The translations under genes and the position numbers were made by a program. Shown piece by piece: positions 1 through 64,000 of a DNA stretch of 64,000 nucleotides (positions are counted from its first letter, which is position 1; each line of letters begins with the position of its first letter). A model generated the notes under the pieces. That model searched no databases. It had not been told where the DNA came from and was given only the letters and a program-made list of their open reading frames with translations. The stretch comes from Deltaproteobacteria bacterium (GTDB taxonomy: Bacteria > Desulfobacterota > JAFDED01): contig JAFDED010000003.1 in assembly GCA_019310535.1 (NCBI GenBank), positions 45,727 to 109,726 on the forward strand, in the 5' to 3' direction.

Positions 1-161
1 GCTCGGGAAACGGGGCACCGGCCTGCACGGTCAGCCTGGAAAAGGTGTTAACCTTCTGTGGTTTTCAGGCAGTGGACATGATCCCGGTACGACGGCAGAA
101 CCTTGAGATGAAACTGGCCATCCTCAGAGAAACCGGTGCGTGGCTGGCGACCAACGCATAG
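1..161 (+). CDS. C-terminal fragment of a flavodoxin-like / NADPH-dependent FMN reductase family protein
   Basis: The window opens inside a plus-strand gene; the open frame starts at base 3 and ends at the TAG at 159-161, giving the last 52 residues. The visible part (SLEKVLTFCGFQAVDMIPV, then a short helix ending GAWLATNA) resembles the C-terminal helix, strand and helix of flavodoxin-fold iron-sulfur flavoproteins and WrbA-like FMN reductases. No cofactor motif is present because the N-terminal two thirds lie outside the window, so the assignment rests on weak overall resemblance. Another small alpha/beta protein is possible. Confidence 0.35.
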   Translation, partial: SGNGAPACTVSLEKVLTFCGFQAVDMIPVRRQNLEMKLAILRETGAWLATNA

Positions 162-307
162 GTTCTCCTTGTTAAAGTCAGCTTTAAATATTTTGCGCAT
201 TTTCAATAAGCCATCAATAACACATACATTTTCTCTCTCATCCCAGTCTTATCAGGAACTGTTTGACGAGATGGAGGATATCTTTTGCGGTTATTGAGGA
301 GGAGCAC

Positions 308-1669
308 ATGATGGAGCGGATCTATCAATACATCGACAATAACTCTCAGCGCTTTATTTCGGAACTCTTTACTTTTTTGAAGCAGCCGTCCATCAGTTCT
401 CAGCGGATAGGCGTGGAAGAGTGCGCCGGACTGCTGGCCGGAATGATGAAAGAGGCGGGGATACGTTGTGAGATCCTGCCCATGGGAGGTCGTAACAATC
501 CGCCTATGGTCTATGGAGAGATATCCTCCCCCGGCGCCAAAAAGACCGTGCTGATTTATGGACACTTCGACGTGCAGCCCCCGGAACCGCTGGAAGCCTG
601 GGATTCGCCCCCCTTCGAGCCCGTCATTCGTGATGGGCGCATCTATGCCCGGGGAAGCGCGGATAACAAGGGCCAGCTCTTCGCCCACATCAAGGCAGTG
701 GAAGCCATTATGAAAACCACAAAGGACCTGCCGGTCAATCTGAAGTTTCTGTGCGATCCCGAGGAAGAAATCGGCAGTCCCAGCCTGGACGACTTTATCC
801 GGGCTAACTCCCATCGATTCTCTGCGGACGTTGCCTACAACTCCGATGGTGCCATGGACTCCTCAGGCCGCCCCATCCTCTCCTTCGGGAACCGCGGCAA
901 CTGCCATGTGGAGATCAATCACCAGGAAGCTAACCGGGACTTGCATTCCGGCCAGTTCGGGGGTCCCGTCCCCAATCCCAACTGGCATATGATTGACTTC
1001 TTGAGCACCTTGAGGGATTCAAACGGCCGCGTGGCCATCGAAGGGTTTTACGACGACATCGTCCCCCCAACGGCCGCCGAGAAGGATGTAATGGCAAAGA
1101 TTCCCTTCGACGAGGAAAAAACACGTCGGTTCCTGGGGCTCAAGCAATTCGCCGGGCCGAAAGATATGGGGTACTGGGAGAAAATCATGTTCCAGCCGAC
1201 ACTTGAGATCTGCGGCTATACCTCAGGATATGGGGGCGAAGGCACAAAGACGGTCCTGCCCTGTAAGACGAATGTGAAGATCAGCATGAGACTGGTAAAG
1301 AATCAGACTTCCTCCGATATCTTGCAGAAGTTCAAACAACACATGGAGAAGCACGGGTTTGGCGATTTAGAGGTAACGTTCCGTTACGGCTACAACCCGT
1401 CGAAGACGCCCATCGACCATCCCATGAGCAAAGCCGTGGTGGCGGGTGTGAAAAAAGCCTTTCAGAGCGATCCCATTCTCTATCCCGTGACCGGTGGAAG
1501 CAACCCCAGCAGCATTATCACCGATTTTCTGGGGATTCCCATTATCAAAGTGCCGTATGGCAGCCATGACGAATGCAACCATGCACCCAACGAGAACCTG
1601 GTCATCGACCTCTTCATCAAGGGCATCAAGTGCAGCGCCACGGTGTTTTACGAGCTGAGCAAGATCTGA
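308..1669 (+). CDS. M20 family metallopeptidase (dipeptidase-like)
   Basis: This 454-residue protein is a probable cytoplasmic zinc peptidase or amidohydrolase of the M20/ArgE/DapE/CPG2 clan, cleaving small peptides or N-acyl amino acids. The metal-site motifs are in order: YGHFDVQPPEP (His and Asp), RGSADNKGQ (bridging Asp), the general-base pair in DPEEEIGS, and a late His in GSHDECNHAPNE. The dimerisation-domain insert lies roughly at residues 190-310. Length is normal for dipeptidase-like M20 enzymes. The ATG at 308 is chosen over upstream starts because GAGGAGGAGC lies just before it; a second ATG follows directly at 311. The next gene is convergent. The substrate is not predictable, though adjacent aconitase-X genes suggest amino acid or hydroxyproline-like catabolism. 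Confidence 0.85.
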   Translation: MMERIYQYIDNNSQRFISELFTFLKQPSISSQRIGVEECAGLLAGMMKEAGIRCEILPMGGRNNPPMVYGEISSPGAKKTVLIYGHFDVQPPEPLEAWDSPPFEPVIRDGRIYARGSADNKGQLFAHIKAVEAIMKTTKDLPVNLKFLCDPEEEIGSPSLDDFIRANSHRFSADVAYNSDGAMDSSGRPILSFGNRGNCHVEINHQEANRDLHSGQFGGPVPNPNWHMIDFLSTLRDSNGRVAIEGFYDDIVPPTAAEKDVMAKIPFDEEKTRRFLGLKQFAGPKDMGYWEKIMFQPTLEICGYTSGYGGEGTKTVLPCKTNVKISMRLVKNQTSSDILQKFKQHMEKHGFGDLEVTFRYGYNPSKTPIDHPMSKAVVAGVKKAFQSDPILYPVTGGSNPSSIITDFLGIPIIKVPYGSHDECNHAPNENLVIDLFIKGIKCSATVFYELSKI

Positions 1670-1806
1670 TGTGAAAAGCTGATTATCAGGCATCAGGTTG
1701 CATGGATTTGGCTTGTACCCATAAATGTCGCCGGCAAAAATCCAGGGAAGGCTGGAAGGAGAAAAAAAGGGTAATCAGGGAACGAGGGCATACTACGGTC
1801 TCGAAG

Positions 1807-2232
1807 TCACCGTTGGGTCTTGAATACCCGCACCTCGCCGCGGCAAGGATCCATGAACACCCGGTCCCCTGTCTGAATAATCTCGGTGGGGTCGGTGTCC
1901 AGGTCCGCCATGAGGGGAATGCCGGCCAATACCGCTCCCTGCACCATGATCGGATTGGTTACACGGAAGATGAGGCCCGCCGGAGCCATCCCGCGGCTCT
2001 TCATCTGGTGAAGCATCCAGGATGTTGCCACACCTCCCTTGGCCGTGGGGTGCACCAATATCAGCCCCACGTAGCTCATGCCATACAGATCGTGGGACTC
2101 TCTGGAAAAAATTCCCCGTTCCCTGTCCAGGTCGTATCGGGCGCTGAAACCGTGATGGGACACCAGCACCTTTGCCTCGATCTGCTCTCCCACCCCGGAA
2201 TGCCCGCGCAGGATAATAACCCCGTCCTTCAT
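1807..2232 (-). CDS. Aconitase X swivel-domain (small) subunit, DUF126 family
   Basis: This 141-residue protein matches the small swivelling subunit of aconitase X (AcnX-S). It would close over the 4Fe-4S active site carried by the large subunit and complete a dehydratase. Visible family features are the GHSGVGEQIEAKVLVS start, the substrate-pocket segment HPTAKGGVATSW, the conserved NPIMVQGAVLAGIPL segment and the C-terminal TGDRVFMDP. An SD-like GAAAGAGGG precedes the ATG. Characterised AcnX enzymes are 3-hydroxy-L-proline dehydratases in bacteria and mevalonate-5-phosphate dehydratase in archaea. Unusually, the large subunit is encoded divergently 286 bases away rather than next in the same operon. 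Which hydroxy-acid is dehydrated cannot be told from sequence. Confidence 0.85.
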   Translation of the reverse strand: MKDGVIILRGHSGVGEQIEAKVLVSHHGFSARYDLDRERGIFSRESHDLYGMSYVGLILVHPTAKGGVATSWMLHQMKSRGMAPAGLIFRVTNPIMVQGAVLAGIPLMADLDTDPTEIIQTGDRVFMDPCRGEVRVFKTQR

Positions 2233-2326
2233 CTAATGCCCTCTTTCTTGTGGTTCTCCTATTGTAATAACTGTTCTTTCTTTCAAGAACCGAAGACAGG
2301 TGTGCACGCACCATACCGGCCGATAT

Positions 2327-2358
2327 CCATTGACAATGGAAATCTTATACGGTATATT
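2327..2358 (+). promoter_or_regulatory. Sigma-70-type promoter with overlapping palindrome, upstream of AcnX large subunit
   Basis: TTGACA at 2330-2335 and TATATT at 2353-2358 are separated by exactly 17 bases, pointing at the large-subunit gene that starts at 2519 (leader about 155 bases). The -35 box sits inside a perfect palindrome, CCATTGACAATGG (2327-2339), which would suit a dimeric repressor. For the divergent small-subunit gene only a TACAAT-like -10 (complement of 2261-2266) is visible, without a good -35. Confidence 0.55.
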
Positions 2359-2518
2359 CGCATCCGACCTTTGCCGATAGGACAACCAGAAGCTTGCGTA
2401 AAGAGATATTATCATACAGATACTTCACATGCAAGCGGTTGTCCCCGGATGCGCTGAGCGCAGCCCCAACTCAGGCACTGCTTTGAGCGCCTTTACAGGA
2501 ACGTCAATGGAGACCCTT

Positions 2519-3757
2519 ATGAAACTGACCGACGAAGAAAAAGCCATGCTACAAGGAATCAGGGGGGAGGCAGTGCGCCGCGGCATGGAAATGCAGGTTG
2601 CGGTGGGCGAGTTTTTCGGGGCAGAGGACATGGTGCAGGTGCAGTCGGCTCATGTCATGTGCACATCCGACGCTCTGGACGATGCCGGTGCGACTTTTCT
2701 GGAAGAACTGGCCGGGGCGGGCGGGCGGTTCGTTGTGCCAACAACAACAAACGCCGGCAGCGTGGAATTCGATCACGTGGAGTTACTCCAGCAGGACCCC
2801 TCCCACGTGGCGTTACAACGCCGTATTGACACCTCCATGGTGCGCATGGGTGCGCTTAACTGCTGCACGTGTACAAACTACCAGGGGATTATGCCCCCGC
2901 GCTTCGGCGAGCATCTGGCCTGGGGAGACACGGGGGCGGTCATATTTGCCAACGCCGTCGCCGGTGCCCGGAGCAACTTCGAGGGCGGCCCTGCCGCCGT
3001 CGCGGCGGGACTTACGGGCCGCACGCCGCGGTACGGATTTCACCTTGACGCAACGCGCCGGGGGACGGTTCGCGTTGTGGTGCAGGAGCAGCCCCGCACG
3101 ATCAGCGATTGGGGGACACTGGGGTGCTTCATCGGCCGAAAGGTTGACGACTACTGGCAAGTACCGGTGCTGGAAGGGAATCTCGGATATCCCGACGTTG
3201 ATCGGCTCAAGCATCTGGGCGCGTCCCTGGCTAGTTACGGCTCTCTGGCCATGTTCCACATCCCGGGGATAACGCCTGAAATCCGGAGCACGGAGGAAGC
3301 CTTCGGGTTGCGTGAGCCTGACAGGATCATAGAGGTCCACCCCGGTGCCCTCCGGGAGACCTATGACTCGTTCCCCGCCGGAGACGGCTCCGTGGATCTG
3401 GTCATATTCGGCACGCCGCATTTGAGCCTCATGGAGGTCCACGACCTGGCCCGCCGCCTGGAGGGAAAGCGCGTCAACGCGAATGTGAAGCTTCTGCTCA
3501 CCACCAGCAGCTTAGTCAAGAGCATGGCCGAGAGGCTCGGGCTTGTCCGGATCATCGAGGAGGCGGGAGGCACTTTCCTGTGCGGCGTGTGCTTCTACCT
3601 CATGTATCCGGCGGAAATAGCGAGGAAGCTGGGGGTGCGGTCGCTGGCCACCAATTCCGCAAAGCTGGCCAACATCATAGCAGGAGCCGGCATCCGTCCC
3701 GTGCTTCGTGATGAAGAGACATGCATACAGGCGGCTGTCACCGGGAGAGTCGAGTAA
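2519..3757 (+). CDS. Aconitase X catalytic (large) subunit, DUF521 family
   Basis: This 412-residue protein is the catalytic half of aconitase X, an Fe-S dehydratase acting on a hydroxylated carboxylate. Characteristic segments are the start MKLTDEEKAML, the early conserved QVQSAHVM, the pair of cysteines in LNCCTCTNYQG that belong to the cluster-binding region, VFANAVAGARSNFEGGP-like glycine-rich substrate loop, SDWGTLGCFIG, and the late GTFLCGVCFYLMYP plus LATNSAKLANI. ATG 2519 is preferred: GGAG lies six bases upstream and the family consensus begins there; ATG 2507 is an in-frame alternative. It must partner with the DUF126 protein encoded divergently. Known relatives act on hydroxyprolines or mevalonate 5-phosphate; the sequence alone does not choose between these. 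Confidence 0.88.
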   Translation: MKLTDEEKAMLQGIRGEAVRRGMEMQVAVGEFFGAEDMVQVQSAHVMCTSDALDDAGATFLEELAGAGGRFVVPTTTNAGSVEFDHVELLQQDPSHVALQRRIDTSMVRMGALNCCTCTNYQGIMPPRFGEHLAWGDTGAVIFANAVAGARSNFEGGPAAVAAGLTGRTPRYGFHLDATRRGTVRVVVQEQPRTISDWGTLGCFIGRKVDDYWQVPVLEGNLGYPDVDRLKHLGASLASYGSLAMFHIPGITPEIRSTEEAFGLREPDRIIEVHPGALRETYDSFPAGDGSVDLVIFGTPHLSLMEVHDLARRLEGKRVNANVKLLLTTSSLVKSMAERLGLVRIIEEAGGTFLCGVCFYLMYPAEIARKLGVRSLATNSAKLANIIAGAGIRPVLRDEETCIQAAVTGRVE

Positions 3758-3777
3758 GTCATCGGCGCTTTTTTTTG

Positions 3778-3808
3778 AATTTTTGACGGGACATCAGGAT
3801 GAACTAAC
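3778..3808. repeat. Dispersed intergenic repeat copy (TTTTTGAC-GGGA-CAGGATGAAC type)
   Basis: AATTTTTGACGGGACATC followed by AGGATGAACTAAC just after the AcnX stop codon. It aligns with related copies at 27464-27531, 40602-40636 and 63907-64000, all built on TTTTGACAGGATAA (or its complement TTATCCTGTCAAAA) followed by a second AGGAT unit. Confidence 0.5.
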
Positions 3809-3881
3809 GTAACTAAATAATTTGAAATTCGAAATTTTTTATTGATGCCACAGCAGGAAACGCAACAGGAGGTGAGCGATC

Positions 3882-4670
3882 ATGGAGAAGGCGTTTACTT
3901 TTGTTCCGATCCCAGCACGTTCTGCCAAACCACGGGAGACGGGGGTCACGATGATGATCGACTGGAACCTGGGACCCATCAAACAAAGCGACCTGATGAA
4001 GCTGGTGCACCCGTTTGTAGATCTTGCCAAGATTGCGGTGGGAATTTCCGGCATCATCGACGCGAACATCCTGAGGGAAAAAATCGCTATTTATAACAGC
4101 TATCAGGCTGATCCGTTCATTGGAGGACAGTTCCTGGAATACTCCATTCATCACAAGGGACTGGATGTGGCCAAGCCGTATTTTGAGGAGTGCTGCAAGC
4201 TGGGCTTCAAGAGCGTCGAGGTCTCGGACAACTTCCTGAAGATCGCCCCTGAAGACAAGTATCGCATCATCCGCACGGCCTGTGAGGAGTTCGGCCTGCG
4301 GGTGCTGGGCGAGGTGGGGGCCAAAACGGAGGTGAGCTCAGTTGATGACATGGTCCGCGGGATCGAGGGGTGCCTGCAGGCCGGCTCGTGGAAAGTTTTC
4401 GTGGAAGGCGCCGAGTTCATGGACAAGGAAAAGGGGGGCCTAGCCCGCCATGTGATCGATGGCATCGCGTCCCGCGTGGACCTCAAATATCTGATGTTTG
4501 AGCTGCCGGGCATTTGGATCCACAACGCCCATCCGCCTGAAATCCATGACATGACGATGTATTTCGTCCGGACATACGGGCCTGAGGTCAACATCGCCAA
4601 TGTAATGCCCGAGTGGGTCCTGGAGTTGGAGACATTGCGCACGGGAGTGGGAGTTTTAGGGCTCCATTAA
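3882..4670 (+). CDS. Phosphosulfolactate synthase-like protein (ComA family)
   Basis: This 262-residue protein belongs to the ComA family, whose characterised members add sulfite to phosphoenolpyruvate to make (R)-phosphosulfolactate, the first step of coenzyme M or sulfolactate formation. The hallmark PRETGVTMMIDWNLGP lies at residues 17-32, and barrel-strand signatures follow (LAKIAVG, KSVEVSDNF, GLRVLGEVGAK, KVFVEGAEFMD, MFELPGIW). Length is typical. A strong AGGAGGTGA lies six bases before ATG 3882. No comB, comC or other coenzyme M gene is nearby, so its product and partner enzymes are unknown; a role in sulfonate metabolism or a neofunctionalised aldolase-like barrel are both possible. 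It follows the AcnX gene by 124 bases and may share its transcript. Confidence 0.8.
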   Translation: MEKAFTFVPIPARSAKPRETGVTMMIDWNLGPIKQSDLMKLVHPFVDLAKIAVGISGIIDANILREKIAIYNSYQADPFIGGQFLEYSIHHKGLDVAKPYFEECCKLGFKSVEVSDNFLKIAPEDKYRIIRTACEEFGLRVLGEVGAKTEVSSVDDMVRGIEGCLQAGSWKVFVEGAEFMDKEKGGLARHVIDGIASRVDLKYLMFELPGIWIHNAHPPEIHDMTMYFVRTYGPEVNIANVMPEWVLELETLRTGVGVLGLH

Positions 4671-4934
4671 TCCCAAAAATGCAGTCAATGAACTCATAAT
4701 AGCCTAAAAGCTTGATGGGAGAGGCGTCTCGACCCACCCTTCCACACAAAAAATGCTTGGCGAGACATCCCTCTATAATTGTGGATTCATGCATTATTAT
4801 TATTTATCGATTTTATATTGAATATCACCCCTCGATTTCTGCGAAACTGATTATAAAACAAGGCCTTAGGTATGTTTATTACCGCCGGTAAGAAAGTTAG
4901 CCATTTTCAACGGTGAGAAAGTATGTCGGGATCC

Positions 4935-4952
4935 AGTAGTGTCCGGTTAAGA
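4935..4952. other. Insertion-sequence-end-like motif
   Basis: AGTAGTGTCCGGTTAAGA resembles the terminal sequence of some transposable elements and recurs with two mismatches in 16 bases at 53272 (AGTAGCGCCCGGTTAA). There is no transposase frame beside either copy, so these would be solo ends or remnants. Confidence 0.3.
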
Positions 4953-4967
4953 TATTTCATGATTTCC

Positions 4968-5190
4968 TCAAACGCTCACCATCAGGGCGTTATGGATCAC
5001 ATCGGATATCATATCCACATTGAACGGTTTCTGGATAAATCCTTTCAAATTTTTTTAAGGGTCTTTTACAACATTTCTTCTCACTGATGGTCGCTTTTTG
5101 AGCTGACGTCAAGGATCAGAAAATCTTTATGGAGATGTTGTAGATTCTATTTTGATAAAGCGCAGTCCTTTTCCATGACACTGATTATTT
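4968..5190 (-). pseudogene. Decayed response-regulator receiver-domain C-terminus
   Basis: Read on the minus strand, the segment encodes KDFLILDVSS (the beta-3 phosphoacceptor strand pattern of a receiver domain), then stop codons and a frame change, then KGFIQKPFNVDMISDVI ending at a TGA at 4968-4970. GFIQKPF is the typical beta-5/alpha-5 KPF signature at the end of receiver domains of hybrid kinases. At least two in-frame stops (about 5125 and 5070) and one frame shift make it nonfunctional. Only the last 70 or so codons survive. The parent gene is unknown. Confidence 0.4.
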
Positions 5191-5289
5191 TGACGTGCTT
5201 GTCCACGGAGTACCAGATTTTTTCTATTATACCACACAAATTATGCGTTTGAGGGAGGGTCTCATTGCTGATTTCTGGATTTTCCCAAT

Positions 5290-5880
5290 TTACCTGAACT
5301 TGGACATCTCCTTAATAATTTCCAATGCTCGATCCGGCTCTACATACCCCCATACGGCCCCCGCCTTCTTTCCATTCATGTGCAGCAGGATCTGAGCGGC
5401 GATATTTGTGTCAAGTCTCTCCAGAAGGGTGCCCACATGTTCAGGGGGGGTTGATTCAAAAACTTTGGCCAATTTCGTGATTTTTTCTTCGATATGTTTA
5501 TCTTTTTTGATTGTCAAAACCTTTAGCCTTGCGCTGATCTGGTTTATTTGGGCCAGTTTGTCCTCTATATCACGCTTGAGGGCCTTAAGCCGCTCTTCTT
5601 CGAGACGGAGTGCCTCTTCTTTTTCTTGGAGTTCCCTCTCTTTCTTTTCAATGAGCTCTATCAGACTTCTATGATTCCCCTCTTCCTTTTTCTTCCCTCT
5701 CCCGTCTGAAGGGAGACGGTCCCCCTTGTCCTGCGAGGCCGTGTTTGCGGCCTCGGCCCGGCTAAATGTTATGGACTCACCGGAGGTTTCAGCAAAAAGG
5801 GTAAAGAGTGTCAGTGAGGCCTTGATCAAAACCCCGACAATTAGTATACACATCAAAAACCGGATTTTCCTCTCCGCCAT
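5290..5880 (-). CDS. MotE-like flagellar protein with MgtE-N type domain
   Basis: This 196-residue protein has an N-terminal membrane anchor (about residues 7-29), a long charged coiled coil (about 65-130, rich in EKKERELQEKEEALRLEEE) and a C-terminal MgtE-N-like helical repeat (TPPEHVGTLLERLDTNIAAQILLHMN). That layout matches MotE, a periplasmic chaperone-like partner of the stator or flagellar assembly found at the end of many flagellar operons. ATG 5880 has GAGGA seven bases upstream. It is the last gene of the operon, 30 bases after fliJ. A precise function here is inferred from architecture and position. Confidence 0.7.
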   Translation of the reverse strand: MAERKIRFLMCILIVGVLIKASLTLFTLFAETSGESITFSRAEAANTASQDKGDRLPSDGRGKKKEEGNHRSLIELIEKKERELQEKEEALRLEEERLKALKRDIEDKLAQINQISARLKVLTIKKDKHIEEKITKLAKVFESTPPEHVGTLLERLDTNIAAQILLHMNGKKAGAVWGYVEPDRALEIIKEMSKFR

Positions 5881-5910
5881 ATCGCTATCCTCAAAAGGTG
5901 GAGAACATGA

Positions 5911-6420
5911 TCAATCAAGGAGATCCTTCTTCGAGTTGTTGTCTGGAATATTCAAGTCAGCGTGCGCTTTTTTATCGATTCCGGACGATGCAATCATGTA
6001 TCGTCGGATGCTTGTTTCATCCATGAACTCCCGCTCCAATTTGTTCATCACTTGGGTAAACTTCAACCAAGCCTTCTCCCTTAACTTCTCCAGAGCTTTC
6101 CTTCTTGTTGAAGCTTGAATTAGCGCTTTTTTTGCCCTCTCCAACTCTTCTTCCACCAGCAAGAGCTTTTTACGCTGTTGATCAACCAGATGTGCGGTTT
6201 GATGAATGAACCGTCTGTACAGTTCGATCTTCTCGATCTGCATCCCCTCCTGTATTTGAGATTGCAACTCCTTCACATTCCGTTCCCGCTCATTCTTGTA
6301 TCCTTCGAGAACCAACGATTCTTTTTCCAATCTCCGCTGGATTTCGGAAAAATTTGTCTGTTGCTTCTCCTCAAGCAGCTTTTGATGATCGTAGAGGGTT
6401 TGAAACGGAAAATTGAACAA
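5911..6420 (-). CDS. fliJ: Flagellar export protein FliJ
   Basis: This 169-residue, almost wholly coiled-coil protein begins FNFPFQTLYDHQKLLEEK, the usual FliJ opening. FliJ is the central stalk-like subunit of the flagellar type III export ATPase and escorts export chaperones. The start is a TTG at 6420 preceded by AAGGGGTG; no better ATG is available near the N-terminus. It lies directly downstream of fliI, its ATPase partner. Sequence is low complexity (K, E, R, Q), so assignment rests on length, opening motif and position. Confidence 0.85.
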   Translation of the reverse strand: MFNFPFQTLYDHQKLLEEKQQTNFSEIQRRLEKESLVLEGYKNERERNVKELQSQIQEGMQIEKIELYRRFIHQTAHLVDQQRKKLLLVEEELERAKKALIQASTRRKALEKLREKAWLKFTQVMNKLEREFMDETSIRRYMIASSGIDKKAHADLNIPDNNSKKDLLD

Positions 6421-6426
6421 GGCTTA

Positions 6427-7776
6427 TCACCCCTTATGATCCATAACATCCAACAGAGCACTGAGGCTATCCTGGAAATTGACCTTTTCATCTATTCCTT
6501 GTCTTAAAAAGGACTGAATCTTATCATTCATCTCAATGGCGCGATCAACCTTAGGGTTACTCCCTGATACATAGGCGCCGATCATAATCATGTCCTCAGC
6601 TTTCTTATATTGCGCCAGAATTTCCAACAATTCCCTTGACTTTTCCCAATGATCCTTCGATATGACGTTTCTCATGACCCTGCTTATGCTGTTAAGGCAA
6701 TCGATGGCTGGATAATGATTCTGGTTTGCCAACTCCCTCGAAAGGACGATATGGCCGTCCAGGACTGAGCGAAGGGCATCGGCAATGGGATCATTCAGAT
6801 CATCGTTCTCCACAAGAACCGTATAAAGCCCGGTGATACTTCCCCCCTTAATGAGAGGTCCCGCCCGCTCCACGAGTTTCGGTATAACAGCAAATACCGA
6901 GGGCGTATAACCCTTGGTTGTGGGAGGCTCTCCAATGGCAAGACCTATCTCCCTCTGGGCCATGGCAAAACGAGTTATAGAATCCATCATCAGCACAACG
7001 TGCTTTCCCATGTCCCTGTAATACTCAGCAATGGCCATGGCTATATAAGCACCCCGAAGGCGTACGAGGGGTGGTTGATCCGAAGTTGCAGCGATGACCA
7101 CGGACCGCTTAAGTCCGTCCTCTCCAAGAGATTCACTGATAAATTCGCCAACCTCCCTCCCTCTTTCACCTATCAGCGCGATGATACTCACATCGGCTTC
7201 GGTATTACGGGCAATCATTCCAAGGAGCATGCTTTTTCCCACGCCAGAGCCTGAAAAGATCCCGAGGCGCTGTCCCTTGCCGCAGGTAAGGAGGGCATCA
7301 ACAGCCCGGATGCCAAGATGGATAGAGTTACGTATGGGGGCCCGCTTCAGTGGCGGTATGGGCTCAGCAAAAAGAGGATACTCCGCGTCTCCGTTAATGG
7401 GGCCCTTTCCGTCCAAGGGATCACCCAGTCCATTGATAATCCGGCCAAGCAAGCCTTTTCCCACTTTGGTGGTAGACCGCTCCCTATCAGTTACAATGGT
7501 GCTGCCCGGTCGTATTCCATGTACCTCTCCCAGAGGCATTAAAAGAATTCTTTCATCCTTGAATCCCACCACCTCCGCCATTATGGAAGCACTGCCTTCT
7601 TGCGGGTATATCCGGCAGAGGCTGCCTATGGAGGCTCCCGGACCATGGCCCTCGATGACAAGCCCAACCACCCTGGTGACTTTTCCTTGGATCATAACAG
7701 GCGGCAGATTTTCAAGAGCCTGGTGATATGGCGTAAAATCGATAGACGGAACGGATTCAAAAAGAATAGAGGTCAT
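6427..7776 (-). CDS. fliI: Flagellum-specific ATP synthase FliI
   Basis: This 449-residue F1-beta-like ATPase powers the flagellar type III export gate. Visible motifs are the P-loop GSGVGKSMLLG, the FliI/YscN-family IALIGERGREVGEF, Walker B VVLMMDSITRFAMAQREIG, and GEPPTTKGYTPSVFA. The start ATG 7776 overlaps the fliH stop as ATGA (7773-7776), so the two are translationally coupled; GGAGAGG precedes it. Upstream in-frame codons would run far into fliH and are rejected. The partners FliH and FliJ flank it. Length is normal. Confidence 0.95.
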   Translation of the reverse strand: MTSILFESVPSIDFTPYHQALENLPPVMIQGKVTRVVGLVIEGHGPGASIGSLCRIYPQEGSASIMAEVVGFKDERILLMPLGEVHGIRPGSTIVTDRERSTTKVGKGLLGRIINGLGDPLDGKGPINGDAEYPLFAEPIPPLKRAPIRNSIHLGIRAVDALLTCGKGQRLGIFSGSGVGKSMLLGMIARNTEADVSIIALIGERGREVGEFISESLGEDGLKRSVVIAATSDQPPLVRLRGAYIAMAIAEYYRDMGKHVVLMMDSITRFAMAQREIGLAIGEPPTTKGYTPSVFAVIPKLVERAGPLIKGGSITGLYTVLVENDDLNDPIADALRSVLDGHIVLSRELANQNHYPAIDCLNSISRVMRNVISKDHWEKSRELLEILAQYKKAEDMIMIGAYVSGSNPKVDRAIEMNDKIQSFLRQGIDEKVNFQDSLSALLDVMDHKG

Positions 7777-8555
7777 GCATCCTCTCCAGACAATGGCGCC
7801 TTTAAGTCCTTTTCTGCAAGAATATCCATGAAGCTCTTCTCTATCTCCGCCATGCGTGTGCCAAAACGGCAATCCACATTACCGAAGCGCGTTTCGATAA
7901 CCGCATCTCCTCTCGCTATTCTTTCATCCTCCTCAAAGGCCATATCTCGAATATCTTCAGAAGATGAGATGATCTCGCCCCCGCATTGCATCACGTACTG
8001 AAAATCGGAGGGGTTTACCCTGATCCTCACGCGGTCTTTGTCCAGGACATATCGGAGCCCGCAACGGATGAGATTCAAAAGGACATCCTTGTTCTGAACG
8101 ATCTCCTGAGAGATTACCTTCCTGGAAATAGCCAAGCAGGTGGCTATCAGTTCCCGCTCACTTCTCAGGACAAGTTCCTCTTTCAGCTTTTGGAATTCTC
8201 CATGAGCTTTTTTCAGGGATTGCAGGGCCGATCGAAATTTCCTCTCCGCTACCTCAAGTCCCTCCTTCTGACCCAGGGAATAAGCCTTTTCATAGGCCTC
8301 CTTCTCTATCAACTGCGCCTTAGCCTGGGCTTCTTCGATTATTGTATTCGCCCTCTCCCCTTCACTCTCCTCGTCTTTCACTCCGGTTTCCGAAGAGGGG
8401 CAAACTGAATTCCAGCTTTTGCGAAAGACTGCTATTTCCCCCTGTTTCTCTTTTTGCGGCATGGCATCCAGGGAAACAGGATGAACCTCTTCGGAGGAAA
8501 CCCGATGCGATTTTAAAACATTAAACGATGACATCCCCTTTTTCTTCGAGAACAA
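7773..8555 (-). CDS. fliH: Flagellar assembly protein FliH
   Basis: This 260-residue protein is FliH, the peripheral-stalk regulator of FliI. A variable N-terminus is followed by the long helical region with small-residue and acidic heptads (about residues 65-145) and a C-terminal V/A-ATPase E-subunit-like domain (LIRCGLRYVLDKDRVRIRVNP, then GDAVIETRFGNVDCRF). The start is most likely TTG 8555, which has GGAGGGG about nine bases upstream; ATG 8534 in the same frame is the alternative. Either way the gene begins inside fliG, an overlap of 14-35 bases indicating coupling. The C-terminal family signature is clear although the N-terminus is divergent. Confidence 0.85.
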   Translation of the reverse strand: MFSKKKGMSSFNVLKSHRVSSEEVHPVSLDAMPQKEKQGEIAVFRKSWNSVCPSSETGVKDEESEGERANTIIEEAQAKAQLIEKEAYEKAYSLGQKEGLEVAERKFRSALQSLKKAHGEFQKLKEELVLRSERELIATCLAISRKVISQEIVQNKDVLLNLIRCGLRYVLDKDRVRIRVNPSDFQYVMQCGGEIISSSEDIRDMAFEEDERIARGDAVIETRFGNVDCRFGTRMAEIEKSFMDILAEKDLKAPLSGEDA

Positions 8556-9525
8556 TGATTTTCCCCTCCTCTTTAAGGCGAATGGCTACATTGAGAATTT
8601 CCTGTTGGGCTTTCTCCACATCCGAAAGCCGTGTAGGACCGAGAACCTCCATCTCGTCCCTCAGCATTTCTCCCGCCCTCTCGGACATATTGCTGAATAT
8701 TTTTTCCTTGACGGCATCGTCCGCTGTTTTCAAAGCTTTTGCAAGCTCTGGTGTTGTTACGGTTTTTAAGAGCTCTCTGATGCCTCGATCATCGATCTTG
8801 ACCAGATCGTCGAAAATAAACATCAACTGCTTGATTTCCTGCGCAAGATTCTGGTCATTCTCTCCTATCTTAGACAAGATATTTTCTTCGGTGCTCCTAT
8901 CCATACGATTCATAACATCTGCAACCCATTTTACACCCCCCAACCCGCTGGATACTTCACTTACCATGTCCAGTTCCCCCATAATGACTTCCGCTATGTC
9001 TTCGATAATCTCGGGGTTGACCCCTTCAAGATTGCACATCCTCGTGATGACATCAGCCTGGATTTCTTCAGGGAGAAGCGAGATCACGTCAGCCGCGATT
9101 GTACTGTCGAGATGGGAAAGAATGAGAGCTATGGTCTGAGGATGCTCGCCACGAAAGATAGAGGCTATTGTTCTTGGATTCATACTTTTTAGCTTTTTGA
9201 CAATTTCTACATGATTGGTTTTCAAAAGATCTTCCAGGATAAGATCGGCCTTATCCTTCCCCAGGGCACCGATTAGAAGCTTCTGGACATACTCGTTGCC
9301 ACCCTGAAAAGCTTCGTTTCCGCTGGAAACAAAGTTCATAAATTCTTCAATGACCGGTTTGACCATATCGGATGTGATTTTTTCCATCCTGCTCATGTGA
9401 TAGGCAATCTTTTTGATCTCCGCTTCACTGAACTTTTCAAGGACTTTTCCTGCGGCCTCATCCCCAATAAAGCGAAGTAAAATCGCAGCTTTTTCGCTAT
9501 TAGTCAATTTTTGAACATCGATCAT
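8521..9525 (-). CDS. fliG: Flagellar motor switch protein FliG
   Basis: This 334-residue protein is FliG, the C-ring protein that couples stator force to the rotor and sits on the MS ring. It has the N-terminal FliF-binding domain (LTNSEKAAILLRFIGDEAA), the middle domain with EHPQTIALILSHLD (EHPQ motif) and the charged C-terminal torque helix region (IKQLMFIFDDLVKIDDRGIRELL). All three canonical domains are complete and the length is standard. It lies between fliF and fliH as in most flagellar operons. Confidence 0.96.
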   Translation of the reverse strand: MIDVQKLTNSEKAAILLRFIGDEAAGKVLEKFSEAEIKKIAYHMSRMEKITSDMVKPVIEEFMNFVSSGNEAFQGGNEYVQKLLIGALGKDKADLILEDLLKTNHVEIVKKLKSMNPRTIASIFRGEHPQTIALILSHLDSTIAADVISLLPEEIQADVITRMCNLEGVNPEIIEDIAEVIMGELDMVSEVSSGLGGVKWVADVMNRMDRSTEENILSKIGENDQNLAQEIKQLMFIFDDLVKIDDRGIRELLKTVTTPELAKALKTADDAVKEKIFSNMSERAGEMLRDEMEVLGPTRLSDVEKAQQEILNVAIRLKEEGKIIVLEEKGDVIV

Positions 9526-9599
9526 GTTTCATTCCCCTGGAATTGCAAATTTCTCACTTCCTGGTTCCAGCAGAAATAATGCTTACCTACCCGCATACC

Positions 9600-11195
9600 C
9601 TATGAGCTAAGCCAATTTCTTATATATCCTGCAAACCCATCCGGGTCTTTTTTAGCCATCTCGATCAGTTCAGTCTCTTTATTTTTTTGAGACACCAAAG
9701 CTTTCCTTACCTCTCCTTCAGGCAATGCGGGATCGGAGAGCGCTCCGACTTCAACATCCGATCCGGCGGGGCGGATTGTCAGCAATCCTTTGAGCAGGGG
9801 CTTTACAACGAGAAGCAAGAAGAGGAGAGTGAGAATGGCCGTTCCGGCATACCGGATAAGCGGCAAGAATTCTCTGAGCCCGGCACCGCTGATCGCCCTT
9901 ATTTCCTCTTCGCCGATATCAATTCTCTCAAACGGGATGTTCTGAACTTCAACCTGGTCCCCCCGTTCTGCATCGAAGCCGATGGCTTTTTTAACAATTT
10001 CCTCATATTTTTTCATCTCCTCTGAAGTCCTTGGCACATACGTCAAGGTCTTTACCCCATCTTCCCCCGTTACCTTTTTATAATATCCGTCAAGCAGCAC
10101 CGCCACTGACAGTTTTTTAATCGAACCTGAAGGTTCCACGACGCTGCTTCTTGTCAAGCTCACCTCATAGTTGATGGTTTCATTTTTTCGCAGGGAAGTG
10201 TTCTTCGATCCCGTGCCTGTGGTGCCGGAGCTTTTCTGGCCTGAAGGCAAGTTTGACAGGGCACCGGGAACTCCTTCCGCTTTTGCAGTGGATCCCAGAT
10301 GTTTTTCTTCCATTCTCTGTTCGCTTCGAATGGCCACAGTATCGGGATCATAGCGCTCTTCCACCTTTTCAATCCTTTTGAAGTCAATGGTAGCGCTGGC
10401 CCTGGCGATGGCCTTGCCGGGGCCAAGCACTTTCTCCAGCATTGATTCAATCCTTCTCTCTATATCCTTCTCAACACCCCTGCGGTATTCGATTTGGGAG
10501 TTGGAAAGGAAGACGGGGTCGCTTAGCGGGGGCGACCCGGAAAGAATTTTCCCATGAGTATCAACCACGGTTACACTGGAGGGCTGAAGAGCCTCCACGC
10601 TGCTTGCTACAAGGTGAACGATGCCCTGGACCTGACCTCGCGCCAAACTCGCACCGGGGCGCAGCCTGATTGCTACCGAAGCCCTCGCCTTTTCCTCCTC
10701 TGAAAAGAACGGCGAACGTCTTGGAATCACCAGATGCACCCTTGCCCCCTCGATCTCTTGAAACTGTGAAATGGTCCGAGCCAGTTCGCCCTGAAGTGCC
10801 CTCCTGTAATTTAATCTCAGGACGAAGTCGGTGGTTCCTATGCTGGATTTATCGAATATCTCGAACCCAACTCCGCCTCCTCGGGGAAGACCCTGGCTTG
10901 CCAGCGATAGTCGTGTCTCATACACCACAGCGGCAGGAACCCTGATGATCGACCCATCGCCGGAAATCTCGTAGGGAATTTTCTGCTCTTTGAGCTTTTC
11001 CACAATGGCCCCGGCATCCTGCATCGAGAGATTGGAAAATAGGATCGAATGTTCCTCTTGGTTGGACCAGAGGATCATCACGCAAAACCCGGAAAAAATA
11101 AAGGCGCTCACAAGGAATAGGATGATCTTCTGTCCAGGGGACATCGCCTTCAGCGAGGCATTTAATTTCGTCATAATCCCCTTTATGCTTTCCAT
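9600..11195 (-). CDS. fliF: Flagellar MS-ring protein FliF
   Basis: This 531-residue inner-membrane protein forms the MS ring. An N-terminal transmembrane helix (about residues 24-45) is followed by the YscJ/FliF ring-building motif region (LSMQDAGAIVEKLKEQ, GVGFEIFDKSSIGTTDFV, RTISQFQEIEGARVHLVIP), a Gly/Ser/Thr-rich linker near residues 300-330, a second transmembrane helix near residues 435-455, and a short acidic FliG-binding tail. ATG 11195 has GAGGTGAG just upstream. Its position between fliE and fliG is canonical. Confidence 0.95.
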   Translation of the reverse strand: MESIKGIMTKLNASLKAMSPGQKIILFLVSAFIFSGFCVMILWSNQEEHSILFSNLSMQDAGAIVEKLKEQKIPYEISGDGSIIRVPAAVVYETRLSLASQGLPRGGGVGFEIFDKSSIGTTDFVLRLNYRRALQGELARTISQFQEIEGARVHLVIPRRSPFFSEEEKARASVAIRLRPGASLARGQVQGIVHLVASSVEALQPSSVTVVDTHGKILSGSPPLSDPVFLSNSQIEYRRGVEKDIERRIESMLEKVLGPGKAIARASATIDFKRIEKVEERYDPDTVAIRSEQRMEEKHLGSTAKAEGVPGALSNLPSGQKSSGTTGTGSKNTSLRKNETINYEVSLTRSSVVEPSGSIKKLSVAVLLDGYYKKVTGEDGVKTLTYVPRTSEEMKKYEEIVKKAIGFDAERGDQVEVQNIPFERIDIGEEEIRAISGAGLREFLPLIRYAGTAILTLLFLLLVVKPLLKGLLTIRPAGSDVEVGALSDPALPEGEVRKALVSQKNKETELIEMAKKDPDGFAGYIRNWLSS

Positions 11196-11245
11196 TCACT
11201 CACCTCGACATCTTCAGAAAACGATAATTATGTTCCCGTCGTGAA

Positions 11246-11548
11246 TCATATCTGCATCCTCATAATCTCATGATAAGCCTCCATGAGCTTGTTTCTGACT
11301 TGCATCATAAGCCGGAAGGAGATATCCGCTTTTTCCAGAAGGATCATGGTATCGTGGAGGTTACGAGATTCACCCATAGCCATCTCCTGCACGGCCTTGT
11401 CCGCATGAAGCTGGAGGTTGTTGACTTCTTTGAGGGAATCTTTAAGAGTTTCGGCAAAGCTCCTGGAGTCCGATTCTTTGGAAGCGGAGACTCCCGCCGT
11501 TTCCTTGAGCTGCGAGGGACCGACGTCTCTTATAAAGATATCTTTCAT
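11246..11548 (-). CDS. fliE: Flagellar hook-basal body complex protein FliE
   Basis: This 100-residue protein is FliE, which joins the MS ring to the rod and is exported early. Its C-terminal half (VNNLQLHADKAVQEMAMGE, then SFRLMMQVRNKLMEAYHEI) is the conserved FliE signature. AGGAGATG precedes ATG 11548. It lies between flgC and fliF, the usual place. Confidence 0.93.
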   Translation of the reverse strand: MKDIFIRDVGPSQLKETAGVSASKESDSRSFAETLKDSLKEVNNLQLHADKAVQEMAMGESRNLHDTMILLEKADISFRLMMQVRNKLMEAYHEIMRMQI

Positions 11549-11558
11549 GACTCATCTC

Positions 11559-11999
11559 CTATTTTCCTATCTCCAGGGCCTTCAATGCCATCTGCTTGGT
11601 GGCCTGCATAACAGTCACATTGGCCTCGTAAGCCCGGGTTGCGGAAATGAGATTAAGCATCTCCTCAATGATGTTCACATTGGGGAGGATCACGTATCCC
11701 GAACTTTCGGCATCCGGATGACCTGGATCGTAGACTCTTCGAAAAGGGCGCGGGTCCTCGATCACGCCGGCTACCCTGACTATGCCCAGCTCTTCGCCAT
11801 CCATCTCAGACTGAAGATGGGAAGCAAAAGAAAAAGGATTTGAGGATGTGGAAAAAACGACGTCTCGCCTGCGGTAAGGTCCTCCGCCGGATGTGCGGGT
11901 CGAATGAGCGTTGGCCAGGTTGTTGGAAATAACCTGGAGTCTGAGCCGCTGGGCGCTGAGGGCTGAGCCGCTGATTTTCAGGACATCAAAAAAATCCAT
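11559..11999 (-). CDS. flgC: Flagellar basal-body rod protein FlgC
   Basis: This 146-residue proximal rod protein has the N-terminal rod/hook motif SGSALSAQRLRLQVISNNLAN and the C-terminal motif EEMLNLISATRAYEANVTV. The internal segment YVILPNVNIIEEM is diagnostic of FlgC. The start ATG 11999 is one base after the flgB stop, so the two are tightly coupled. Confidence 0.95.
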   Translation of the reverse strand: MDFFDVLKISGSALSAQRLRLQVISNNLANAHSTRTSGGGPYRRRDVVFSTSSNPFSFASHLQSEMDGEELGIVRVAGVIEDPRPFRRVYDPGHPDAESSGYVILPNVNIIEEMLNLISATRAYEANVTVMQATKQMALKALEIGK

Positions 12000-12000
12000 C

Positions 12001-12420
12001 CTATCTCCCCCCTTCCTGGATGGCTGATTTGATGGAGAGGAGTTTTCTGGAAAGAACCTGGATTATTGATTGATAGACCAATTGGTTCTCGGCCATCTTT
12101 ACCATTTCCATCTCCTCGTCCACTGAATTGCCGTCAGTGCCTATCTTTGTTTCTTCATTCTGTACTATGAAGTGCCCTGTCCCAATCCCTGGGGCGGAGG
12201 ATGCCGCGAGATGAGCGTGATTGGTTCTGGACAAGGCAACACTTCCATGAAACTGCATCTGCGACCGGAGCGCCTCCTCAAACCGAAGGTCCATGGCCCG
12301 ATAATTCGGGGTGCTCACGTTGGCGATGTTCCTGGAAATAATCCGATGCCTCAGGGAGCGGAGATCCAATGCCTTCGAAAGCAGAGAAACCGTTTTTCCG
12401 AAAAGCTTGCCCTCGATCAT
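12001..12420 (-). CDS. flgB: Flagellar basal-body rod protein FlgB
   Basis: This 139-residue protein is FlgB, another proximal rod subunit. The N-terminus contains LDLRSLRHRIISRNIANVSTP with the family NxANxxTPxYRA feature (YRAMDLRFEEAL), and the C-terminus contains EEMEMVKMAENQLVYQ. AGGAGG lies about ten bases before ATG 12420. It is the first structural gene after the two-component regulator genes, with a 54-base gap that shows no obvious promoter. Confidence 0.93.
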   Translation of the reverse strand: MIEGKLFGKTVSLLSKALDLRSLRHRIISRNIANVSTPNYRAMDLRFEEALRSQMQFHGSVALSRTNHAHLAASSAPGIGTGHFIVQNEETKIGTDGNSVDEEMEMVKMAENQLVYQSIIQVLSRKLLSIKSAIQEGGR

Positions 12421-12474
12421 CTCCGTTTTATCCTCCTCACTTTTAAGCCCTTAAAAGCAGTTTTCACAACCTTG

Positions 12475-13824
12475 TTACGCTGTGGTTCCACCGTATTCTC
12501 GGAGCTTGTTTCGCAGTGTACGAATGCTGATGTCCAGGATCTTTGCCGCGCGGGTCCGATTTCCACCGACCGAAGCGAGCGTGCGCATGATCAAATCTCT
12601 CTCCATTTCTTTGACGGACGAGCCGACCCGGACCACTTCGCTGGGGCAGATAGGCCCGGCTTGGGAGGCGGGAAATAGGTATTCGGGCTTAATAGATTTC
12701 CCACCGCTCAGCAATATGGCCCTTTGAAGAACATTTTCCAACTCCCTCACGTTTCCGGGCCAATCATGATCCATGAGCACCTTAATAACATCATCATTCA
12801 AAGATACCTCCACCCCGGGTTCGTTATCCATGAACCGGTCAAGAAAATGTCTTACAAGGGGAAGGATATCGGATTTTCTGTCTCTCAGGGGAGGGATGGT
12901 AAGGGGAACCACGTTTAACCGATAATAAAGGTCTTCCCTGAAAGACCCTTCCCTCAATTTCTTGATGAGGTCAACATTGGTTGTGGCTATGACTCTTACA
13001 TCAATGTGGATGGGGTTTCTTCCACCGATCCGATCGATCTCGCATTCCTGGAGGACCCGAAGGAGTTTTGCCTGGAGAGAAAAGGCCATTTCACTGACTT
13101 CATCCAGGAGCAGGGTCCCTCCATTGGCCTGCTCAAACTTTCCCGGACGCGTATACACGGCCCCGGTAAAAGCCCCTTTCTCATGGCCGAACAGCTCGCT
13201 TTCCAGAAGGCTTTCAGGAATGGCGGCGCAGTTGATGGCCACGAATGGTTTGGCCCGTCTGGGGCTGTGTGTACAAATGTAACGGGCGAGGAGTTCCTTT
13301 CCGGTCCCGCTTTCTCCCTGGATCAGCACCGTGGCGTTACTATTGGCAATGCTCCTCGCAAGGCTGAGCAATTCCTTCATTTTTTCATCATGGCAAACAA
13401 CATGCCTATGGTTGCCTTGGGCGCGGACGCCTTCCTTAGAATTTGCTGAAGCCCCCGCCCGGCCCATGAGAACCCTCTCCACTACCGCCATTAACTGCTC
13501 GATGGAAAACGGTTTCAGGATATAATCACAGGCGCCCGCTTTCATAGCCTCGACTGCATTATCGATGGTCCCATAGGCCGTTATCAGGACCACGGGACAA
13601 TCGGGGGAAATCTCCTTGATCGATTTCAGCAACTCGACTCCATTCATTCCCTTCATCTTCACATCGGTTATCACCAGATGAAATCGTTCCCGGCGATACC
13701 GTTCGATAGCTTCGAGGCCGTTGGAGGCCGCCTCAACCACATATTCCTCACGCACAAGGGATTCCCGAAGGGCGATCCTCATTTGTTCCTCATCGTCAAC
13801 AATAAGAACCTTGGTCTCTCTCAT
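12475..13824 (-). CDS. Sigma-54-dependent response regulator (FlrC/FleR/NtrC type)
   Basis: This 449-residue activator has a receiver domain (residues 1-120; phosphoacceptor Asp in FHLVITDVKMKGMNG, Lys in YILKPFS), an AAA+ sigma-54 interaction domain (P-loop GESGTGKELLAR, the sigma-54 contact loop HEKGAFTGAVY, Walker B TLLLDEVSEM) and a C-terminal Fis-type helix-turn-helix (NRTRAAKILDISIRTLRNKL). It is probably phosphorylated by the adjacent histidine kinase and switches on later flagellar promoters, as FlrBC or FleSR do. Placement inside the flagellar operon, 54 bases before flgB, supports this; the exact targets are inferred. Confidence 0.88.
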   Translation of the reverse strand: MRETKVLIVDDEEQMRIALRESLVREEYVVEAASNGLEAIERYRRERFHLVITDVKMKGMNGVELLKSIKEISPDCPVVLITAYGTIDNAVEAMKAGACDYILKPFSIEQLMAVVERVLMGRAGASANSKEGVRAQGNHRHVVCHDEKMKELLSLARSIANSNATVLIQGESGTGKELLARYICTHSPRRAKPFVAINCAAIPESLLESELFGHEKGAFTGAVYTRPGKFEQANGGTLLLDEVSEMAFSLQAKLLRVLQECEIDRIGGRNPIHIDVRVIATTNVDLIKKLREGSFREDLYYRLNVVPLTIPPLRDRKSDILPLVRHFLDRFMDNEPGVEVSLNDDVIKVLMDHDWPGNVRELENVLQRAILLSGGKSIKPEYLFPASQAGPICPSEVVRVGSSVKEMERDLIMRTLASVGGNRTRAAKILDISIRTLRNKLREYGGTTA

Positions 13825-13878
13825 CCGATGCCCTTTGAATTGTCAAATATTGAGGCTTTCCGCATATCACGAGCTCGC

Positions 13879-15189
13879 TCAGGTTTTCAAAAGGGGAAGA
13901 GAAATGATAAATAAGCTCCCCTTTCCTTTGATGCTATCCACGAAAAGAAGTCCTCCATGGGCTGCCACAATGTTGTGGACAATGGCCAACCCCAAACCCG
14001 CCCCCCTCTCTTTTTTCGTGAAAAATGGGTCGAATATCTTGGGCAGATCTTCTTCGAAAATGCCCGATCCACTGTCCCTGAATCCAATTTCAACCCACTG
14101 ATTCTGTTCTCCTTCCCAATTGCAGTCGGTTGCCGGAGGGATTCGCCAGTTCGATGAATTTACTGCCTTGGTGCGGGTGAAAATCTCCAATTCCCCTCCT
14201 CCTTCCATAGACTGCATGGCATTGAGGATCACATTGAAAAACGTTTGTTGCAAAAGTTTTCTGTCACCCAGAATTTTTAATTCCGCCTTTTCAAAATCCT
14301 TTTTAATCCTGATGTTGGAATATTTTAAGGGGGAGCGGATAAACTCCAATGTCTCTTCCAGGAGAGAGGCAAGGGCTATTTCAACCCGCTTTGGTTGGGG
14401 AGCCCTGGTGAAAGTTAGCAGATTCGCTATGGTATGGTCCAGGTTCCTGACGCTGACCATGATGTGCTCGGTCAACCTCACCTTGTCATTATCGTATTCC
14501 AATTCCTTACGTAAAAGGGACGCAATCAATTCGATGCTGCCAAGGGAGTTTCTCACGTCATGGGCGATTTTGACTGCAAGCTCACCCATGGCCGCCATTC
14601 GGTTGTTCCTGTGGAGTTGATCTTCAAGTCGCCTGATGTTTGTGACATCTTGCAATAATAGGATTTTTCCGACCGGCCTTCCTGAAGAATCTTTCATCAG
14701 TGAGGTGATGAGATGAATCTGCAGGCATTGCTCTTCTCCTGCTTTCCAGCGGATTTCGCACTCATGCCCGTTACCATCCGCAGCTTCTTTTAATGAATTT
14801 GATGGATCCACCAAATAAGGTTTCAGGAGGACATCGAGTCTCTTGCCCATAACTTCTTCTGCAATCACCCCCACCAGATCCTCGGCTGACTTGTTCATGG
14901 TGGTGAGCCGTCCTTTGAGATCAACGACAATGACGGCCGTCTTTAAACTTTCCAGGATGTTGCGCAGATAGTCCTGTGCCTTCTCTTTTTCGGCCAGGTT
15001 TTTCTGTAGCTCGGCATTCTTCTTGTCAATCTCCAGGTTGAGGCGCTCCACTTCCTTTTTCAAGCGACGGTAAGAGCCCTTCAATCTCTCTGCAGCACCA
15101 TTAAATGTGCGGATGGCCTGAACGAGTTCCTGCACGCCCTCCCCATTTCCAGGTACCTGAACCGATCTTGCATTACCCTCGACCATCAT
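13879..15189 (-). CDS. PAS-domain sensor histidine kinase (FlrB/FleS type)
   Basis: This 436-residue kinase lacks transmembrane segments, so it is cytoplasmic. It has an N-terminal coiled coil (about residues 25-75), a PAS domain (about 80-190), a HisKA dimerisation domain with phospho-acceptor in KIAHDVRNSLGSIE, and a HATPase domain (N box FFNVILNAMQSM, G1 FRDSGSGI, F and G2 boxes around FFTKKERGAGLGLAIV). Soluble PAS kinases of this kind monitor flagellar export in FlrB, FleS and FlgS systems. It is followed 54 bases later by its probable cognate sigma-54 response regulator. The signal sensed is not evident. Confidence 0.87.
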   Translation of the reverse strand: MMVEGNARSVQVPGNGEGVQELVQAIRTFNGAAERLKGSYRRLKKEVERLNLEIDKKNAELQKNLAEKEKAQDYLRNILESLKTAVIVVDLKGRLTTMNKSAEDLVGVIAEEVMGKRLDVLLKPYLVDPSNSLKEAADGNGHECEIRWKAGEEQCLQIHLITSLMKDSSGRPVGKILLLQDVTNIRRLEDQLHRNNRMAAMGELAVKIAHDVRNSLGSIELIASLLRKELEYDNDKVRLTEHIMVSVRNLDHTIANLLTFTRAPQPKRVEIALASLLEETLEFIRSPLKYSNIRIKKDFEKAELKILGDRKLLQQTFFNVILNAMQSMEGGGELEIFTRTKAVNSSNWRIPPATDCNWEGEQNQWVEIGFRDSGSGIFEEDLPKIFDPFFTKKERGAGLGLAIVHNIVAAHGGLLFVDSIKGKGSLFIISLPLLKT

Positions 15190-15316
15190 GAAAAACCCCG
15201 TGTCCCTTCATTATCTTCATTGTGCAAAACCCCATCTCAGAAAGGATCTAATCAAGAGGATTCTTAAGCTCTTGCTATAATATCATTGGCAATCCTGAGA
15301 ACATTTTTCGATCACA

Positions 15317-17932
15317 CTATTGAACAAACCCCTTTCCTCTCTGAATGGCTTCAATTTTGATCTGGGCAGAAGCCGCAGAAGGCCAAAGCGGATCGTTTGA
15401 CTCCGTTGAAAGCTTCACCAGCAGATCCTCTGCTTTTTTCCCATCACCCTCTCGAAGACCTATCAATATCATCCTGTAAAGAGACCACAAACTGTTGGGA
15501 TTTGATCTGGATCTGTCGATTAAGTGTTGATACTCGGCTTTCGCATCGGCAAGGCGCCCCGATTGAAAAAACAGATCGCCCAGCCTGAGGCGGCATTCAT
15601 CTAAAAGGGATGCATGGCTGTTTTCCCCGTGGATCTGTATCCACTGAATGTTTTGGCGGTAAAGCCGCTCTGCCTCTTCAACGTTTCCCCGTTCATGAAA
15701 AGCCCTGGCCAGCCAGAATTTCCCCATTGGAGAAAGCCGAGAGGAAATGGGCGCGAGGAGTTGAATTTCGCGGTCAAAATCTCCTTTACGGAACAAGGCT
15801 TCGCCCAGGATTTCCACAGATCTCACATCCAGGTTTGCAATGGTAGTCCCCTCGCGCGATAAGTCCGTAAAAGCATCGATAAATTCATCCCATTGTTTTT
15901 GGACGATATAGATTTCTCCCAGAGCCCTGAAAATTTCAGCTTTGAGTTCGCTGTCCGAAGCAAGCTTAAAAGCCTCCCTAAAAATGGGGACGGCATATTC
16001 CTTGAGGCCAATCCGTCGGTAGCTCTCGCCGATTTGAAACAGAGTGGTAGCTTTCAATGGTATTTTCTTGTCTTCTGTCAGCGCTCCCAGATGGACTTTC
16101 AACACCTCATCATAACGCCCCGCGCGGTAATCATTTTCCACAAGATGAGAGAAGGCCTCTATCAAGGAATTGTGCAGCTTTTCAGCAAAAGGTCCTTTTT
16201 GGGAAAAACCGAGAGGTTTTTCAAAAAAGCGGATGGCCTGGCGAAAATCTCCCACGTCCATCGCCATCTTCCCCGCCCTGAAAAAGACTTCTTCCCTGTC
16301 CGTGTTCTCAGGTAAAACTCTGGCATACTCAACGTAGATATCCCGAGGAGACAGGCAGTTGCCTTCCATCAATGCGCTGATCGGCGAATCCCTTTCGGGA
16401 TATCGCCGCCATAAGTTGGATATGGCAAACAGGAGGACTTCCCGTTGCTCATCATCCTGAGCTTCGTAAAGAGCATTCAGCAGGGTGCTGATGGCCTGAT
16501 CGGGGTTTCCTTCAAGCGCATAAAAATTTGCTATCTGGTGCAGCGCATCGATCTGGGAAGAGGAATCGGTAAAGAGGTTTACCGCCTGAAAAGCAACTTT
16601 TTTAAATGTCTCGGCATCCCTTGTCTTGAAGTATGTTCGAACAATGCTAAATCCTATATCAGCGGGGAGGTCAGCCATTTCAGGAAATTTTGACAGGGCT
16701 CTATTATAGATAATCTTTGCCTTTTTTATCTCTCCGGCTGCCTCCAGAGAGGATCCAAGTTTGAAGATCGCTTCTCTGAATTTCTCATGATCCGGATATC
16801 GATTCACCAACTGCTCAAAACATGCCGATGCCTCTTTGAATTTCGAAGCCTGAAAGAAATTTATCCCCATCAAATGCAGGGCTTCAGGGATGTATTCACT
16901 GTCAGGATACCGTTCAAGGAGTTCCCGGAGATTGGAATGGGCCTCATGGATCAGTTTCATCTCACTGTAAGCCTTCACTATACGGAAGAGGGCTTCATGG
17001 GCCATTTTAGAGTTCGGAAAGGATAAATAAGCCATCTGATAAGCCTCGATAGCTTCAAGATAGTCCCCGCTTTCCAGGCCGAGACGATAAAGACATTCGG
17101 CAATGGCAAAAAGAACAAACTCCTTATCTCCACCTTTTCCGTCTTCCCTGCTTCGTATCAACCGGTCAAGGGCCTCACGGTATTTTCCCTCTTTAATGAG
17201 GTTCTGAATGGGACTAAAATCTTCTGCCTCCATTTCGTCGTTCTCCTGGGCTTCCCGGAACAAGGGTTCATCATCCTCTGCTGAAGAAGGTTCCATTGCC
17301 TTGTTCTGGAAAGAAGAAGGCCGCGGATGATCCAACGGCTCTTCTGTTCCTGCGCCTGTCAAATGCTCTGAAGCTGCGACAGGCCTGTGGGAGGGGCGTT
17401 CTCCGTTGGTCTCGGATACTTCCGCCTCTGCAGGATACTTCTCTTTATCGGCTTTTTTGCCTTTTACTTGTTGCGGAGGTTGTGGGTCTAATTCTGTTGT
17501 ATTCTGGGAATGAACGCCGGTCCGCTCGGGATTGGTCAAGCCTACCATCAGCCCCCTGTGATCACCAGGAGAAGGCTCTGAGACGAAAATCTGATACTGA
17601 ACGGGCATCTTCAGATCCACTACCATGCGCACTTTGCCCGAGGTGTGAATGCCGAAACGAACCCGATGGACAAACTGATCGTCCACCTTGAAAGTGGTTT
17701 TTTTCAATCCTAAACGGGAATTGTATACATCCACCACCAGACGCCGCGGCCCTATGAGTGTAAAGTATTTATATTTTTTAATAGGGTGCTGGGTGTCCAG
17801 AAACAGGCGGGTGCGCTCCCGTTCTGACGAGAAGCTAAACCCCATGATCTTCACGGGATTCTCTCCAGCCAGGACATGGGTCAACGGGAAGGCCAGCATC
17901 AGGATTCCCATGCTCACCAGTACGTTGATCAT
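15317..17932 (-). CDS. AMIN-domain and tetratricopeptide-repeat protein heading the flagellar operon
   Basis: This 871-residue exported protein has a signal peptide (residues 1-22), an AMIN domain (about 25-130, with PRRLVVDVYNSRLGL and GKVRMVVDL), a low-complexity acidic linker (about 135-245) and then a long series of TPR-like helical hairpins to the C-terminus (for example FPNSKMAHEALFRIVKAYSE and YPDSEYIPEALHLMGINFF). AMIN domains bind peptidoglycan or target periplasmic machines such as PilQ and AmiC; TPR arrays scaffold complexes. Its position as the first gene after the sigma-54 promoter and before the FlrBC-like pair suggests a periplasmic scaffold or localiser for flagellar or envelope assembly. 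No named homologue is recognised. Confidence 0.75.
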   Translation of the reverse strand: MINVLVSMGILMLAFPLTHVLAGENPVKIMGFSFSSERERTRLFLDTQHPIKKYKYFTLIGPRRLVVDVYNSRLGLKKTTFKVDDQFVHRVRFGIHTSGKVRMVVDLKMPVQYQIFVSEPSPGDHRGLMVGLTNPERTGVHSQNTTELDPQPPQQVKGKKADKEKYPAEAEVSETNGERPSHRPVAASEHLTGAGTEEPLDHPRPSSFQNKAMEPSSAEDDEPLFREAQENDEMEAEDFSPIQNLIKEGKYREALDRLIRSREDGKGGDKEFVLFAIAECLYRLGLESGDYLEAIEAYQMAYLSFPNSKMAHEALFRIVKAYSEMKLIHEAHSNLRELLERYPDSEYIPEALHLMGINFFQASKFKEASACFEQLVNRYPDHEKFREAIFKLGSSLEAAGEIKKAKIIYNRALSKFPEMADLPADIGFSIVRTYFKTRDAETFKKVAFQAVNLFTDSSSQIDALHQIANFYALEGNPDQAISTLLNALYEAQDDEQREVLLFAISNLWRRYPERDSPISALMEGNCLSPRDIYVEYARVLPENTDREEVFFRAGKMAMDVGDFRQAIRFFEKPLGFSQKGPFAEKLHNSLIEAFSHLVENDYRAGRYDEVLKVHLGALTEDKKIPLKATTLFQIGESYRRIGLKEYAVPIFREAFKLASDSELKAEIFRALGEIYIVQKQWDEFIDAFTDLSREGTTIANLDVRSVEILGEALFRKGDFDREIQLLAPISSRLSPMGKFWLARAFHERGNVEEAERLYRQNIQWIQIHGENSHASLLDECRLRLGDLFFQSGRLADAKAEYQHLIDRSRSNPNSLWSLYRMILIGLREGDGKKAEDLLVKLSTESNDPLWPSAASAQIKIEAIQRGKGFVQ

Positions 17933-18552
17933 GTAATCCCCTTGTTTTCACAGAATCTTCACTGTCAATAAAATTCAGATGCTTCAGCGGATCGGCAGAA
18001 ACGCATCCTGCTGTTTTGCCAGAACTGCCTGAGCCACAGAAACACCCGAAGATGGCCGGGGGCCCGGGCAGCCGGAAGGGTTTTGCACCAGCTTGGTGGA
18101 TGAATCCGGCGCCGGGCCAGAAAAAATTTCCCTCAGTGGAAAACCTGCACCCCCTCCTCGGGGCTTGAGTTTGTCCCTTACAATGCGTCCGAATATACTC
18201 TTTGGCCGCAGTATGAGCCTCTTACCGTAGTTTTACGCAAAAGAGGGGGTTATTTCCGTGGTCTTTGTTTAATTGGAAAAAGCAAAAGACATGCCAGGTA
18301 GTCATAAGATACTAGCATTGGACTCCGTTTCAAGCGAGCCCCCTCATTATGCTTCGGATAAAAAGAAAATCCCGGCATATAAACCAATACCCTGATGACC
18401 TTGTTCCAGATTTTTCTCTGTCAATAGGAAATATTTTTGTCAGAAAATTGACGCAATAGATATCACCAGGGCAGGCCTTTATCCGGAGAGAAAAATGGAA
18501 AGGGGGAGTAATGACAAGGTATTTCAGGAGGCCGAATCAAAGGATGGACCTA
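17933..18552. other. Long leader / intergenic region before the flagellar operon
   Basis: This 620-base gap lies between two minus-strand genes. It contains the sigma-54 promoter at 18281-18296 and hence a leader of about 340 bases to the AMIN-TPR gene. GC-rich complementary segments occur within the leader, for example CCCC-tcctc-GGGG near 18150-18165. No open frame in it looks real, and no known riboswitch core was recognised. Confidence 0.5.
18281..18296 (-). promoter_or_regulatory. Sigma-54 (RpoN) promoter of the flagellar operon
   Basis: On the minus strand the sequence reads TGGCATGTCTTTTGCT, matching the sigma-54 consensus TGGCAYG-N4-TTGCW at every defined position with the required GG-N10-GC spacing. 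It faces the AMIN-TPR gene and the operon extending to 5290. Transcription would begin about 12 bases downstream, near 18270. Confidence 0.8.
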
Positions 18553-19944
18553 TCAGGAAGATGAAATCGCCTCCCTTGAAATATTGTTCTTTTTCATCTT
18601 TTCCACGAGAGTGGTTCTTTTTAAATGCAACAGCTTTGCCGCTTTGTTTTTCACCCAATTTGATTTATCAAGGGCCTGAATAATTAACTCCTTCTCCAGT
18701 TGATTGACGGTCGTATTGAGGTCGATGCCCGTTTCCGGGAGTGTTACATTGGTATTATCCTCTTTTGGGGAAAGCCTTGTGATGGCTGCCGGAAGATCCT
18801 CCTTTTCAATGACGCCTTTTCCGTTCAGTATAACGAGTCTTTCGATCAAGTTTTCCAGTTCTCTCACATTTCCGGGCCAATGGTAGTTGATCAATATTTC
18901 CATGGCCTTATTGGAAATCCCTTCCACCAGGTGTCCCTTTTTCTTAGAGAGGTTCTTTAAAAAATGCTTAATGAGTATGGGAATATCGGATTTTCTCGCT
19001 CTCAATGGGGGTATCTTGACGGGGATGACATTGAGTCTGTAGTAGAGATCTTCCCTGAAATTTCCTTTAGTAATCTCTTCCTCCAGGTCTCGATGAGTAG
19101 CTGCAATAACTCTTACATCGACTTTTATAGTTCTTTGTCCGCCCACGCGCTCGAACTCTCGTTCCTGTAAAACCCGCAGGATTTTGGTTTGGAGAATCGC
19201 ACTCATGTCGCCGACTTCATCGAGAAATATGGTCCCGCCGTTTGCTTTTTCAAACCTTCCAATCCGAGTCTTGCTGGCGCCCGTAAAAGCGCCTTTTTCA
19301 TGACCAAAGAGTTCGCTCTCCAGTAAATTTTCAGGGATGGCGCCGCAATTCACCGGCACAAAGGGCTTATCCTTCCTTTCGCTGTTGTAATGGATCGACC
19401 TTGCGACCAGTTCCTTTCCAGTGCCGCTTTCGCCGAAAATGAGGATGGTGCTGTCGGTATCGGCGATCTTTTCAATAATCCGAAAGACCTTTAGCATTTC
19501 CTCACTATTGCCCAGGAGGTTTTTGAACTGGTATTTATCCTTGAGTTGCCTGCGAAGGAGAAAATTCTCCCTTTGCAATCTCCTGTGTTCCAGAGCTCTA
19601 TTCAGGGTGATCCTAAGTTCCTTAACATCCACTGGTTTGGTGATATAGTCAAAGGCACCCAATTTCATGGCCTGAACCGCAGTGTCAATGGAGCCGAAAC
19701 CCGTCATGACGATCCCGATGGAATTAGAACCGTTGTTCTTGATTTCTTTCAGAACCTCAAGGCCGTCCGCTTTGGGCAGCCTTAGATCGGTAAGTACTAT
19801 GTCATAGGTTTCATTTCTTATAAGAGCGATGCCTTGCTCACCATCCATGGCGCACGCGACCTGATATCCCTCGGCCTGAAGGAATTCATGAAGAAAATAA
19901 CAGATTGAGGCATCGTCTTCGATGATCAGGATACGCTCTCTCAA
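18553..19944 (-). CDS. Sigma-54-dependent activator, FlrA/FleQ/FgrM-like, with a receiver domain
   Basis: This 463-residue protein has a receiver domain (phosphoacceptor Asp in YDIVLTDLRLPKADG, Lys in YITKPVD), an AAA+ domain with P-loop GESGTGKELVAR and GAFTGASKTRIG contact loop, and a Fis-type helix-turn-helix. The HTH end, RTTLVEKMKKNNISRE, closely resembles the C-terminus of flagellar master activators FleQ/FlrA/FgrM rather than NtrC. Unlike FleQ, whose N-terminus lacks the phosphorylation site, this receiver keeps its Asp, as in the Geobacter FgrM type. It lies immediately upstream of the sigma-54-controlled flagellar operon and is the likely top regulator. A cognate kinase is not adjacent. 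A sigma-70-type promoter lies about 260 bases upstream of its start. Confidence 0.82.
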   Translation of the reverse strand: MRERILIIEDDASICYFLHEFLQAEGYQVACAMDGEQGIALIRNETYDIVLTDLRLPKADGLEVLKEIKNNGSNSIGIVMTGFGSIDTAVQAMKLGAFDYITKPVDVKELRITLNRALEHRRLQRENFLLRRQLKDKYQFKNLLGNSEEMLKVFRIIEKIADTDSTILIFGESGTGKELVARSIHYNSERKDKPFVPVNCGAIPENLLESELFGHEKGAFTGASKTRIGRFEKANGGTIFLDEVGDMSAILQTKILRVLQEREFERVGGQRTIKVDVRVIAATHRDLEEEITKGNFREDLYYRLNVIPVKIPPLRARKSDIPILIKHFLKNLSKKKGHLVEGISNKAMEILINYHWPGNVRELENLIERLVILNGKGVIEKEDLPAAITRLSPKEDNTNVTLPETGIDLNTTVNQLEKELIIQALDKSNWVKNKAAKLLHLKRTTLVEKMKKNNISREAISSS

Positions 19945-20203
19945 TTTTCAACCACTCCTTTGTCAGCTTTTCCATGAAAATTCACAGTAAAACGAAAAAT
20001 TAGCAACCATCAATGCAAATCTTTAAGAAACTGCTCATTTTGCACTGCTAATTGTTAAATTTGCAATGATGATCTTGCTCTTTTCATGTTTCGTTGTGAT
20101 TACGAGGTCATGAGGGTTTCTAATGACGGAAGATGGTACACAAATTCGCGTGTTTTCAAGCCCTCGGTCTTCTAAAAAAGTTATGAAGGAAGATTGTATC
20201 TTT

Positions 20204-20231
20204 ATTATTAACAATTAGAATTAAATGTCAA
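20204..20231 (-). promoter_or_regulatory. Sigma-70-type promoter for the FlrA-like regulator
   Basis: On the minus strand TTGACA (20231-20226) and AATAAT (20209-20204) are separated by 16 bases, facing the regulator gene that starts at 19944. The implied leader is about 260 bases. The 19945-20426 gap is AT-rich; the 12-base sequence ATTATTAACAAT occurs at 20204-20215 and again at 20262-20273, with a related inverted copy TAATTGTTAAAT at 20049-20060. The remaining gap sequence shows nothing recognised. Confidence 0.5.
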
Positions 20232-20426
20232 GAGATATTTAGCGATAAAACTATAGTTTCAATTATTAACAATGTTATATTTATATAAAATGCCAGGGCG
20301 TGCAAGCACATGCGATAAAAAGTGGGTGCTTATGATGGCCTCCTGAAAAATAAATTTGATCTGTTATTCAGGTAAAGCCATACCGGGCATAATGTTGATG
20401 AAGGGAAAGGAGGGCGGAAAGGGTCT

Positions 20427-21341
20427 TCATTTTTTTATATGTGCTGCAATCCTCAGGATGGTGTCTGCGTATAGGCCGCTGTTGTTATACGTCCGGATGA
20501 GGCGTTTTTGCCGTTGCCGGGAGATTCCGGGACGCCATCCCATGCTTTTTAAATAGTTGCCTACACTGGCCACTGTATCCGATATATCATATAGATCCAC
20601 ACGATGGTCTTCGTTCCCATCCACCGCATATTTAAAAAAGCTTGACGGCAGGAACTGGGGAAGCCCGAAGGCTCCCGCCCAGGAGCCCTTGAGATCCATT
20701 ACATCAAAACCTTCCCGCTGGCTTAATTGGAGCAGATAAACCAATTCTCGAAAGGCCCAATTGGCCCGACGTTTAACGCGAGCCCGTACCCGGTCAAGGG
20801 TTGCCTCCGGATATCGCTCATTGAAGGCACGGTAAATACGAGTGATATTCTCCGGCGTGTCGGCCATTACGAGACTGCTGTAAACGTTGAACACCCGGTG
20901 TCTTCCCACATACTTTCCAAACCGGGATTCCACCAGGAGAACTGCCGTGATAATTTCCTCCTCAACGCCAAATTTCCGTTTGACCTTTTCCAACAGCTTC
21001 CGTTGCTCTTGCAGGAATCTTTTGCAGCTTTGGAGGGACTCGGTTGTGAGAAACTGTTTGTAATCGGCAGGTTTTTCGCTGGGAAAGATATTTAAGCGAA
21101 GCACATTCATGTCCACTTTCAGACGCCCATCAGAAAAAATCCGCTCCAGATAGCGGTCATCGAACCCTTCCTTTTGCAAAGCGGATTTCAGCCCGGAAAG
21201 TCCGAGCTGAATGGGTGCCTGTTTCCGTTGGGCCTGCGCAGCGGCGTACCCCTCAAAGCCAAGTAAAAGCACTACGACAATGCTCAAAGCACCGACTTTC
21301 CCTCGCGGGGAAACCTTCAACCATCCTGGAATCGCAACCAT
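20427..21341 (-). CDS. MltB-type lytic murein transglycosylase
   Basis: This 304-residue exported enzyme cleaves glycan strands of peptidoglycan with 1,6-anhydro product formation. A signal peptide spans about residues 14-36 (VGALSIVVVLLLGFEG). The lysozyme-like SLT_2 domain has the catalytic glutamate in AVLLVESRFGKYVG, followed by the MltB-family segments VYSSLVMA, GSWAGAFGLPQFLPSSF and YDISDTVASVGNYLKSMGW. ATG 21341 with AAGGTGAG upstream is chosen; a further upstream frame lacks a good ribosome site. The neighbouring FG-GAP protein gene is separated by 500 bases, so it is probably transcribed alone. Confidence 0.88.
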   Translation of the reverse strand: MVAIPGWLKVSPRGKVGALSIVVVLLLGFEGYAAAQAQRKQAPIQLGLSGLKSALQKEGFDDRYLERIFSDGRLKVDMNVLRLNIFPSEKPADYKQFLTTESLQSCKRFLQEQRKLLEKVKRKFGVEEEIITAVLLVESRFGKYVGRHRVFNVYSSLVMADTPENITRIYRAFNERYPEATLDRVRARVKRRANWAFRELVYLLQLSQREGFDVMDLKGSWAGAFGLPQFLPSSFFKYAVDGNEDHRVDLYDISDTVASVGNYLKSMGWRPGISRQRQKRLIRTYNNSGLYADTILRIAAHIKK

Positions 21342-21520
21342 GCTTATGCTCACCTTATAAAACACCCATATACGGATGCTTTCACCCACATATCAACGTT
21401 ACTTCTAATGCAACTACACCATTGTTTTTTAGAATTATCCACTTCGATCAGCAACATATTGATCAACGATATTACAGCCGAATTGCCGCCGATAATAGAT
21501 GAAAAATGTTGTTTGGGCGG

Positions 21521-21650
21521 CCCGGACGACAAGTCCTCCGGGTCGCGAAGCGACAAGGGGTTTTGCCCGGTTCATCCCGCGCCCGGGAACCATTAAATGA
21601 GCCATGTACTGTTTCTTGCTGCTGCGCAGCCCGGACAATAAATTGTCTGG
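21521..21650. other. Cluster of GC-rich hairpins in the mltB upstream gap
   Basis: The 500-base gap (21342-21842) contains several short complementary segments in tandem: CCCGGA/TCCGGG (21521-21526 with 21537-21542), GTCGC-GAA-GCGAC (21542-21554), GGTTC/GAACC (21569-21573 with 21587-21591) and CCGGACAAT-AA-ATTGTCTGG (21631-21650, one mismatch). The first and last share the core CCGGAC. It may be a structured leader of mltB, or palindromic repeats. No known riboswitch core was recognised. The rest of the gap is AT-rich and unassigned. Confidence 0.35.
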
Positions 21651-21842
21651 ACCACCCCTCATGGAACCTGAATGCCATTAAGGTTTAGCCGGTATTGAAT
21701 CACAGCTTTCGATCCAATGGTTAGGCAATAAGAATTTAATAAAAATCAAGCAAATTAAAGTTTTATTTGCTGACCTGATAGGATAATCCTATAATTTTTT
21801 TATATTTTGAACCTTGAAAACAGACGGTTTCAGACCATCCTC

Positions 21843-24800
21843 CTATTCGAGGTAAAATTGTGTGGAGTGCGAATTCAGCCATGTTTCCCGCTCACTCACG
21901 TCACCGCCCGGCTGTGTGAATATTCCGGCCCATATATAAGTTCCAGCCATCATTCCTTCCAGGTCAAACCTGAAAAGTGGACCTGAGTAAGGGGTTACTT
22001 CCCAATCACTTCCCAGCGGCTCCACAAAACCGGGTTCCGCCCATTGAAGAATACCATCTCGAAGGATCAAGTAGTGAATAGAGTCATCCGGATGCCTCAA
22101 TGAAAGATACACGTCAACTCTTCCGGATCCTGCCAAAAGGACAGAGAGAACCCCTGTATCGCCGCCTGCGTATCGCGTGCGGTCTGTCTGCATCTGGAAA
22201 GTAACGCCGGAAACAGACTGAAACACATGGTTCACCATGGGAAGGGAGACATTCATCCAGGTGTCTTCGGCATAAAGAAACACGTCGTACTGCCCGGGAT
22301 GAAGGAACTGATCATACATGGCCCTGTATATCCGGAAATATGGATCATACACCATCTCTATAAGCGGAAGGTCTACCACCGCTTGGGGTGCACTACGACG
22401 GCCGGCGCTGTGATCCGCAGGCGGGCGGACCGCCGCCCAGGCCCGCGAAATACCATCTCTATCGGATACTTCGGACATCTGCAATGGTGCCGAGATATCC
22501 TCTGTAAGTTCGATGGCGCCGAAGGGTTTACCGATGAGAGGGTAATCTCCTCCCTGGATAAAGGGTACTCCCAGCCTGGTTTGACCGGCCAAAACGCCGT
22601 CCCCGGGGTCCCCGGCCCTGCCGTTACCGTTATCGTCAAGACTCGGGCTCTGCCCTGTATAAAATGAAAGGGATTTCCATGCAAAGCCCATTGCTTCGAC
22701 GAGCGTCTTGCCCTGCGCGATCATGCTCCAGAAATTCTGAGAGAACGATATCCTGCCCTCACCGGCAAAATATGTCCCGGCCCCTTCGGAGCAGCTCGTA
22801 ATGACGATGCGTTGCTTGCCTCTCGGGGCCTGAAGCACAGGGATGGCCGAACCGGAAGTTGGAGCATCGCAAATTACTATCACCAGGCGGTCGTTCCCCT
22901 CTTGCAACCCGTCGAGCCACTGATCGAGTTCCGCAAAGGTAAGAATTTCCGCAGGATTGAGGGTAACCCCTTCAGTTGTCCCATTGCCTACCAGGTAAAC
23001 CAGGAGAGTTTCGCCCGACTGGTTTGAAACCAGCGGTCTTACGAAGGTCTCGAAGCTTTCTCTGCTGGGGACGGCGGTCACATCATCCGCATGGCCGTTA
23101 TCGTCCACGTCCTGGTTTGGGGAAGCATTGAGATAGACGATTTTGTCCCGGGCATAGCCGAGGTGCAGCAAACTGAGATAAGCCAGATTGCCCAGGCGGT
23201 TGGTTGCACTGTTGAGTCGTTGTTCGGGGGATGTACCTGCAATGATAATGGCCTTTCCGGCGAGGTCCTGATCCGCACGCGAGATTACGTGGACATAAGC
23301 GTAGCCAACATTTCCGACAGAATCAATCGCCCGAACAATGTCTGTGACACCGGAGGCGCTCCCTGCCCTATAATTCCCTTGCTGTGTACCGATGATCCCG
23401 CCGCTGGGGTTCTCCAGGAGTGACCACCTGATGGTCTCCCCTGTGGGCTGAGCCTGGAAGTTCAGTTGCGCTCCTGTCGTTACGGTGATCTCCCGGGGTA
23501 CAACAGGCATTCTCGGTAACGCGTTTCGATAAAAAACAACGCCGCCCCTGGAGGATCCGATTATCAAGTCGTTATCCATATCCCCATCTACATCCCCTGC
23601 CGCCGGCGCAACCCTTCGACCGATTGAAGCGCTCAAAAGGTTAGTCGTCCGGTTAGAAAAGCTATACTGCGCGCCGGCTGAACCTCGGCCCTCAAAAAAA
23701 GCAACAGCGCCCGATTCATTTCCTACCAGCAGGTCCGGGATCCCGTCGTCGTCCATATCTGCAAGAACCGGAGAGGCGTTTTGTCCCATGCTAATGCCGT
23801 TGAACCGGTTTGTAACCAGCGTCCACACAGGAATGACCGCGGTCCCGTCGTTGCGATAGTGATAAATGTCTCCACTGACGCCACCCACCAGAATGTCCAT
23901 GTCTCCGTCGCCATCCAGGTCAGCCGCGGCAGGCGCGGCATTGGCCTCAACATTGATCCCTGCATAAGCGCTACTGGTCAGAGAAAATTCCGGCAGGTCT
24001 CTCCGACCCGTGTTCATAAAAAATTGAACCCTTCCGTCCGCCCCGCCGATCAGCACATCAAGGTCGCCGTCTCCGTCAAGATCCACAAGGCAAGGAGCTG
24101 CATGCCGGACAGGTTGAATTGAAAGGTAGTGGAGAGGCCCCGGGCTCCATTGAGGGCTTCTATTATTCCCGCGGTTGAGAATGGCGGCGACCAGACCGTT
24201 TTCCAGACCCACCAGCATGTCAATATCTCCATCTCCATCAATGTCGCCGAGGGTAGGATGGCTGTAACTTCCCAGATCCACCGACACGTAATGACGGGTA
24301 ACTAACTGCCAGTTCGGTGTCCGGGCATTGCCGTCATTGCGGAGAAAGAATATGTTGCCCGAGTCGCTTCCAATAAACAGGTCCAGGTCCCCATCTCCAT
24401 CGATATCTACAAGTGCAGGTGCGCAAAGCCCTTCCACGCAAATATTCCGGTGCAACCCGCTGTCCAGCGCAAATCTGGATTCGGTGGTATCCCCGACATT
24501 GCGATAGTAACGGAGGCATCCCGTTTGGGTGCCCACAAGCAGGTCCGCATCGCCGTCGCCGTCCACGTCGGCAAAGGCAGGGCATGTCATCCCCCCGTCC
24601 TGGGTTTCCACCACCAGGACCGGCTCGGCCCATGTAGGGGAGCGGGGAGTTCCATTATTGCGGTATAAATTGATCAGGCCGTCGCCCTGGGAAATTACCA
24701 GGTCCAGGTCCCCATCGCGGTCGAAATCCACAAACGTGGGTGCCACGGGCTGACCGGCATCGATAGAGAGATATGCCCGATCTATCAATTGAAAATGATG

Positions 24801-25223
24801 TCGATGGGGGCTCCCAATGTTGCGGTAGAATCGGATCCGGCCGTAAGCGCTCCCTATAAAAAGGTCCAGGTCTCCATCGCCATCAATATCGGCAAGGGCA
24901 GGCATGGCCTCGCGTTCTCCCGGGGCAATACTGCGGGTCTCCTGTGTCCACTGAGGGTAATTCCGTGTCCCGTTGTTCCGGTAGAAAACGACGTTCCCTT
25001 CCGTTTCGCCCACCAGCAGGTCCTGGTCCCCGTCACCGTCCAGATCTCCGAAAGTCGGCTTGGACCATCCATGACCTCCCCCGAACGATAACCATGTTGG
25101 GTGATTCCATTCTCCTTCCAGAACCCGATCAAGAAAGAGCTGGCCGGTGGCATGAGCTTTGAATTGCGCGGGCCCGGCAATCACCAGCACCAAGATGAGT
25201 CCCGATACGCAAATGCTCTTCAT
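21843..25223 (-). CDS. Secreted FG-GAP (VCBS) repeat protein with a peptidase C13-like domain
   Basis: This 1126-residue exported protein has a signal peptide (about residues 1-25), then about ten FG-GAP repeats (roughly 40-570), each with a calcium-loop motif such as DLDGDGDQD, DIDGDGDLD or DMDDDGIPD. A short Ig-like or PKD-like strand region follows. A peptidase C13/caspase-like domain starts near residue 655 (AIIIAGTSPEQ), and a C-terminal beta-rich region runs from about 900 to the end (YDPYFRIYRAMYDQF, TQPGGDVSERE). The expected catalytic His is Asn747 (YLVGNGTTEG) and the position of the nucleophile Cys is Pro788 (CDAPTSGSAI); Cys785 lies three residues earlier. The fold appears conserved but classical catalysis is unlikely. 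ATG 25223 with a GGGGGCGAG site is used. Probably a surface or periplasmic adhesin-like protein. Confidence 0.8.
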   Translation of the reverse strand: MKSICVSGLILVLVIAGPAQFKAHATGQLFLDRVLEGEWNHPTWLSFGGGHGWSKPTFGDLDGDGDQDLLVGETEGNVVFYRNNGTRNYPQWTQETRSIAPGEREAMPALADIDGDGDLDLFIGSAYGRIRFYRNIGSPHRHHFQLIDRAYLSIDAGQPVAPTFVDFDRDGDLDLVISQGDGLINLYRNNGTPRSPTWAEPVLVVETQDGGMTCPAFADVDGDGDADLLVGTQTGCLRYYRNVGDTTESRFALDSGLHRNICVEGLCAPALVDIDGDGDLDLFIGSDSGNIFFLRNDGNARTPNWQLVTRHYVSVDLGSYSHPTLGDIDGDGDIDMLVGLENGLVAAILNRGNNRSPQWSPGPLHYLSIQPVRHAAPCLVDLDGDGDLDVLIGGADGRVQFFMNTGRRDLPEFSLTSSAYAGINVEANAAPAAADLDGDGDMDILVGGVSGDIYHYRNDGTAVIPVWTLVTNRFNGISMGQNASPVLADMDDDGIPDLLVGNESGAVAFFEGRGSAGAQYSFSNRTTNLLSASIGRRVAPAAGDVDGDMDNDLIIGSSRGGVVFYRNALPRMPVVPREITVTTGAQLNFQAQPTGETIRWSLLENPSGGIIGTQQGNYRAGSASGVTDIVRAIDSVGNVGYAYVHVISRADQDLAGKAIIIAGTSPEQRLNSATNRLGNLAYLSLLHLGYARDKIVYLNASPNQDVDDNGHADDVTAVPSRESFETFVRPLVSNQSGETLLVYLVGNGTTEGVTLNPAEILTFAELDQWLDGLQEGNDRLVIVICDAPTSGSAIPVLQAPRGKQRIVITSCSEGAGTYFAGEGRISFSQNFWSMIAQGKTLVEAMGFAWKSLSFYTGQSPSLDDNGNGRAGDPGDGVLAGQTRLGVPFIQGGDYPLIGKPFGAIELTEDISAPLQMSEVSDRDGISRAWAAVRPPADHSAGRRSAPQAVVDLPLIEMVYDPYFRIYRAMYDQFLHPGQYDVFLYAEDTWMNVSLPMVNHVFQSVSGVTFQMQTDRTRYAGGDTGVLSVLLAGSGRVDVYLSLRHPDDSIHYLILRDGILQWAEPGFVEPLGSDWEVTPYSGPLFRFDLEGMMAGTYIWAGIFTQPGGDVSERETWLNSHSTQFYLE

Positions 25224-25487
25224 CTCTCGCCCCCTTTTCAACTCAGATTGAAGGCCGGTGGAACCGAATCGACGAAAGCGCCCTTAGCGGTCAACACCCA
25301 AATTTTGAATTGACAAATTACGCATGCAGGCGGGACGTCTCGCCTCGAAATTTTTCATTTCGTGGAAGTCCGGCGAGAGGCCGCGCCCAGGGAGTTTTGT
25401 GAAGCCCTACATTCATTGACAGCATATTCGGTTCAAATCATGACCGCGCTTTGGGCGGCTTTTGCCCTTCAATTCATTCAAGGTTAC

Positions 25488-26363
25488 TCAATTCTTCAGT
25501 TCCAAGTCAACAGAATTCTGGGATTGTTGTTGAAGCAAGGCCTGGATGATGAACTCGGTTTCCCCTGAGGCTTCTTTGCAAAACTCTCCAAAATAATTTC
25601 TAATTTCATTAAGATGGGCCGCAAATTTATCCGTATCGCTTTGCTCGAACAGTCGGACCCACCGATCAACCCAATCCCGAAAAACACGGACGGCGGCCAT
25701 GGTCTCAGGGTTGTGAAGGCATATTTCAGCTGTCAGCGTTGGATCCTGGTATAGGAGCCGCCCCACGACATCCATAAAAATTCGATAAATCGGCGTGCTG
25801 AATTTTTCGCACTCCGGCATCCGGGCCCCCATGGTCATCATGGCGCCCCCCAAGGAAAGGCTGCAAAAATAGCGCAGACCCTGGATGACGGACATCATCC
25901 GATCGTGTTTTTCCGGAGTGGAAATGAACGCACGCGCGCCATTTCGAACCAGCATTCCCTGGAGCCAGGGCAGCCAATTGTCACCGCGCGCAGGGCATAA
26001 TATCACGTTTTGCCCCTCCAGGCTTTGCGCGCCGGGTCCGAAGAGGGGGTGCATGCCTATAACCTCGGCCCTGGACTGTGTGAGCATAGCTTTGACCGGT
26101 TGAATCTTTAAAGAAGTCAGATCGGTGAACAGTGCGTCCTGTCTCACGTGCGGCCCAACCTGACGGATGATATCCACCGTTGCCCTGATGGGAACGCTGA
26201 TGATCACCACGTCGCAGCGCCGGGCCATTTCCCGGGGATTAAGAGCGGTGTCCCTTCCGGATATCAAAACTTTGCATCCCTGCCCCTCTAAAAAACTGCG
26301 AAACCACGCTCCCATCTTACCTCGACCGCCCACGATCCCCACAATCACATCGCGTTGAATCAA
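25488..26363 (-). CDS. tyrA: Prephenate dehydrogenase-like protein TyrA
   Basis: This 291-residue protein probably oxidises prephenate (or arogenate) to the tyrosine precursor with NAD(P). The N-terminal dinucleotide fold has [15 protein letters not shown], resembling the dehydrogenase half of enterobacterial T-protein. The catalytic-region HPLFGPG and helical C-terminal domain follow. The start is a TTG at 26363 with GGAGGTGGGAG immediately before it; this TTG overlaps the aroC stop as TTGA, giving translational coupling. Earlier ATG codons inside aroC have no matching ribosome site. No chorismate mutase or ACT domain is attached; mutase activity is supplied by pheA in the same gene run. Confidence 0.85.
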
Positions 26364-27433
26364 CTCCCACCTCCAGGTTTCCCGCGTTGCCCGCGCTGGC
26401 GCAGCAAGTGATCCGCCAGGACCAGGCATACCATAGCCTCGCAAACGGGGATGATCCGAGGAATAGCTGAGACGTCGTGCCGTCCTCCGACGCTCAATCG
26501 CACCATCTCACCTCTCTGTGTAAGCATCTCCTGTTCCATGCCAATGGATGGGATAGGTTTGACCGCCGCGTGCAATATGATCTCCTGGCCGGTGGAAATC
26601 CCGCCCAGTATCCCCCCCGCCCGGTTTGTTCGAAATCCAGCAGAATCCTGGACGTCGTTGCACCGGGAACCCGTTAGCCGGGATACCTCAAAACCCGCTC
26701 CCACTTCCACACCCTTAACGGCGCCGATGCTCATCAAGGCCTTTGCCAGATCGGCATCCAGCTTATCGAAAACCGGCTCCCCCAGGCCAGCGGGACAGCC
26801 CTTCACCCGGATATCCACAATGCCTCCCGCGGAGTCACCGGAGGACCGGAGTGCTTCCAGCAGGCGGACCATTTCTTCGGTCGCGCGCGGGTCGGGACAC
26901 AACAGGGGGCCGTCATCAGCAGACCATGGGTCCATATCGCCGGCCGCGATGCCGCCCAGGGCCTTTGTGAAGCCCCGGACCAGCACTCCCTCGTCCCTCA
27001 ATAATCGCCGGGCAACAGCTCCTCCCGCCACCCGCGCCACTGTTTCGCGCGCAGATGCCCGTCCTCCGCCGCGATGGTCGCGGATGCCGTACTTTTGCTC
27101 ATAGGTAAAGTCGCCATGTCCGGGCCGATAGACGTCTCGTAGGTGATCATAGGCGGACGAATCAATGTCTGCGTTGCGAACCTGCATGGCGATGGGGGTA
27201 CCCGTGGTCCGTCCTTCGAAAACCCCTGACAGGATGGACAGGGTATCCGACTCCCGGCGGCTCGTTGAGCCCGGGGCCGCTCCCGGCCGGCGGCGATCGA
27301 GGTCTGCCTGCACATCCTCCTCGCTCAGCGTTAAACCCGGGGGACAACCGTCCACAACCACTCCTATGGCCGGGCCGTGGGATTCCCCCCATGTGGTAAT
27401 GCGAAAAAGATGGCCAAAGCTGTTTCCCGGCAT
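26360..27433 (-). CDS. aroC: Chorismate synthase
   Basis: This 357-residue enzyme makes chorismate from 5-enolpyruvylshikimate 3-phosphate using reduced FMN. Conserved segments are [19 protein letters not shown] at the start, [17 protein letters not shown], the histidine-containing [20 protein letters not shown], and [17 protein letters not shown], with the late [13 protein letters not shown]. Length is standard. It sits between aroK and tyrA, overlapping tyrA by four bases. The 89-base gap to aroK contains a dispersed repeat. Confidence 0.96.
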
Positions 27434-27463
27434 GTTTTACCTCGCTTACCCGATAAGTCATTC

Positions 27464-27531
27464 AAAATTTTGAGGGAATAACAGGATGAACCATATTTTA
27501 TTATTCTTATCCCTTTATCCTGTCAAAAATT
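27464..27531. repeat. Dispersed intergenic repeat, two inverted units between aroK and aroC
   Basis: Bases 27464-27492 carry AAAATTTTGAGGGAATAACA then GGATGAACC, and 27506-27531 carry CTTATCCCTTTATCCTGTCA then AAAATT, roughly the inverse. The aroK stop codon (27523-27525) lies inside the second unit, so the repeat supplies the end of the aroK frame. Related copies occur at 3778, 40602 and 63907. Confidence 0.5.
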
Positions 27532-28083
27532 CTTTTGTTGAAAATATTTAAGGATCCGATCAACGCAGACTTCAACACTCTGTGAGGAGGTATTTACCAC
27601 AAGATCGGCCGCATGGTGATACAGGGGCGTCCTCTTTTCCAGCAGGAGCTGCACTTCTTCCTCCATAGGCAGACCGGTAAGGCCGGGGCGTGTGACGGGT
27701 GTGCTTTCATCCGCGGCCATCCGACGGAGGATATCTTCCATCGTTGCCTCCAGGAACACAACCATGCCCGAGCGACGCAGATGCTCTATGTTCTCGGGCT
27801 GCTCAACAACTCCTCCGCCGGTGATGATCACCCGCTGCTCCCGTGGCTTCACCTCTCGCACCGCCCTGTATTCCAGCATGCGAAACCTCTCCCATCCGTT
27901 GCGCTCCACCAGGGAGGCAATGCTCTGGCCGCAAATCTCTTGGATGCGCTGATCCGTATCAAGAATCGCCCAGCCCAGCCTGCGTGCCAGCGACTCACCC
28001 ACCGTGTTTTTTCCGGAGCAGCGAAATCCCACAAGAGCCACGTTGTTGCCGCGCGGTGCATCTCTGGTCTGCCTTGATGACAT
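27523..28083 (-). CDS. aroK: Shikimate kinase
   Basis: This 186-residue kinase phosphorylates shikimate with ATP. The P-loop reads GFRCSGKNTVGESLA; Asn replaces the Ser or Thr that normally follows the P-loop Lys. The shikimate-binding Asp is in GWAILDTDQRIQE, the Arg in NGWERFRMLEYRAV, and the Walker-B-like IITGGGVVEQPENI and lid region RPGLTGLPMEEEVQ follow. The ATG at 28083 lies nine bases after the aroE stop. The Asn is the only clear departure from the family pattern and need not abolish activity. Confidence 0.9.
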   Translation of the reverse strand: MSSRQTRDAPRGNNVALVGFRCSGKNTVGESLARRLGWAILDTDQRIQEICGQSIASLVERNGWERFRMLEYRAVREVKPREQRVIITGGGVVEQPENIEHLRRSGMVVFLEATMEDILRRMAADESTPVTRPGLTGLPMEEEVQLLLEKRTPLYHHAADLVVNTSSQSVEVCVDRILKYFQQKNF

Positions 28084-28092
28084 ATGTCCCGA

Positions 28093-28944
28093 TTACCTCT
28101 CCAAGGGTAGATTCGCAGGGGTTGTCCGATGTTCTCCAAGGAGGCTCTCCCGGCATGCCCGTTCCATGACGTCCTCGGGTGGTTGCCTTCCCAGCCATAT
28201 ATTAAAGGACTCGGCGCCCTGCCTGACCAGCCATCGGAGCCCATCCACAGTCCGGCAGCCGCGGGCTTTCGCCTCTTGAAGCAGTCTCGTCCTAGGCGGC
28301 GCGTAAACCGCGTCCATCACGACCATTCCAGGCCGGAGCCACCGGGGAGACACAGGGCATGCTTCAGTATCGGGCTCCATCCCGATGGGCGTGGCGTTGA
28401 CCAGAATCTGGGCCTGGAGTTCCGACAGACTATCCAACGGAGCGAATTGACATCCCAGTTGGCGGGCCACCTGGCGAGCTTTGGCCTCTGTCCGGTTGAC
28501 TACAATTACCTCGGCTCCAGCGCGTATAAGACCAAATGCAGCGGCACGGGCCGCACCTCCGGCTCCTATCAATACGGAGAGTTTCCCGGAGACCTCGGTT
28601 ATTTCCTGTAAGGCGCTAAGCGCGCCGATCCAATCGGTGTTGTATCCCACCAACCTCCCGTTACGGTTGAGAACAGTATTAACCGCCCCAAGGGATCGGG
28701 CGATCGGATCAATCTGGTCAAGCAGTTCTTGGATGGCCCATTTATGCGGGATGGTAACGTTCACCCCCCGGATACCCAGTGCACGGATACCCCCAACTGC
28801 TACCGGCAGATCCTTTACGAGAAATGCCATATAGACGGCATTCAGACCCAGCGCTTTGAACACCGCGTTGTGCATGGCCGGGCTCAAGCTGTGTCCCACG
28901 GGGTTTCCGATGACTCCGTAGAGTCCGGTCCGCGCATCGATCAA
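28093..28944 (-). CDS. aroE: Shikimate dehydrogenase
   Basis: This 283-residue enzyme reduces 3-dehydroshikimate with NADPH. Motifs are GNPVGHSLSPAMHNAVF (substrate serines), GVNVTIPHKWA with the catalytic Lys, GAVNTVLNRNGRLVGYNTD with the catalytic Asp, and the glycine-rich NADP site VLIGAGGAARAAAFGL followed by NRTEAKA, the Arg that contacts the NADP phosphate. The gene lies between pheA and aroK in the aromatic amino acid run. ATG 28944 is 46 bases after the pheA stop. Confidence 0.95.
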   Translation of the reverse strand: MIDARTGLYGVIGNPVGHSLSPAMHNAVFKALGLNAVYMAFLVKDLPVAVGGIRALGIRGVNVTIPHKWAIQELLDQIDPIARSLGAVNTVLNRNGRLVGYNTDWIGALSALQEITEVSGKLSVLIGAGGAARAAAFGLIRAGAEVIVVNRTEAKARQVARQLGCQFAPLDSLSELQAQILVNATPIGMEPDTEACPVSPRWLRPGMVVMDAVYAPPRTRLLQEAKARGCRTVDGLRWLVRQGAESFNIWLGRQPPEDVMERACRESLLGEHRTTPANLPLER

Positions 28945-28990
28945 TGTTCTAATTCCTTTCCTCCACCCTGTATAGATATTTTTGTCCGCG

Positions 28991-30061
28991 TCATCCTCTG
29001 GGGAAAGAGCCCAGTATCTTCACGAAAGAGCAGTGCGGGCGCAAATCCTCAATAGCCCGCGCCACGGGATCGTCTTCCCGGTGCCCTTCCAGATCCAGGA
29101 AGAAGAAATACTCCCAGGGCTGACCGCGGATGGGACGCGATTCGATCTTGGTTAGATTTACCCCCCTGTCCGCAAATGATTTCAACGCGTTATAAAGAGT
29201 CCCGGGTGCATGCCGCACTGAAAATATCAAGGATGTCTTGGCATGATCGACCCTCGCGGTCTCCTTCCGGCCTAGGACAAAAAAACGTGTCATGTTGATG
29301 CGGTTGTCCTGGATGTGCTCCTCAACTACCATCAATCCATAGTGAATACCTGCGGCGCGGCTCGCGATAGCCGCGATGGAAGGATCATCGGCCGCCGCCT
29401 GGGCCGCTGCTGCGGTGCTGGGTGCTTCGGATCGCGGTGTGCCTGCGAAGGAGCGGTTTAAAAATCCCCGGCATTGAGCCAGGGCCTGGGGATGGGAGAT
29501 GATCTTACGGATATCCTCCCGCCGGCCCGAGCGGGAGAGGAGGTCAAAAGTAATGTCCATAAGAATCTCTGCACGTATCACCAGGGGGGTATCCAAAAAT
29601 AGATCCAGCGTGTGGCTTACTATGCCTTCTGTGGTGTTTTCCACCGGGACCACGCCCTGATCGTACGTACCGCGCTCAACCTCACGAAAGATATCATCCA
29701 GGCTGGAAAGGGGTTCCATGTCCACCGAGCTTCCGAAATGGCTCATGGCCGCCATATGCGTGAATGTCATCTGCGGCCCCAGGTATGTGACCCGCAGGCG
29801 CTTCTGCAGAGCCCTCGCTGCCGAGATGATTTCCCCGAAAATCAACTTGAGGACATCCTCAGGTAAAGGTCCCTTGTTGAGTCTGGACAGCCGAACAATT
29901 ATCTCTTTTTCCCTGCCCGGGTCATGAACGGGAATGTCGGCATCGTTTTTAATCTCGGCGATAGCGCCCATAAGCTTTAGCCGTCGATTTATCCGATCCA
30001 GAATATCTTCGTCCAGTGTATCGACCTGCCGTCGTATTGCCTCAAGATCTTCTGAACTCAT
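28991..30061 (-). CDS. pheA: Chorismate mutase / prephenate dehydratase (P-protein)
   Basis: This 356-residue bifunctional enzyme converts chorismate to prephenate and then to phenylpyruvate. Residues 1-85 form an AroQ-type chorismate mutase (RQVDTLDEDILDRINRRLKL). The dehydratase domain, about 90-270, begins TYLGPQMTFTHMAA and contains VPVENTTEGIVSHTLDLF; the TRFFVLG segment is typical of its end. A C-terminal ACT domain (about 275-350, with LTKIESRPIRGQPWEYFFFLD) binds phenylalanine for feedback inhibition. GGAGG lies before ATG 30061. It heads the run pheA-aroE-aroK-aroC-tyrA, 140 bases after the deacetylase gene. Confidence 0.94.
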   Translation of the reverse strand: MSSEDLEAIRRQVDTLDEDILDRINRRLKLMGAIAEIKNDADIPVHDPGREKEIIVRLSRLNKGPLPEDVLKLIFGEIISAARALQKRLRVTYLGPQMTFTHMAAMSHFGSSVDMEPLSSLDDIFREVERGTYDQGVVPVENTTEGIVSHTLDLFLDTPLVIRAEILMDITFDLLSRSGRREDIRKIISHPQALAQCRGFLNRSFAGTPRSEAPSTAAAAQAAADDPSIAAIASRAAGIHYGLMVVEEHIQDNRINMTRFFVLGRKETARVDHAKTSLIFSVRHAPGTLYNALKSFADRGVNLTKIESRPIRGQPWEYFFFLDLEGHREDDPVARAIEDLRPHCSFVKILGSFPRG

Positions 30062-30201
30062 GGTTTTTATCCTCCAGGTTTACAGGAATCGGATAAAGTC
30101 TAACCAGATAGCCTACTTAGGGATAAACTCGAAATTATCACTAACACTGACAAAACATGGCCGCCCGCGCCTTATCAGATCGTCAAGCGGAGTTTTCCAA
30201 C

Positions 30202-31497
30202 CTATTCCAGCATTTCAGATACAGGCACCAATTTCAATCCACGTGATCGAAGGCGAGGAATCCCTTTCTGCAGGGCCGTTATGGTGGTTTGTCGAGGGTG
30301 GCCGATGCCAATGGCCTTACCCTCGTTTATCGCTATATCACCCAATTCATCGATCTTGGCCAGGATTGCTTCAACATTCTGCTCATTATCGAGAAAAACT
30401 CTCCGCTCCGCACTGGGTATGCCCATCCGCACAGCCAAACGATGACCCACTGTAAGAGGCGTGGTACGACTATCGACAAAAAAGAGACCCTTGCCTTTGA
30501 TCCACTTGAGAAGCGTGGCCATGGATGCCTCGTCTTCCGTGAATAGAGAGCCCATATGGTTATTGATTCCTTTGACGTGGGGAACCGAATTGATGTCAGT
30601 GGTCAGTTGCGCCACCATGGTACTTGAATCCATCGAGGTGTACAGGGCTCCGGGACCGGGATTCCGATGGGGGTAGGTGCGGGGTTCCAGCGGAACGTGC
30701 AGCATCACGTTGAAACCCTTTGCATGGGCAACCTCTGCGATTTCTCGGGAAAAAGGTGCCAGCGGAAACAGGGAGAGAGCAATGGGCGCGTTGAGCTCCA
30801 TAATCTCCATGGCAGGCTCCTTGGCCAGCCCTATATCATCGATGATGATCGCCACTCGTCCGGTCACAGGTACAGGGGGGGGCTTCTGCTTCTGCGGCGG
30901 CGGCAGACTGGCGTACTTTCTCGGCCTTGAAAACATGATGCTATGGGTGGTAATTCCTTTTAGCATCACGTCCATGGTGAGAAGATCGCTTTTACTACGC
31001 GTGAACTTTCGGGAGACATCAAGAGGAAAGGATAAATGATTCGGGGTAAAGTAATTCTTGAGATTCTTGAAGCTGACAGCTTTTGGAAGCGTGATACGTA
31101 TGGTTTTCAATTCCCATCGGTTGCCGCCGGCAGAGCGGGGTGCCTTGTGGGTGGAGACGATGTCATTCCTGCTCAACCCCGCCTTGAAGAGCGCACCATA
31201 CAGACATTGATCCAGCAGTGATATTTTCCGAGACAGATCATTCTCAGAGCTAACGCTGATCTCGGAGGAAGGCGCGTCGCTAATCCCGGTCTCTCTATCC
31301 CTCTCACGAAAATGGAAAATCACCAGGATGCCGACCAGAACGATAAAGGCCGTGATGCCCGCCACGGCGGTCGGCACAAACAGCCCTCGCCAGAAGGAAG
31401 GCTTTCTTTTTCTGGCTTTCGACTTGCTCGGAGTGGCCTTTCGTGCCGGAAGTCTCCGCGAAGGAGATTTTTTCTTGGTTTGTTTCGCCGATGTCAT
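30202..31497 (-). CDS. Divergent polysaccharide deacetylase family protein (YibQ-like)
   Basis: This 431-residue protein has a basic Lys/Arg-rich N-terminus, one transmembrane helix (about residues 38-62), a linker, and a C-terminal divergent polysaccharide deacetylase domain (about 215-425) with RVAIIIDDIGLAKEPAM, NVMLHVPLEPRTYP, GINNHMGSLFTEDE and GIGHPRQTTITAL. These are the motifs of the YibQ family, whose genes commonly follow envC and ctpA. The ATG at 31497 is preferred because the domain-poor extension upstream runs into ctpA; the two genes are separated by seven bases. Probable periplasmic envelope role; the substrate is undefined. Confidence 0.85.
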   Translation of the reverse strand: MTSAKQTKKKSPSRRLPARKATPSKSKARKRKPSFWRGLFVPTAVAGITAFIVLVGILVIFHFRERDRETGISDAPSSEISVSSENDLSRKISLLDQCLYGALFKAGLSRNDIVSTHKAPRSAGGNRWELKTIRITLPKAVSFKNLKNYFTPNHLSFPLDVSRKFTRSKSDLLTMDVMLKGITTHSIMFSRPRKYASLPPPQKQKPPPVPVTGRVAIIIDDIGLAKEPAMEIMELNAPIALSLFPLAPFSREIAEVAHAKGFNVMLHVPLEPRTYPHRNPGPGALYTSMDSSTMVAQLTTDINSVPHVKGINNHMGSLFTEDEASMATLLKWIKGKGLFFVDSRTTPLTVGHRLAVRMGIPSAERRVFLDNEQNVEAILAKIDELGDIAINEGKAIGIGHPRQTTITALQKGIPRLRSRGLKLVPVSEMLE

Positions 31498-31504
31498 CAG
31501 CACT

Positions 31505-32818
31505 TCACATGGTTGTTGCAAATATTCGCCACGACTTTAACATCTCCAGCGCTCGTTCTAACTGGGCATCTTGTATCTCGGGTTTCTGCTCTTTCTCCAT
31601 GTCTTTGGGTACTTCCGGTTCGCTTTCCTGCGGCTCCAGGTGTCTCTCAAGGTCTCTTTCTCGCACCAGATGCGGCGTTTTGGAAGGGACTGCGCTTTCC
31701 TCCTGCCTTTCGATCTGCTCCACCACGATGTCGGGTTTAATGCCAACTGCCTGGATTGATTTGCCGTTGGGGGTGAAATATCGTGAAGTGGTAAGGCGCA
31801 GGCCCGAGCCGTCTTCCAGCGGAATAATGGTCTGGACCGATCCTTTCCCAAAAGTCTTGGTACCGAGGATCACAGCACGATGGTGGTCCTGCAGCGCGCC
31901 GGCCACTATTTCCGATGCGGACGCGGAACCGTTGTTGACAATCACCACCAAGGGAAAACCGGTATACGTGTTTTTCTTGGTGGCCTTGAATTTCATTTTC
32001 TGACTGGGAATCCGGCCGTCTGTATAAACAACCAGCCCCGATTCGATAAAAGCATCAGCAACTTCCACGGCCTGGTCCAAAAGGCCGCCGGGATTGTTCC
32101 TCACATCCAGAATCAAGCCGCCCATCTTACCTTCCGCCTGCCTGATCAGCTCATCCATGGCATTTCTAAGGTCAGCGGCGGTTTTTTCCTGGAAACTGGT
32201 CAAGCGGATATATCCTATACCTTTATCCAGCATCCTGAAGCGAACGCTTTTAATCTGAATAATATCCCGGGTGATGGTAAAGTCCAGAAGTTCAGGAACT
32301 CCCTTTCGCCTGATGGAGATGGTGATTTTGGCACCTTTTGGACCGCGCATTTTTTTTACTGAATCCATCAGCGACATATTCTTGGTGGACTCTCCATCGA
32401 TTTTCATTATCTGATCCCCCGATTTAACTCCGGCCCGGGCCGCCGGTGTATCTTCAATGGGGGATATGACAGTCAAGACGCCGTCCCGGATGGTAATCTC
32501 GATGCCAAGCCCACCGAAGCTGCCTCGCGTCTCCACCTGGAGTTCCTTATATATCTCCGGGGGCATGAAGGTGGAGTGAGGGTCGAGGGTCTCCAGCATT
32601 CCTTTTATGGCTCCATATAAGAGCGTCTTGGGTTCCACCTCCTCCACGTAGTTCTCCTGGACCACGTCAAGCACATGGGTAAAGATCTTAAGGTTTCGAT
32701 ATGTGTTTTCAGTAACGGCGAATACCTTATGGATCGGCTCACCCAGAAATGCTATGCCCATTGCCAGAACCAGCGCGGTGAGAAGTATAATTTTGTGTCT
32801 TTTATGAAGGCGAGACAT
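31505..32818 (-). CDS. ctpA: S41 family C-terminal processing peptidase (CtpA)
   Basis: This 437-residue exported serine protease has an N-terminal membrane anchor or signal (about residues 10-28), a PDZ domain (about 85-165, with SFGGLGIEITIRDG and ARAGVKSGDQIMKIDGE) and the S41 catalytic core with Ser in VNNGSASASEIVAGAL and Lys in LGTKTFGKGSVQTI. The tail after residue 380 is charged and helical. Such enzymes trim envelope proteins and control cell-wall hydrolases. GGAGGAAACAAA precedes ATG 32818. It lies between envC and the YibQ-like gene, a common arrangement. Confidence 0.93.
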   Translation of the reverse strand: MSRLHKRHKIILLTALVLAMGIAFLGEPIHKVFAVTENTYRNLKIFTHVLDVVQENYVEEVEPKTLLYGAIKGMLETLDPHSTFMPPEIYKELQVETRGSFGGLGIEITIRDGVLTVISPIEDTPAARAGVKSGDQIMKIDGESTKNMSLMDSVKKMRGPKGAKITISIRRKGVPELLDFTITRDIIQIKSVRFRMLDKGIGYIRLTSFQEKTAADLRNAMDELIRQAEGKMGGLILDVRNNPGGLLDQAVEVADAFIESGLVVYTDGRIPSQKMKFKATKKNTYTGFPLVVIVNNGSASASEIVAGALQDHHRAVILGTKTFGKGSVQTIIPLEDGSGLRLTTSRYFTPNGKSIQAVGIKPDIVVEQIERQEESAVPSKTPHLVRERDLERHLEPQESEPEVPKDMEKEQKPEIQDAQLERALEMLKSWRIFATTM

Positions 32819-33031
32819 TTTGTTTCCTCCCAATTATTAATTTTTTTTACAGCAGATGCATCCGTCGGGTCCTGAGGGTCGCCAAAGACAAGTCTAATTC
32901 CATTGACGTATGACAGGTAAAGAACGGACTTCAATACGCCTGAACTGCCTCATGAAAAGCGGCTCAACCGGACCATGAAGGCACTTTCCCTTCAGTTCAA
33001 TCTTCATATCTCTTCCATAAGTTGGATTAAA

Positions 33032-34243
33032 TTATATCCTTATCCATTCCAGGGGATTCACTGGAACACCATGATGGCGAATCTCGAAATAGAGGCACGG
33101 CCCCTTCAAAGAACCCGTTTCCCCCACCAGGCCGATCAGTTCTCCTTCAGACACAGTATCTCCGACTTTTTTCAATAGTCTGGATGAGTGGGCGTACACC
33201 GAATAGTAGCTTCTTCCATGGTCGATGATGATCATCTTTCCGTAACCGGGGAACCATCCGGAGTAAACGACCCGGCCATTGAATATCGATTTAATCTCAG
33301 ATCCTGCGGTTGCGGCAATGTCGATCCCTTTTTGAAACGTAACGGTATTGAACCTGGGATGCCGCCTCCTGCCAAACCGCTCGATGATTTTTCCCTTTAC
33401 AGGAGGCATGAGTTTCCCTTTGCGCTGCACAATGGACACGTGTCTTGATCGATCTATCCTCGGCGCCTCGGACTCATACGGCACCTTGAGAGAACCCGGT
33501 TTTGCGCGGTGCTTCTCCTGAGGTCGAAGTGAGGCCATCATCCGGCTCAATTTTTCATCAGCCTTCTCTAATTCCTTTAAAGCCTGCATGTGGGCCGTCT
33601 TTTCCATCCGCACACTGTGCAGTAATTGTCGTTTCTGTTCTTTTGCTTTATTGAAAGATCGCAAACGCCTTTCGTTCTTCTGACGCAGTTGCCTTTGAAG
33701 CAGAATTTCTCGGGATAAAATACGTTTTTTTTCCTCCAGTTGATGACGATCCTCCTGATAATTGCTTATCACGTCCGAATCCAGCCGGGCCGCCAAACTC
33801 AAGTACTTTAATCTCATCAATAAGTCAGGAAACGATTCTGCTGAAAAAAGGGTTGCCGCGGTCCCGATACGGATGAGCTTGTACATGGCCGTGAGGCGCT
33901 TGCCAAAGAGCTTTTGACGATTTTTCATCCGACGGGAGATCTCTTCGATTTCACTGTTGAATTTACGGCTGTTTTTACGACTTATACGTAATTGCCGGGC
34001 GATTTTTTGAGCGCGATTTTGCTCTTCTTCCAACCGGCGATCCAGTCGCTCCAGCTCGTTCAGGAGTTTCATCTCCTTTTCCAAGACCTTCTGGGCTTCC
34101 CGCCGTTTTTTTTGGATGGTACGCTTGATTTGCGAGCTGTCTTCCGACCCGGCTTGTGCGCTGGTCTTTAAACCATGTCCCGGCATCGGAAAGATCAGCA
34201 GGCAAAAGATCAGAAAAAGGTGCATACCGTATCGCACTCTCAT
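33032..34243 (-). CDS. envC: EnvC-like murein hydrolase activator
   Basis: This 403-residue periplasmic protein has a signal peptide (about residues 1-24), a long coiled coil (about 35-245) and a C-terminal LytM/M23-like domain (about 290-400). The LytM metal ligands are degenerate: FQKGIDIAA lacks the usual first His, and the terminal HLH motif reads CLY (GPCLYFEIRHHG). That is the pattern of EnvC-type amidase activators, which are not peptidases themselves. The start ATG 34243 overlaps the ftsX stop as ATGA, supporting the known FtsEX-EnvC complex in which FtsEX gates EnvC during division. Confidence 0.88.
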   Translation of the reverse strand: MRVRYGMHLFLIFCLLIFPMPGHGLKTSAQAGSEDSSQIKRTIQKKRREAQKVLEKEMKLLNELERLDRRLEEEQNRAQKIARQLRISRKNSRKFNSEIEEISRRMKNRQKLFGKRLTAMYKLIRIGTAATLFSAESFPDLLMRLKYLSLAARLDSDVISNYQEDRHQLEEKKRILSREILLQRQLRQKNERRLRSFNKAKEQKRQLLHSVRMEKTAHMQALKELEKADEKLSRMMASLRPQEKHRAKPGSLKVPYESEAPRIDRSRHVSIVQRKGKLMPPVKGKIIERFGRRRHPRFNTVTFQKGIDIAATAGSEIKSIFNGRVVYSGWFPGYGKMIIIDHGRSYYSVYAHSSRLLKKVGDTVSEGELIGLVGETGSLKGPCLYFEIRHHGVPVNPLEWIRI

Positions 34244-35154
34244 GCCCTCAAAAATCTCACCAGAGAAATGAAACTTCCAAACGTTCCCAGACACATTCCT
34301 CCCGCCAGGATTCCCATTATGGTCCCGGGAGAAAGAAAGTCGATTTTCAAGCCCCAGCTTGAAGAAATCAAAGCGGCGTCAATCCGGGTTGTCACAAGTT
34401 GATAAATAACGAATAAAATGGCAACCGAAAGAACAGCTCCCAGAAACCCCTGGATCATCCCTTCCAATACGAATGGAGCTTTGATGAAAGAATTCGTGGC
34501 TCCGACCAGCCTCATGACCTCGATCTCATCGCTGCGGGCATACACTGTCAGTTTGATGGTATTAGCCACGATGATGATGACCGCCAGAATCAGAAAGGCC
34601 ATAATAGCGGAACCCATCAATTCGACGATACCCATGAACGTATTGAACTGCTCCACCCACTTCTGACTGAAGCTCACATCTTCGACCCCGGGGATTTTGG
34701 AAAGCCTTCTGGCCATAAGCCTGACAGCGGGTGGAGTGTGATACATCTTTTTGAGCTGGATTTCAAAGGAAGGCGGGAGCGGATTGTGCTCCAGTCCCTC
34801 CAGTATTCCTTCTTGTCCCTCAAGGCTTCTGCGGAGTCGGCGTAAAGCCTCTGCAGCCGAAACAAATTGAAAGGTCTCGATCTCTCCAAATCCCTTCAGC
34901 CGATTTCGAATGTCATCAAGTGTTTTTTGAGAAATATCATTTTGCACATACGTAATGATCTGGATCTTTTGTCCGAGATGATCGAGTGCTCCGCGGAGAT
35001 TCCCAAGGATGATCAAGAAGGCGCCCAGTATGAAGAGTGTAATGGTTATAGTAGCAATGCTCACCAGGCTTGGCAGTGGTCTTTCCTTTAGATTCCGGGC
35101 TGCTTGGTGAAAAAAGTAAGCAAATCGACGAATAATCATTAAAGCAAGCGGCAC
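34240..35154 (-). CDS. ftsX: Cell division protein FtsX
   Basis: This inner-membrane protein of about 304 residues is the permease-like partner of FtsE and transmits ATPase state to EnvC. It has a first transmembrane helix (SLVSIATITITLFILGAFLI), a periplasmic loop (about residues 60-170) and three further helices near 180-290, with the FtsX-family cytoplasmic segment DEIEVMRLVGATNSFIKAPF. GTG 35154 is chosen because GGAAG lies six bases before it; ATG 35139 is a possible alternative. ftsE ends 26 bases upstream. Confidence 0.9.
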   Translation of the reverse strand: MPLALMIIRRFAYFFHQAARNLKERPLPSLVSIATITITLFILGAFLIILGNLRGALDHLGQKIQIITYVQNDISQKTLDDIRNRLKGFGEIETFQFVSAAEALRRLRRSLEGQEGILEGLEHNPLPPSFEIQLKKMYHTPPAVRLMARRLSKIPGVEDVSFSQKWVEQFNTFMGIVELMGSAIMAFLILAVIIIVANTIKLTVYARSDEIEVMRLVGATNSFIKAPFVLEGMIQGFLGAVLSVAILFVIYQLVTTRIDAALISSSWGLKIDFLSPGTIMGILAGGMCLGTFGSFISLVRFLRA

Positions 35155-35180
35155 GCTTAACTTCCGGTCTCCTGGCAAAA

Positions 35181-35885
35181 CTAAAAGCCATGCAATGGAG
35201 CTTCAAACTGTTTTTCTTCGGGTGCGGGGACGTCTGACACTATATGTCCTCCCCGCAACTCGACCACTCTTCGACGAAACCGATTCACCAGGGTGTAATC
35301 GTGGGTTGCCACGATAATCGTTGTTCCCCGTGCATTGATGGTTTCAAAGTCAGCAATAATCTCCAGTGTCAGGTCAGGATCCAAGTTCCCCGTAGGCTCG
35401 TCGGCCAGCAGGATGATCGGCTCGTGAACGATGGAGCGTGCAATAGCCACCCGCTGCTGCTCTCCGCCGGAGAGGCGATGGGGCATAACACCGGCTTTTT
35501 GTTGAAGCCTGACCATCTTCAGTGTATACAAAACACGCTTTCGAATCTCTTCCCGACTCGCCCCGATGACTTCCAGCGCAAAAGCCACATTCTCAAACAC
35601 CGTTCGGTTGTACAAGAGCTTGAAGTCTTGAAACACCACCCCTATTCGTCGCCTCAGCAAAGGAATCTGCCAGGGCTTGATTCGATCAATATTGCGACCG
35701 TCAATAATGATATGGCCCGATGTGGGCCTCTCAGCACACAGGAGCAACTTCAGCAACGTGGTTTTGCCCGCTCCACTGGGGCCTGTAAGAAATATGAATC
35801 CCCCTCTTTGAATGTGTAAGTTAATATTAGTAAGAGCACAAATATCTCCCTGATAGGTCTTACAGACCCTGTATATCTGAATCAT
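35181..35885 (-). CDS. ftsE: Cell division ATP-binding protein FtsE
   Basis: This 234-residue ABC ATPase has Walker A (LTGPSGAGKTTLLKLL), Q-loop VFQDFKLL, signature LSGGEQQRVAIAR, Walker B IILLADEPTGNLD and the switch His in IIVATHDY. It pairs with FtsX at the divisome and drives EnvC-dependent amidase activation. AAAGGCG lies just before ATG 35885. The upstream 255-base gap to the TolC-like gene shows no clear promoter. Confidence 0.95.
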   Translation of the reverse strand: MIQIYRVCKTYQGDICALTNINLHIQRGGFIFLTGPSGAGKTTLLKLLLCAERPTSGHIIIDGRNIDRIKPWQIPLLRRRIGVVFQDFKLLYNRTVFENVAFALEVIGASREEIRKRVLYTLKMVRLQQKAGVMPHRLSGGEQQRVAIARSIVHEPIILLADEPTGNLDPDLTLEIIADFETINARGTTIIVATHDYTLVNRFRRRVVELRGGHIVSDVPAPEEKQFEAPLHGF

Positions 35886-36140
35886 GGTCGCCTTTCAGAG
35901 TATCCCCGGGGGTTGCTGTCCCCAGTTGTCCAGACCTCTCAATTAGTAAAAAAATATCATAATACCCTATGGCTTGCAAGGAGAAATATTGTCCCGAGAT
36001 ACCTGAAAACACCTCTTTCTCTTGGGTATGAAACTGCATTGTCCTGAGTAAGGGCGCTGGTTCGGCCTTGAGACTGAGACAAGGCAAACGATAAAATTTT
36101 AGCTGAAAACCCCAGCGAGGCGATTGTTTAATAAAAAGTG

Positions 36141-37439
36141 TCACTTAATCCTGCCCATGGCCCTTTCAAGCCTGGCTTTGGCCAGGTTGTAATCACTCAG
36201 CGCGTTGTAATAATTTGTGCGGGCTTGAGTGAGCAACGTTTGTGCATCCAGCACCTCGATGGAGGTGGCCACCTGCTCTTTATAGCGCTCCTGGCTCATC
36301 CGAAACCCTTCCTCTCCCTGCTCGATTGACTTCTCTGCCACAAAGATGTTTTTCTCCGTCTCCTTGAGTTTAAGAAATGCCTCCTTGATCTCCAACTGGA
36401 TGTTGTCAATAAGTCTTTTTTTAATAAAATTGGCTTGGTTCAGAGCGCTTTGGGCTTCGTCCACCTGCTTCCATACCCTGCCCCATTCAAAAAATGTCCA
36501 GTTGGCAAGGGCGGCGAAAACCCAGGAATCATCGTCATCAACTGTTACTGTTTGTCCTGTCTTGTTATAATTGTAGTTCAGGTTGATCTGGGGGAAATAC
36601 CCACTTTTGGCCAGTTGAACACTCTTATCTGAAATGCTGATTGAGAGTTCCGCATCCTGGATTTCGGGGCGTTCTCTCAACCCAATGGCTGTTGCTTGAT
36701 CCAAATCGTGGGGGATTGGTTTATACTCCAGCTTATCTTTTAGGTTTACAGGGGTATTCAGGGGGAACCGCAGGATGGTATTGAGTATCGATTCGGCCAC
36801 CTCTACGTTGTTGTCAGCCCTGGTGAGGTCCTGTACTGCGTTGGCCAATTCTACTTCCGACTTCAGCCAGTCGTTCTTTGGAATCATCCCAACGTTGTAA
36901 AACTCACGGGCCACGTCCCGGTGCCCTTCCAGTGCCTTCACGGCTTGCGCAGCCACTTCTCTGAGTTTATAGGCTTTCAGAATGTTGAAATATGCGTTGT
37001 ACACCTGGAAGATCAAATCCTGGTGGGTCACCTCCTTGCGGACGTGAGCAGAATCCACCTGCAACCCGGATATCTTATAAGAATAATAAAGGCTTCCCCC
37101 GGAGAAGACGGGTTGCGTTAACACCCCTCTGAGCTCGTATATTTCATCCGACTCCATAAACGTGCTTCCCGCCCGGACAAAGCTGACTTCATTTAAACGG
37201 GTGTAAGCATACTGTACGCTGAACTTGGGCAGCATCTCCGCGCCGGCCTGCCAGCGGCGATCCATGGCGGCCCGGACATCCTCCTCCGCAATCTTGATGG
37301 ACAGGTTACGTTCCAGAGCAATGCTGATGCAGTCCTGGATAGACAATGGCCTTTCGGTCTTTTCCGCTTCTACAGGCATCGCCCACACTCCTATAACAAT
37401 CAGAACAATCCAGAAACAAATAGCGCTGCCCTTTCTCAC
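36141..37439 (-). CDS. TolC family outer-membrane channel protein
   Basis: This 432-residue protein has a signal peptide (residues 1-25, ICFWIVLIVIGVWA then a small-residue site) and two outer-membrane-efflux repeats. Conserved features are SIQDCISIALERNLSIKIAEEDVRAA near the N-terminus, YSYKISGLQVDSAHVRKE, and GFRMSQERYKEQVATSIEVLDAQ with the ARTNYYNALSDYNLAKARLERAMG end that closes the alpha-helical tunnel. The start is a GTG at 37439 with AAAGGAGAG five bases upstream; this removes an N-terminal extension lacking signal-peptide character. It stands between gspN and ftsE without an inner-membrane pump, so partner and export substrate are unknown. Confidence 0.87.
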   Translation of the reverse strand: MRKGSAICFWIVLIVIGVWAMPVEAEKTERPLSIQDCISIALERNLSIKIAEEDVRAAMDRRWQAGAEMLPKFSVQYAYTRLNEVSFVRAGSTFMESDEIYELRGVLTQPVFSGGSLYYSYKISGLQVDSAHVRKEVTHQDLIFQVYNAYFNILKAYKLREVAAQAVKALEGHRDVAREFYNVGMIPKNDWLKSEVELANAVQDLTRADNNVEVAESILNTILRFPLNTPVNLKDKLEYKPIPHDLDQATAIGLRERPEIQDAELSISISDKSVQLAKSGYFPQINLNYNYNKTGQTVTVDDDDSWVFAALANWTFFEWGRVWKQVDEAQSALNQANFIKKRLIDNIQLEIKEAFLKLKETEKNIFVAEKSIEQGEEGFRMSQERYKEQVATSIEVLDAQTLLTQARTNYYNALSDYNLAKARLERAMGRIK

Positions 37440-37535
37440 TGTTTCTCTCCTTTCCATGTTTAAAAATTCCAATGATCTATACCCCGCTGGCAAAACGGAC
37501 TCCGTCGACCGGGTTTTTGGCCCGGCTGATGCGGT

Positions 37536-38426
37536 TTAAAACTTCATTCCCGCCACTCTCAAACTCGGACGTTGCAATGTTCCAGTCAGTGCAAAGGGTA
37601 TCTCACCCCTGGTGTTGCGGTATTTCCTGAGAAAGGTCATGATCAATCCCAGCTTTGAGGCCAGAACTGGCTTTATCAGGATGTTGCCGCGCATGTTGAG
37701 AACGCTTTCGCGAAGGTTTTCGCGCAGGCGCAGTGTCCCCTCCAGCTTTCCCTCAAGTTCGCTCCCCTGAGCTCGCATTGGAGCCAGGTGAAGGATTCCA
37801 TCGGAAAATGCCACAATGCACTCGATTTTCGAGAATGTCAATCGCCCCGGGTTTGGGTTGAGATTTTTTATGCCGTCGATTTTCACATTCTTCGCCATAA
37901 GCCGGCCGCCCATCTGAAATTTCAAAAGGCCGCCCGATCTGGGCTGTACTTTGAGCTCTCCATCGAGAAGTCCCGTCAACTCATTGGCTATGCTTTTGCG
38001 AAGCGCGGTGTTCCTCCCCGGGTCAATGCCTTGTATTTCGATCTCAATAGGCCTATCAATGGGGTTCAGAAATTGATAAATACCCGTCATCGCGTAGATA
38101 GCGCCCCCGTATGCCTGGATGTGGATCCGCATGGATCCCCTGCCTCGAATCCATGAGAGAGGCGCGAATCGGAGCCCGATCCGGTCGGCCCGAAACAACT
38201 CCATGTTGTCCCCATTGAGGGGTGCGGTGACAACTACATTCCGGCCAACCATCCCCAGCGGAGGATCTGCCCGTAACGCGGCAATGCTGAGCTGCGCCGG
38301 AACGCGCGACTGGAACTCGGCCACCAGTAAAGCCTTAACGCGCGGATATGGGAAGTTCAGATAGGTGAAAACGAGAAACATCATCATCCCGAACAGTGCG
38401 TAACCGATCCAAAGCATCCATCGCAT
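37536..38426 (-). CDS. gspN: Type II secretion system protein GspN
   Basis: This 296-residue protein has one N-terminal transmembrane helix (ALFGMMMFLVFTYLNFPY) and an AsmA-like beta-rich periplasmic body. The VVVTAPLNGDNMELFRADRI and SFKLGGRLMAKNVKID-like segments match the GspN family, an accessory inner-membrane component of T2SS. It ends the gspJ-K-L-M-N series and starts 15 bases after gspM. Its position strengthens an assignment that sequence alone would support only moderately. Confidence 0.8.
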   Translation of the reverse strand: MRWMLWIGYALFGMMMFLVFTYLNFPYPRVKALLVAEFQSRVPAQLSIAALRADPPLGMVGRNVVVTAPLNGDNMELFRADRIGLRFAPLSWIRGRGSMRIHIQAYGGAIYAMTGIYQFLNPIDRPIEIEIQGIDPGRNTALRKSIANELTGLLDGELKVQPRSGGLLKFQMGGRLMAKNVKIDGIKNLNPNPGRLTFSKIECIVAFSDGILHLAPMRAQGSELEGKLEGTLRLRENLRESVLNMRGNILIKPVLASKLGLIMTFLRKYRNTRGEIPFALTGTLQRPSLRVAGMKF

Positions 38427-38441
38427 TGTGATGATTTTCCC

Positions 38442-38963
38442 TTACTTGATTTCCTGGGTGTACACCAGCAATGTAACATCCAGCAGACTGGGATTTTTGT
38501 ATTGAGGCCGAACGTGCATGCGCTTGATTTGTAAGAGCCGCCCCGCGTACTCGACGCGGTAAATGTAGCGGATCAGTTGTTCCAGATTTATTTTCTCCAG
38601 CTTTATTTCAACGGAGGATTCGTTGTATTGTTCGTTGAGCTGGGTGGTGGAGGGCTTCATGTACTTAATATTTTTTTTCACCTCGGTTTGTTGCGCCAGG
38701 GATTCGAGGAAAGAGAAAAGGGTGAACCCGCGTCCCCTTTGCTTGATCGCCTTCTCGACATTTGCGCTTTGTTCGACCATTTGCAGGTATTCGGCCTGAA
38801 GTGCTCTCATTTCGGCCAGCTCTTTTTCTTTGCGCTCGATGAGGCCATCCAAGCTTTTCAAACGACCCAGCGTGGGCAAAAGGACCCATTCGGTCATTCC
38901 AAAAACAACGAGAAACACTGCGAGGATCAGTGTGGCTATTTTTTCACGTCGTGCCAGTTGCAT
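38442..38963 (-). CDS. gspM: Type II secretion system protein GspM-like
   Basis: This 173-residue bitopic protein has a short cytoplasmic start, one transmembrane helix (about residues 10-28), a coiled coil (about 32-70) and a periplasmic ferredoxin-like domain ending PSLLDVTLLVYTQEI. This is the GspM/PilO layout. Sequence similarity to named GspM proteins is weak; assignment relies on topology and on sitting between gspL and gspN. It would dimerise with the periplasmic part of GspL. It follows gspL by seven bases. Confidence 0.78.
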   Translation of the reverse strand: MQLARREKIATLILAVFLVVFGMTEWVLLPTLGRLKSLDGLIERKEKELAEMRALQAEYLQMVEQSANVEKAIKQRGRGFTLFSFLESLAQQTEVKKNIKYMKPSTTQLNEQYNESSVEIKLEKINLEQLIRYIYRVEYAGRLLQIKRMHVRPQYKNPSLLDVTLLVYTQEIK

Positions 38964-38970
38964 GGCCCGG

Positions 38971-40542
38971 TTATTTCCTTTGTGCCTTGAATTTAAATTC
39001 CACCACGCCGGGGGTGCTGCTCATTTTGGCGGACTCGATCTTGACTTCCCTGATCAACGGGGAGGCTGAGAGAGAGGTCTTGATCTTGTCCACAACATCG
39101 AATGATTCGGTCTCTCCGGCTATGAATACCAATTTTTCATCAACGTTCAAATCCGTAATTCGAACCTGCAATTGCTTTGGGATAGCGAAGTGAATGGCCT
39201 CCAGAATGTCAAGCATGGAACCCTCTTGACGGGATCCGCCCAGGAGGCTTACCCGATTTTTTTCCTCCTTAATCCGCGTTCTCGACTGGGGGAGTTCCGC
39301 CACTATGGTTGTAATATCAGGAAATGTCTGTTTAAAGGTGTGGCGGACCTCTTTTTTCAGGGCCTGATACCGGGATTCCTTGATATGGAGGCTTACCAGA
39401 ATATCCGCCGCCCCCAGTGCAAGAATAAAGGCCAGCGCTATTCCGAGAAAGACAAATTTTCCACGAATCTCTTGGAGGCGATGAAGAACGGAAAATTCTT
39501 CCTGGCGCATATTTACCTGGACGACCCCCCGGTTAATTCCCCTCAATGCCAGGCCAATTCCTGCTGCAATGTGCTGCTGCTCGCCCTGATCAATTTTTTC
39601 CAGGCCGGGGAGGCTGCCCGCCGGCGGCTCGAAACGGCGCGCCGGCATCCCCAACACCTCGCCGAGGAATTCTTCTATGTTTTGCAATCTTGATCCACCG
39701 CCGGTTAATATGATTTGAAACGGCCCATAATTTCTCAATTGAGATTGCATGGAACAGAGGGTGATCTGTATCTCCTGTATCAATGGATCCAAAGCCTTGG
39801 CCAGAGTACTGGATGCTTTTTCAGAGGGCTGTTTAAGAGGGAGCGGCGTGTTTCGCTTGAGCTCCTCCGCTTCACCCCCCTCCAGCCCAAGCGCAGCAGC
39901 CAGAGCAGAGGTTATGGTATCACCGCCAAAAGGGATTGCACGGAATGATTTCGGCAGCCCGTTGACTATAATGGTTAAGCCGGTATGATCCATGCCGATA
40001 TCAAGGAAAAGGATGACACCGTCTAGATCGTCAGGTCTGAAATGAACCAGGCAATTATATGAAGCAAAGGACTCTACATCCACGATCCGCGGATCAAACC
40101 CGGCGCCTTTCATCTGTAAAAGATGTTCCTTGATGGTTGTCTTTTTTGCCGCGGCGGTCAGAATTTGGGCGTTCTCTGCTATGGGGTTTTCCATAACCTG
40201 GCTGTCCACCACCACCTCATCGATAGGCATTGGAAGATATGGCTCCAGCTCAAACTTGACCACTTGCCTGACCTTTTTTGGGTCAGAAAAAGGAAGCTCA
40301 AGGTAATGTATCATGGAGAGATTGCCGGGAAGAGAAGAGACTATGGTGTCTCCTGAAAAGCCGTTTTCCTTCAGCAGGCTTTCCACTGCAAGGGTTCTCT
40401 CTTTGAGGCCGTCGCCCTCTTCCGAAGAAGGCACCTCACATCTGGCGAAGTTGGTGAGTTCGTAACCTCGCAGCGTGCTGGTCAATTGCACGGCCTTGAT
40501 TGATCGGAGGCCTATATCCAGACCGATCACTTTTTGCGGCAT
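38971..40542 (-). CDS. gspL: Type II secretion GspL-like protein with PilM-type cytoplasmic domain
   Basis: This 523-residue protein joins an actin-like PilM/FtsA-fold domain (residues 1-335; phosphate-1 IGLDIGLRSIKAVQL, phosphate-2 ILFLDIGMDHTGL, adenosine motif IILTGGGSRLQNI) to a transmembrane helix (about 362-385) and a periplasmic PilN/GspL-like domain. It recruits the secretion ATPase to the inner membrane. The cytoplasmic domain keeps the PilM-like nucleotide motifs better than enterobacterial GspL does, so the gene could also be read as a PilM-PilN fusion. Position before gspM and gspN favours T2SS. A 142-base gap containing a dispersed repeat separates it from gspK. Confidence 0.82.
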   Translation of the reverse strand: MPQKVIGLDIGLRSIKAVQLTSTLRGYELTNFARCEVPSSEEGDGLKERTLAVESLLKENGFSGDTIVSSLPGNLSMIHYLELPFSDPKKVRQVVKFELEPYLPMPIDEVVVDSQVMENPIAENAQILTAAAKKTTIKEHLLQMKGAGFDPRIVDVESFASYNCLVHFRPDDLDGVILFLDIGMDHTGLTIIVNGLPKSFRAIPFGGDTITSALAAALGLEGGEAEELKRNTPLPLKQPSEKASSTLAKALDPLIQEIQITLCSMQSQLRNYGPFQIILTGGGSRLQNIEEFLGEVLGMPARRFEPPAGSLPGLEKIDQGEQQHIAAGIGLALRGINRGVVQVNMRQEEFSVLHRLQEIRGKFVFLGIALAFILALGAADILVSLHIKESRYQALKKEVRHTFKQTFPDITTIVAELPQSRTRIKEEKNRVSLLGGSRQEGSMLDILEAIHFAIPKQLQVRITDLNVDEKLVFIAGETESFDVVDKIKTSLSASPLIREVKIESAKMSSTPGVVEFKFKAQRK

Positions 40543-40601
40543 GAATAATTTCCTCAGATTAACAATATTTTCTACAATATAACAGAATGAAAGAGACTTT
40601 C

Positions 40602-40636
40602 TTAATCCTTTTTCTGCTTATCCTGTCAAAATATTC
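40602..40636. repeat. Dispersed intergenic repeat copy between gspK and gspL
   Basis: The sequence TTAATCCTTTTTCTGCTTAT runs into CCTGTCAAAATATTC. It shares TTATCCTGTCAAAA with the copy at 27506-27531 and with the complement of those at 3778 and 63907. Confidence 0.5.
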
Positions 40637-40684
40637 ATTTTCATATCGGCACATGAAAATTACATCGCCCCTGATGAAATCTGA

Positions 40685-41674
40685 TCATTCCACCTGCCAG
40701 AAGCTCTTGGCGATTCGGGTGCCGGAACGAACCACGGTAGAGCGGATTCGCTGTCGGATTCCGTTGACCTCTCCCTCCATGTCCAGTAAAAAGTAATTAC
40801 TTTTGACATCGGCCAAGTAACTTATCCCCTCGGCCACACCCGCGGAGAGACCGGGAATCTCGTCCAATCCCTGGAGCGATGTGAAAGGTTCTTCCTCTCG
40901 CCGATCGATAATAGACTGGGCGCGATTGCTGGACATAAGATCATCGGATAAGGTGCGTAGTATGAGGAGCGGGGCGGTGTTGATGTTAATCCTGCCCGAG
41001 GTGTGCACAGCCAGCAAATCGCGAAGCCCGGGCTTCTCCTCGGTGCCGAAGTACAGCTCATCGGTGATTCCTTTGATGAGCCGCAGTTCGGATAGATCAT
41101 CAATGGGACCGTTCTTGCATGCCCTGGGTGGACTCAACAGCTCATAGTAATCACTTTCCGCCCCGTTTCCCACGCCATCCTGGAAAAACGTCTCGTCGTC
41201 CGGGTCCAGCCAGTCAATGATGGCGGCGATGATTTCTTTTTCGATCTCCAGTATATCAAACATCCGCTCCAGTTGTGCAAATCTTGCCGACACCGGGGTG
41301 CCGTTTTGAACCAGCCTGTTGATGTCGATGCGGCGATCCAAATCTTCGATGCGGCCATGAAGGCTTCCACGTTCAAACAGGAAACCGGATTGGGCCGCAT
41401 AGCTGTCGAATTGAGCCCAATCCTCGTCCAGAGAGTCGAATTGACGTTCGGCGTTCTGGCTGTCCAGGATCAACAGCAGCATACCGGCTTCGACTCCTGA
41501 GCGCGCAATATAGTATGCCTGCGTTTCGTCCCGCAGATTGCCGGCTATCTCCAGATCCACCCGGTTTTCGAAATGAAAGGTGAAGATCAATGTCGTCAGG
41601 ATGGCAACCACAAGGAGCGTTAAAATCAGGGCTATTCCATCCCGGCCTCTCAGCTTTCGGGATACAGGCTTCAT
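40685..41674 (-). CDS. gspK: Type II secretion minor pseudopilin GspK
   Basis: This 329-residue protein has a prepilin-like N-terminus (GRDGIALILTLLVVAILTTL) lacking the usual Glu at position 5, as in GspK. The large globular insert with GSLHGRIEDLDRRIDINRL, AAIIDWLDPDDE and GRININTAPLLILRTLSD is typical of GspK and its helix-hairpin-helix-like segments. It would cap the pseudopilus tip with GspI and GspJ. The ATG at 41674 overlaps the gspJ stop as ATGA. Confidence 0.88.
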   Translation of the reverse strand: MKPVSRKLRGRDGIALILTLLVVAILTTLIFTFHFENRVDLEIAGNLRDETQAYYIARSGVEAGMLLLILDSQNAERQFDSLDEDWAQFDSYAAQSGFLFERGSLHGRIEDLDRRIDINRLVQNGTPVSARFAQLERMFDILEIEKEIIAAIIDWLDPDDETFFQDGVGNGAESDYYELLSPPRACKNGPIDDLSELRLIKGITDELYFGTEEKPGLRDLLAVHTSGRININTAPLLILRTLSDDLMSSNRAQSIIDRREEEPFTSLQGLDEIPGLSAGVAEGISYLADVKSNYFLLDMEGEVNGIRQRIRSTVVRSGTRIAKSFWQVE

Positions 41675-42405
41675 TGTCGTGGCTGAGCCATTTCCAGGAG
41701 GACTTTAGTAGCAATCTCTACTGGCGGCTGCTCTGGGGGATCGTCCTGTCCGGCGATTAACAGGTAAATTTCCACTATTCTGGGAAGTGAGTTGCTGTGT
41801 TCGCCGGCGGTAGAATCGGTGGAATCCCAGACATCCCATGTGCTCCCTTCTGCATCCATGTATTTCAGGTCCAATCCCTGGACCCGTAATCCCATTTCCA
41901 GGACTGCACCGCCTGCGTTTATTTCCTGATCTACCACAAAGGATTCCCGGCGCATGAGCTTTTTCAGCCCCGTTTCCTCGTCTTTCTCCAAGAAGTATCC
42001 GATCTCAGAGAATATGGACTGCGGGCGGTCGCTCTCGTACAGCCGGTGCGTGGTAGAGGTAAAATTCAACGTGTCCGCAGGATACTCGCCGTCCCAGTGA
42101 TCCTCCCCTATGAAGCCGAACTTCATCGTTTCGCTCGGGTTGCCCGGTGAAGGGATATATGAGCCCCTGATATCTTCGGACATTTTATCCAGGATCAGCC
42201 TTGCCGTCCTATAAAGATCGGAGGATGCCTGGACAGACCTGATGGTTCGGACGCTACTGTGGAACGTCCCATATATCACGGAGAGGATTACGGAGAGTAT
42301 AGCGATGGAGATCAAAATCTCCAGCAATGTGAAGCCGTATCTATGGGAATTTCGAATTTTTATTAACTCGGCTATCATGGAATCAGCACGGCAATAAATG
42401 CTCAC
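41671..42405 (-). CDS. gspJ: Type II secretion minor pseudopilin GspJ
   Basis: This 244-residue protein carries a type IV prepilin peptidase motif: cleavage before Phe in [19 protein letters not shown] with the Glu at +5. It continues into a GspJ-type domain ([31 protein letters not shown]). The GTG start at 42405 overlaps the thrC stop as GTGA; an internal ATG at 42378 would shorten the leader but still keep the cleavage site. The major pseudopilin gspG and the minor gspH and gspI are not in this window. Confidence 0.83.
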
Positions 42406-43463
42406 TCCAGCCCCATATGCGCCGCTATTGTTTCAATGTCCGCCTTCAACGTTGCCGGCGGCCGGGAAATCCGTATGGCATTGTCCGGATCTTTGAGTCC
42501 GTGGCCGGTAAGGGTGCAAACCACCCGTTCACCGCCCTTAAAGATACCTTGCCTGCACAGCCGGATCAATCCCGCGATGGAAGCCGCTGACGCAGGTTCG
42601 CAAAAAACTCCTTCCATGCCCGCCACTAGCTGATAGGCGTCGAGGATTTCCTCGTCGCTGATGCTCTGAATAACCCCTCCTGACGTATCACGGACCTCAA
42701 CGGCCTGCTTCCACGATGCCGGGTTCCCGATGCGGATGGCGGTGGCAACCGTCTCGGGCTTCTCCACCACGCGATCCAGCACAATGGGGGCCGCCCCTTC
42801 TGCTTGGAACCCCATCATGCGAGGCAGCGCGGGTACCAGTCCTTTGTCATAATATTCCCTGTATCCCTTCCAGTACGCAGTGATGTTGCCCGCATTGCCT
42901 ACCGGAAGAATATGGTAGTCCGGTGCCTTCCCTCCCAGCGCATCGCATATCTCGAAAGCCGCCGTCTTCTGACCCTCGATCCGGTAAGGGTTAAGCGAGT
43001 TGACCAAGGTAACGGGGTATTGGTGAGCGATGCCCAGGACGAGAGAGAGGGCTTGGTCAAAGTTGCCCGGGAGCTGTATGATCTCGGCTTCGTGCATCAT
43101 GGCCTGGGAGAGCTTGCCCAGGGCGATTTTCCCTTCCGGAATCAGAACGTATGCCTTGATGCCGGCCCGTGCGGCATAGGCCGCTGCAGAGGCGGAGGTG
43201 TTCCCTGTCGAGGCACAGATCACCGCCCGAGAGCCCTCTTCCAGCGCGCGTGAAACAGCCACCGTCATTCCTCGATCCTTGAAGGAGCCTGTAGGGTTGA
43301 AACCCTCGCATTTGAAATAGAGCTCCAGTTCGACGGAAAGCTCGGCTGTGATCCGCCTGGCAGGCAGCAACGGGGTGTTTCCCTCAAGCAGGGTTGTAAT
43401 GCAGCGCTCATCCCTTATGGGAAGGTGTGCCCTGTAGTGTCGAATCACTCCCGGCCACATCAT
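42402..43463 (-). CDS. thrC: Threonine synthase
   Basis: This 353-residue PLP enzyme converts O-phosphohomoserine to threonine. The PLP lysine lies in [13 protein letters not shown], the phosphate-binding glycine loop in [16 protein letters not shown], and the substrate loop in [20 protein letters not shown]. Length matches the short class II-type bacterial enzymes. The ATG at 43463 overlaps the end of hom, and its own stop overlaps gspJ, so it is coupled at both ends. A homoserine kinase (thrB) gene is not adjacent. Confidence 0.94.
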
Positions 43464-44788
43464 GACAGGCCCCCGCGCAAGGTCTCATCCTCAACGCGTA
43501 TATGCATCGTGCGGTCCTGCACGATCTCCAGTTGGTCCACCTCCCTGAGTGCCTGCTGCACATCGGCCTCACGCGCCTCGTGAGTCATCATGACGATGGG
43601 TACGGCACCTCCCCGCAATTCCCTCCCCATCTGGATCACAGAGGCGATGCTTATTTGATTGTCGCCCAGTATACCGGAGATCCTGGAGAGAACGCCCGGG
43701 CGATCCACTGCGGAAAACCGAAAATAATGCTTGGTGACCAAATCCGCAATCTTCTGGACCACTTTTTCTCCGCATCGGGTCTCGAATCCCAGCGGATGGA
43801 CCCTGCGTTCCGCTCCTGCCCGCACGTTCCTGGCCAGCTCCATAATGTCGCCTACCACGGCGGATCCCGTGGGCATCATTCCGGCCCCCTGCCCGTAATA
43901 CATGGTGGGCCCAACGACGTCTCCCACCACATAAAAGGCGTTGAACACACCATCGACCTTTGAGAGGACGGCATCCTCGGGTATCATCGTAGGATGAACG
44001 CGGGCCTCGACCACATTATCGTGGGCGGATGAAATGCCCAGCAACTTGATCTTATAACCAAAGTCCCCGGCGTAACGAATATCCTGGGAAGAAATCCCGG
44101 TGATCCCCTCGGTGAATATATCTTCCGGAATTATGGGCATCTCGTAAGACATCGCAAGGAGAATGCTTAGCTTGTGTGCAGTGTCAATGCCCTCCACATC
44201 CAGAGAGGGATCAACTTCTGCGTATCCATTGCGCTGGGCCTTCTCCAGAACATTTTGGAAACTTTCCCCGTTCTCGGTCATTTCGGTGAGAATGTAATTG
44301 GCCGTGCCGTTCATGATGCCGAAAACCTTGACCATCCTGTTGGCCGCAAGACCCTCTTTCAGAGCACGGATAATAGGGATTCCCCCTCCCACGCTCCCTT
44401 CGAAGTTGATGTCCACTCCGGACCGCCTGGCTGTCTCAAGGATCTCCTCGCCATGGGTGGCCAGCAGCGCTTTATTGGCCGTGACCACGTGCTTGCCCGC
44501 CGCCATGGCGCGGAGTATGAACGTTCGCGCTGGCTCGTAGCCGCCCACCAGCTCAACGACAATGCGGATTTCAGGATTATCGAGGATCTCTCCAACATCT
44601 GTGCTCAGGTGAATTCCTGCTGTGGAAACGCCGCGGTCTCGTGAAATATCAATATCCACGATACTCTTTAAAACAAGGGAGAAACCCAGGCGTCGCTTGA
44701 TGATGTCCGCGTTCTGGGTCAGAATTTTCACCACACCGCTTCCCACGGTCCCGAACCCTATGATCCCTAATTTCACTTCTTCATCCAT
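43460..44788 (-). CDS. hom: Homoserine dehydrogenase
   Basis: This 442-residue enzyme reduces aspartate semialdehyde to homoserine. It has the nucleotide-binding [16 protein letters not shown], the catalytic-core [10 protein letters not shown] and [18 protein letters not shown] segments, and a C-terminal ACT domain (about residues 360-435, [19 protein letters not shown]) expected to bind threonine for feedback inhibition. ATG 44788 has AGAGGAAGAG just upstream and gives the family-standard start [13 protein letters not shown] sigma-70-type promoter lies about 110 bases upstream, so this gene probably heads the hom-thrC-gspJKLMN transcript. Confidence 0.95.
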
Positions 44789-44906
44789 CTCTTCCTCTCT
44801 GCTGAACTTGAAATTACAGATCGGGTTTGCACACGCTTCGGTTCTTCGCGACAATCGATCCAACACGCCAAATACGAGAGAATGTATACTCCAGACCGCA
44901 AAATAG

Positions 44907-44935
44907 CATACCCCAAATAGCCATCATCGTCAACT
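44907..44935 (-). promoter_or_regulatory. Sigma-70-type promoter upstream of hom
   Basis: On the minus strand TTGACG (44935-44930) and TATGCT (44912-44907) are separated by 17 bases and face hom, giving a leader near 110 bases. No leader peptide rich in Thr codons or known riboswitch was noticed in that leader. Confidence 0.5.
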
Positions 44936-45364
44936 TTTTTCGCAACTTGGACAGGAGGGGGATATCGGAATATCCCGTCGAAATGGGTGTAATGAAAGTT
45001 AACAGGGGGGACACCTGTGTACGGTGAAACGGTAGATCAATTGACTCGCATTGCAACTGCCGGAGACCTGCGAATTCGCGTCGCACCGGACCACGTTGGA
45101 GTTGCAACTCCGAAACTCAGGTATAGGACGACCGCCTGTCGGATATGACATGGTCTTGCCTCTCTGATCGAGAGCAACGGGGAGTGTAATCCCATACCTT
45201 GCTGAAGCAAACCCGGAAAAAAGGTGAAAACTGATTTGTGGTATGGATTCTTCTCAAAAAGATAAGGCCATTCGGCATGTTATGTCTCCCTTATCTGACA
45301 ACATGCCTGAAAATTCTCATGACATCTTCACATCACGATACTTCCAGATGCCAGACAACCTTTA
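44936..45364. other. Intergenic region between hom and the giant redox gene, with a perfect palindrome
   Basis: This stretch has no convincing open frame. It contains the perfect 14-base palindrome GGAGTTGCAACTCC at 45098-45111, a possible binding site of a dimeric regulator. No U-tract terminator for the giant gene ending at 45365 is visible. Confidence 0.4.
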
Positions 45365-48300
45365 TCAGTGGTACCCTTCCAGTTCACCCATTGGAAGAAT
45401 CCATCGAAAATCCTCGGGTACAATCTCCTGCCGATGACCGTCTAAGAAGGCTGTTATCTTGCCGTTCTCCCGGCGGAAGCCGAGAGCGAAGGCAGATTCC
45501 AAGCTCATGAGGCGATCCACTATGTCCAGCCACTTCCTTTCATCTATGGGTCGCGTCATACTCCCTTGAAGCTGCGCATCGTCCAATTTTCCCAAGGAAT
45601 CACAGAAAATGACCTCTCCGGCTGATGCACCGGCCAGGACTTTGGCCCCACCGTACGGGGTGTGCATCCGGCGCAGCAACCCGTCGCTTCCCCGGAAAAG
45701 CCCCAGTACCAGCACTGACCCGCCCATGAGCGCCTGGCAGAGGTGTTCGCATGCGGTACCCACAAGGTTAACCTGCAACCCGGGGCCATGGGGGTCGCTC
45801 ACCGCACACACCCAGCTCCTGTCCACAACGTTGCCCAGTATATTAAAAACACCGCCCTTAGCGGCGTAGCCCACCACCTTGCCGACATCGCCGTGAATTT
45901 CCAGCTTGCCGGAATGCATAACCATGCCGGTAAAGTTCTGGGCGTGCCCGTGGACCCGTACAACGGCCCCCATATTGAACGCCCCGCAGTATTCGCCCGG
46001 TGAGCCATGGATATCCACCTCGACACCAGGTGTTTGACCGCGGCCCATACCCATGGCAATGCCGCGCTGGCCTTCGGCCCTGTATATGATAAATTTTCTC
46101 CACCCCAACTCATGGGCATGATCTAGGAAGCAGCCCAGCACCCGCAAAGTATCCACGCCTTCGGATCGGAATCCTCGCGAGTCAACCACCAGCACCTGTC
46201 CTGCTTCCTCTGGCGGCTCCAGATCTCCGGCAGCGGCCATAGTCACCCGAACCGCCCCGTCTCCGCCCGCATGGAGTACTCCCAGGCCATCAAGTATGGC
46301 GTCTATGCGCTGGCGCATTATATGGATCAGCGCCCCCCTGTCCTTGCCTCCTGTTTCCCAACCTGTCAGCCGGTCGTGAATTCGGGTCAGTTCCTCCACG
46401 GCCCGCAGGGATGAAAAACGCCGTTCTACCTGATCCAATGCAGCCTTGAATTCACCAAACCCCCATCCGGGCAATCTCTCCCGCACAAATGCAGCCGGGT
46501 CTGATTCCAGCTCTCCCGTGTCGGCTTCAGCCATGGGGTGGACCTGTTCCTGGGATGGCAAGGTCCCTCGAGGGATTTCCACCGGCCGGCCGAACTTGTC
46601 CAGCACTTCGTGGCCTGTAATCCGCCCCTCCTCGTCATAAAACAGCCGACTGACCATTCCAGTGGTTACCGTGAACGTCCGTGCGGGGACAGTGCTGCGC
46701 AAGATTCCCAGGCGGTGCAGTTCCTGCATACCGGCGTCGCTTCCTTGCTTCTCAGAGCAGATGATGCTTACGAAGCTCTCCCCGTCGTCGTAGAGCATTG
46801 CCACGTTGGGCCGCAGCAGCGAGGGGTCGATGATATCCAGCCGTTCGATTACCCGTCGATACGGATCGATGCGGCCGCACAGGTACTGGTAGGGACCATC
46901 GGGAGCGCTTTCCAGCTCCACCTCCTGGACTCTCTGAAAGCGCTCTCTCATCTCCGGAGGAAGCTGGGTGAAATGCCAGCCGGTGGTGGGAGAAAACGAC
47001 TCGACGAGTGCGTCGAAAGGGTAGCGTAAATATTGGCTGAGCAGGTGGAGCTTGAGGGAAGCCACCGCGGTGTCCGTCTGGGCAAGGGGTGTCAGGTCGA
47101 ACTGGCTCACCCTGTTCAGCATCGTCCTGTAATTGGTGGTCTCACCGTTATGGGTCAGGGCCGTATGCAGTTCGGCGAAGGGGTGGGCGTTCATCTGGTC
47201 CACCACGGAGCCGGTAGCCAACCGCCTGTGGATAATGTTTACGGGCGCATCGGGGAGTTCCCAAGGGATGTGCCGGCCATCGCTCTTCCAGCAACCTGAG
47301 TTTTTGCCGCATGAAAGAACCGCCGCCTTTTTGGGGGTTGCCTCTGTGTAGTTCTCCCGTGTAATCCTGCGCGCCAGTCGGTATATGTACTCGTCCTCGG
47401 CTTCCTGCAGGAACTCCCTGTTATCCCGATAATTTTCAAAGTTCAGCTCCGGGTAACGAATCAGTCGCGGCGGCCAGGCGGAATCGGTCAACAGATCATT
47501 TTCTATAAAGCGATACAACTCTTCAGGACGCACCCGCACGAAGAAGCGAAAAACATCGCAGGGATCCTTCTCTCCGAAGCAACGGAAATCCTGCTCTTGA
47601 CCTTTTTCATCGCGCCGGCAGGGAATGCGGTACTTCTCTAAAAATTCGAAATTTTGGACAAGGTCTCCATCAAAATCATCCAGTTGGAGACCCTTGAAGT
47701 ACTGTTCCAGGATTTCACCCATCATGCACCGACGTTGGGTCATGACTTCCCGCCGAGCCCGTCGTCGAGCTTCTTCGGGGGTAATACCCGGCTCTGATGC
47801 CAGATATTCTCTTTCTACATCCGGCTGCAAAACGCCTTTGATCATGACGTGAAGGGCGTAGTGATCCGGGTGCAGCGGGTAGCATCCACCCTTCCAGATT
47901 CCCACGCCGTCCATGCCGCGGTTGGCCATCCGCTCCAGCATGAGGTCCATCACATGACCCGGGATGACGCGGTTGGACACCACTGCCGCCACCCCGCAAT
48001 CTGATGATTCCCCTACGTGTTTGGTAGTTATGTGTCGTGTGGGTGAAGGAATCTCAGCCGTTTTGTCCTGCATGCGGACGACCTCACGGCGACGGCGGCG
48101 CTTATGGATCCTCTCTTCGAGCTGGGGCCATTCGATGCAATCATAACGCCCTCGGAGCTCACGGATGTCGTTTAAATCCAGGCCCGCCAGAGCGCGGATG
48201 ACCTGGGCCTGTAGAATAGCCCTGTAGTTAATGATTTGGCGGGTGTTCAATTCCACATCGCGTAAAACCTGCATCTTGGGGTCGGAGGTGGAGATGCCGC

Positions 48301-51300
48301 TCCGGCACCCTGACTCGCAGTTTCGGTCCCGCACACATCCGATGGCCACAAGGTCCGCGGTGCCCAGGATAACCCCGTCAAGCCCAAGGGCAATCCCTTT
48401 GATCACGTCCCCCCATGTCCGGAACCCGCCGCTTCCCATGAAGACCACATAATCCCTGAGCCCGTCGTCCATGAGTTTTTCATGGCAGATAGGGACGGCG
48501 TACTCCATGTGCATCCCCATCTGTCCCTTTATAATATCAGGAGCCGCACCGGTGCCCCCACGAGGCCCGTCCAGCCAGACTTCGATGACCATCCGGTTGT
48601 CCTTGGCTATGCGAGCCAATCCGGACACGATGAACTCGATGTCCGGGGACGGGGAGACCTTTATACAAATTGCAACCCGGCGATTGATCATGCGCACAGC
48701 GTCGATGAATGCCTTGACGTCCTCGATGGAATAGCAGTTATGGAAGGGGAAGGGGGAAATAAGGCTGACCCCTTCGGAAACCCCTCGCAACGAGGAGACC
48801 AGGCCGAAGACCTTTCTTCCGAGCAGGTGCCCCCCGATGCCCTGCTTGGCCCCCTGGCTGTAAGCTATGACGACTCGGCGCGCGCGGCGAATGGTCTCCT
48901 TTGTCACTCCGAATAACCCTGTCTTGAGTTCTGTGGAAATGTACGGTTCATCTTCGGGCGTAACAATGGGTACAAACTGGACTGGCATTGAGGCCGGATA
49001 TCGACTCAAGGTCTCAAGTATAGCTTTATATTCCGAAGACCGGTCGAACCCCTGCTGGTGCAACCGGTGAATCAGTTCCTGTAGGGGAACCAGTGTTCTC
49101 TCTTCCATCAGGTTTCCCAATAGGGCCACCTGTTGCTCGCTTAAGTCCAAAGGGTTCCACTCCGAGTCAAGGATGAAAATGGTGGGGTATCCTCCTTCGC
49201 CCGTGTCCAGTTGGGAGCCGAAGGAGCGGGTGGCCAAAACCCGGGCCCGCCACGTCCCAGGCCCAATGGACCCGACGGACATGCCCGCTCCTATGAAGGG
49301 TCCGCGAAGCTGGAGGCCCGGAGATATCTGCAAAGCGGTGCCCACTTCATCCAGTTTCTCTTCGGGAATGCCGTCCGGGTCCTTTGAGAAAAGCACGTTC
49401 ATGTCGTCGAAGCCGTCCCCCAGGTCTCCGCGCTCCTCAGTATTGGCGAGCAGGAGGGCCTGCCGATCACCGGAGGCCATGCGTCCCACCGAGGAAATGA
49501 GCGAAGCAGGCCAGACGTGGTCGAGATCGAAAATGCGGTAGCAGGGGGGTGCCAGGTTCGAGTGGTAAAACCGGTGGGGGGACTCAGTGGGTTGCACCAT
49601 GTCCCGCAACTCGCTGTAACGCAATCCGCGGCGGGCTAGGTCGCCATCCCTTTGAATGCGCTCCCTGTTGCACTGTCGATTTCGTACAATTCTGGAGTGA
49701 CTCCGAAAGATGTCGTAAATCCTTTCTTCCAGGTCGTCGAAAATCAACAGGCGGTTTTCCTCACCCACGGTCTTTTTGATATCCTTGAAACCTGAAGCGC
49801 CTAACACCTCGATAATCTGGATGTTCCAGACACGGATCAGCTTTGCTATGCGATTCGCCAACGCCGCACGGTCGTGCTGGATATTGATGTCTTCTCCCCT
49901 CAGAAAGCGCTGGCGAGCCAGGGGATCGGCCGCCAGCAGCACCGGCCAATCGATCTTTACACCGTTCGCCCCCCGCTGGACTGTTTTCTGAACGTCCGCG
50001 GCAGAGCGGATGCCGCCCGCGGCAAGGATGGAAAAACGGTGCCGCAATTTTTTTTCGATAAGGAACCGATGTAACGCAGGTACTGCATCGGTGGTAAGGT
50101 AGTATTGCTTAACCGGATCGTAATCAGAGGTAAGGCACACGGCGTCAAAGGGTGAATGAAACAGCGTCTCCAGCTTTCTCTCAAACTCGGGGGTGGGCCG
50201 CAGATCCGAGTCCACGTGATTGTTTTCGACTTTCATCACCGCGCAGAGAACAACTGATTCACTGAACAGACCGGGCAGCTTATCCATCCACTCCGGAGCA
50301 CCATTGTCAACCTCGATCTCCACCAGGTCGGGAAAGCGATAACGCCGCGCTTCAGGCCATTGGTTTCCATTCATCAGCCGTTTTACATCGTGAGTCGTCA
50401 ACCGGAGAATCAGCGCATCGATTCTATCTCCTATGGTCGATCCATAGCGGTCCATTTCTTCCAGCCGAACGGTCATTCGGGTCCCCATCCTTATGGCTGC
50501 CTCCAGGGCAGAGTCCAGCAGCGCATCACCTCCCTCCATCGGCATGACATCAAGGATGATGGGAGTTTTCAGCGATACAAGGCTGGGGGCCGAATTATCC
50601 GGGCGGTCTCCATCGAACACCAGGTACTTGGGGCGGCGCCCCAGGTGGATGGCAATAGCATCCGCCGTGCTTTCATAAAGGAGATTCTGAGCAGGCCCAA
50701 CGATGTGAAAATGACCGAAGCGAATGCCGTCGTTGCCGAAGCCGCGGTGCTGGTCCCCTTGGCCCGTACCGGAAACGGGAATTCTGCCTGTGGTGGCTTC
50801 CAGGTCAATGTGGGAGACAACGTGCGCGTTCCAATAAGGATCATCCATGTCAAGGAAGCACGGATGCAACTCAACGGAAGTCGCCGGCTGGCCTGCCGCA
50901 ATTTGAGGGCACCTCTCAAGACAAGCGCCGCAGCCGCGACAAAGCAAATCATCCTCTACCAGCACGAGGCGAGGGTCCGACTCATCGCGCTTGCGCACGC
51001 CATAGATGCAGGCATCCACGCACGTCCCACAGTGGATACACAGCTCGTCGTCAATAAGGACCCGGTATGTTGGAAAGGTATTGCGCTGTTCGCGGATTTT
51101 TTGGTCGAACCCGGTATGGATGACGTCCAGGAATTGGCGAAACTCGCGGCTGCTCTCCACTTCCCGAATAAACCGGGTGACTTCCTGAATTGGGAAATCC
51201 ACATAGCGGGCCAGATATTTCTCCAGTTCATCGAAAAGGTGTCGATGCTTCAGATGAACCTGGCATTCTTCGTCGCAACGGCCGCAGCGCAGACAGTAGT

Positions 51301-52999
51301 ACAGGGGCAAGACTTGTGACAACTCAATTTTCCCTGTTTCCAGCACTCTCTGGATGGTCAGCAGCTTTCCCTTGGCGGTGAGGGTCTCGTCCCCTGTGGC
51401 CCGATAGATCGGGCACCTGGCAACGCAATTCCCGCATTGTGCGCAGGAGAAGATGTCGTTGGATATTTCTTCGAGCCCTCCGGGGATCAACGGAGCGCGC
51501 AACCGGAGGGCTTTAGCCGGGATAATGGAAAACAGCTTAAACAAAAGCCACTGGCTGGCTGACAGCCCGAGGTTATAAATGCCCGAATGGAACAACGTTT
51601 TCTGGAGAGGGCCGAAATTCCCCGAAAAGCCAAAAAACTTCCCCGGGTTAAGGATGCCGGCAGGATCCACCTTTTTCTTGTATTGAATCAATTCTTTCAG
51701 TTCATTTTGCGGGAAGAGGTCGCGCAGAAAAGGCGTGTTCCATATTCCAAGGCCATACGGCTTTCCGCCGTGAGACTGGATTGCCAGCCTGAGCATCATG
51801 GGGATCATCAGTAGATCAGCATAAAAGATCGCTTTACGATGATCAGTGGTCAACATGGCTAATAACAGGACATGCCCGGAGTCAACCAGGTGAGAAATGC
51901 AGTAAAAAGTCACGCCCAGCCTTTGTCCCCATTCGGTGATTTTTTCGTGGTATGGCACAACCTGAGCCAACGGAAGAATCACTTCGTTGGCTAACAACGA
52001 CGGCCCAAGGCGCTTGATGGACATTGGGAAAAAACGCTCCTCCCACAGATATGAAGCTGATTCCTCGTCCCCGGGGAGAATTCCCTGCTCATCGAGATAA
52101 GCCTCAAATACGCGCGCTTTTTCACCATCGGCGAACGTCACCAGCACTACATCCCGTTCGTCAATGGACATCCTGCCATCGGATTGTGCCTTCAAGGCGC
52201 GGATGATTTCGTAATGTTTGACAATGACGGCCTCGGGCCTCAGAGTGCGGTGAAGGACCAACCGCTGTACGAAAGCATATGCGTCGGTCAACTTCTCGAA
52301 GGGAACAACAAATGGATACCAACGGGGAGGCATTTGGGCCACTTGGATCGTGGACTTTACGATAATGCCCATTTGTCCCTCGGTGGAGAGGAAATAGGCC
52401 GTTTCGGGATCTCCGGCCTCAAGTTCCCTAACGTTTCCCTCTGGTGTTACCGCCCGCAGAGAGATCAACTGGTTTCGCACCGGTCCATGGCGGAATGTAC
52501 CCAACCCGATTCCGCCGGTGGCCATCCAGCCAATGAGGGTGCCACCCTTTCCCGAGGGCATGGTGAGCATGGTCATGCCGCGGCCTTGAAGCTCCCGTTG
52601 TATCTCGATGAACCGCGCACCAGGCCCCACCGTCAACCGGGCGGCTTGAGCATCCACCTGGATGGTGTCCATCAACCCAAGGTCGATCAGGAATCCGCCA
52701 CTGGAAGGGACGGCCCCTCCGTATCCCCATGTTCCAGCCCCACGGATGGTCAAAGGTATTTTGTTCTCCCGGGCAAATGCAAAGATCTCAAGAAGGTGCT
52801 CTTCCGCAGTGGGCTGGAGAATCAGGTCCGGCACACTCTTGAGCAGGAGGTCACGAATAATGGGAGGGATATCCACATTCAGATCATGGCGGAAATATTC
52901 CAGCTTTTCCCTGTTATCCACGACCTTCAAATCGGGATATCGGCGAAAAATTCCCTCGAAAGCTTTTCTCCAGGCAGATTGACGATTCTGATTTTTCAC
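45365..52999 (-). CDS. Giant fusion: FAD oxidase, Fe-S modules, glutamate-synthase FMN barrels, amidotransferase and GXGXG domain
   Basis: One open frame of 2544 codons with no internal stop. Residues 1-480 are a GlcD-like PCMH FAD oxidase (TIRGAGTWGYGG, PSGKGGTLIGWMATGG). Residues 519-580 are a GlcF-like cysteine region (CAQCGNCVARCP at 519, CLRCGRCDEEC at 569), and 654-700 a two-cluster ferredoxin (CIHCGTCVDAC, CRGCGACLERC). About 715-1140 is a degenerate GltS-type barrel, and 1180-1590 a fuller FMN/glutamate synthase barrel (LDTGEGGYP, LDGPRGGTGAAPD) with Cys1555, Cys1561 and Cys1565 for a 3Fe-4S cluster. A class II glutamine amidotransferase starts at Cys1668 (SSDCGVAAVVS), and a GltB-like GXGXG helix lies about 2320-2480. 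The start is GTG 52999 with a distant GGAGAG. Order differs from GltB, where the amidotransferase is first. It probably transfers electrons from a hydroxy acid or ferredoxin to glutamate formation, which is inferred. An internal ATG at 48073 has GAGG upstream and could yield a separate 902-residue chain. Confidence 0.85.
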   Translation of the reverse strand: MKNQNRQSAWRKAFEGIFRRYPDLKVVDNREKLEYFRHDLNVDIPPIIRDLLLKSVPDLILQPTAEEHLLEIFAFARENKIPLTIRGAGTWGYGGAVPSSGGFLIDLGLMDTIQVDAQAARLTVGPGARFIEIQRELQGRGMTMLTMPSGKGGTLIGWMATGGIGLGTFRHGPVRNQLISLRAVTPEGNVRELEAGDPETAYFLSTEGQMGIIVKSTIQVAQMPPRWYPFVVPFEKLTDAYAFVQRLVLHRTLRPEAVIVKHYEIIRALKAQSDGRMSIDERDVVLVTFADGEKARVFEAYLDEQGILPGDEESASYLWEERFFPMSIKRLGPSLLANEVILPLAQVVPYHEKITEWGQRLGVTFYCISHLVDSGHVLLLAMLTTDHRKAIFYADLLMIPMMLRLAIQSHGGKPYGLGIWNTPFLRDLFPQNELKELIQYKKKVDPAGILNPGKFFGFSGNFGPLQKTLFHSGIYNLGLSASQWLLFKLFSIIPAKALRLRAPLIPGGLEEISNDIFSCAQCGNCVARCPIYRATGDETLTAKGKLLTIQRVLETGKIELSQVLPLYYCLRCGRCDEECQVHLKHRHLFDELEKYLARYVDFPIQEVTRFIREVESSREFRQFLDVIHTGFDQKIREQRNTFPTYRVLIDDELCIHCGTCVDACIYGVRKRDESDPRLVLVEDDLLCRGCGACLERCPQIAAGQPATSVELHPCFLDMDDPYWNAHVVSHIDLEATTGRIPVSGTGQGDQHRGFGNDGIRFGHFHIVGPAQNLLYESTADAIAIHLGRRPKYLVFDGDRPDNSAPSLVSLKTPIILDVMPMEGGDALLDSALEAAIRMGTRMTVRLEEMDRYGSTIGDRIDALILRLTTHDVKRLMNGNQWPEARRYRFPDLVEIEVDNGAPEWMDKLPGLFSESVVLCAVMKVENNHVDSDLRPTPEFERKLETLFHSPFDAVCLTSDYDPVKQYYLTTDAVPALHRFLIEKKLRHRFSILAAGGIRSAADVQKTVQRGANGVKIDWPVLLAADPLARQRFLRGEDINIQHDRAALANRIAKLIRVWNIQIIEVLGASGFKDIKKTVGEENRLLIFDDLEERIYDIFRSHSRIVRNRQCNRERIQRDGDLARRGLRYSELRDMVQPTESPHRFYHSNLAPPCYRIFDLDHVWPASLISSVGRMASGDRQALLLANTEERGDLGDGFDDMNVLFSKDPDGIPEEKLDEVGTALQISPGLQLRGPFIGAGMSVGSIGPGTWRARVLATRSFGSQLDTGEGGYPTIFILDSEWNPLDLSEQQVALLGNLMEERTLVPLQELIHRLHQQGFDRSSEYKAILETLSRYPASMPVQFVPIVTPEDEPYISTELKTGLFGVTKETIRRARRVVIAYSQGAKQGIGGHLLGRKVFGLVSSLRGVSEGVSLISPFPFHNCYSIEDVKAFIDAVRMINRRVAICIKVSPSPDIEFIVSGLARIAKDNRMVIEVWLDGPRGGTGAAPDIIKGQMGMHMEYAVPICHEKLMDDGLRDYVVFMGSGGFRTWGDVIKGIALGLDGVILGTADLVAIGCVRDRNCESGCRSGISTSDPKMQVLRDVELNTRQIINYRAILQAQVIRALAGLDLNDIRELRGRYDCIEWPQLEERIHKRRRRREVVRMQDKTAEIPSPTRHITTKHVGESSDCGVAAVVSNRVIPGHVMDLMLERMANRGMDGVGIWKGGCYPLHPDHYALHVMIKGVLQPDVEREYLASEPGITPEEARRRARREVMTQRRCMMGEILEQYFKGLQLDDFDGDLVQNFEFLEKYRIPCRRDEKGQEQDFRCFGEKDPCDVFRFFVRVRPEELYRFIENDLLTDSAWPPRLIRYPELNFENYRDNREFLQEAEDEYIYRLARRITRENYTEATPKKAAVLSCGKNSGCWKSDGRHIPWELPDAPVNIIHRRLATGSVVDQMNAHPFAELHTALTHNGETTNYRTMLNRVSQFDLTPLAQTDTAVASLKLHLLSQYLRYPFDALVESFSPTTGWHFTQLPPEMRERFQRVQEVELESAPDGPYQYLCGRIDPYRRVIERLDIIDPSLLRPNVAMLYDDGESFVSIICSEKQGSDAGMQELHRLGILRSTVPARTFTVTTGMVSRLFYDEEGRITGHEVLDKFGRPVEIPRGTLPSQEQVHPMAEADTGELESDPAAFVRERLPGWGFGEFKAALDQVERRFSSLRAVEELTRIHDRLTGWETGGKDRGALIHIMRQRIDAILDGLGVLHAGGDGAVRVTMAAAGDLEPPEEAGQVLVVDSRGFRSEGVDTLRVLGCFLDHAHELGWRKFIIYRAEGQRGIAMGMGRGQTPGVEVDIHGSPGEYCGAFNMGAVVRVHGHAQNFTGMVMHSGKLEIHGDVGKVVGYAAKGGVFNILGNVVDRSWVCAVSDPHGPGLQVNLVGTACEHLCQALMGGSVLVLGLFRGSDGLLRRMHTPYGGAKVLAGASAGEVIFCDSLGKLDDAQLQGSMTRPIDERKWLDIVDRLMSLESAFALGFRRENGKITAFLDGHRQEIVPEDFRWILPMGELEGYH

Positions 53000-53372
53000 T
53001 GTGCTAAATCACTCTCCGTATTTGGCGGATATCTTTCCGTGGCTAACATCTCGACTCGCGTAGTGAGCCTGTGCAGCATACAAACATTGGTGAAACATAA
53101 TGGGATTTAAGGAAGACGAAATACCCTGCACTCCGCATAAAACCGGTACTATTGCCGGGCACTTGAGCGAGCTCACGTATTATCCTCGTGTTAATACATT
53201 CTCATCCGCTACCCGAATCCTTGGACGCATGGATTGGCGACCTATGCGTGCGAAATTTACCCTTCTTCTTCAGTAGCGCCCGGTTAAAATGTTTGCCATT
53301 TTCCCAAAATGTCCACAAATTGGGCGTTAAAGGATAATCCTTCATGCTGGAGGCATGATTTTTATCGATTTA
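53000..53372. other. Intergenic region upstream of the giant gene
   Basis: No clear sigma-70 or sigma-54 promoter was identified for the giant gene. The stretch contains TGAGCGAGCTCA (about 53164-53175) and an insertion-end-like AGTAGCGCCCGGTTAA at 53272-53287, similar to 4935-4950. No credible gene. Confidence 0.4.
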
Positions 53373-53870
53373 TGGTGCCTTAAAGCGCTGTCCGATTGGA
53401 AAGCAAACCGGATTCTCTTGACCTTGGATACTGTTTCGTTCATGAAGTTCATGGATGTTATGTTCATTATAGTGCAATAACTCTTTCAAAACAATATCTG
53501 TGTGTTGGCCCAATCCAGGGGCGGTCACAGCGGGAACTTTTTTATCTGCGACATCCTGAAAGGCGATTTTGCAAACATACGCTTCCCTGCAATGGGGTCG
53601 TCTATCTCCATTAACATTTTGCGTATTTTTAGATGCGGTCAATTGGCCACATCTTTAACATTTTGAGCCGGCCCTGCAGGAACCCCGTGCTTAAAGAGCG
53701 TTTCAACGACCTCATCCTTTGTTCTCGCCTTCATCCATTTTTGAATGATGGGTTCGAGAAACTTTTTGTTTTTAACTCTCTCATTTCCATTAATAGTCTT
53801 GGAATTTTCAATTAAGTCCTCCGCACTTGCGTTGCTTATGGAGACACCTTCGTTATCCCGATGCCTTAAA
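53373..53870 (-). pseudogene. CaiB/BaiF family CoA-transferase remnant (C-terminal part)
   Basis: Minus-strand reading from about 53870 gives DNEGVSISNASAEDLIEN, then ARTKDEVVETLFKHGVPAG and PAQNVKDVAN, the classic class III CoA-transferase C-terminal region. A TGA interrupts the frame just after VAN; it then resumes with PHLKIRKMLMEIDDPIAGKR. A frame shift follows before VTAPGLGQHTDIVLKELL, the family ending, and the stop at the 53373 end. At least one stop and one frame shift, plus loss of the N-terminal two thirds with the catalytic Asp, make it a pseudogene. An MFS carrier gene follows closely, so it may be debris of a formerly intact CoA-ester pathway locus. Confidence 0.7.
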
Positions 53871-53917
53871 TGAGCCCATGAAAGTTGCGGTACGTCCTGC
53901 TTGGTGGCTCAGCTTGA

Positions 53918-55165
53918 TCACTCTGCACCCTCCTTCGAGCTTTTTCTCAGGCGCAGGGAAAGACAAGCCCCCAGCAGGGAGACTCCGCCAGCCAAGAAAA
54001 AGGGCTTGGTAAAAGAACTGGTCGCGTCAGCCAGGTACCCGCCAACGCTCGGCCCCAAGGCCTGCCCAACACCAAAGAACAGGGTGATGAAACCAAGACC
54101 AGCTGGTGCCAACTTGGGGCCGACATAATCCCCGGCAGCAGCGGCCATGATAGTGGGGATGCTCCAGGCGGTCAGGCCAAAGACGACTGCTGACAGGTAA
54201 AAGCCGGCCTGGTTTTGGACAAAAGCAAAGATGAGATAAGAAACAGCCAGGATGAGATAGGCCAGGGCCGCCCCCGTCCCCCGTCCCATTTTATCCGAAA
54301 TCCCTCCCCAGATGACTCCACAGAAGATGCTCAGCCCGCCAACTAAAGCCCAGAGCCCGCCAGCCTGACCGGGGCTGAGCTTCACCTCCTTGACCAGGTA
54401 GGCGGCGAAAAAGGTCATATAGATGATATAGGAGAAGCCGTACATGAAGTACACCAGACCCAAATACCAGACCACACCGACTTTATAGATGCTGCCCCAA
54501 TCCATGGCATCGGATGTTGCCTTTGGCGCAGTGTCGATGGGCTCGTCTTTTTTTACCCCCACCTGACGAAGCCCCATTTCGTCCGGTCGACTGCGGATAA
54601 AGAGGACGGCCGCTGCGGCGATCAACATAACCAATCCCCCCAGGTAATACCAGGCGAAACGCCATCCTTCTATGCCGTAGGCTTCCAAAATTAGGGGCAC
54701 AATCAGCCCGGCGATCATGGTCCCGCCGCCGATGCCGGCCGAGACGATCCCGGTGGCAAACCCCCGGCGGTTTACGGCAAACCACGCCGAACCCAGGGCC
54801 ATAGCCGGCACATAGGCGGCCCCGTTGCCTAAACCGGTCAGGAGCCGCATGGCAAAGGCGAAACCAAAGCCCTGCGCCAGTCCGGTCATGATCATGGTTA
54901 TCGCCATCAGGACCAATGCCAGCGCAATCACCAGCCGGGTCCCGAAGCGGGCGGCCAGGAAACCACCGACCAGTGCCATGAACAGATAACCAATAAAATT
55001 GCCCGTGCCCAAAAGACCCAGTTGGGTATAGTTTAAGTGAAGCCCATCTTTCATGGCCGGTAGGATGAGAGTGTAAGACATCCGGCCGAAGCCATGCGCC
55101 CCAACGGTCACCAGGAGGCCGGTGAAAACGATTACCCAACCGTAATGCAGTCTCCCCTTGTCCAT
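53918..55165 (-). CDS. Major facilitator superfamily transporter
   Basis: This 415-residue membrane protein has about 12 transmembrane helices in two halves with a charged central loop near residue 195-215 (RSRPDEMGLRQVGVKKDE). Features include HYGWVIVFTGLLVTVGAHGFGR at the start, the motif-A-like ALVGGFLAARFGTRLVI and GVIWGGISDKMGRG. The type resembles the YbfB/YjiJ or oxalate-formate antiporter group that carries organic anions. GGAG precedes ATG 55165. The substrate is unknown; neighbouring CoA-transferase debris and an enolase-superfamily enzyme suggest a carboxylate. Confidence 0.85.
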   Translation of the reverse strand: MDKGRLHYGWVIVFTGLLVTVGAHGFGRMSYTLILPAMKDGLHLNYTQLGLLGTGNFIGYLFMALVGGFLAARFGTRLVIALALVLMAITMIMTGLAQGFGFAFAMRLLTGLGNGAAYVPAMALGSAWFAVNRRGFATGIVSAGIGGGTMIAGLIVPLILEAYGIEGWRFAWYYLGGLVMLIAAAAVLFIRSRPDEMGLRQVGVKKDEPIDTAPKATSDAMDWGSIYKVGVVWYLGLVYFMYGFSYIIYMTFFAAYLVKEVKLSPGQAGGLWALVGGLSIFCGVIWGGISDKMGRGTGAALAYLILAVSYLIFAFVQNQAGFYLSAVVFGLTAWSIPTIMAAAAGDYVGPKLAPAGLGFITLFFGVGQALGPSVGGYLADATSSFTKPFFLAGGVSLLGACLSLRLRKSSKEGAE

Positions 55166-55633
55166 TAGTTACTCCAATGCAAAGTTGTTCTTCAATTCAA
55201 CACAAATCACCCCAAAAGGTGATCCCCACCGCTGCATTCGCGAAATTCTTTTTTGAACCTCCCTTCTCTCTTGGAAGAAGCAACAATTTATATCGCATTT
55301 GATGTCAGGGCGGCCGTACCAATTTTCGCTTTTTCGTAAAATTCGACTAGAATTCAAGTGCACCCCATTTAATGCGCTGTAATATATGCTCCGGTTTCTT
55401 TCTCAAGTGGTGCAGGTCAAGGCAATTGATTATCACTATCAGGGGTCAGGAGAGGAGTTGGAGGAAGGCCAGCAAGAGCTGTGCAAGAGAAAATTGCACC
55501 GGTTTGAGGCGGCATAGAAAACCCGAGCCTCTGGCCCAGATCAAACCCAGTAAAGTGAGTATTCCTTCTAACAATAAGAATTCCGCCTTAGCATTATAAT
55601 ACTGGAGCTTTGTTACGCCTCATGGCAACATTA
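55166..55633. other. Intergenic region, no feature recognised
   Basis: The 468 bases between the MFS gene and the enolase-superfamily gene, both on the minus strand, carry no convincing gene, known RNA or clear promoter. Confidence 0.4.
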
Positions 55634-56767
55634 CTAAGAAACAGCATATTTCTTAATCTTTTCCCCATCGAGCTCGACCCCCAATCCGGGGCCGGGCAAA
55701 GCAACAACGTATCCTTCCATTCTTGATATATCTTCGTACGTGACCACTTTTTCTGTCACATCGTCTATCTTGGATTGAGAAGCTGGAGCACACCCTTCAG
55801 ATCCTAACCCCATTTGAGCCTGAGCTGTGGATGTCGCGAAATGCCGACAGGCCTGTCTGCCAATTTCGTAAGTATTGGCTCCCCCCACAATACACGGAAT
55901 ACCTGCTGATTCTGCCAGTGCAGCGATTTTCTTAGACCTGAAAAGACCTCCATTTTTCGAAATCTTAATATTCAAGATGTCCGCCGCTTCTTTCTCGATA
56001 ATCTTTTTAGCGCTTTCTAAAGTAGTGTTGCTTTCATCAGAGCTGATGGGAGTATCCACCGCCCGTGCCACCCGTGCCATACCGTCTATGTCCCAGCGTT
56101 TAACCGGTTCTTCAACGAACTCGGGATCGTATTTCTCCATCCGTCTGATGATTTTTATAGCTTGATCCGGCCTATAAGCTTCATTCGCATCCAGTCGAAT
56201 CTTGACCTCTGGACCAACAGCCTCCCTCACCAACTTCAGCCGTTCTATATCGTATTCAGGCTCATGTCCTATTTTAACCACAAGGGTTAAGTAACCCAGA
56301 CTTTTTCGAATCTCAGCCTGTTCAGCCATTTTTTCAGGTGTGTCGATGCTAAGAGTATAAGTAGCAAGAATCTTGGGCTTATATTCGCCTCCGAGCAGCT
56401 TATAAGCCGGCAGATCAAGCGCCTTGCCCATTATGTCCCAAAGTGCCAGATCAATCCCTGATTTTGCAATTAAATTTCTTGGTACAACAGCATCCATCTT
56501 TTTATGAATGAGCTCAATATCAAAGGGGCCTTCTCCAATGATTTCCGGAGCAAGATAATGATCGATCATAGGTTTTGTACTCTCAGGTGTTTCCTCTGAT
56601 ACCCCTCCTCCGGGAACGAAAGAGGATTCACCTATGCCGACAATACCGTCATCCGTCCATACCCAAACCACCACATTGCTGAAGGCCCTCAAGACCCCAT
56701 GGGAAAAGACGTACGGTGTTTCCACAGGTATCCTGACAATCTTCGTCTCGATTTTGGTTATCTTCAC
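55634..56767 (-). CDS. Mandelate racemase / muconate lactonizing enzyme family protein (enolase superfamily)
   Basis: This 377-residue protein has the enolase-superfamily capping domain (residues 1-125) and barrel. The metal ligands are Asp in KIRLDANEAY, Glu in EFVEEPVKRW and Asp in SSDESNTTL; a barrel Lys in LNIKISKNGGL is the second base. The first-base motif reads TLVVKIGHEP, keeping one Lys before IG but lacking the first Lys of the usual KxK. These enzymes abstract a proton alpha to a carboxylate in racemases, cycloisomerases or sugar-acid dehydratases. GTG 56767 gives the canonical MKITKIE start; GTG 56776 is possible but has poor SD spacing. The substrate is unassigned. Confidence 0.87.
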   Translation of the reverse strand: MKITKIETKIVRIPVETPYVFSHGVLRAFSNVVVWVWTDDGIVGIGESSFVPGGGVSEETPESTKPMIDHYLAPEIIGEGPFDIELIHKKMDAVVPRNLIAKSGIDLALWDIMGKALDLPAYKLLGGEYKPKILATYTLSIDTPEKMAEQAEIRKSLGYLTLVVKIGHEPEYDIERLKLVREAVGPEVKIRLDANEAYRPDQAIKIIRRMEKYDPEFVEEPVKRWDIDGMARVARAVDTPISSDESNTTLESAKKIIEKEAADILNIKISKNGGLFRSKKIAALAESAGIPCIVGGANTYEIGRQACRHFATSTAQAQMGLGSEGCAPASQSKIDDVTEKVVTYEDISRMEGYVVALPGPGLGVELDGEKIKKYAVS

Positions 56768-57002
56768 TTGTATCACATTCCTTTATTCAGGCGTCCAAAT
56801 CCTCACTGCCCTGTTAAATCCCCCATAATGCCATACTGAAAAGAACGCAACCTGGCATAAATCCATCCTTCCGAATTGAAATACTATAAACGCCTTGGCG
56901 CGTCTTCGTACAAAACGCCTGCAAAAGCTTACAATGAGTGTTTCTCTCGCCTATCTCCAGGTTTTGGATTCCTCATACGTCACCGGCCGTATGGGTAAAG
57001 GA

Positions 57003-57272
57003 TTAGTGCCAACTAATTCCTTTATTGGTGAGATATTCGTCAAGAATCCCCTCGATGAAATCCGAAAATTGTATCTGATGATCCATGGCCATTCTCCCCA
57101 AGGTTGCCAGCATCTTCCCGGGAATCTCCAGGGGCACGGTCCGGTAGTTCATCGTATGTTGCTTATCATACCATGTATTGATTTCTGCCATTCTGGCAGC
57201 ATGTTCTTCAGGGCTCAATTTCTCCTTGGCATACCATCCGGAGATCTCCAGGCGTTTTTTCCCTTCCTCCAT
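57003..57272 (-). CDS. Small protein of unknown function upstream of the enolase-superfamily gene
   Basis: This 89-residue protein has a strong TAGGAGGTCAAA site before ATG 57272. It contains LSPEEHAARMAEINTWYDK and a hydrophobic-patterned FSDFIEGILDEYLTNK, so it looks helical and soluble, without cysteines or membrane segments. No family was recognised. It starts nine bases after the DUF1847 gene stop and is probably cotranscribed with it. Confidence 0.6.
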   Translation of the reverse strand: MEEGKKRLEISGWYAKEKLSPEEHAARMAEINTWYDKQHTMNYRTVPLEIPGKMLATLGRMAMDHQIQFSDFIEGILDEYLTNKGISWH

Positions 57273-57281
57273 TTTGACCTC

Positions 57282-58049
57282 CTATCTTCCCCCGGTTTCT
57301 GACATGGGTTTTCCCAACCGGCCGTAATAGAAATTGCAAGGCGGATATCCTTGATAGAGTGCGGCGGCGGGATTATGTCCCGTTCGGCGATCCTTGACGA
57401 TGAGAGTCGTTACCGGCGCCTCGGAAACCCGGGTAAAAGAGATATCATGACCGAGGCAAAGGCCGACGATGACATTCAGATCCGTTTTTTCTTCATTCAT
57501 GATTAAAGCCTGGGCGATATTGTTGCAAATGGTTTCGAATGTAAACATTCTGACCTTTTCATCTTCCTGAATTCCGATCTCGCCTTTTTCAATAGCCCCG
57601 ACTTTGCAATTGACCTGAACCGTCTGGAATCCTCTGGCCTGAAACATTTCACTGAGAATTTTGGCCTCACCGATACAACCTATGCAGTGGGCGAATCCGA
57701 TCTTTTTATAGCCCATCATCTTGGAGAACATAATCAACTCTTCTACCCGGGTCATCTTCATGTTGATTTCCGTTCCCCCGGGAGGGGTCTGTGAAGACAT
57801 GCCTTCCAGCCTGGCCCCGGCCAATTGCATCTTTCGGTGGAAATGATCATTCATATAGATTTCCTTGGCCCTGGCAATGATGTCCGGATAGTTTTTTGTG
57901 GGACAGTCACCGGGTCCTTTGAGAATATCCCCGGGCTCTTTGGGCCAGCAGGCCATGACTGTGCAATGGTCGCATCTGGGTGATTTTCTTCCGTCCGGAA
58001 CTTCTTGCTCGGGAATATGCTTTGAATATTTAACCTTCTTTTTAGCCAT
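57282..58049 (-). CDS. DUF1847 family cysteine-rich protein
   Basis: This 255-residue protein matches the DUF1847 family, predicted metal-binding. Conserved cysteine segments are CDHCTVMACW, GDCPTKNYPD, FAHCIGCIGEA, VNCKVGAIEKGEIG and GLCLGHDISF, with a C-terminal VTTLIVKDRRTGHNPAAALYQ. The function is not known; the cysteine pattern suggests a metal or Fe-S site. A textbook AAAGGAGG lies before ATG 58049. It is followed by the small 89-residue gene. The plus-strand GntR gene diverges from it. Confidence 0.82.
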   Translation of the reverse strand: MAKKKVKYSKHIPEQEVPDGRKSPRCDHCTVMACWPKEPGDILKGPGDCPTKNYPDIIARAKEIYMNDHFHRKMQLAGARLEGMSSQTPPGGTEINMKMTRVEELIMFSKMMGYKKIGFAHCIGCIGEAKILSEMFQARGFQTVQVNCKVGAIEKGEIGIQEDEKVRMFTFETICNNIAQALIMNEEKTDLNVIVGLCLGHDISFTRVSEAPVTTLIVKDRRTGHNPAAALYQGYPPCNFYYGRLGKPMSETGGR

Positions 58050-58338
58050 TAAAACCTCCTTTCATAGTGCCTTATGCGTCAGCTTCACCCTGTGCGCCAA
58101 AATTGATTCCTTTCGCCTTAAGCATACCTTATCCGGCGACATATTGTCCGGCGTTTTATTATAGCGCCGGCCATTGGAGTCTGCAACAGAGTATCGGCCC
58201 TCCTCCAGTTCCTCCGCCCCGGAGCGGGAGGTAATCCCCCGGAGCCGCAATTACTCATTTTTCCTCTGAAAATTCGGAGGCGGCATGATCATATTGAAAT
58301 CATATTGAAATAATAATAACATAGAAATGAATTTTTAC

Positions 58339-58367
58339 TTGACAAATCGATGAAGCCCCAATAAATT
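58339..58367 (+). promoter_or_regulatory. Sigma-70-type promoter of the GntR gene
   Basis: TTGACA (58339-58344) and TAAATT (58362-58367) are separated by 17 bases. A FadR-like half-site GACCAGTT lies at 58399-58406, but its other half is not recognisable. The intergenic region (58050-58441) has no other feature, and the GntR ATG lacks a visible Shine-Dalgarno sequence. Confidence 0.5.
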
Positions 58368-58441
58368 GCATTAAATTATTTAATTTATCATATCATCAGA
58401 CCAGTTTTCAATTTTATAATAAATACGAATAATACATAACA

Positions 58442-59188
58442 ATGCCTTCTACCTCTACCTCAGAATTCCTAAGACCTGCCAGGAGAATCAAAATCTCTGA
58501 TGATATTTATCACCAGATTCTTTCCTATATTTCAAAGGCTGATCTTAAGCCAGGCCATAAACTCCCCTCCGAGCGAGAGCTCTCAGAGCTTTTTTCCACC
58601 GGCCGATCAGCGGTCAGAGAGGCGTTAAGGTTCCTGGAAGCTCTCCAGATCGTTGAAGTGTATCAGGGGAAGGGATATTTTGTTAAGAAGTTCGACTACG
58701 ATGCGTACATTCAATTTCTCAGCCTAAGCATTTCAATGAAGCAGGGATCAAATTCCTTTTCCTTATCGGAATTCTGGGAAGCGAGAAAAATGCTGGAATC
58801 AAGACTTTGCGCCATGGCTGCCAGACGCATGGACACCGCCAAATGCTCTGAACTTCAAAAGATCCATAGGAAAATGCATGAATCCTTGGGAGAGCCGGAC
58901 TATTTCGCAAGGTCGGCAACGATGTTTCATCGCGAAATCGCCAAGATCGCCGGCAATAAAGTTCTGTTATTTCTTCTGGATTGTTTGCTGACCATTCGCC
59001 CCCATGTCCGAAAAAAAGCCATGTCCAGGCCTCAATTTCGGTTTGAAGTTCTCAGGTCGCACAAGAACATCATTGACTGCTTTTTGAAAAATGACCCGGC
59101 AGGAGCGGGGAAGGCCATGAAGCAACATCTGGACAGTGTTGATCAGTTTTACACGTGCGCCATGGGCACGTTTAATTCCGGGCCTTAA
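58442..59188 (+). CDS. GntR/FadR-type transcriptional regulator
   Basis: This 248-residue repressor has a winged HTH (residues 20-85, with KLPSERELSELFSTGRSAVREALRFLEA and the wing QGKGYFV) and an FCD ligand-binding domain (about 100-240). FCD metal-site histidines are in MFHREIAKIAGN, LRSHKNIID and MKQHLDSVDQF. FCD regulators sense small carboxylates and control adjacent catabolic or uptake genes; the TRAP operon just downstream is the obvious target. ATG 58442 has no good SD, which may mean weak or leaderless translation. Effector unknown. Confidence 0.9.
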   Translation: MPSTSTSEFLRPARRIKISDDIYHQILSYISKADLKPGHKLPSERELSELFSTGRSAVREALRFLEALQIVEVYQGKGYFVKKFDYDAYIQFLSLSISMKQGSNSFSLSEFWEARKMLESRLCAMAARRMDTAKCSELQKIHRKMHESLGEPDYFARSATMFHREIAKIAGNKVLLFLLDCLLTIRPHVRKKAMSRPQFRFEVLRSHKNIIDCFLKNDPAGAGKAMKQHLDSVDQFYTCAMGTFNSGP

Positions 59189-59207
59189 ATGCAGAACCTC
59201 TTAAATA

Positions 59208-59234
59208 CAGAGGCATACTGAGAAAGAGCCTCTG
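59208..59234 (+). terminator. Stem-loop after the GntR gene
   Basis: CAGAGGC (59208-59214) and GCCTCTG (59228-59234) form a perfect seven-pair stem with a 13-base loop. No U-tract follows, so it is a weak terminator or processing signal. Confidence 0.35.
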
Positions 59235-59281
59235 CCAGTTAATTCAAAGGAGGTGGTGGAGACACATAAATAATTGGGTAA

Positions 59282-59307
59282 TTGAGAGTCTCAAACAATA
59301 ATTGTTT
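59282..59307 (+). promoter_or_regulatory. Two overlapping palindromes just upstream of dctP, candidate operators
   Basis: TTGAGAGTCTCAA (59282-59294, 6+1+6) and AAACAATAATTGTTT (59293-59307, 7+1+7) are both perfect and overlap by two bases, immediately before the dctP ribosome site. Their position fits an operator for the GntR regulator, which is inferred. Confidence 0.45.
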
Positions 59308-59333
59308 CAATGAGAAAAATGGAGGGAACGTTC

Positions 59334-60362
59334 ATGAAAAAAAGATTTTTCTGGATTTCTCTTGTGTCTTGTGCATTGCTGGTTGTCTCATATTCGCTGG
59401 CGGGGCCGGCATGGGCCGGGTTTGCAAAAAAGCCGAAGTACATCCTGAACTTCGGACACTGCGTACCCGAGGACCATCCCTACCACATAGGGGCAGTGCG
59501 CTTCCAGGAGGCCGCTGCGGCGCGATCCGACGGGGAGCTCAAGATAGAGATATTCCCTAATTTCCAGCTTGGAAGCGAACAGGAACAATATAAGGCCTGC
59601 CAGATGGGAACCCAGGATATCGCCCTGGGCGCCATCAACAACGCTGCTCCCTTCTGGCCGCCCTTCAACGTGTTCATCATGCCCTATCTTTTCAGAAGCC
59701 TGGAACATGCCTGGGCAGTGGCGGATGGATCGGTAGGCAAGGAGCTTAAAGAGAAGTTTCTCAAAAACACGGGACTGAGGACTATCGCGCTGTTTGACCT
59801 GGGATTCCGCTCCCTGAGTAATTCCAAGCGACCCATTACCAAGCCCGCGGACCTGAAAGGGGTCCTGTTCCGGGTACCGAAAAATCCCGTGATGGTCGAG
59901 ACGACCAAGGCCATGGGCGCCGACGCCATTCCCATGGCGTGGAGCGAAGTGTTCAACGCACTCAAGCAGGGGGTGGTGGACGGTCAGGACACCCCTCCCG
60001 CCGTTACCCTTTCCATGAAGTTTTATGAAGCACGCCAGAAATACTACTCGCTGACAAAACACTTTTACGCATATGCCATTACGCTGATGAGCGAGAAGAA
60101 ATACCAGTCTCTCCCTCCCCACATCCAGAAAGCGCTTGACCTAGCGGCCAGGGATGCGGAACTCTACCAGAGAGGCTATAGCGTCCGCTTTACCGAAGGT
60201 TCCATTGAGGCGTTGGAAGCCCACGGCATGAAAGTCAACGACATTCCTGACCGCTCGGCATTCGTCAAGGCTGTAGAGCCGGTTTGGGCAAAGTTCACAA
60301 AGGAAATCCCTGAGGTGAAAGTATTCGGAGATAAGATCCGGGCCGTGCCGACAGTTCATTAA
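59334..60362 (+). CDS. dctP: TRAP transporter solute-binding protein DctP
   Basis: This 342-residue periplasmic binding protein has a signal peptide (about residues 1-25, FFWISLVSCALLVVSYSLAG) and the TRAP SBP (DctP/SiaP) fold. Family features are LNFGHCVPEDHPYHIGAVRF at the start, GELKIEIFPNFQLGSEQE, LGFRSLSNSKRPITKPADL, the binding Arg in LKGVLFRVPKNPVMVETT, and WSEVFNALKQGVVDGQD. GGAGGG lies seven bases before ATG 59334; the upstream codons in frame are unlikely. The ligand is probably an organic acid, given the Arg that pairs with its carboxylate. Confidence 0.93.
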   Translation: MKKRFFWISLVSCALLVVSYSLAGPAWAGFAKKPKYILNFGHCVPEDHPYHIGAVRFQEAAAARSDGELKIEIFPNFQLGSEQEQYKACQMGTQDIALGAINNAAPFWPPFNVFIMPYLFRSLEHAWAVADGSVGKELKEKFLKNTGLRTIALFDLGFRSLSNSKRPITKPADLKGVLFRVPKNPVMVETTKAMGADAIPMAWSEVFNALKQGVVDGQDTPPAVTLSMKFYEARQKYYSLTKHFYAYAITLMSEKKYQSLPPHIQKALDLAARDAELYQRGYSVRFTEGSIEALEAHGMKVNDIPDRSAFVKAVEPVWAKFTKEIPEVKVFGDKIRAVPTVH

Positions 60363-60406
60363 ATCCTTCGAATTGATTGAAAAGTGGGCCTTACCCACCA
60401 GCTTTG

Positions 60407-60427
60407 GGGCGGGGGTAAACCCCGCCC
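60407..60427 (+). terminator. Strong GC stem-loop between dctP and dctQ
   Basis: GGGCGGGG (60407-60414) pairs perfectly with CCCCGCCC (60420-60427) over a five-base loop, and is followed by TTATC. A smaller GTGGG/CCCAC hairpin lies just before it, at 60384-60398. Such intercistronic hairpins may stabilise or partly terminate dctP mRNA so that binding protein exceeds membrane subunits. Confidence 0.5.
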
Positions 60428-60575
60428 TTATCATCGCTTCGGTGAACAAATCCTTCGGCGGGTAGCACACTATACTCAAGCTTGCGAGGGTTTGGTGAGT
60501 GTCGAAGGCACAGGAGATCATTTTATCCGTAATTTCCCGTTCAGGAGTGGATAAACCCCGACAAAGAGGCCACAG

Positions 60576-61076
60576 ATGAAAAAAGTAATGAGCGCCGTCA
60601 ACAACAACCTGGAAGAGGTGATCTGCGCTTTTCTCCTCTCCACCGTTATTGTCCTTATGGGTTTTCAGGTCTTCGGACGATATGTATTCGGCTATGTCAG
60701 TCCGGTGTGCGAGGAAGTGTCCCGATGGGCTTTTGTCTGGCTCATATATTTCGGAGCCGCCATGGGCGCCAAACGGGGGCGGCATTTCAGGGTTTCCGTC
60801 TATAAATTGATCTTCAAAGGCCGCGCCGATACCGTTGTTACCATATTTGGAGATTGTATCTGGCTCGGGTTTAACCTTTTCATGGTTATCATCGGTCTTC
60901 AGTTTGTCAACAGCGTGATCCAACAGCAATATCTAAGCCCGGCCCTTATGTTTCCCATGAAATATATATACCCTATTATTCCCCTGGGCTTCCTCCTGAT
61001 TGCAGTGCGAATGATCACTTTCTCAATAAAAAATATCTATTATACGAGGCAGACGACAAACCATGTCCATCACTGA
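60576..61076 (+). CDS. dctQ: TRAP transporter small permease subunit DctQ
   Basis: This 166-residue membrane protein has four predicted transmembrane helices and the DctQ-type opening NNNLEEVICAFLLSTVIVLMGF, then RYVFGYVSPVCEEVSRWAFVWLIY with the conserved E-x-x-R region in the small subunit. It forms a complex with DctM. The end overlaps the dctM start by 14 bases. AAAGAGG precedes the ATG. The 213-base gap to dctP holds the hairpins described above. Confidence 0.9.
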   Translation: MKKVMSAVNNNLEEVICAFLLSTVIVLMGFQVFGRYVFGYVSPVCEEVSRWAFVWLIYFGAAMGAKRGRHFRVSVYKLIFKGRADTVVTIFGDCIWLGFNLFMVIIGLQFVNSVIQQQYLSPALMFPMKYIYPIIPLGFLLIAVRMITFSIKNIYYTRQTTNHVHH

Positions 61077-62346
61077 ACTGATCTTTTTGACTCTCATAGG
61101 GTGCCTGCTGGTGGGTGTGCCCATCGCCTTTTCTCTGGGCATTGCCGCCGTCGTGGGAGTGATGTTTGCCGGCTTTCCTTTCATCTACATGGCGCAAACA
61201 GCCTATACAGGGTGCGACGTGTTCACCCTTATGGCGGTCCCGGGATTCATTCTGGCGGGCTATCTCATGCAGAGAGGTGGAATCAGCCAGCGCATCACCG
61301 ATGTGGCCGGCGAACTGGTGGGCTTTCTGCCCGGTGGCCTGGCCATTGTGACCATCATTTCGTGCATGTTTTTCGCTTCCGTTTCAGGCTCGGGGCCGGC
61401 TACCGTGGCAGCCATCGGCTCAATCATGATCCCGGCCATGCAAAAACAGGGATATTCCACCGAGTTCTCAGCCGGTGTTTCCGCGTCGGGGGGGACCCTG
61501 GGCATCCTTATCCCGCCAAGCAACCCCATGATCATCTACGGTGTGGTGGGAAATGTCTCTATAGCAGGGCTCTTTTTGGCCGGAATGATACCCGGGCTTG
61601 TTGTGGGAGCTATGCTCTCTCTCGTAACGTTCTTGCTGAGCAGGCATTATGGGTTCAGGGGAGAAGAAAAAGTTTTTTCTATCGAACGCCTGTTTCATGC
61701 CATTAAAAGGGGGTTCTGGGCGCTCCTGTCCCCTGTTATTGTGCTGGGTGGGATTTACACCGGCGCTTTCACCCCCGTGGAAGCCTCCATTGTGGCTGTC
61801 ATGTATGCAATTTTTGTCGGGGTGTTGATTTACCGGAGTTTGAACATCAACGCCATCTACGCGTCCCTGGTTGAAACCTCCATGCTTTCCGGGACAGTTC
61901 TCATCATCATGGGTCCTGCACTGGCCTTCGGCCGAATCCTGACTATGTACAGGATTCCCCAGCAGATTGCAGAGACGTTCTCGACCATCTCCACCAATTG
62001 GTTCGTTGTCTTCATGATGATCAATCTATTCCTGATCCTGGTTGGCACTTTCATGGAGACACTGGCGGCCATCGTGCTGCTGACACCGATATTCCTCCCA
62101 GTGATAAAGGAACTGGGCATAGATCCTATTCACTTCGGAATTCTCATCGTGGTCACCTCGGAGATCGGCTTCCTTACTCCACCGTTGGGGGTGAATCTCT
62201 TCGTGGCGTGCGGCCTGACCGGGCTCTCACTGGAAATAATATCCAGGGCGATTGTACCTTTTATTCTTACGTTGTTCATTTGTGTGGTGATCCTGACCCT
62301 CATTCCCCAGATTAGCACATTCTTGCCGGCGTTGGTAGGTTTCTGA
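61063..62346 (+). CDS. dctM: TRAP transporter large permease subunit DctM
   Basis: This 427-residue membrane protein is the 12-helix-type ion-coupled channel of TRAP carriers. Conserved features are LVGVPIAFSLGIAAVVGVM, FFASVSGSGPATVAAIGSIM, GVSASGGTLGILIPPSNPMI and FLTPPLGVNLFVACGL, which include the family Na-site serines and glycines. It starts inside dctQ (14-base overlap), so subunits are coupled. With dctP and dctQ it is a complete secondary carrier for an organic anion, likely controlled by the GntR regulator. Confidence 0.95.
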   Translation: MSITELIFLTLIGCLLVGVPIAFSLGIAAVVGVMFAGFPFIYMAQTAYTGCDVFTLMAVPGFILAGYLMQRGGISQRITDVAGELVGFLPGGLAIVTIISCMFFASVSGSGPATVAAIGSIMIPAMQKQGYSTEFSAGVSASGGTLGILIPPSNPMIIYGVVGNVSIAGLFLAGMIPGLVVGAMLSLVTFLLSRHYGFRGEEKVFSIERLFHAIKRGFWALLSPVIVLGGIYTGAFTPVEASIVAVMYAIFVGVLIYRSLNINAIYASLVETSMLSGTVLIIMGPALAFGRILTMYRIPQQIAETFSTISTNWFVVFMMINLFLILVGTFMETLAAIVLLTPIFLPVIKELGIDPIHFGILIVVTSEIGFLTPPLGVNLFVACGLTGLSLEIISRAIVPFILTLFICVVILTLIPQISTFLPALVGF

Positions 62347-62848
62347 TAAACAGGTTTTTCCCCAAGAATTCGAATCGTTACCTTGCTGGGTTACGTGCTT
62401 CTTGTGTAGAGCCCGGAGAAGTGGAAGGCTTCGTCTGCTACGCATACTCCGCCCTCCACTTCAAGATTTCATTCCAACCGGTCTCGCCCATTATCTTTAT
62501 CCTGAACAGGGGGATACCATGTCTGTTCCGTTTCTTATTGGTGGCAAATATTTAGCGCTGGACAAAATGGCCCAAATGATTTATTAAGATTACAGAAACC
62601 TGTTACAATATTAACCACCTGTCTCAAACGATGCTCAAGGCAGGAAAGATTGAGCCTTGACCATACCCCGATCGGCGCAACAGGGAACTCGACATGAGGT
62701 TGTAAAGCATCCCTCAAGAGGAAACGGAGAAACGGACAGGAGAGGGAATAATTTGAGAAGGGAGGTGGAAAAGAAAAGAGCCGTGAACATACCGTTCCAA
62801 AGTTTTCCCCTTAAATCATGAAATTGCGCTTAACAAAAGGAGGGCATC
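62347..62848 (+). other. Intergenic region between dctM and the second dctP-like gene
   Basis: It contains a hairpin at 62418-62462 (GAAGTGGAAGGC with GCCCTCCACTTC, one mismatch, 21-base loop, no U-tract) and a partial sigma-54-like TGGCAAATATTTAGC at 62543-62557 facing the next gene. The latter keeps GG-N10-GC but departs at the TTGC element. No open frame is convincing. Confidence 0.35.
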
Positions 62849-63886
62849 ATGAGAAAAAGGCAGGTTTGTCTCTTATTGGTTTTATTGGTTACGGTGGCCT
62901 TCATTGGTGGGATGATGGCCGGCAAGCACGAAGCTTTCGCAGCCAAACCGATCCTGATCAAATTCAATTATGCAGGACCCAAAGCCCCTCCCAGCGTACA
63001 CCCTTTGAGCCAAGCCATCGGATATCTTGGGAAGAAGTTGGAAGAAAACTCGGGGGGACGGCTCAAGGTGGAGATCTACTGGGGGGCCTCTTTGTATAAG
63101 GACGATCCTACTCAATATGCTGCACTCAGGGCCAACGTCATTCAGATGTGCGAGGTGAGCGGAGGACGGCTGGGAGGTGAGATCCCTGAGACCTTTCTCA
63201 TGGAGTTTCCCTTTACTTTCAGCGACATGGAGCATGTCTATCGGTTTCTGGACGGCCCCGGGAAAAAGCTTTTTGAACCCCTTTATGCCAAGCATAGCTA
63301 TAAATTGTTGGCCTTCTGGCCTTACGGTTTTCAAAATTTCGTCTCCAGCAAGGGATTCTTGGCCAAGCCTGAGGACTTCGTGGGGGTTAAGTTGAGAATC
63401 AGACCTTCCAAGATTGTGGCCTCCCAGATGGGGGCTTTAGGCGCCAGCGCCCAGGTCATCCCGTACATGGAAACTTACACCGCCCTCCAGCTCAAGACCG
63501 TGGATGGTGCCGAGTGTCCCCTGGCCGTTATCCAGGCCGTGAAATGGCATGAGACAGGAGATTACATCACCATTTCTCGACACAGCCTGCTCTTTGCAGC
63601 CATACTGATCAATCCAAAGTTTTACAATGGTCTGCCAGCCGATCTAAAGAAGATATTTAATGAGACTATCGAAGATGCTACAAAATTCGAGCACAAAACC
63701 CAGGAGGAAGTGGAGTACAAAATGCCCTGGATCATGATGTCGGAAAGGCCCTCTCTCCAGTTCAAGTGGTTGACCGAGAAGGAAAGAGCAGTGCTCAAAG
63801 AAAAAGTTAAACCAGTCTGGGAAGAGTTTGGAAAGAAAATACCGAAAGAATTCTTCGATGCCCTGGAAGCAACCCGGACTAAATGA
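62849..63886 (+). CDS. Second TRAP transporter solute-binding protein (DctP family)
   Basis: This 345-residue protein has a signal peptide (about residues 1-31, CLLLVLLVTVAFIGGM then a small-residue cleavage site). TRAP SBP signatures are IKFNYAGPKAPPSVHPLSQ, GGRLKVEIYWGASLYKDDP, YGFQNFVSSKGFLAKPEDF, and VGVKLRIRPSKIVASQMG with the ligand-pairing Arg; ALQLKTVDGAECPLAV replaces the more usual ALQTGVVDGQE. AAAGGAGGG before ATG 62849. It is divergent from the first DctP, so it probably binds another ligand. Its permease genes should lie to the right, beyond the window. Confidence 0.9.
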   Translation: MRKRQVCLLLVLLVTVAFIGGMMAGKHEAFAAKPILIKFNYAGPKAPPSVHPLSQAIGYLGKKLEENSGGRLKVEIYWGASLYKDDPTQYAALRANVIQMCEVSGGRLGGEIPETFLMEFPFTFSDMEHVYRFLDGPGKKLFEPLYAKHSYKLLAFWPYGFQNFVSSKGFLAKPEDFVGVKLRIRPSKIVASQMGALGASAQVIPYMETYTALQLKTVDGAECPLAVIQAVKWHETGDYITISRHSLLFAAILINPKFYNGLPADLKKIFNETIEDATKFEHKTQEEVEYKMPWIMMSERPSLQFKWLTEKERAVLKEKVKPVWEEFGKKIPKEFFDALEATRTK

Positions 63887-63906
63887 CGGCCGGAATGAAG
63901 AGTTTG

Positions 63907-64000
63907 AAGACAGGATAATAGGAAATAATAGGAAATAAGGAGAAAGAATAAGAGCATGAACTTGATCTTTTAATCAAGGCCTATCCTGTTATCCTGTCAT
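63907..64000. repeat. Dispersed intergenic repeat copies at the right edge
   Basis: GAAGACAGGATAATAGGAAA followed by TAATAGGAAATAAGG occupies 63907-63940, and CCTATCCTGTTATCCTGTCA lies at 63980-63999. They are roughly inverse versions of the same ATCCTGTCA-type repeat as at 27464 and 40602. The 63887-64000 stretch contains no gene. Confidence 0.45.

Follow-up and report, generated by a model that had tools for sequence, protein, structure and literature searches.

The window, by which we mean the whole 64-kb stretch of DNA analysed here, carries on its minus strand (45365..52999) a single open frame that starts with GTG and encodes a protein of 2,544 residues, with no internal stop codons in the frame translation. 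A Pfam scan of this protein returned, from the N-terminus onwards, FAD_binding_4 (residues 57-193), FAD-oxidase_C (231-454), Fer4_8 (518-582), Fer4_7 (654-699), Glu_synthase (PF01645, 1222-1606), GATase_6 (1909-1979; 25.6 bits, slightly below the 27-bit cut-off) and GXGXG (PF01493, 2325-2473; 38.4 bits against a cut-off of 32.5). Translation and scan therefore agree with the original prediction that one continuous frame holds the glutamate synthase (GltS) domains in a permuted order. The standard large subunit, GltB, has the order amidotransferase, central domain, FMN domain and GXGXG domain, and is supplied with electrons by a distinct NAD(P)H subunit, whereas in the present protein the FMN barrel stands before the amidotransferase. 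It was also borne out that no GltD-like dehydrogenase is fused or adjacent, as none was found by Pfam in the chain or by a family scan of ten ORFs around the gene. The gene is preceded by genes for an MFS transporter and an enolase-superfamily protein, and is followed by those for homoserine dehydrogenase and threonine synthase.

The original prediction had allowed that hidden stop codons or frameshifts might split this frame into separate genes, a possibility that was checked and is excluded by the homologues. A protein search in which 7,990 candidates were scored found 308 relatives; 105 of the best 120 of these are longer than 2,400 aa, and once the protein of the window itself (P0001) is subtracted, at least 104 other proteins of this size, among the best 120 of 308, align throughout with every cluster cysteine kept. 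At the level of loci in named genomes, 14 of 15 are the fusion (in Syntrophaceae, Deltaproteobacteria, Thermodesulfobacteriota and other MAGs), the fifteenth (L023) having similarity to the FAD part only, and the frame is uninterrupted in 12 of the 14. The FMN barrel was further found at 76-84% identity in 14 of 17 genomes of the order of G044, and in 11 of these 14 it lies within a single frame of at least 2,531 aa, although these are largely the same genomes and the two sets of counts are thus not independent. The relatives search covered 59 genomes, of which the window's own genome (G000), G044 and G007 carry the fusion, G007 in two pieces. An assembly or sequencing artefact uniting separate genes could appeal to three interrupted copies, namely L019 (Ns in the assembly), L021 (at ~4714) and L044 (at ~14634), the latter two of which are each interrupted near a homopolymer run and probably reflect sequencing error or recent loss; as the 104 long homologues and the 12 intact loci come from different genomes, this explanation is already refuted and its chance is negligible.

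The hallmarks of a glutamate synthase are found behind the FAD and Fe-S modules of the chain. The FMN-type GltS barrel (residues 1222-1620, 48140..49336, minus strand, as are all features below) aligns with GltB sequences from the PDB, five different ones with E values of 8.4e-35 or better, and its K1385 and the cysteines C1555, C1561 and C1565 are in register with GltB and invariant in all 106 rows of our alignment. These cysteines form a C-x5-C-x3-C motif (residues 1555-1565, 48305..48337) which we presume to hold the ligands of a [3Fe-4S] cluster. The GAKPGEGG motif of GltB appears as GAKQG(V/I)GGH; its Glu is replaced by V in 103 of 106 rows and by I in the other three, and by L in the split-gene relatives described below, and substrate binding may therefore differ from that of GltB. 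Upstream of this barrel lies a first, degenerate GltS-type barrel (residues ~715-1100, 49700..50857), which was recognised by its homology to stand-alone barrel subunits of ~454-469 aa and by structural comparison of an AF2 model (mean pLDDT of 70), for which the best matches were GltB chains, aligned best over the FMN-domain range; the family of the GltB central domain was not among the 16 Pfam families of our scan. This first barrel lacks the cysteines that most of its stand-alone relatives have at the cluster position. The chain ends with the GXGXG beta-helix domain and the C-terminus (residues 2260-2544, 45368..46222), delimited by PF01493 and by structural alignment of the model.

The fusion thus has in common with GltBD of Azospirillum brasilense (1ea0, 6s6s) and Fd-GltS of Synechocystis (1ofd) an amidotransferase, a GXGXG domain and an FMN barrel that bears three cluster cysteines. 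It differs from them in its order of FMN barrel, amidotransferase and GXGXG, in the extra degenerate barrel, in having an FAD/Fe-S front end and no GltD part, and in bearing its nucleophile inside a chain of about 2.5 thousand residues. We think it rather probable that the gene encodes a glutamate synthase-type enzyme in the form of one 2,544-residue chain with an FAD/[4Fe-4S] front end before the synthase modules, and we file it as a putative new architectural variant of glutamate synthase. A permuted order is also described for the archaeal split GltS of Ignicoccus hospitalis (Igni407/408), with GXGXG, then ferredoxin, then FMN domains (PMC2614490); in that enzyme a polypeptide of its own holds the amidotransferase, whose nucleophile is therefore not internal, and no FAD module is part of the description.

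Closer counterparts are split-gene GltS clusters of the same phylum, which have the same modules in the same order as separate genes, encoding a ferredoxin-barrel subunit (~454-469 aa), an FMN barrel (~500 aa) and an amidotransferase-GXGXG subunit (~870-895 aa). Their identity to the fusion is 42-47% in the FMN segment and 28-32% in the amidotransferase-GXGXG part, and most of their first-barrel subunits, as well as their FMN subunits, have extra cysteines that the fusion lacks. The most complete arrangement is that of G029 (locus L038), where four separate genes, at most 42 bases apart and all on the same strand, follow the order of the fusion and encode an FAD/Fe-S protein (630 aa), a ferredoxin-barrel protein (469 aa), an FMN barrel (493 aa) and an amidotransferase-GXGXG protein (877 aa). 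In L046 both barrels are fused as one gene of 1,000 aa. One may see the fusion as the end point of a series that would lead from split to fused genes, and the four-gene and three-gene relatives offer a natural series for the study of how a giant enzyme is assembled. MTHFR-family genes adjoin the split GltS genes at three of the eight loci (L040, L042, L047); DUF5981 genes were also seen in the clusters of L040 and L047, together with an NrpR-type regulator in L040.

The class II glutamine amidotransferase (residues 1668-2140, 46580..47998), delimited by Pfam, alignment and the model, displays the motifs HRRLAT, THNGE and QTDT. Cys1668 (codon 47996..47998) with the GV that follows it, R1925, N1951 and G1952 are invariant in the 106 rows; we take Cys1668 to be the nucleophile, R1925 the class II Arg and N1951-G1952 the oxyanion hole. 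Class II amidotransferases use an N-terminal Cys as nucleophile, and in canonical GltB a leader is removed. In the fusion Cys1668, which is residue 29 of the model, aligns with residue 1 of 6s6s_A, 1ofd_A and 1ea0_A, yet it is internal to the chain in all 106 rows and follows a variable linker (residues 1622-1667, 47999..48136) that ranges from 32 to 110 aa, ends in (S/A)(D/N) and is modelled at pLDDT under 50 over residues 1-27 of the model (1640-1666 of the protein). For these reasons we predict a cut between residues 1667 and 1668, which would free the Cys as a new N-terminus and give chains of 1,667 and 877 aa that would stay in one complex; the internal Ntn nucleophile thus leads to the clear prediction of a single cleavage at this bond. 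That the nucleophile is internal in every row could instead mean that the chain stays whole, with an inactive or structural amidotransferase, and that free ammonia is used. We regard this as improbable, because the residues assigned to catalysis are invariant and because the linker varies in length and sequence, resembling a removable leader.

The front end begins with a VAO/PCMH-type, GlcD-like FAD domain (residues 1-460, 51620..52999), defined by Pfam, PDB alignment and conservation and including FAD-oxidase_C. It is followed by two [4Fe-4S] motifs of the GlcF type with eight Cys (residues 512-585, 51245..51466) and by a 2x[4Fe-4S] ferredoxin domain with another eight (residues 640-705, 50885..51082), the latter homologous to the stand-alone ferredoxin-barrel subunit of the split-gene relatives. 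All 16 cysteines, which make up four [4Fe-4S] motifs, are invariant in the 106 rows. The FAD fold and an Arg/Lys pair are common to the fusion and to GlcD/LctD-type FAD dehydrogenases and D-2-hydroxyglutarate dehydrogenase (7qh2_C, 9qgz_A, 6lpn_A), and the two GlcF-like motifs after the FAD domain likewise recall GlcD systems; unlike GlcF, the fusion has no CCG domain after them among the 16 Pfam families scanned. The resemblance is distant, with 22-25% identity over at least 400 aa to the GlcD-like matches in its own genome and 89.9 bits against the NCBIfam glcD model (TIGR00387), far below the cut-off of 567.9. In the alignment with LctD (7qh2_C), R322 and K329 stand at the positions of the Arg and Lys, and P414 and Y415 at those of the Glu and His of SGEHG, each in 106 of 106 rows, while of the metal His residues the first (H370) is kept in all rows and the second in five. 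We take His, His and Glu to be the metal ligands of the GlcD family and the SGEHG His to be catalytic, so that the GlcD-type catalytic signature is absent. The label of hydroxy-acid oxidase given in the original prediction is weakened by this replacement of metal Glu and catalytic His with an invariant Pro and Tyr.

On the other hand, the invariance of R322, K329, P414 and Y415, together with the presence of the Tyr in 73 of 73 aligned relatives that do not belong to the fusion (the L038 protein plus 72 listed ones, with four shorter proteins of that range excluded), makes the site look like an FAD active site that is in use but different from that of GlcD. With a Tyr in place of the GlcD-type catalytic His, the standard conversion of glycolate or lactate is improbable. 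Proteins P0159-P0230 are FAD/Fe-S proteins, mostly of ~600-740 aa, with an invariant Tyr at the position of the GlcD catalytic His, and we know of no description of proteins of this type.

To our knowledge, the electrons of known glutamate synthases come from NAD(P)H or ferredoxin. As a flavin/iron-sulfur module is joined here to GltS parts, the fusion is likely supplied with electrons by this built-in module and not by a second, NAD(P)H-oxidising subunit. In our best explanation the electrons would likely enter at FAD, pass the four [4Fe-4S] clusters and reach FMN, where ammonia from glutamine would reductively aminate 2-oxoglutarate to glutamate, and the FAD domain would oxidise a small organic substrate. 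A bolder reading, to which we give a limited probability, is a synthase without need of NAD(P)H or ferredoxin that would oxidise such a substrate at its own FAD and mature by cutting its chain once, before the internal Ntn cysteine. That the FAD/Fe-S part replaces GltD, as had been suggested, is supported by the unfused FAD/Fe-S gene beside the GltS genes of G029; the accompanying suggestion of a 2-hydroxy acid as donor is possible but weaker. In the bolder reading the substrate might with luck be D-2-hydroxyglutarate, in which case the FAD reaction would also supply 2-oxoglutarate. An FAD/Fe-S input carried by the chain itself would tie nitrogen assimilation to a different oxidation, a sensible arrangement for energy-limited anaerobes.

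The loss of the GlcD signature counts against our explanation, and so do the split-gene relatives, only one of whose eight loci has an FAD gene alongside; none was found in the fetched stretches of the other seven (L039-L043, L046, L047), one of which, L041, meets a contig end on the FAD-gene side. These seven likely obtain their electrons elsewhere. The donor may correspondingly be reduced ferredoxin or another redox protein acting at the Fe-S domains, where the four [4Fe-4S] motifs offer possible entry points, with the FAD domain, its GlcD metal and His site lost, serving not as a substrate oxidase but as a relay, a second exit or a vestige. This has a real though limited chance of being correct, against which stand the four invariant residues of the FAD site and the retention of Y415 outside the fusion.

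The genome neighbourhood bears on the product. In relatives the gene belongs to a cluster of nitrogen genes: of 14 testable loci, 13 have the glutamine synthetase gene immediately upstream and the remaining one (L011) has it immediately downstream, and CarA and CarB lie downstream in 13 of 14, the exception being L009, in which they are not within its 1.5 kb of flank. The neighbour families were profile-scanned in L022, whose glutamine synthetase is of type I, and for glutamine synthetase in L010; at the other loci they were assigned by their resemblance to the proteins of L022. Two loci were excluded, L021 for want of flank and L045 because it repeats L020. Neither glutamine synthetase nor CarAB occurs within the window, which counts against our explanation. 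The fusion is the only strong PF01645 match in 10 of 12 fusion genomes; most of the 12 also have weaker matches above the cut-off (E of 5e-11 or weaker), which count against our explanation. The other strong matches, likewise counting against us, are in G068 (E 1.4e-105) and in the window's own genome (contig C51, E 1.6e-55), where the giant protein is therefore not the sole GltS. The latter belongs to a second, conventional split GltS (L004, 1384-3018 and 6-1322), in which a Fer4 and FMN protein of 544 aa adjoins a GXGXG domain followed in frame by Fer4_20 and a dinucleotide-binding motif, which amounts to a GltD-like part truncated where the stretch ends; as G000 is estimated to be 5.89% contaminated, this contig may be of foreign origin.

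A glutamate dehydrogenase-family gene (PF00208), a further point against us, is present in 13 of the 14 genomes searched, a list in which G044 and G067 give identical matches and probably represent the same genome, and in which G029 lacks the fusion. This gene family, the second GltS of G000 and the altered GAKQG(V/I)GG motif, whose lost Glu also weighs against our explanation, would fit a GltS-like amidotransferase or aminotransferase with a product other than glutamate, or one running towards glutamate oxidation. We hold this to be unlikely, given the adjoining glutamine synthetase in 14 of 14 testable relatives, the nearby CarAB and the position of the fusion as sole strong GltS match in most of its genomes. 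In the window itself, the region 53918-60362 encodes the MFS transporter, the enolase-superfamily protein (MR_MLE), a DUF1847 protein, a GntR/FCD regulator and a DctP TRAP binding protein, and looks like a cluster for the use of organic acids.
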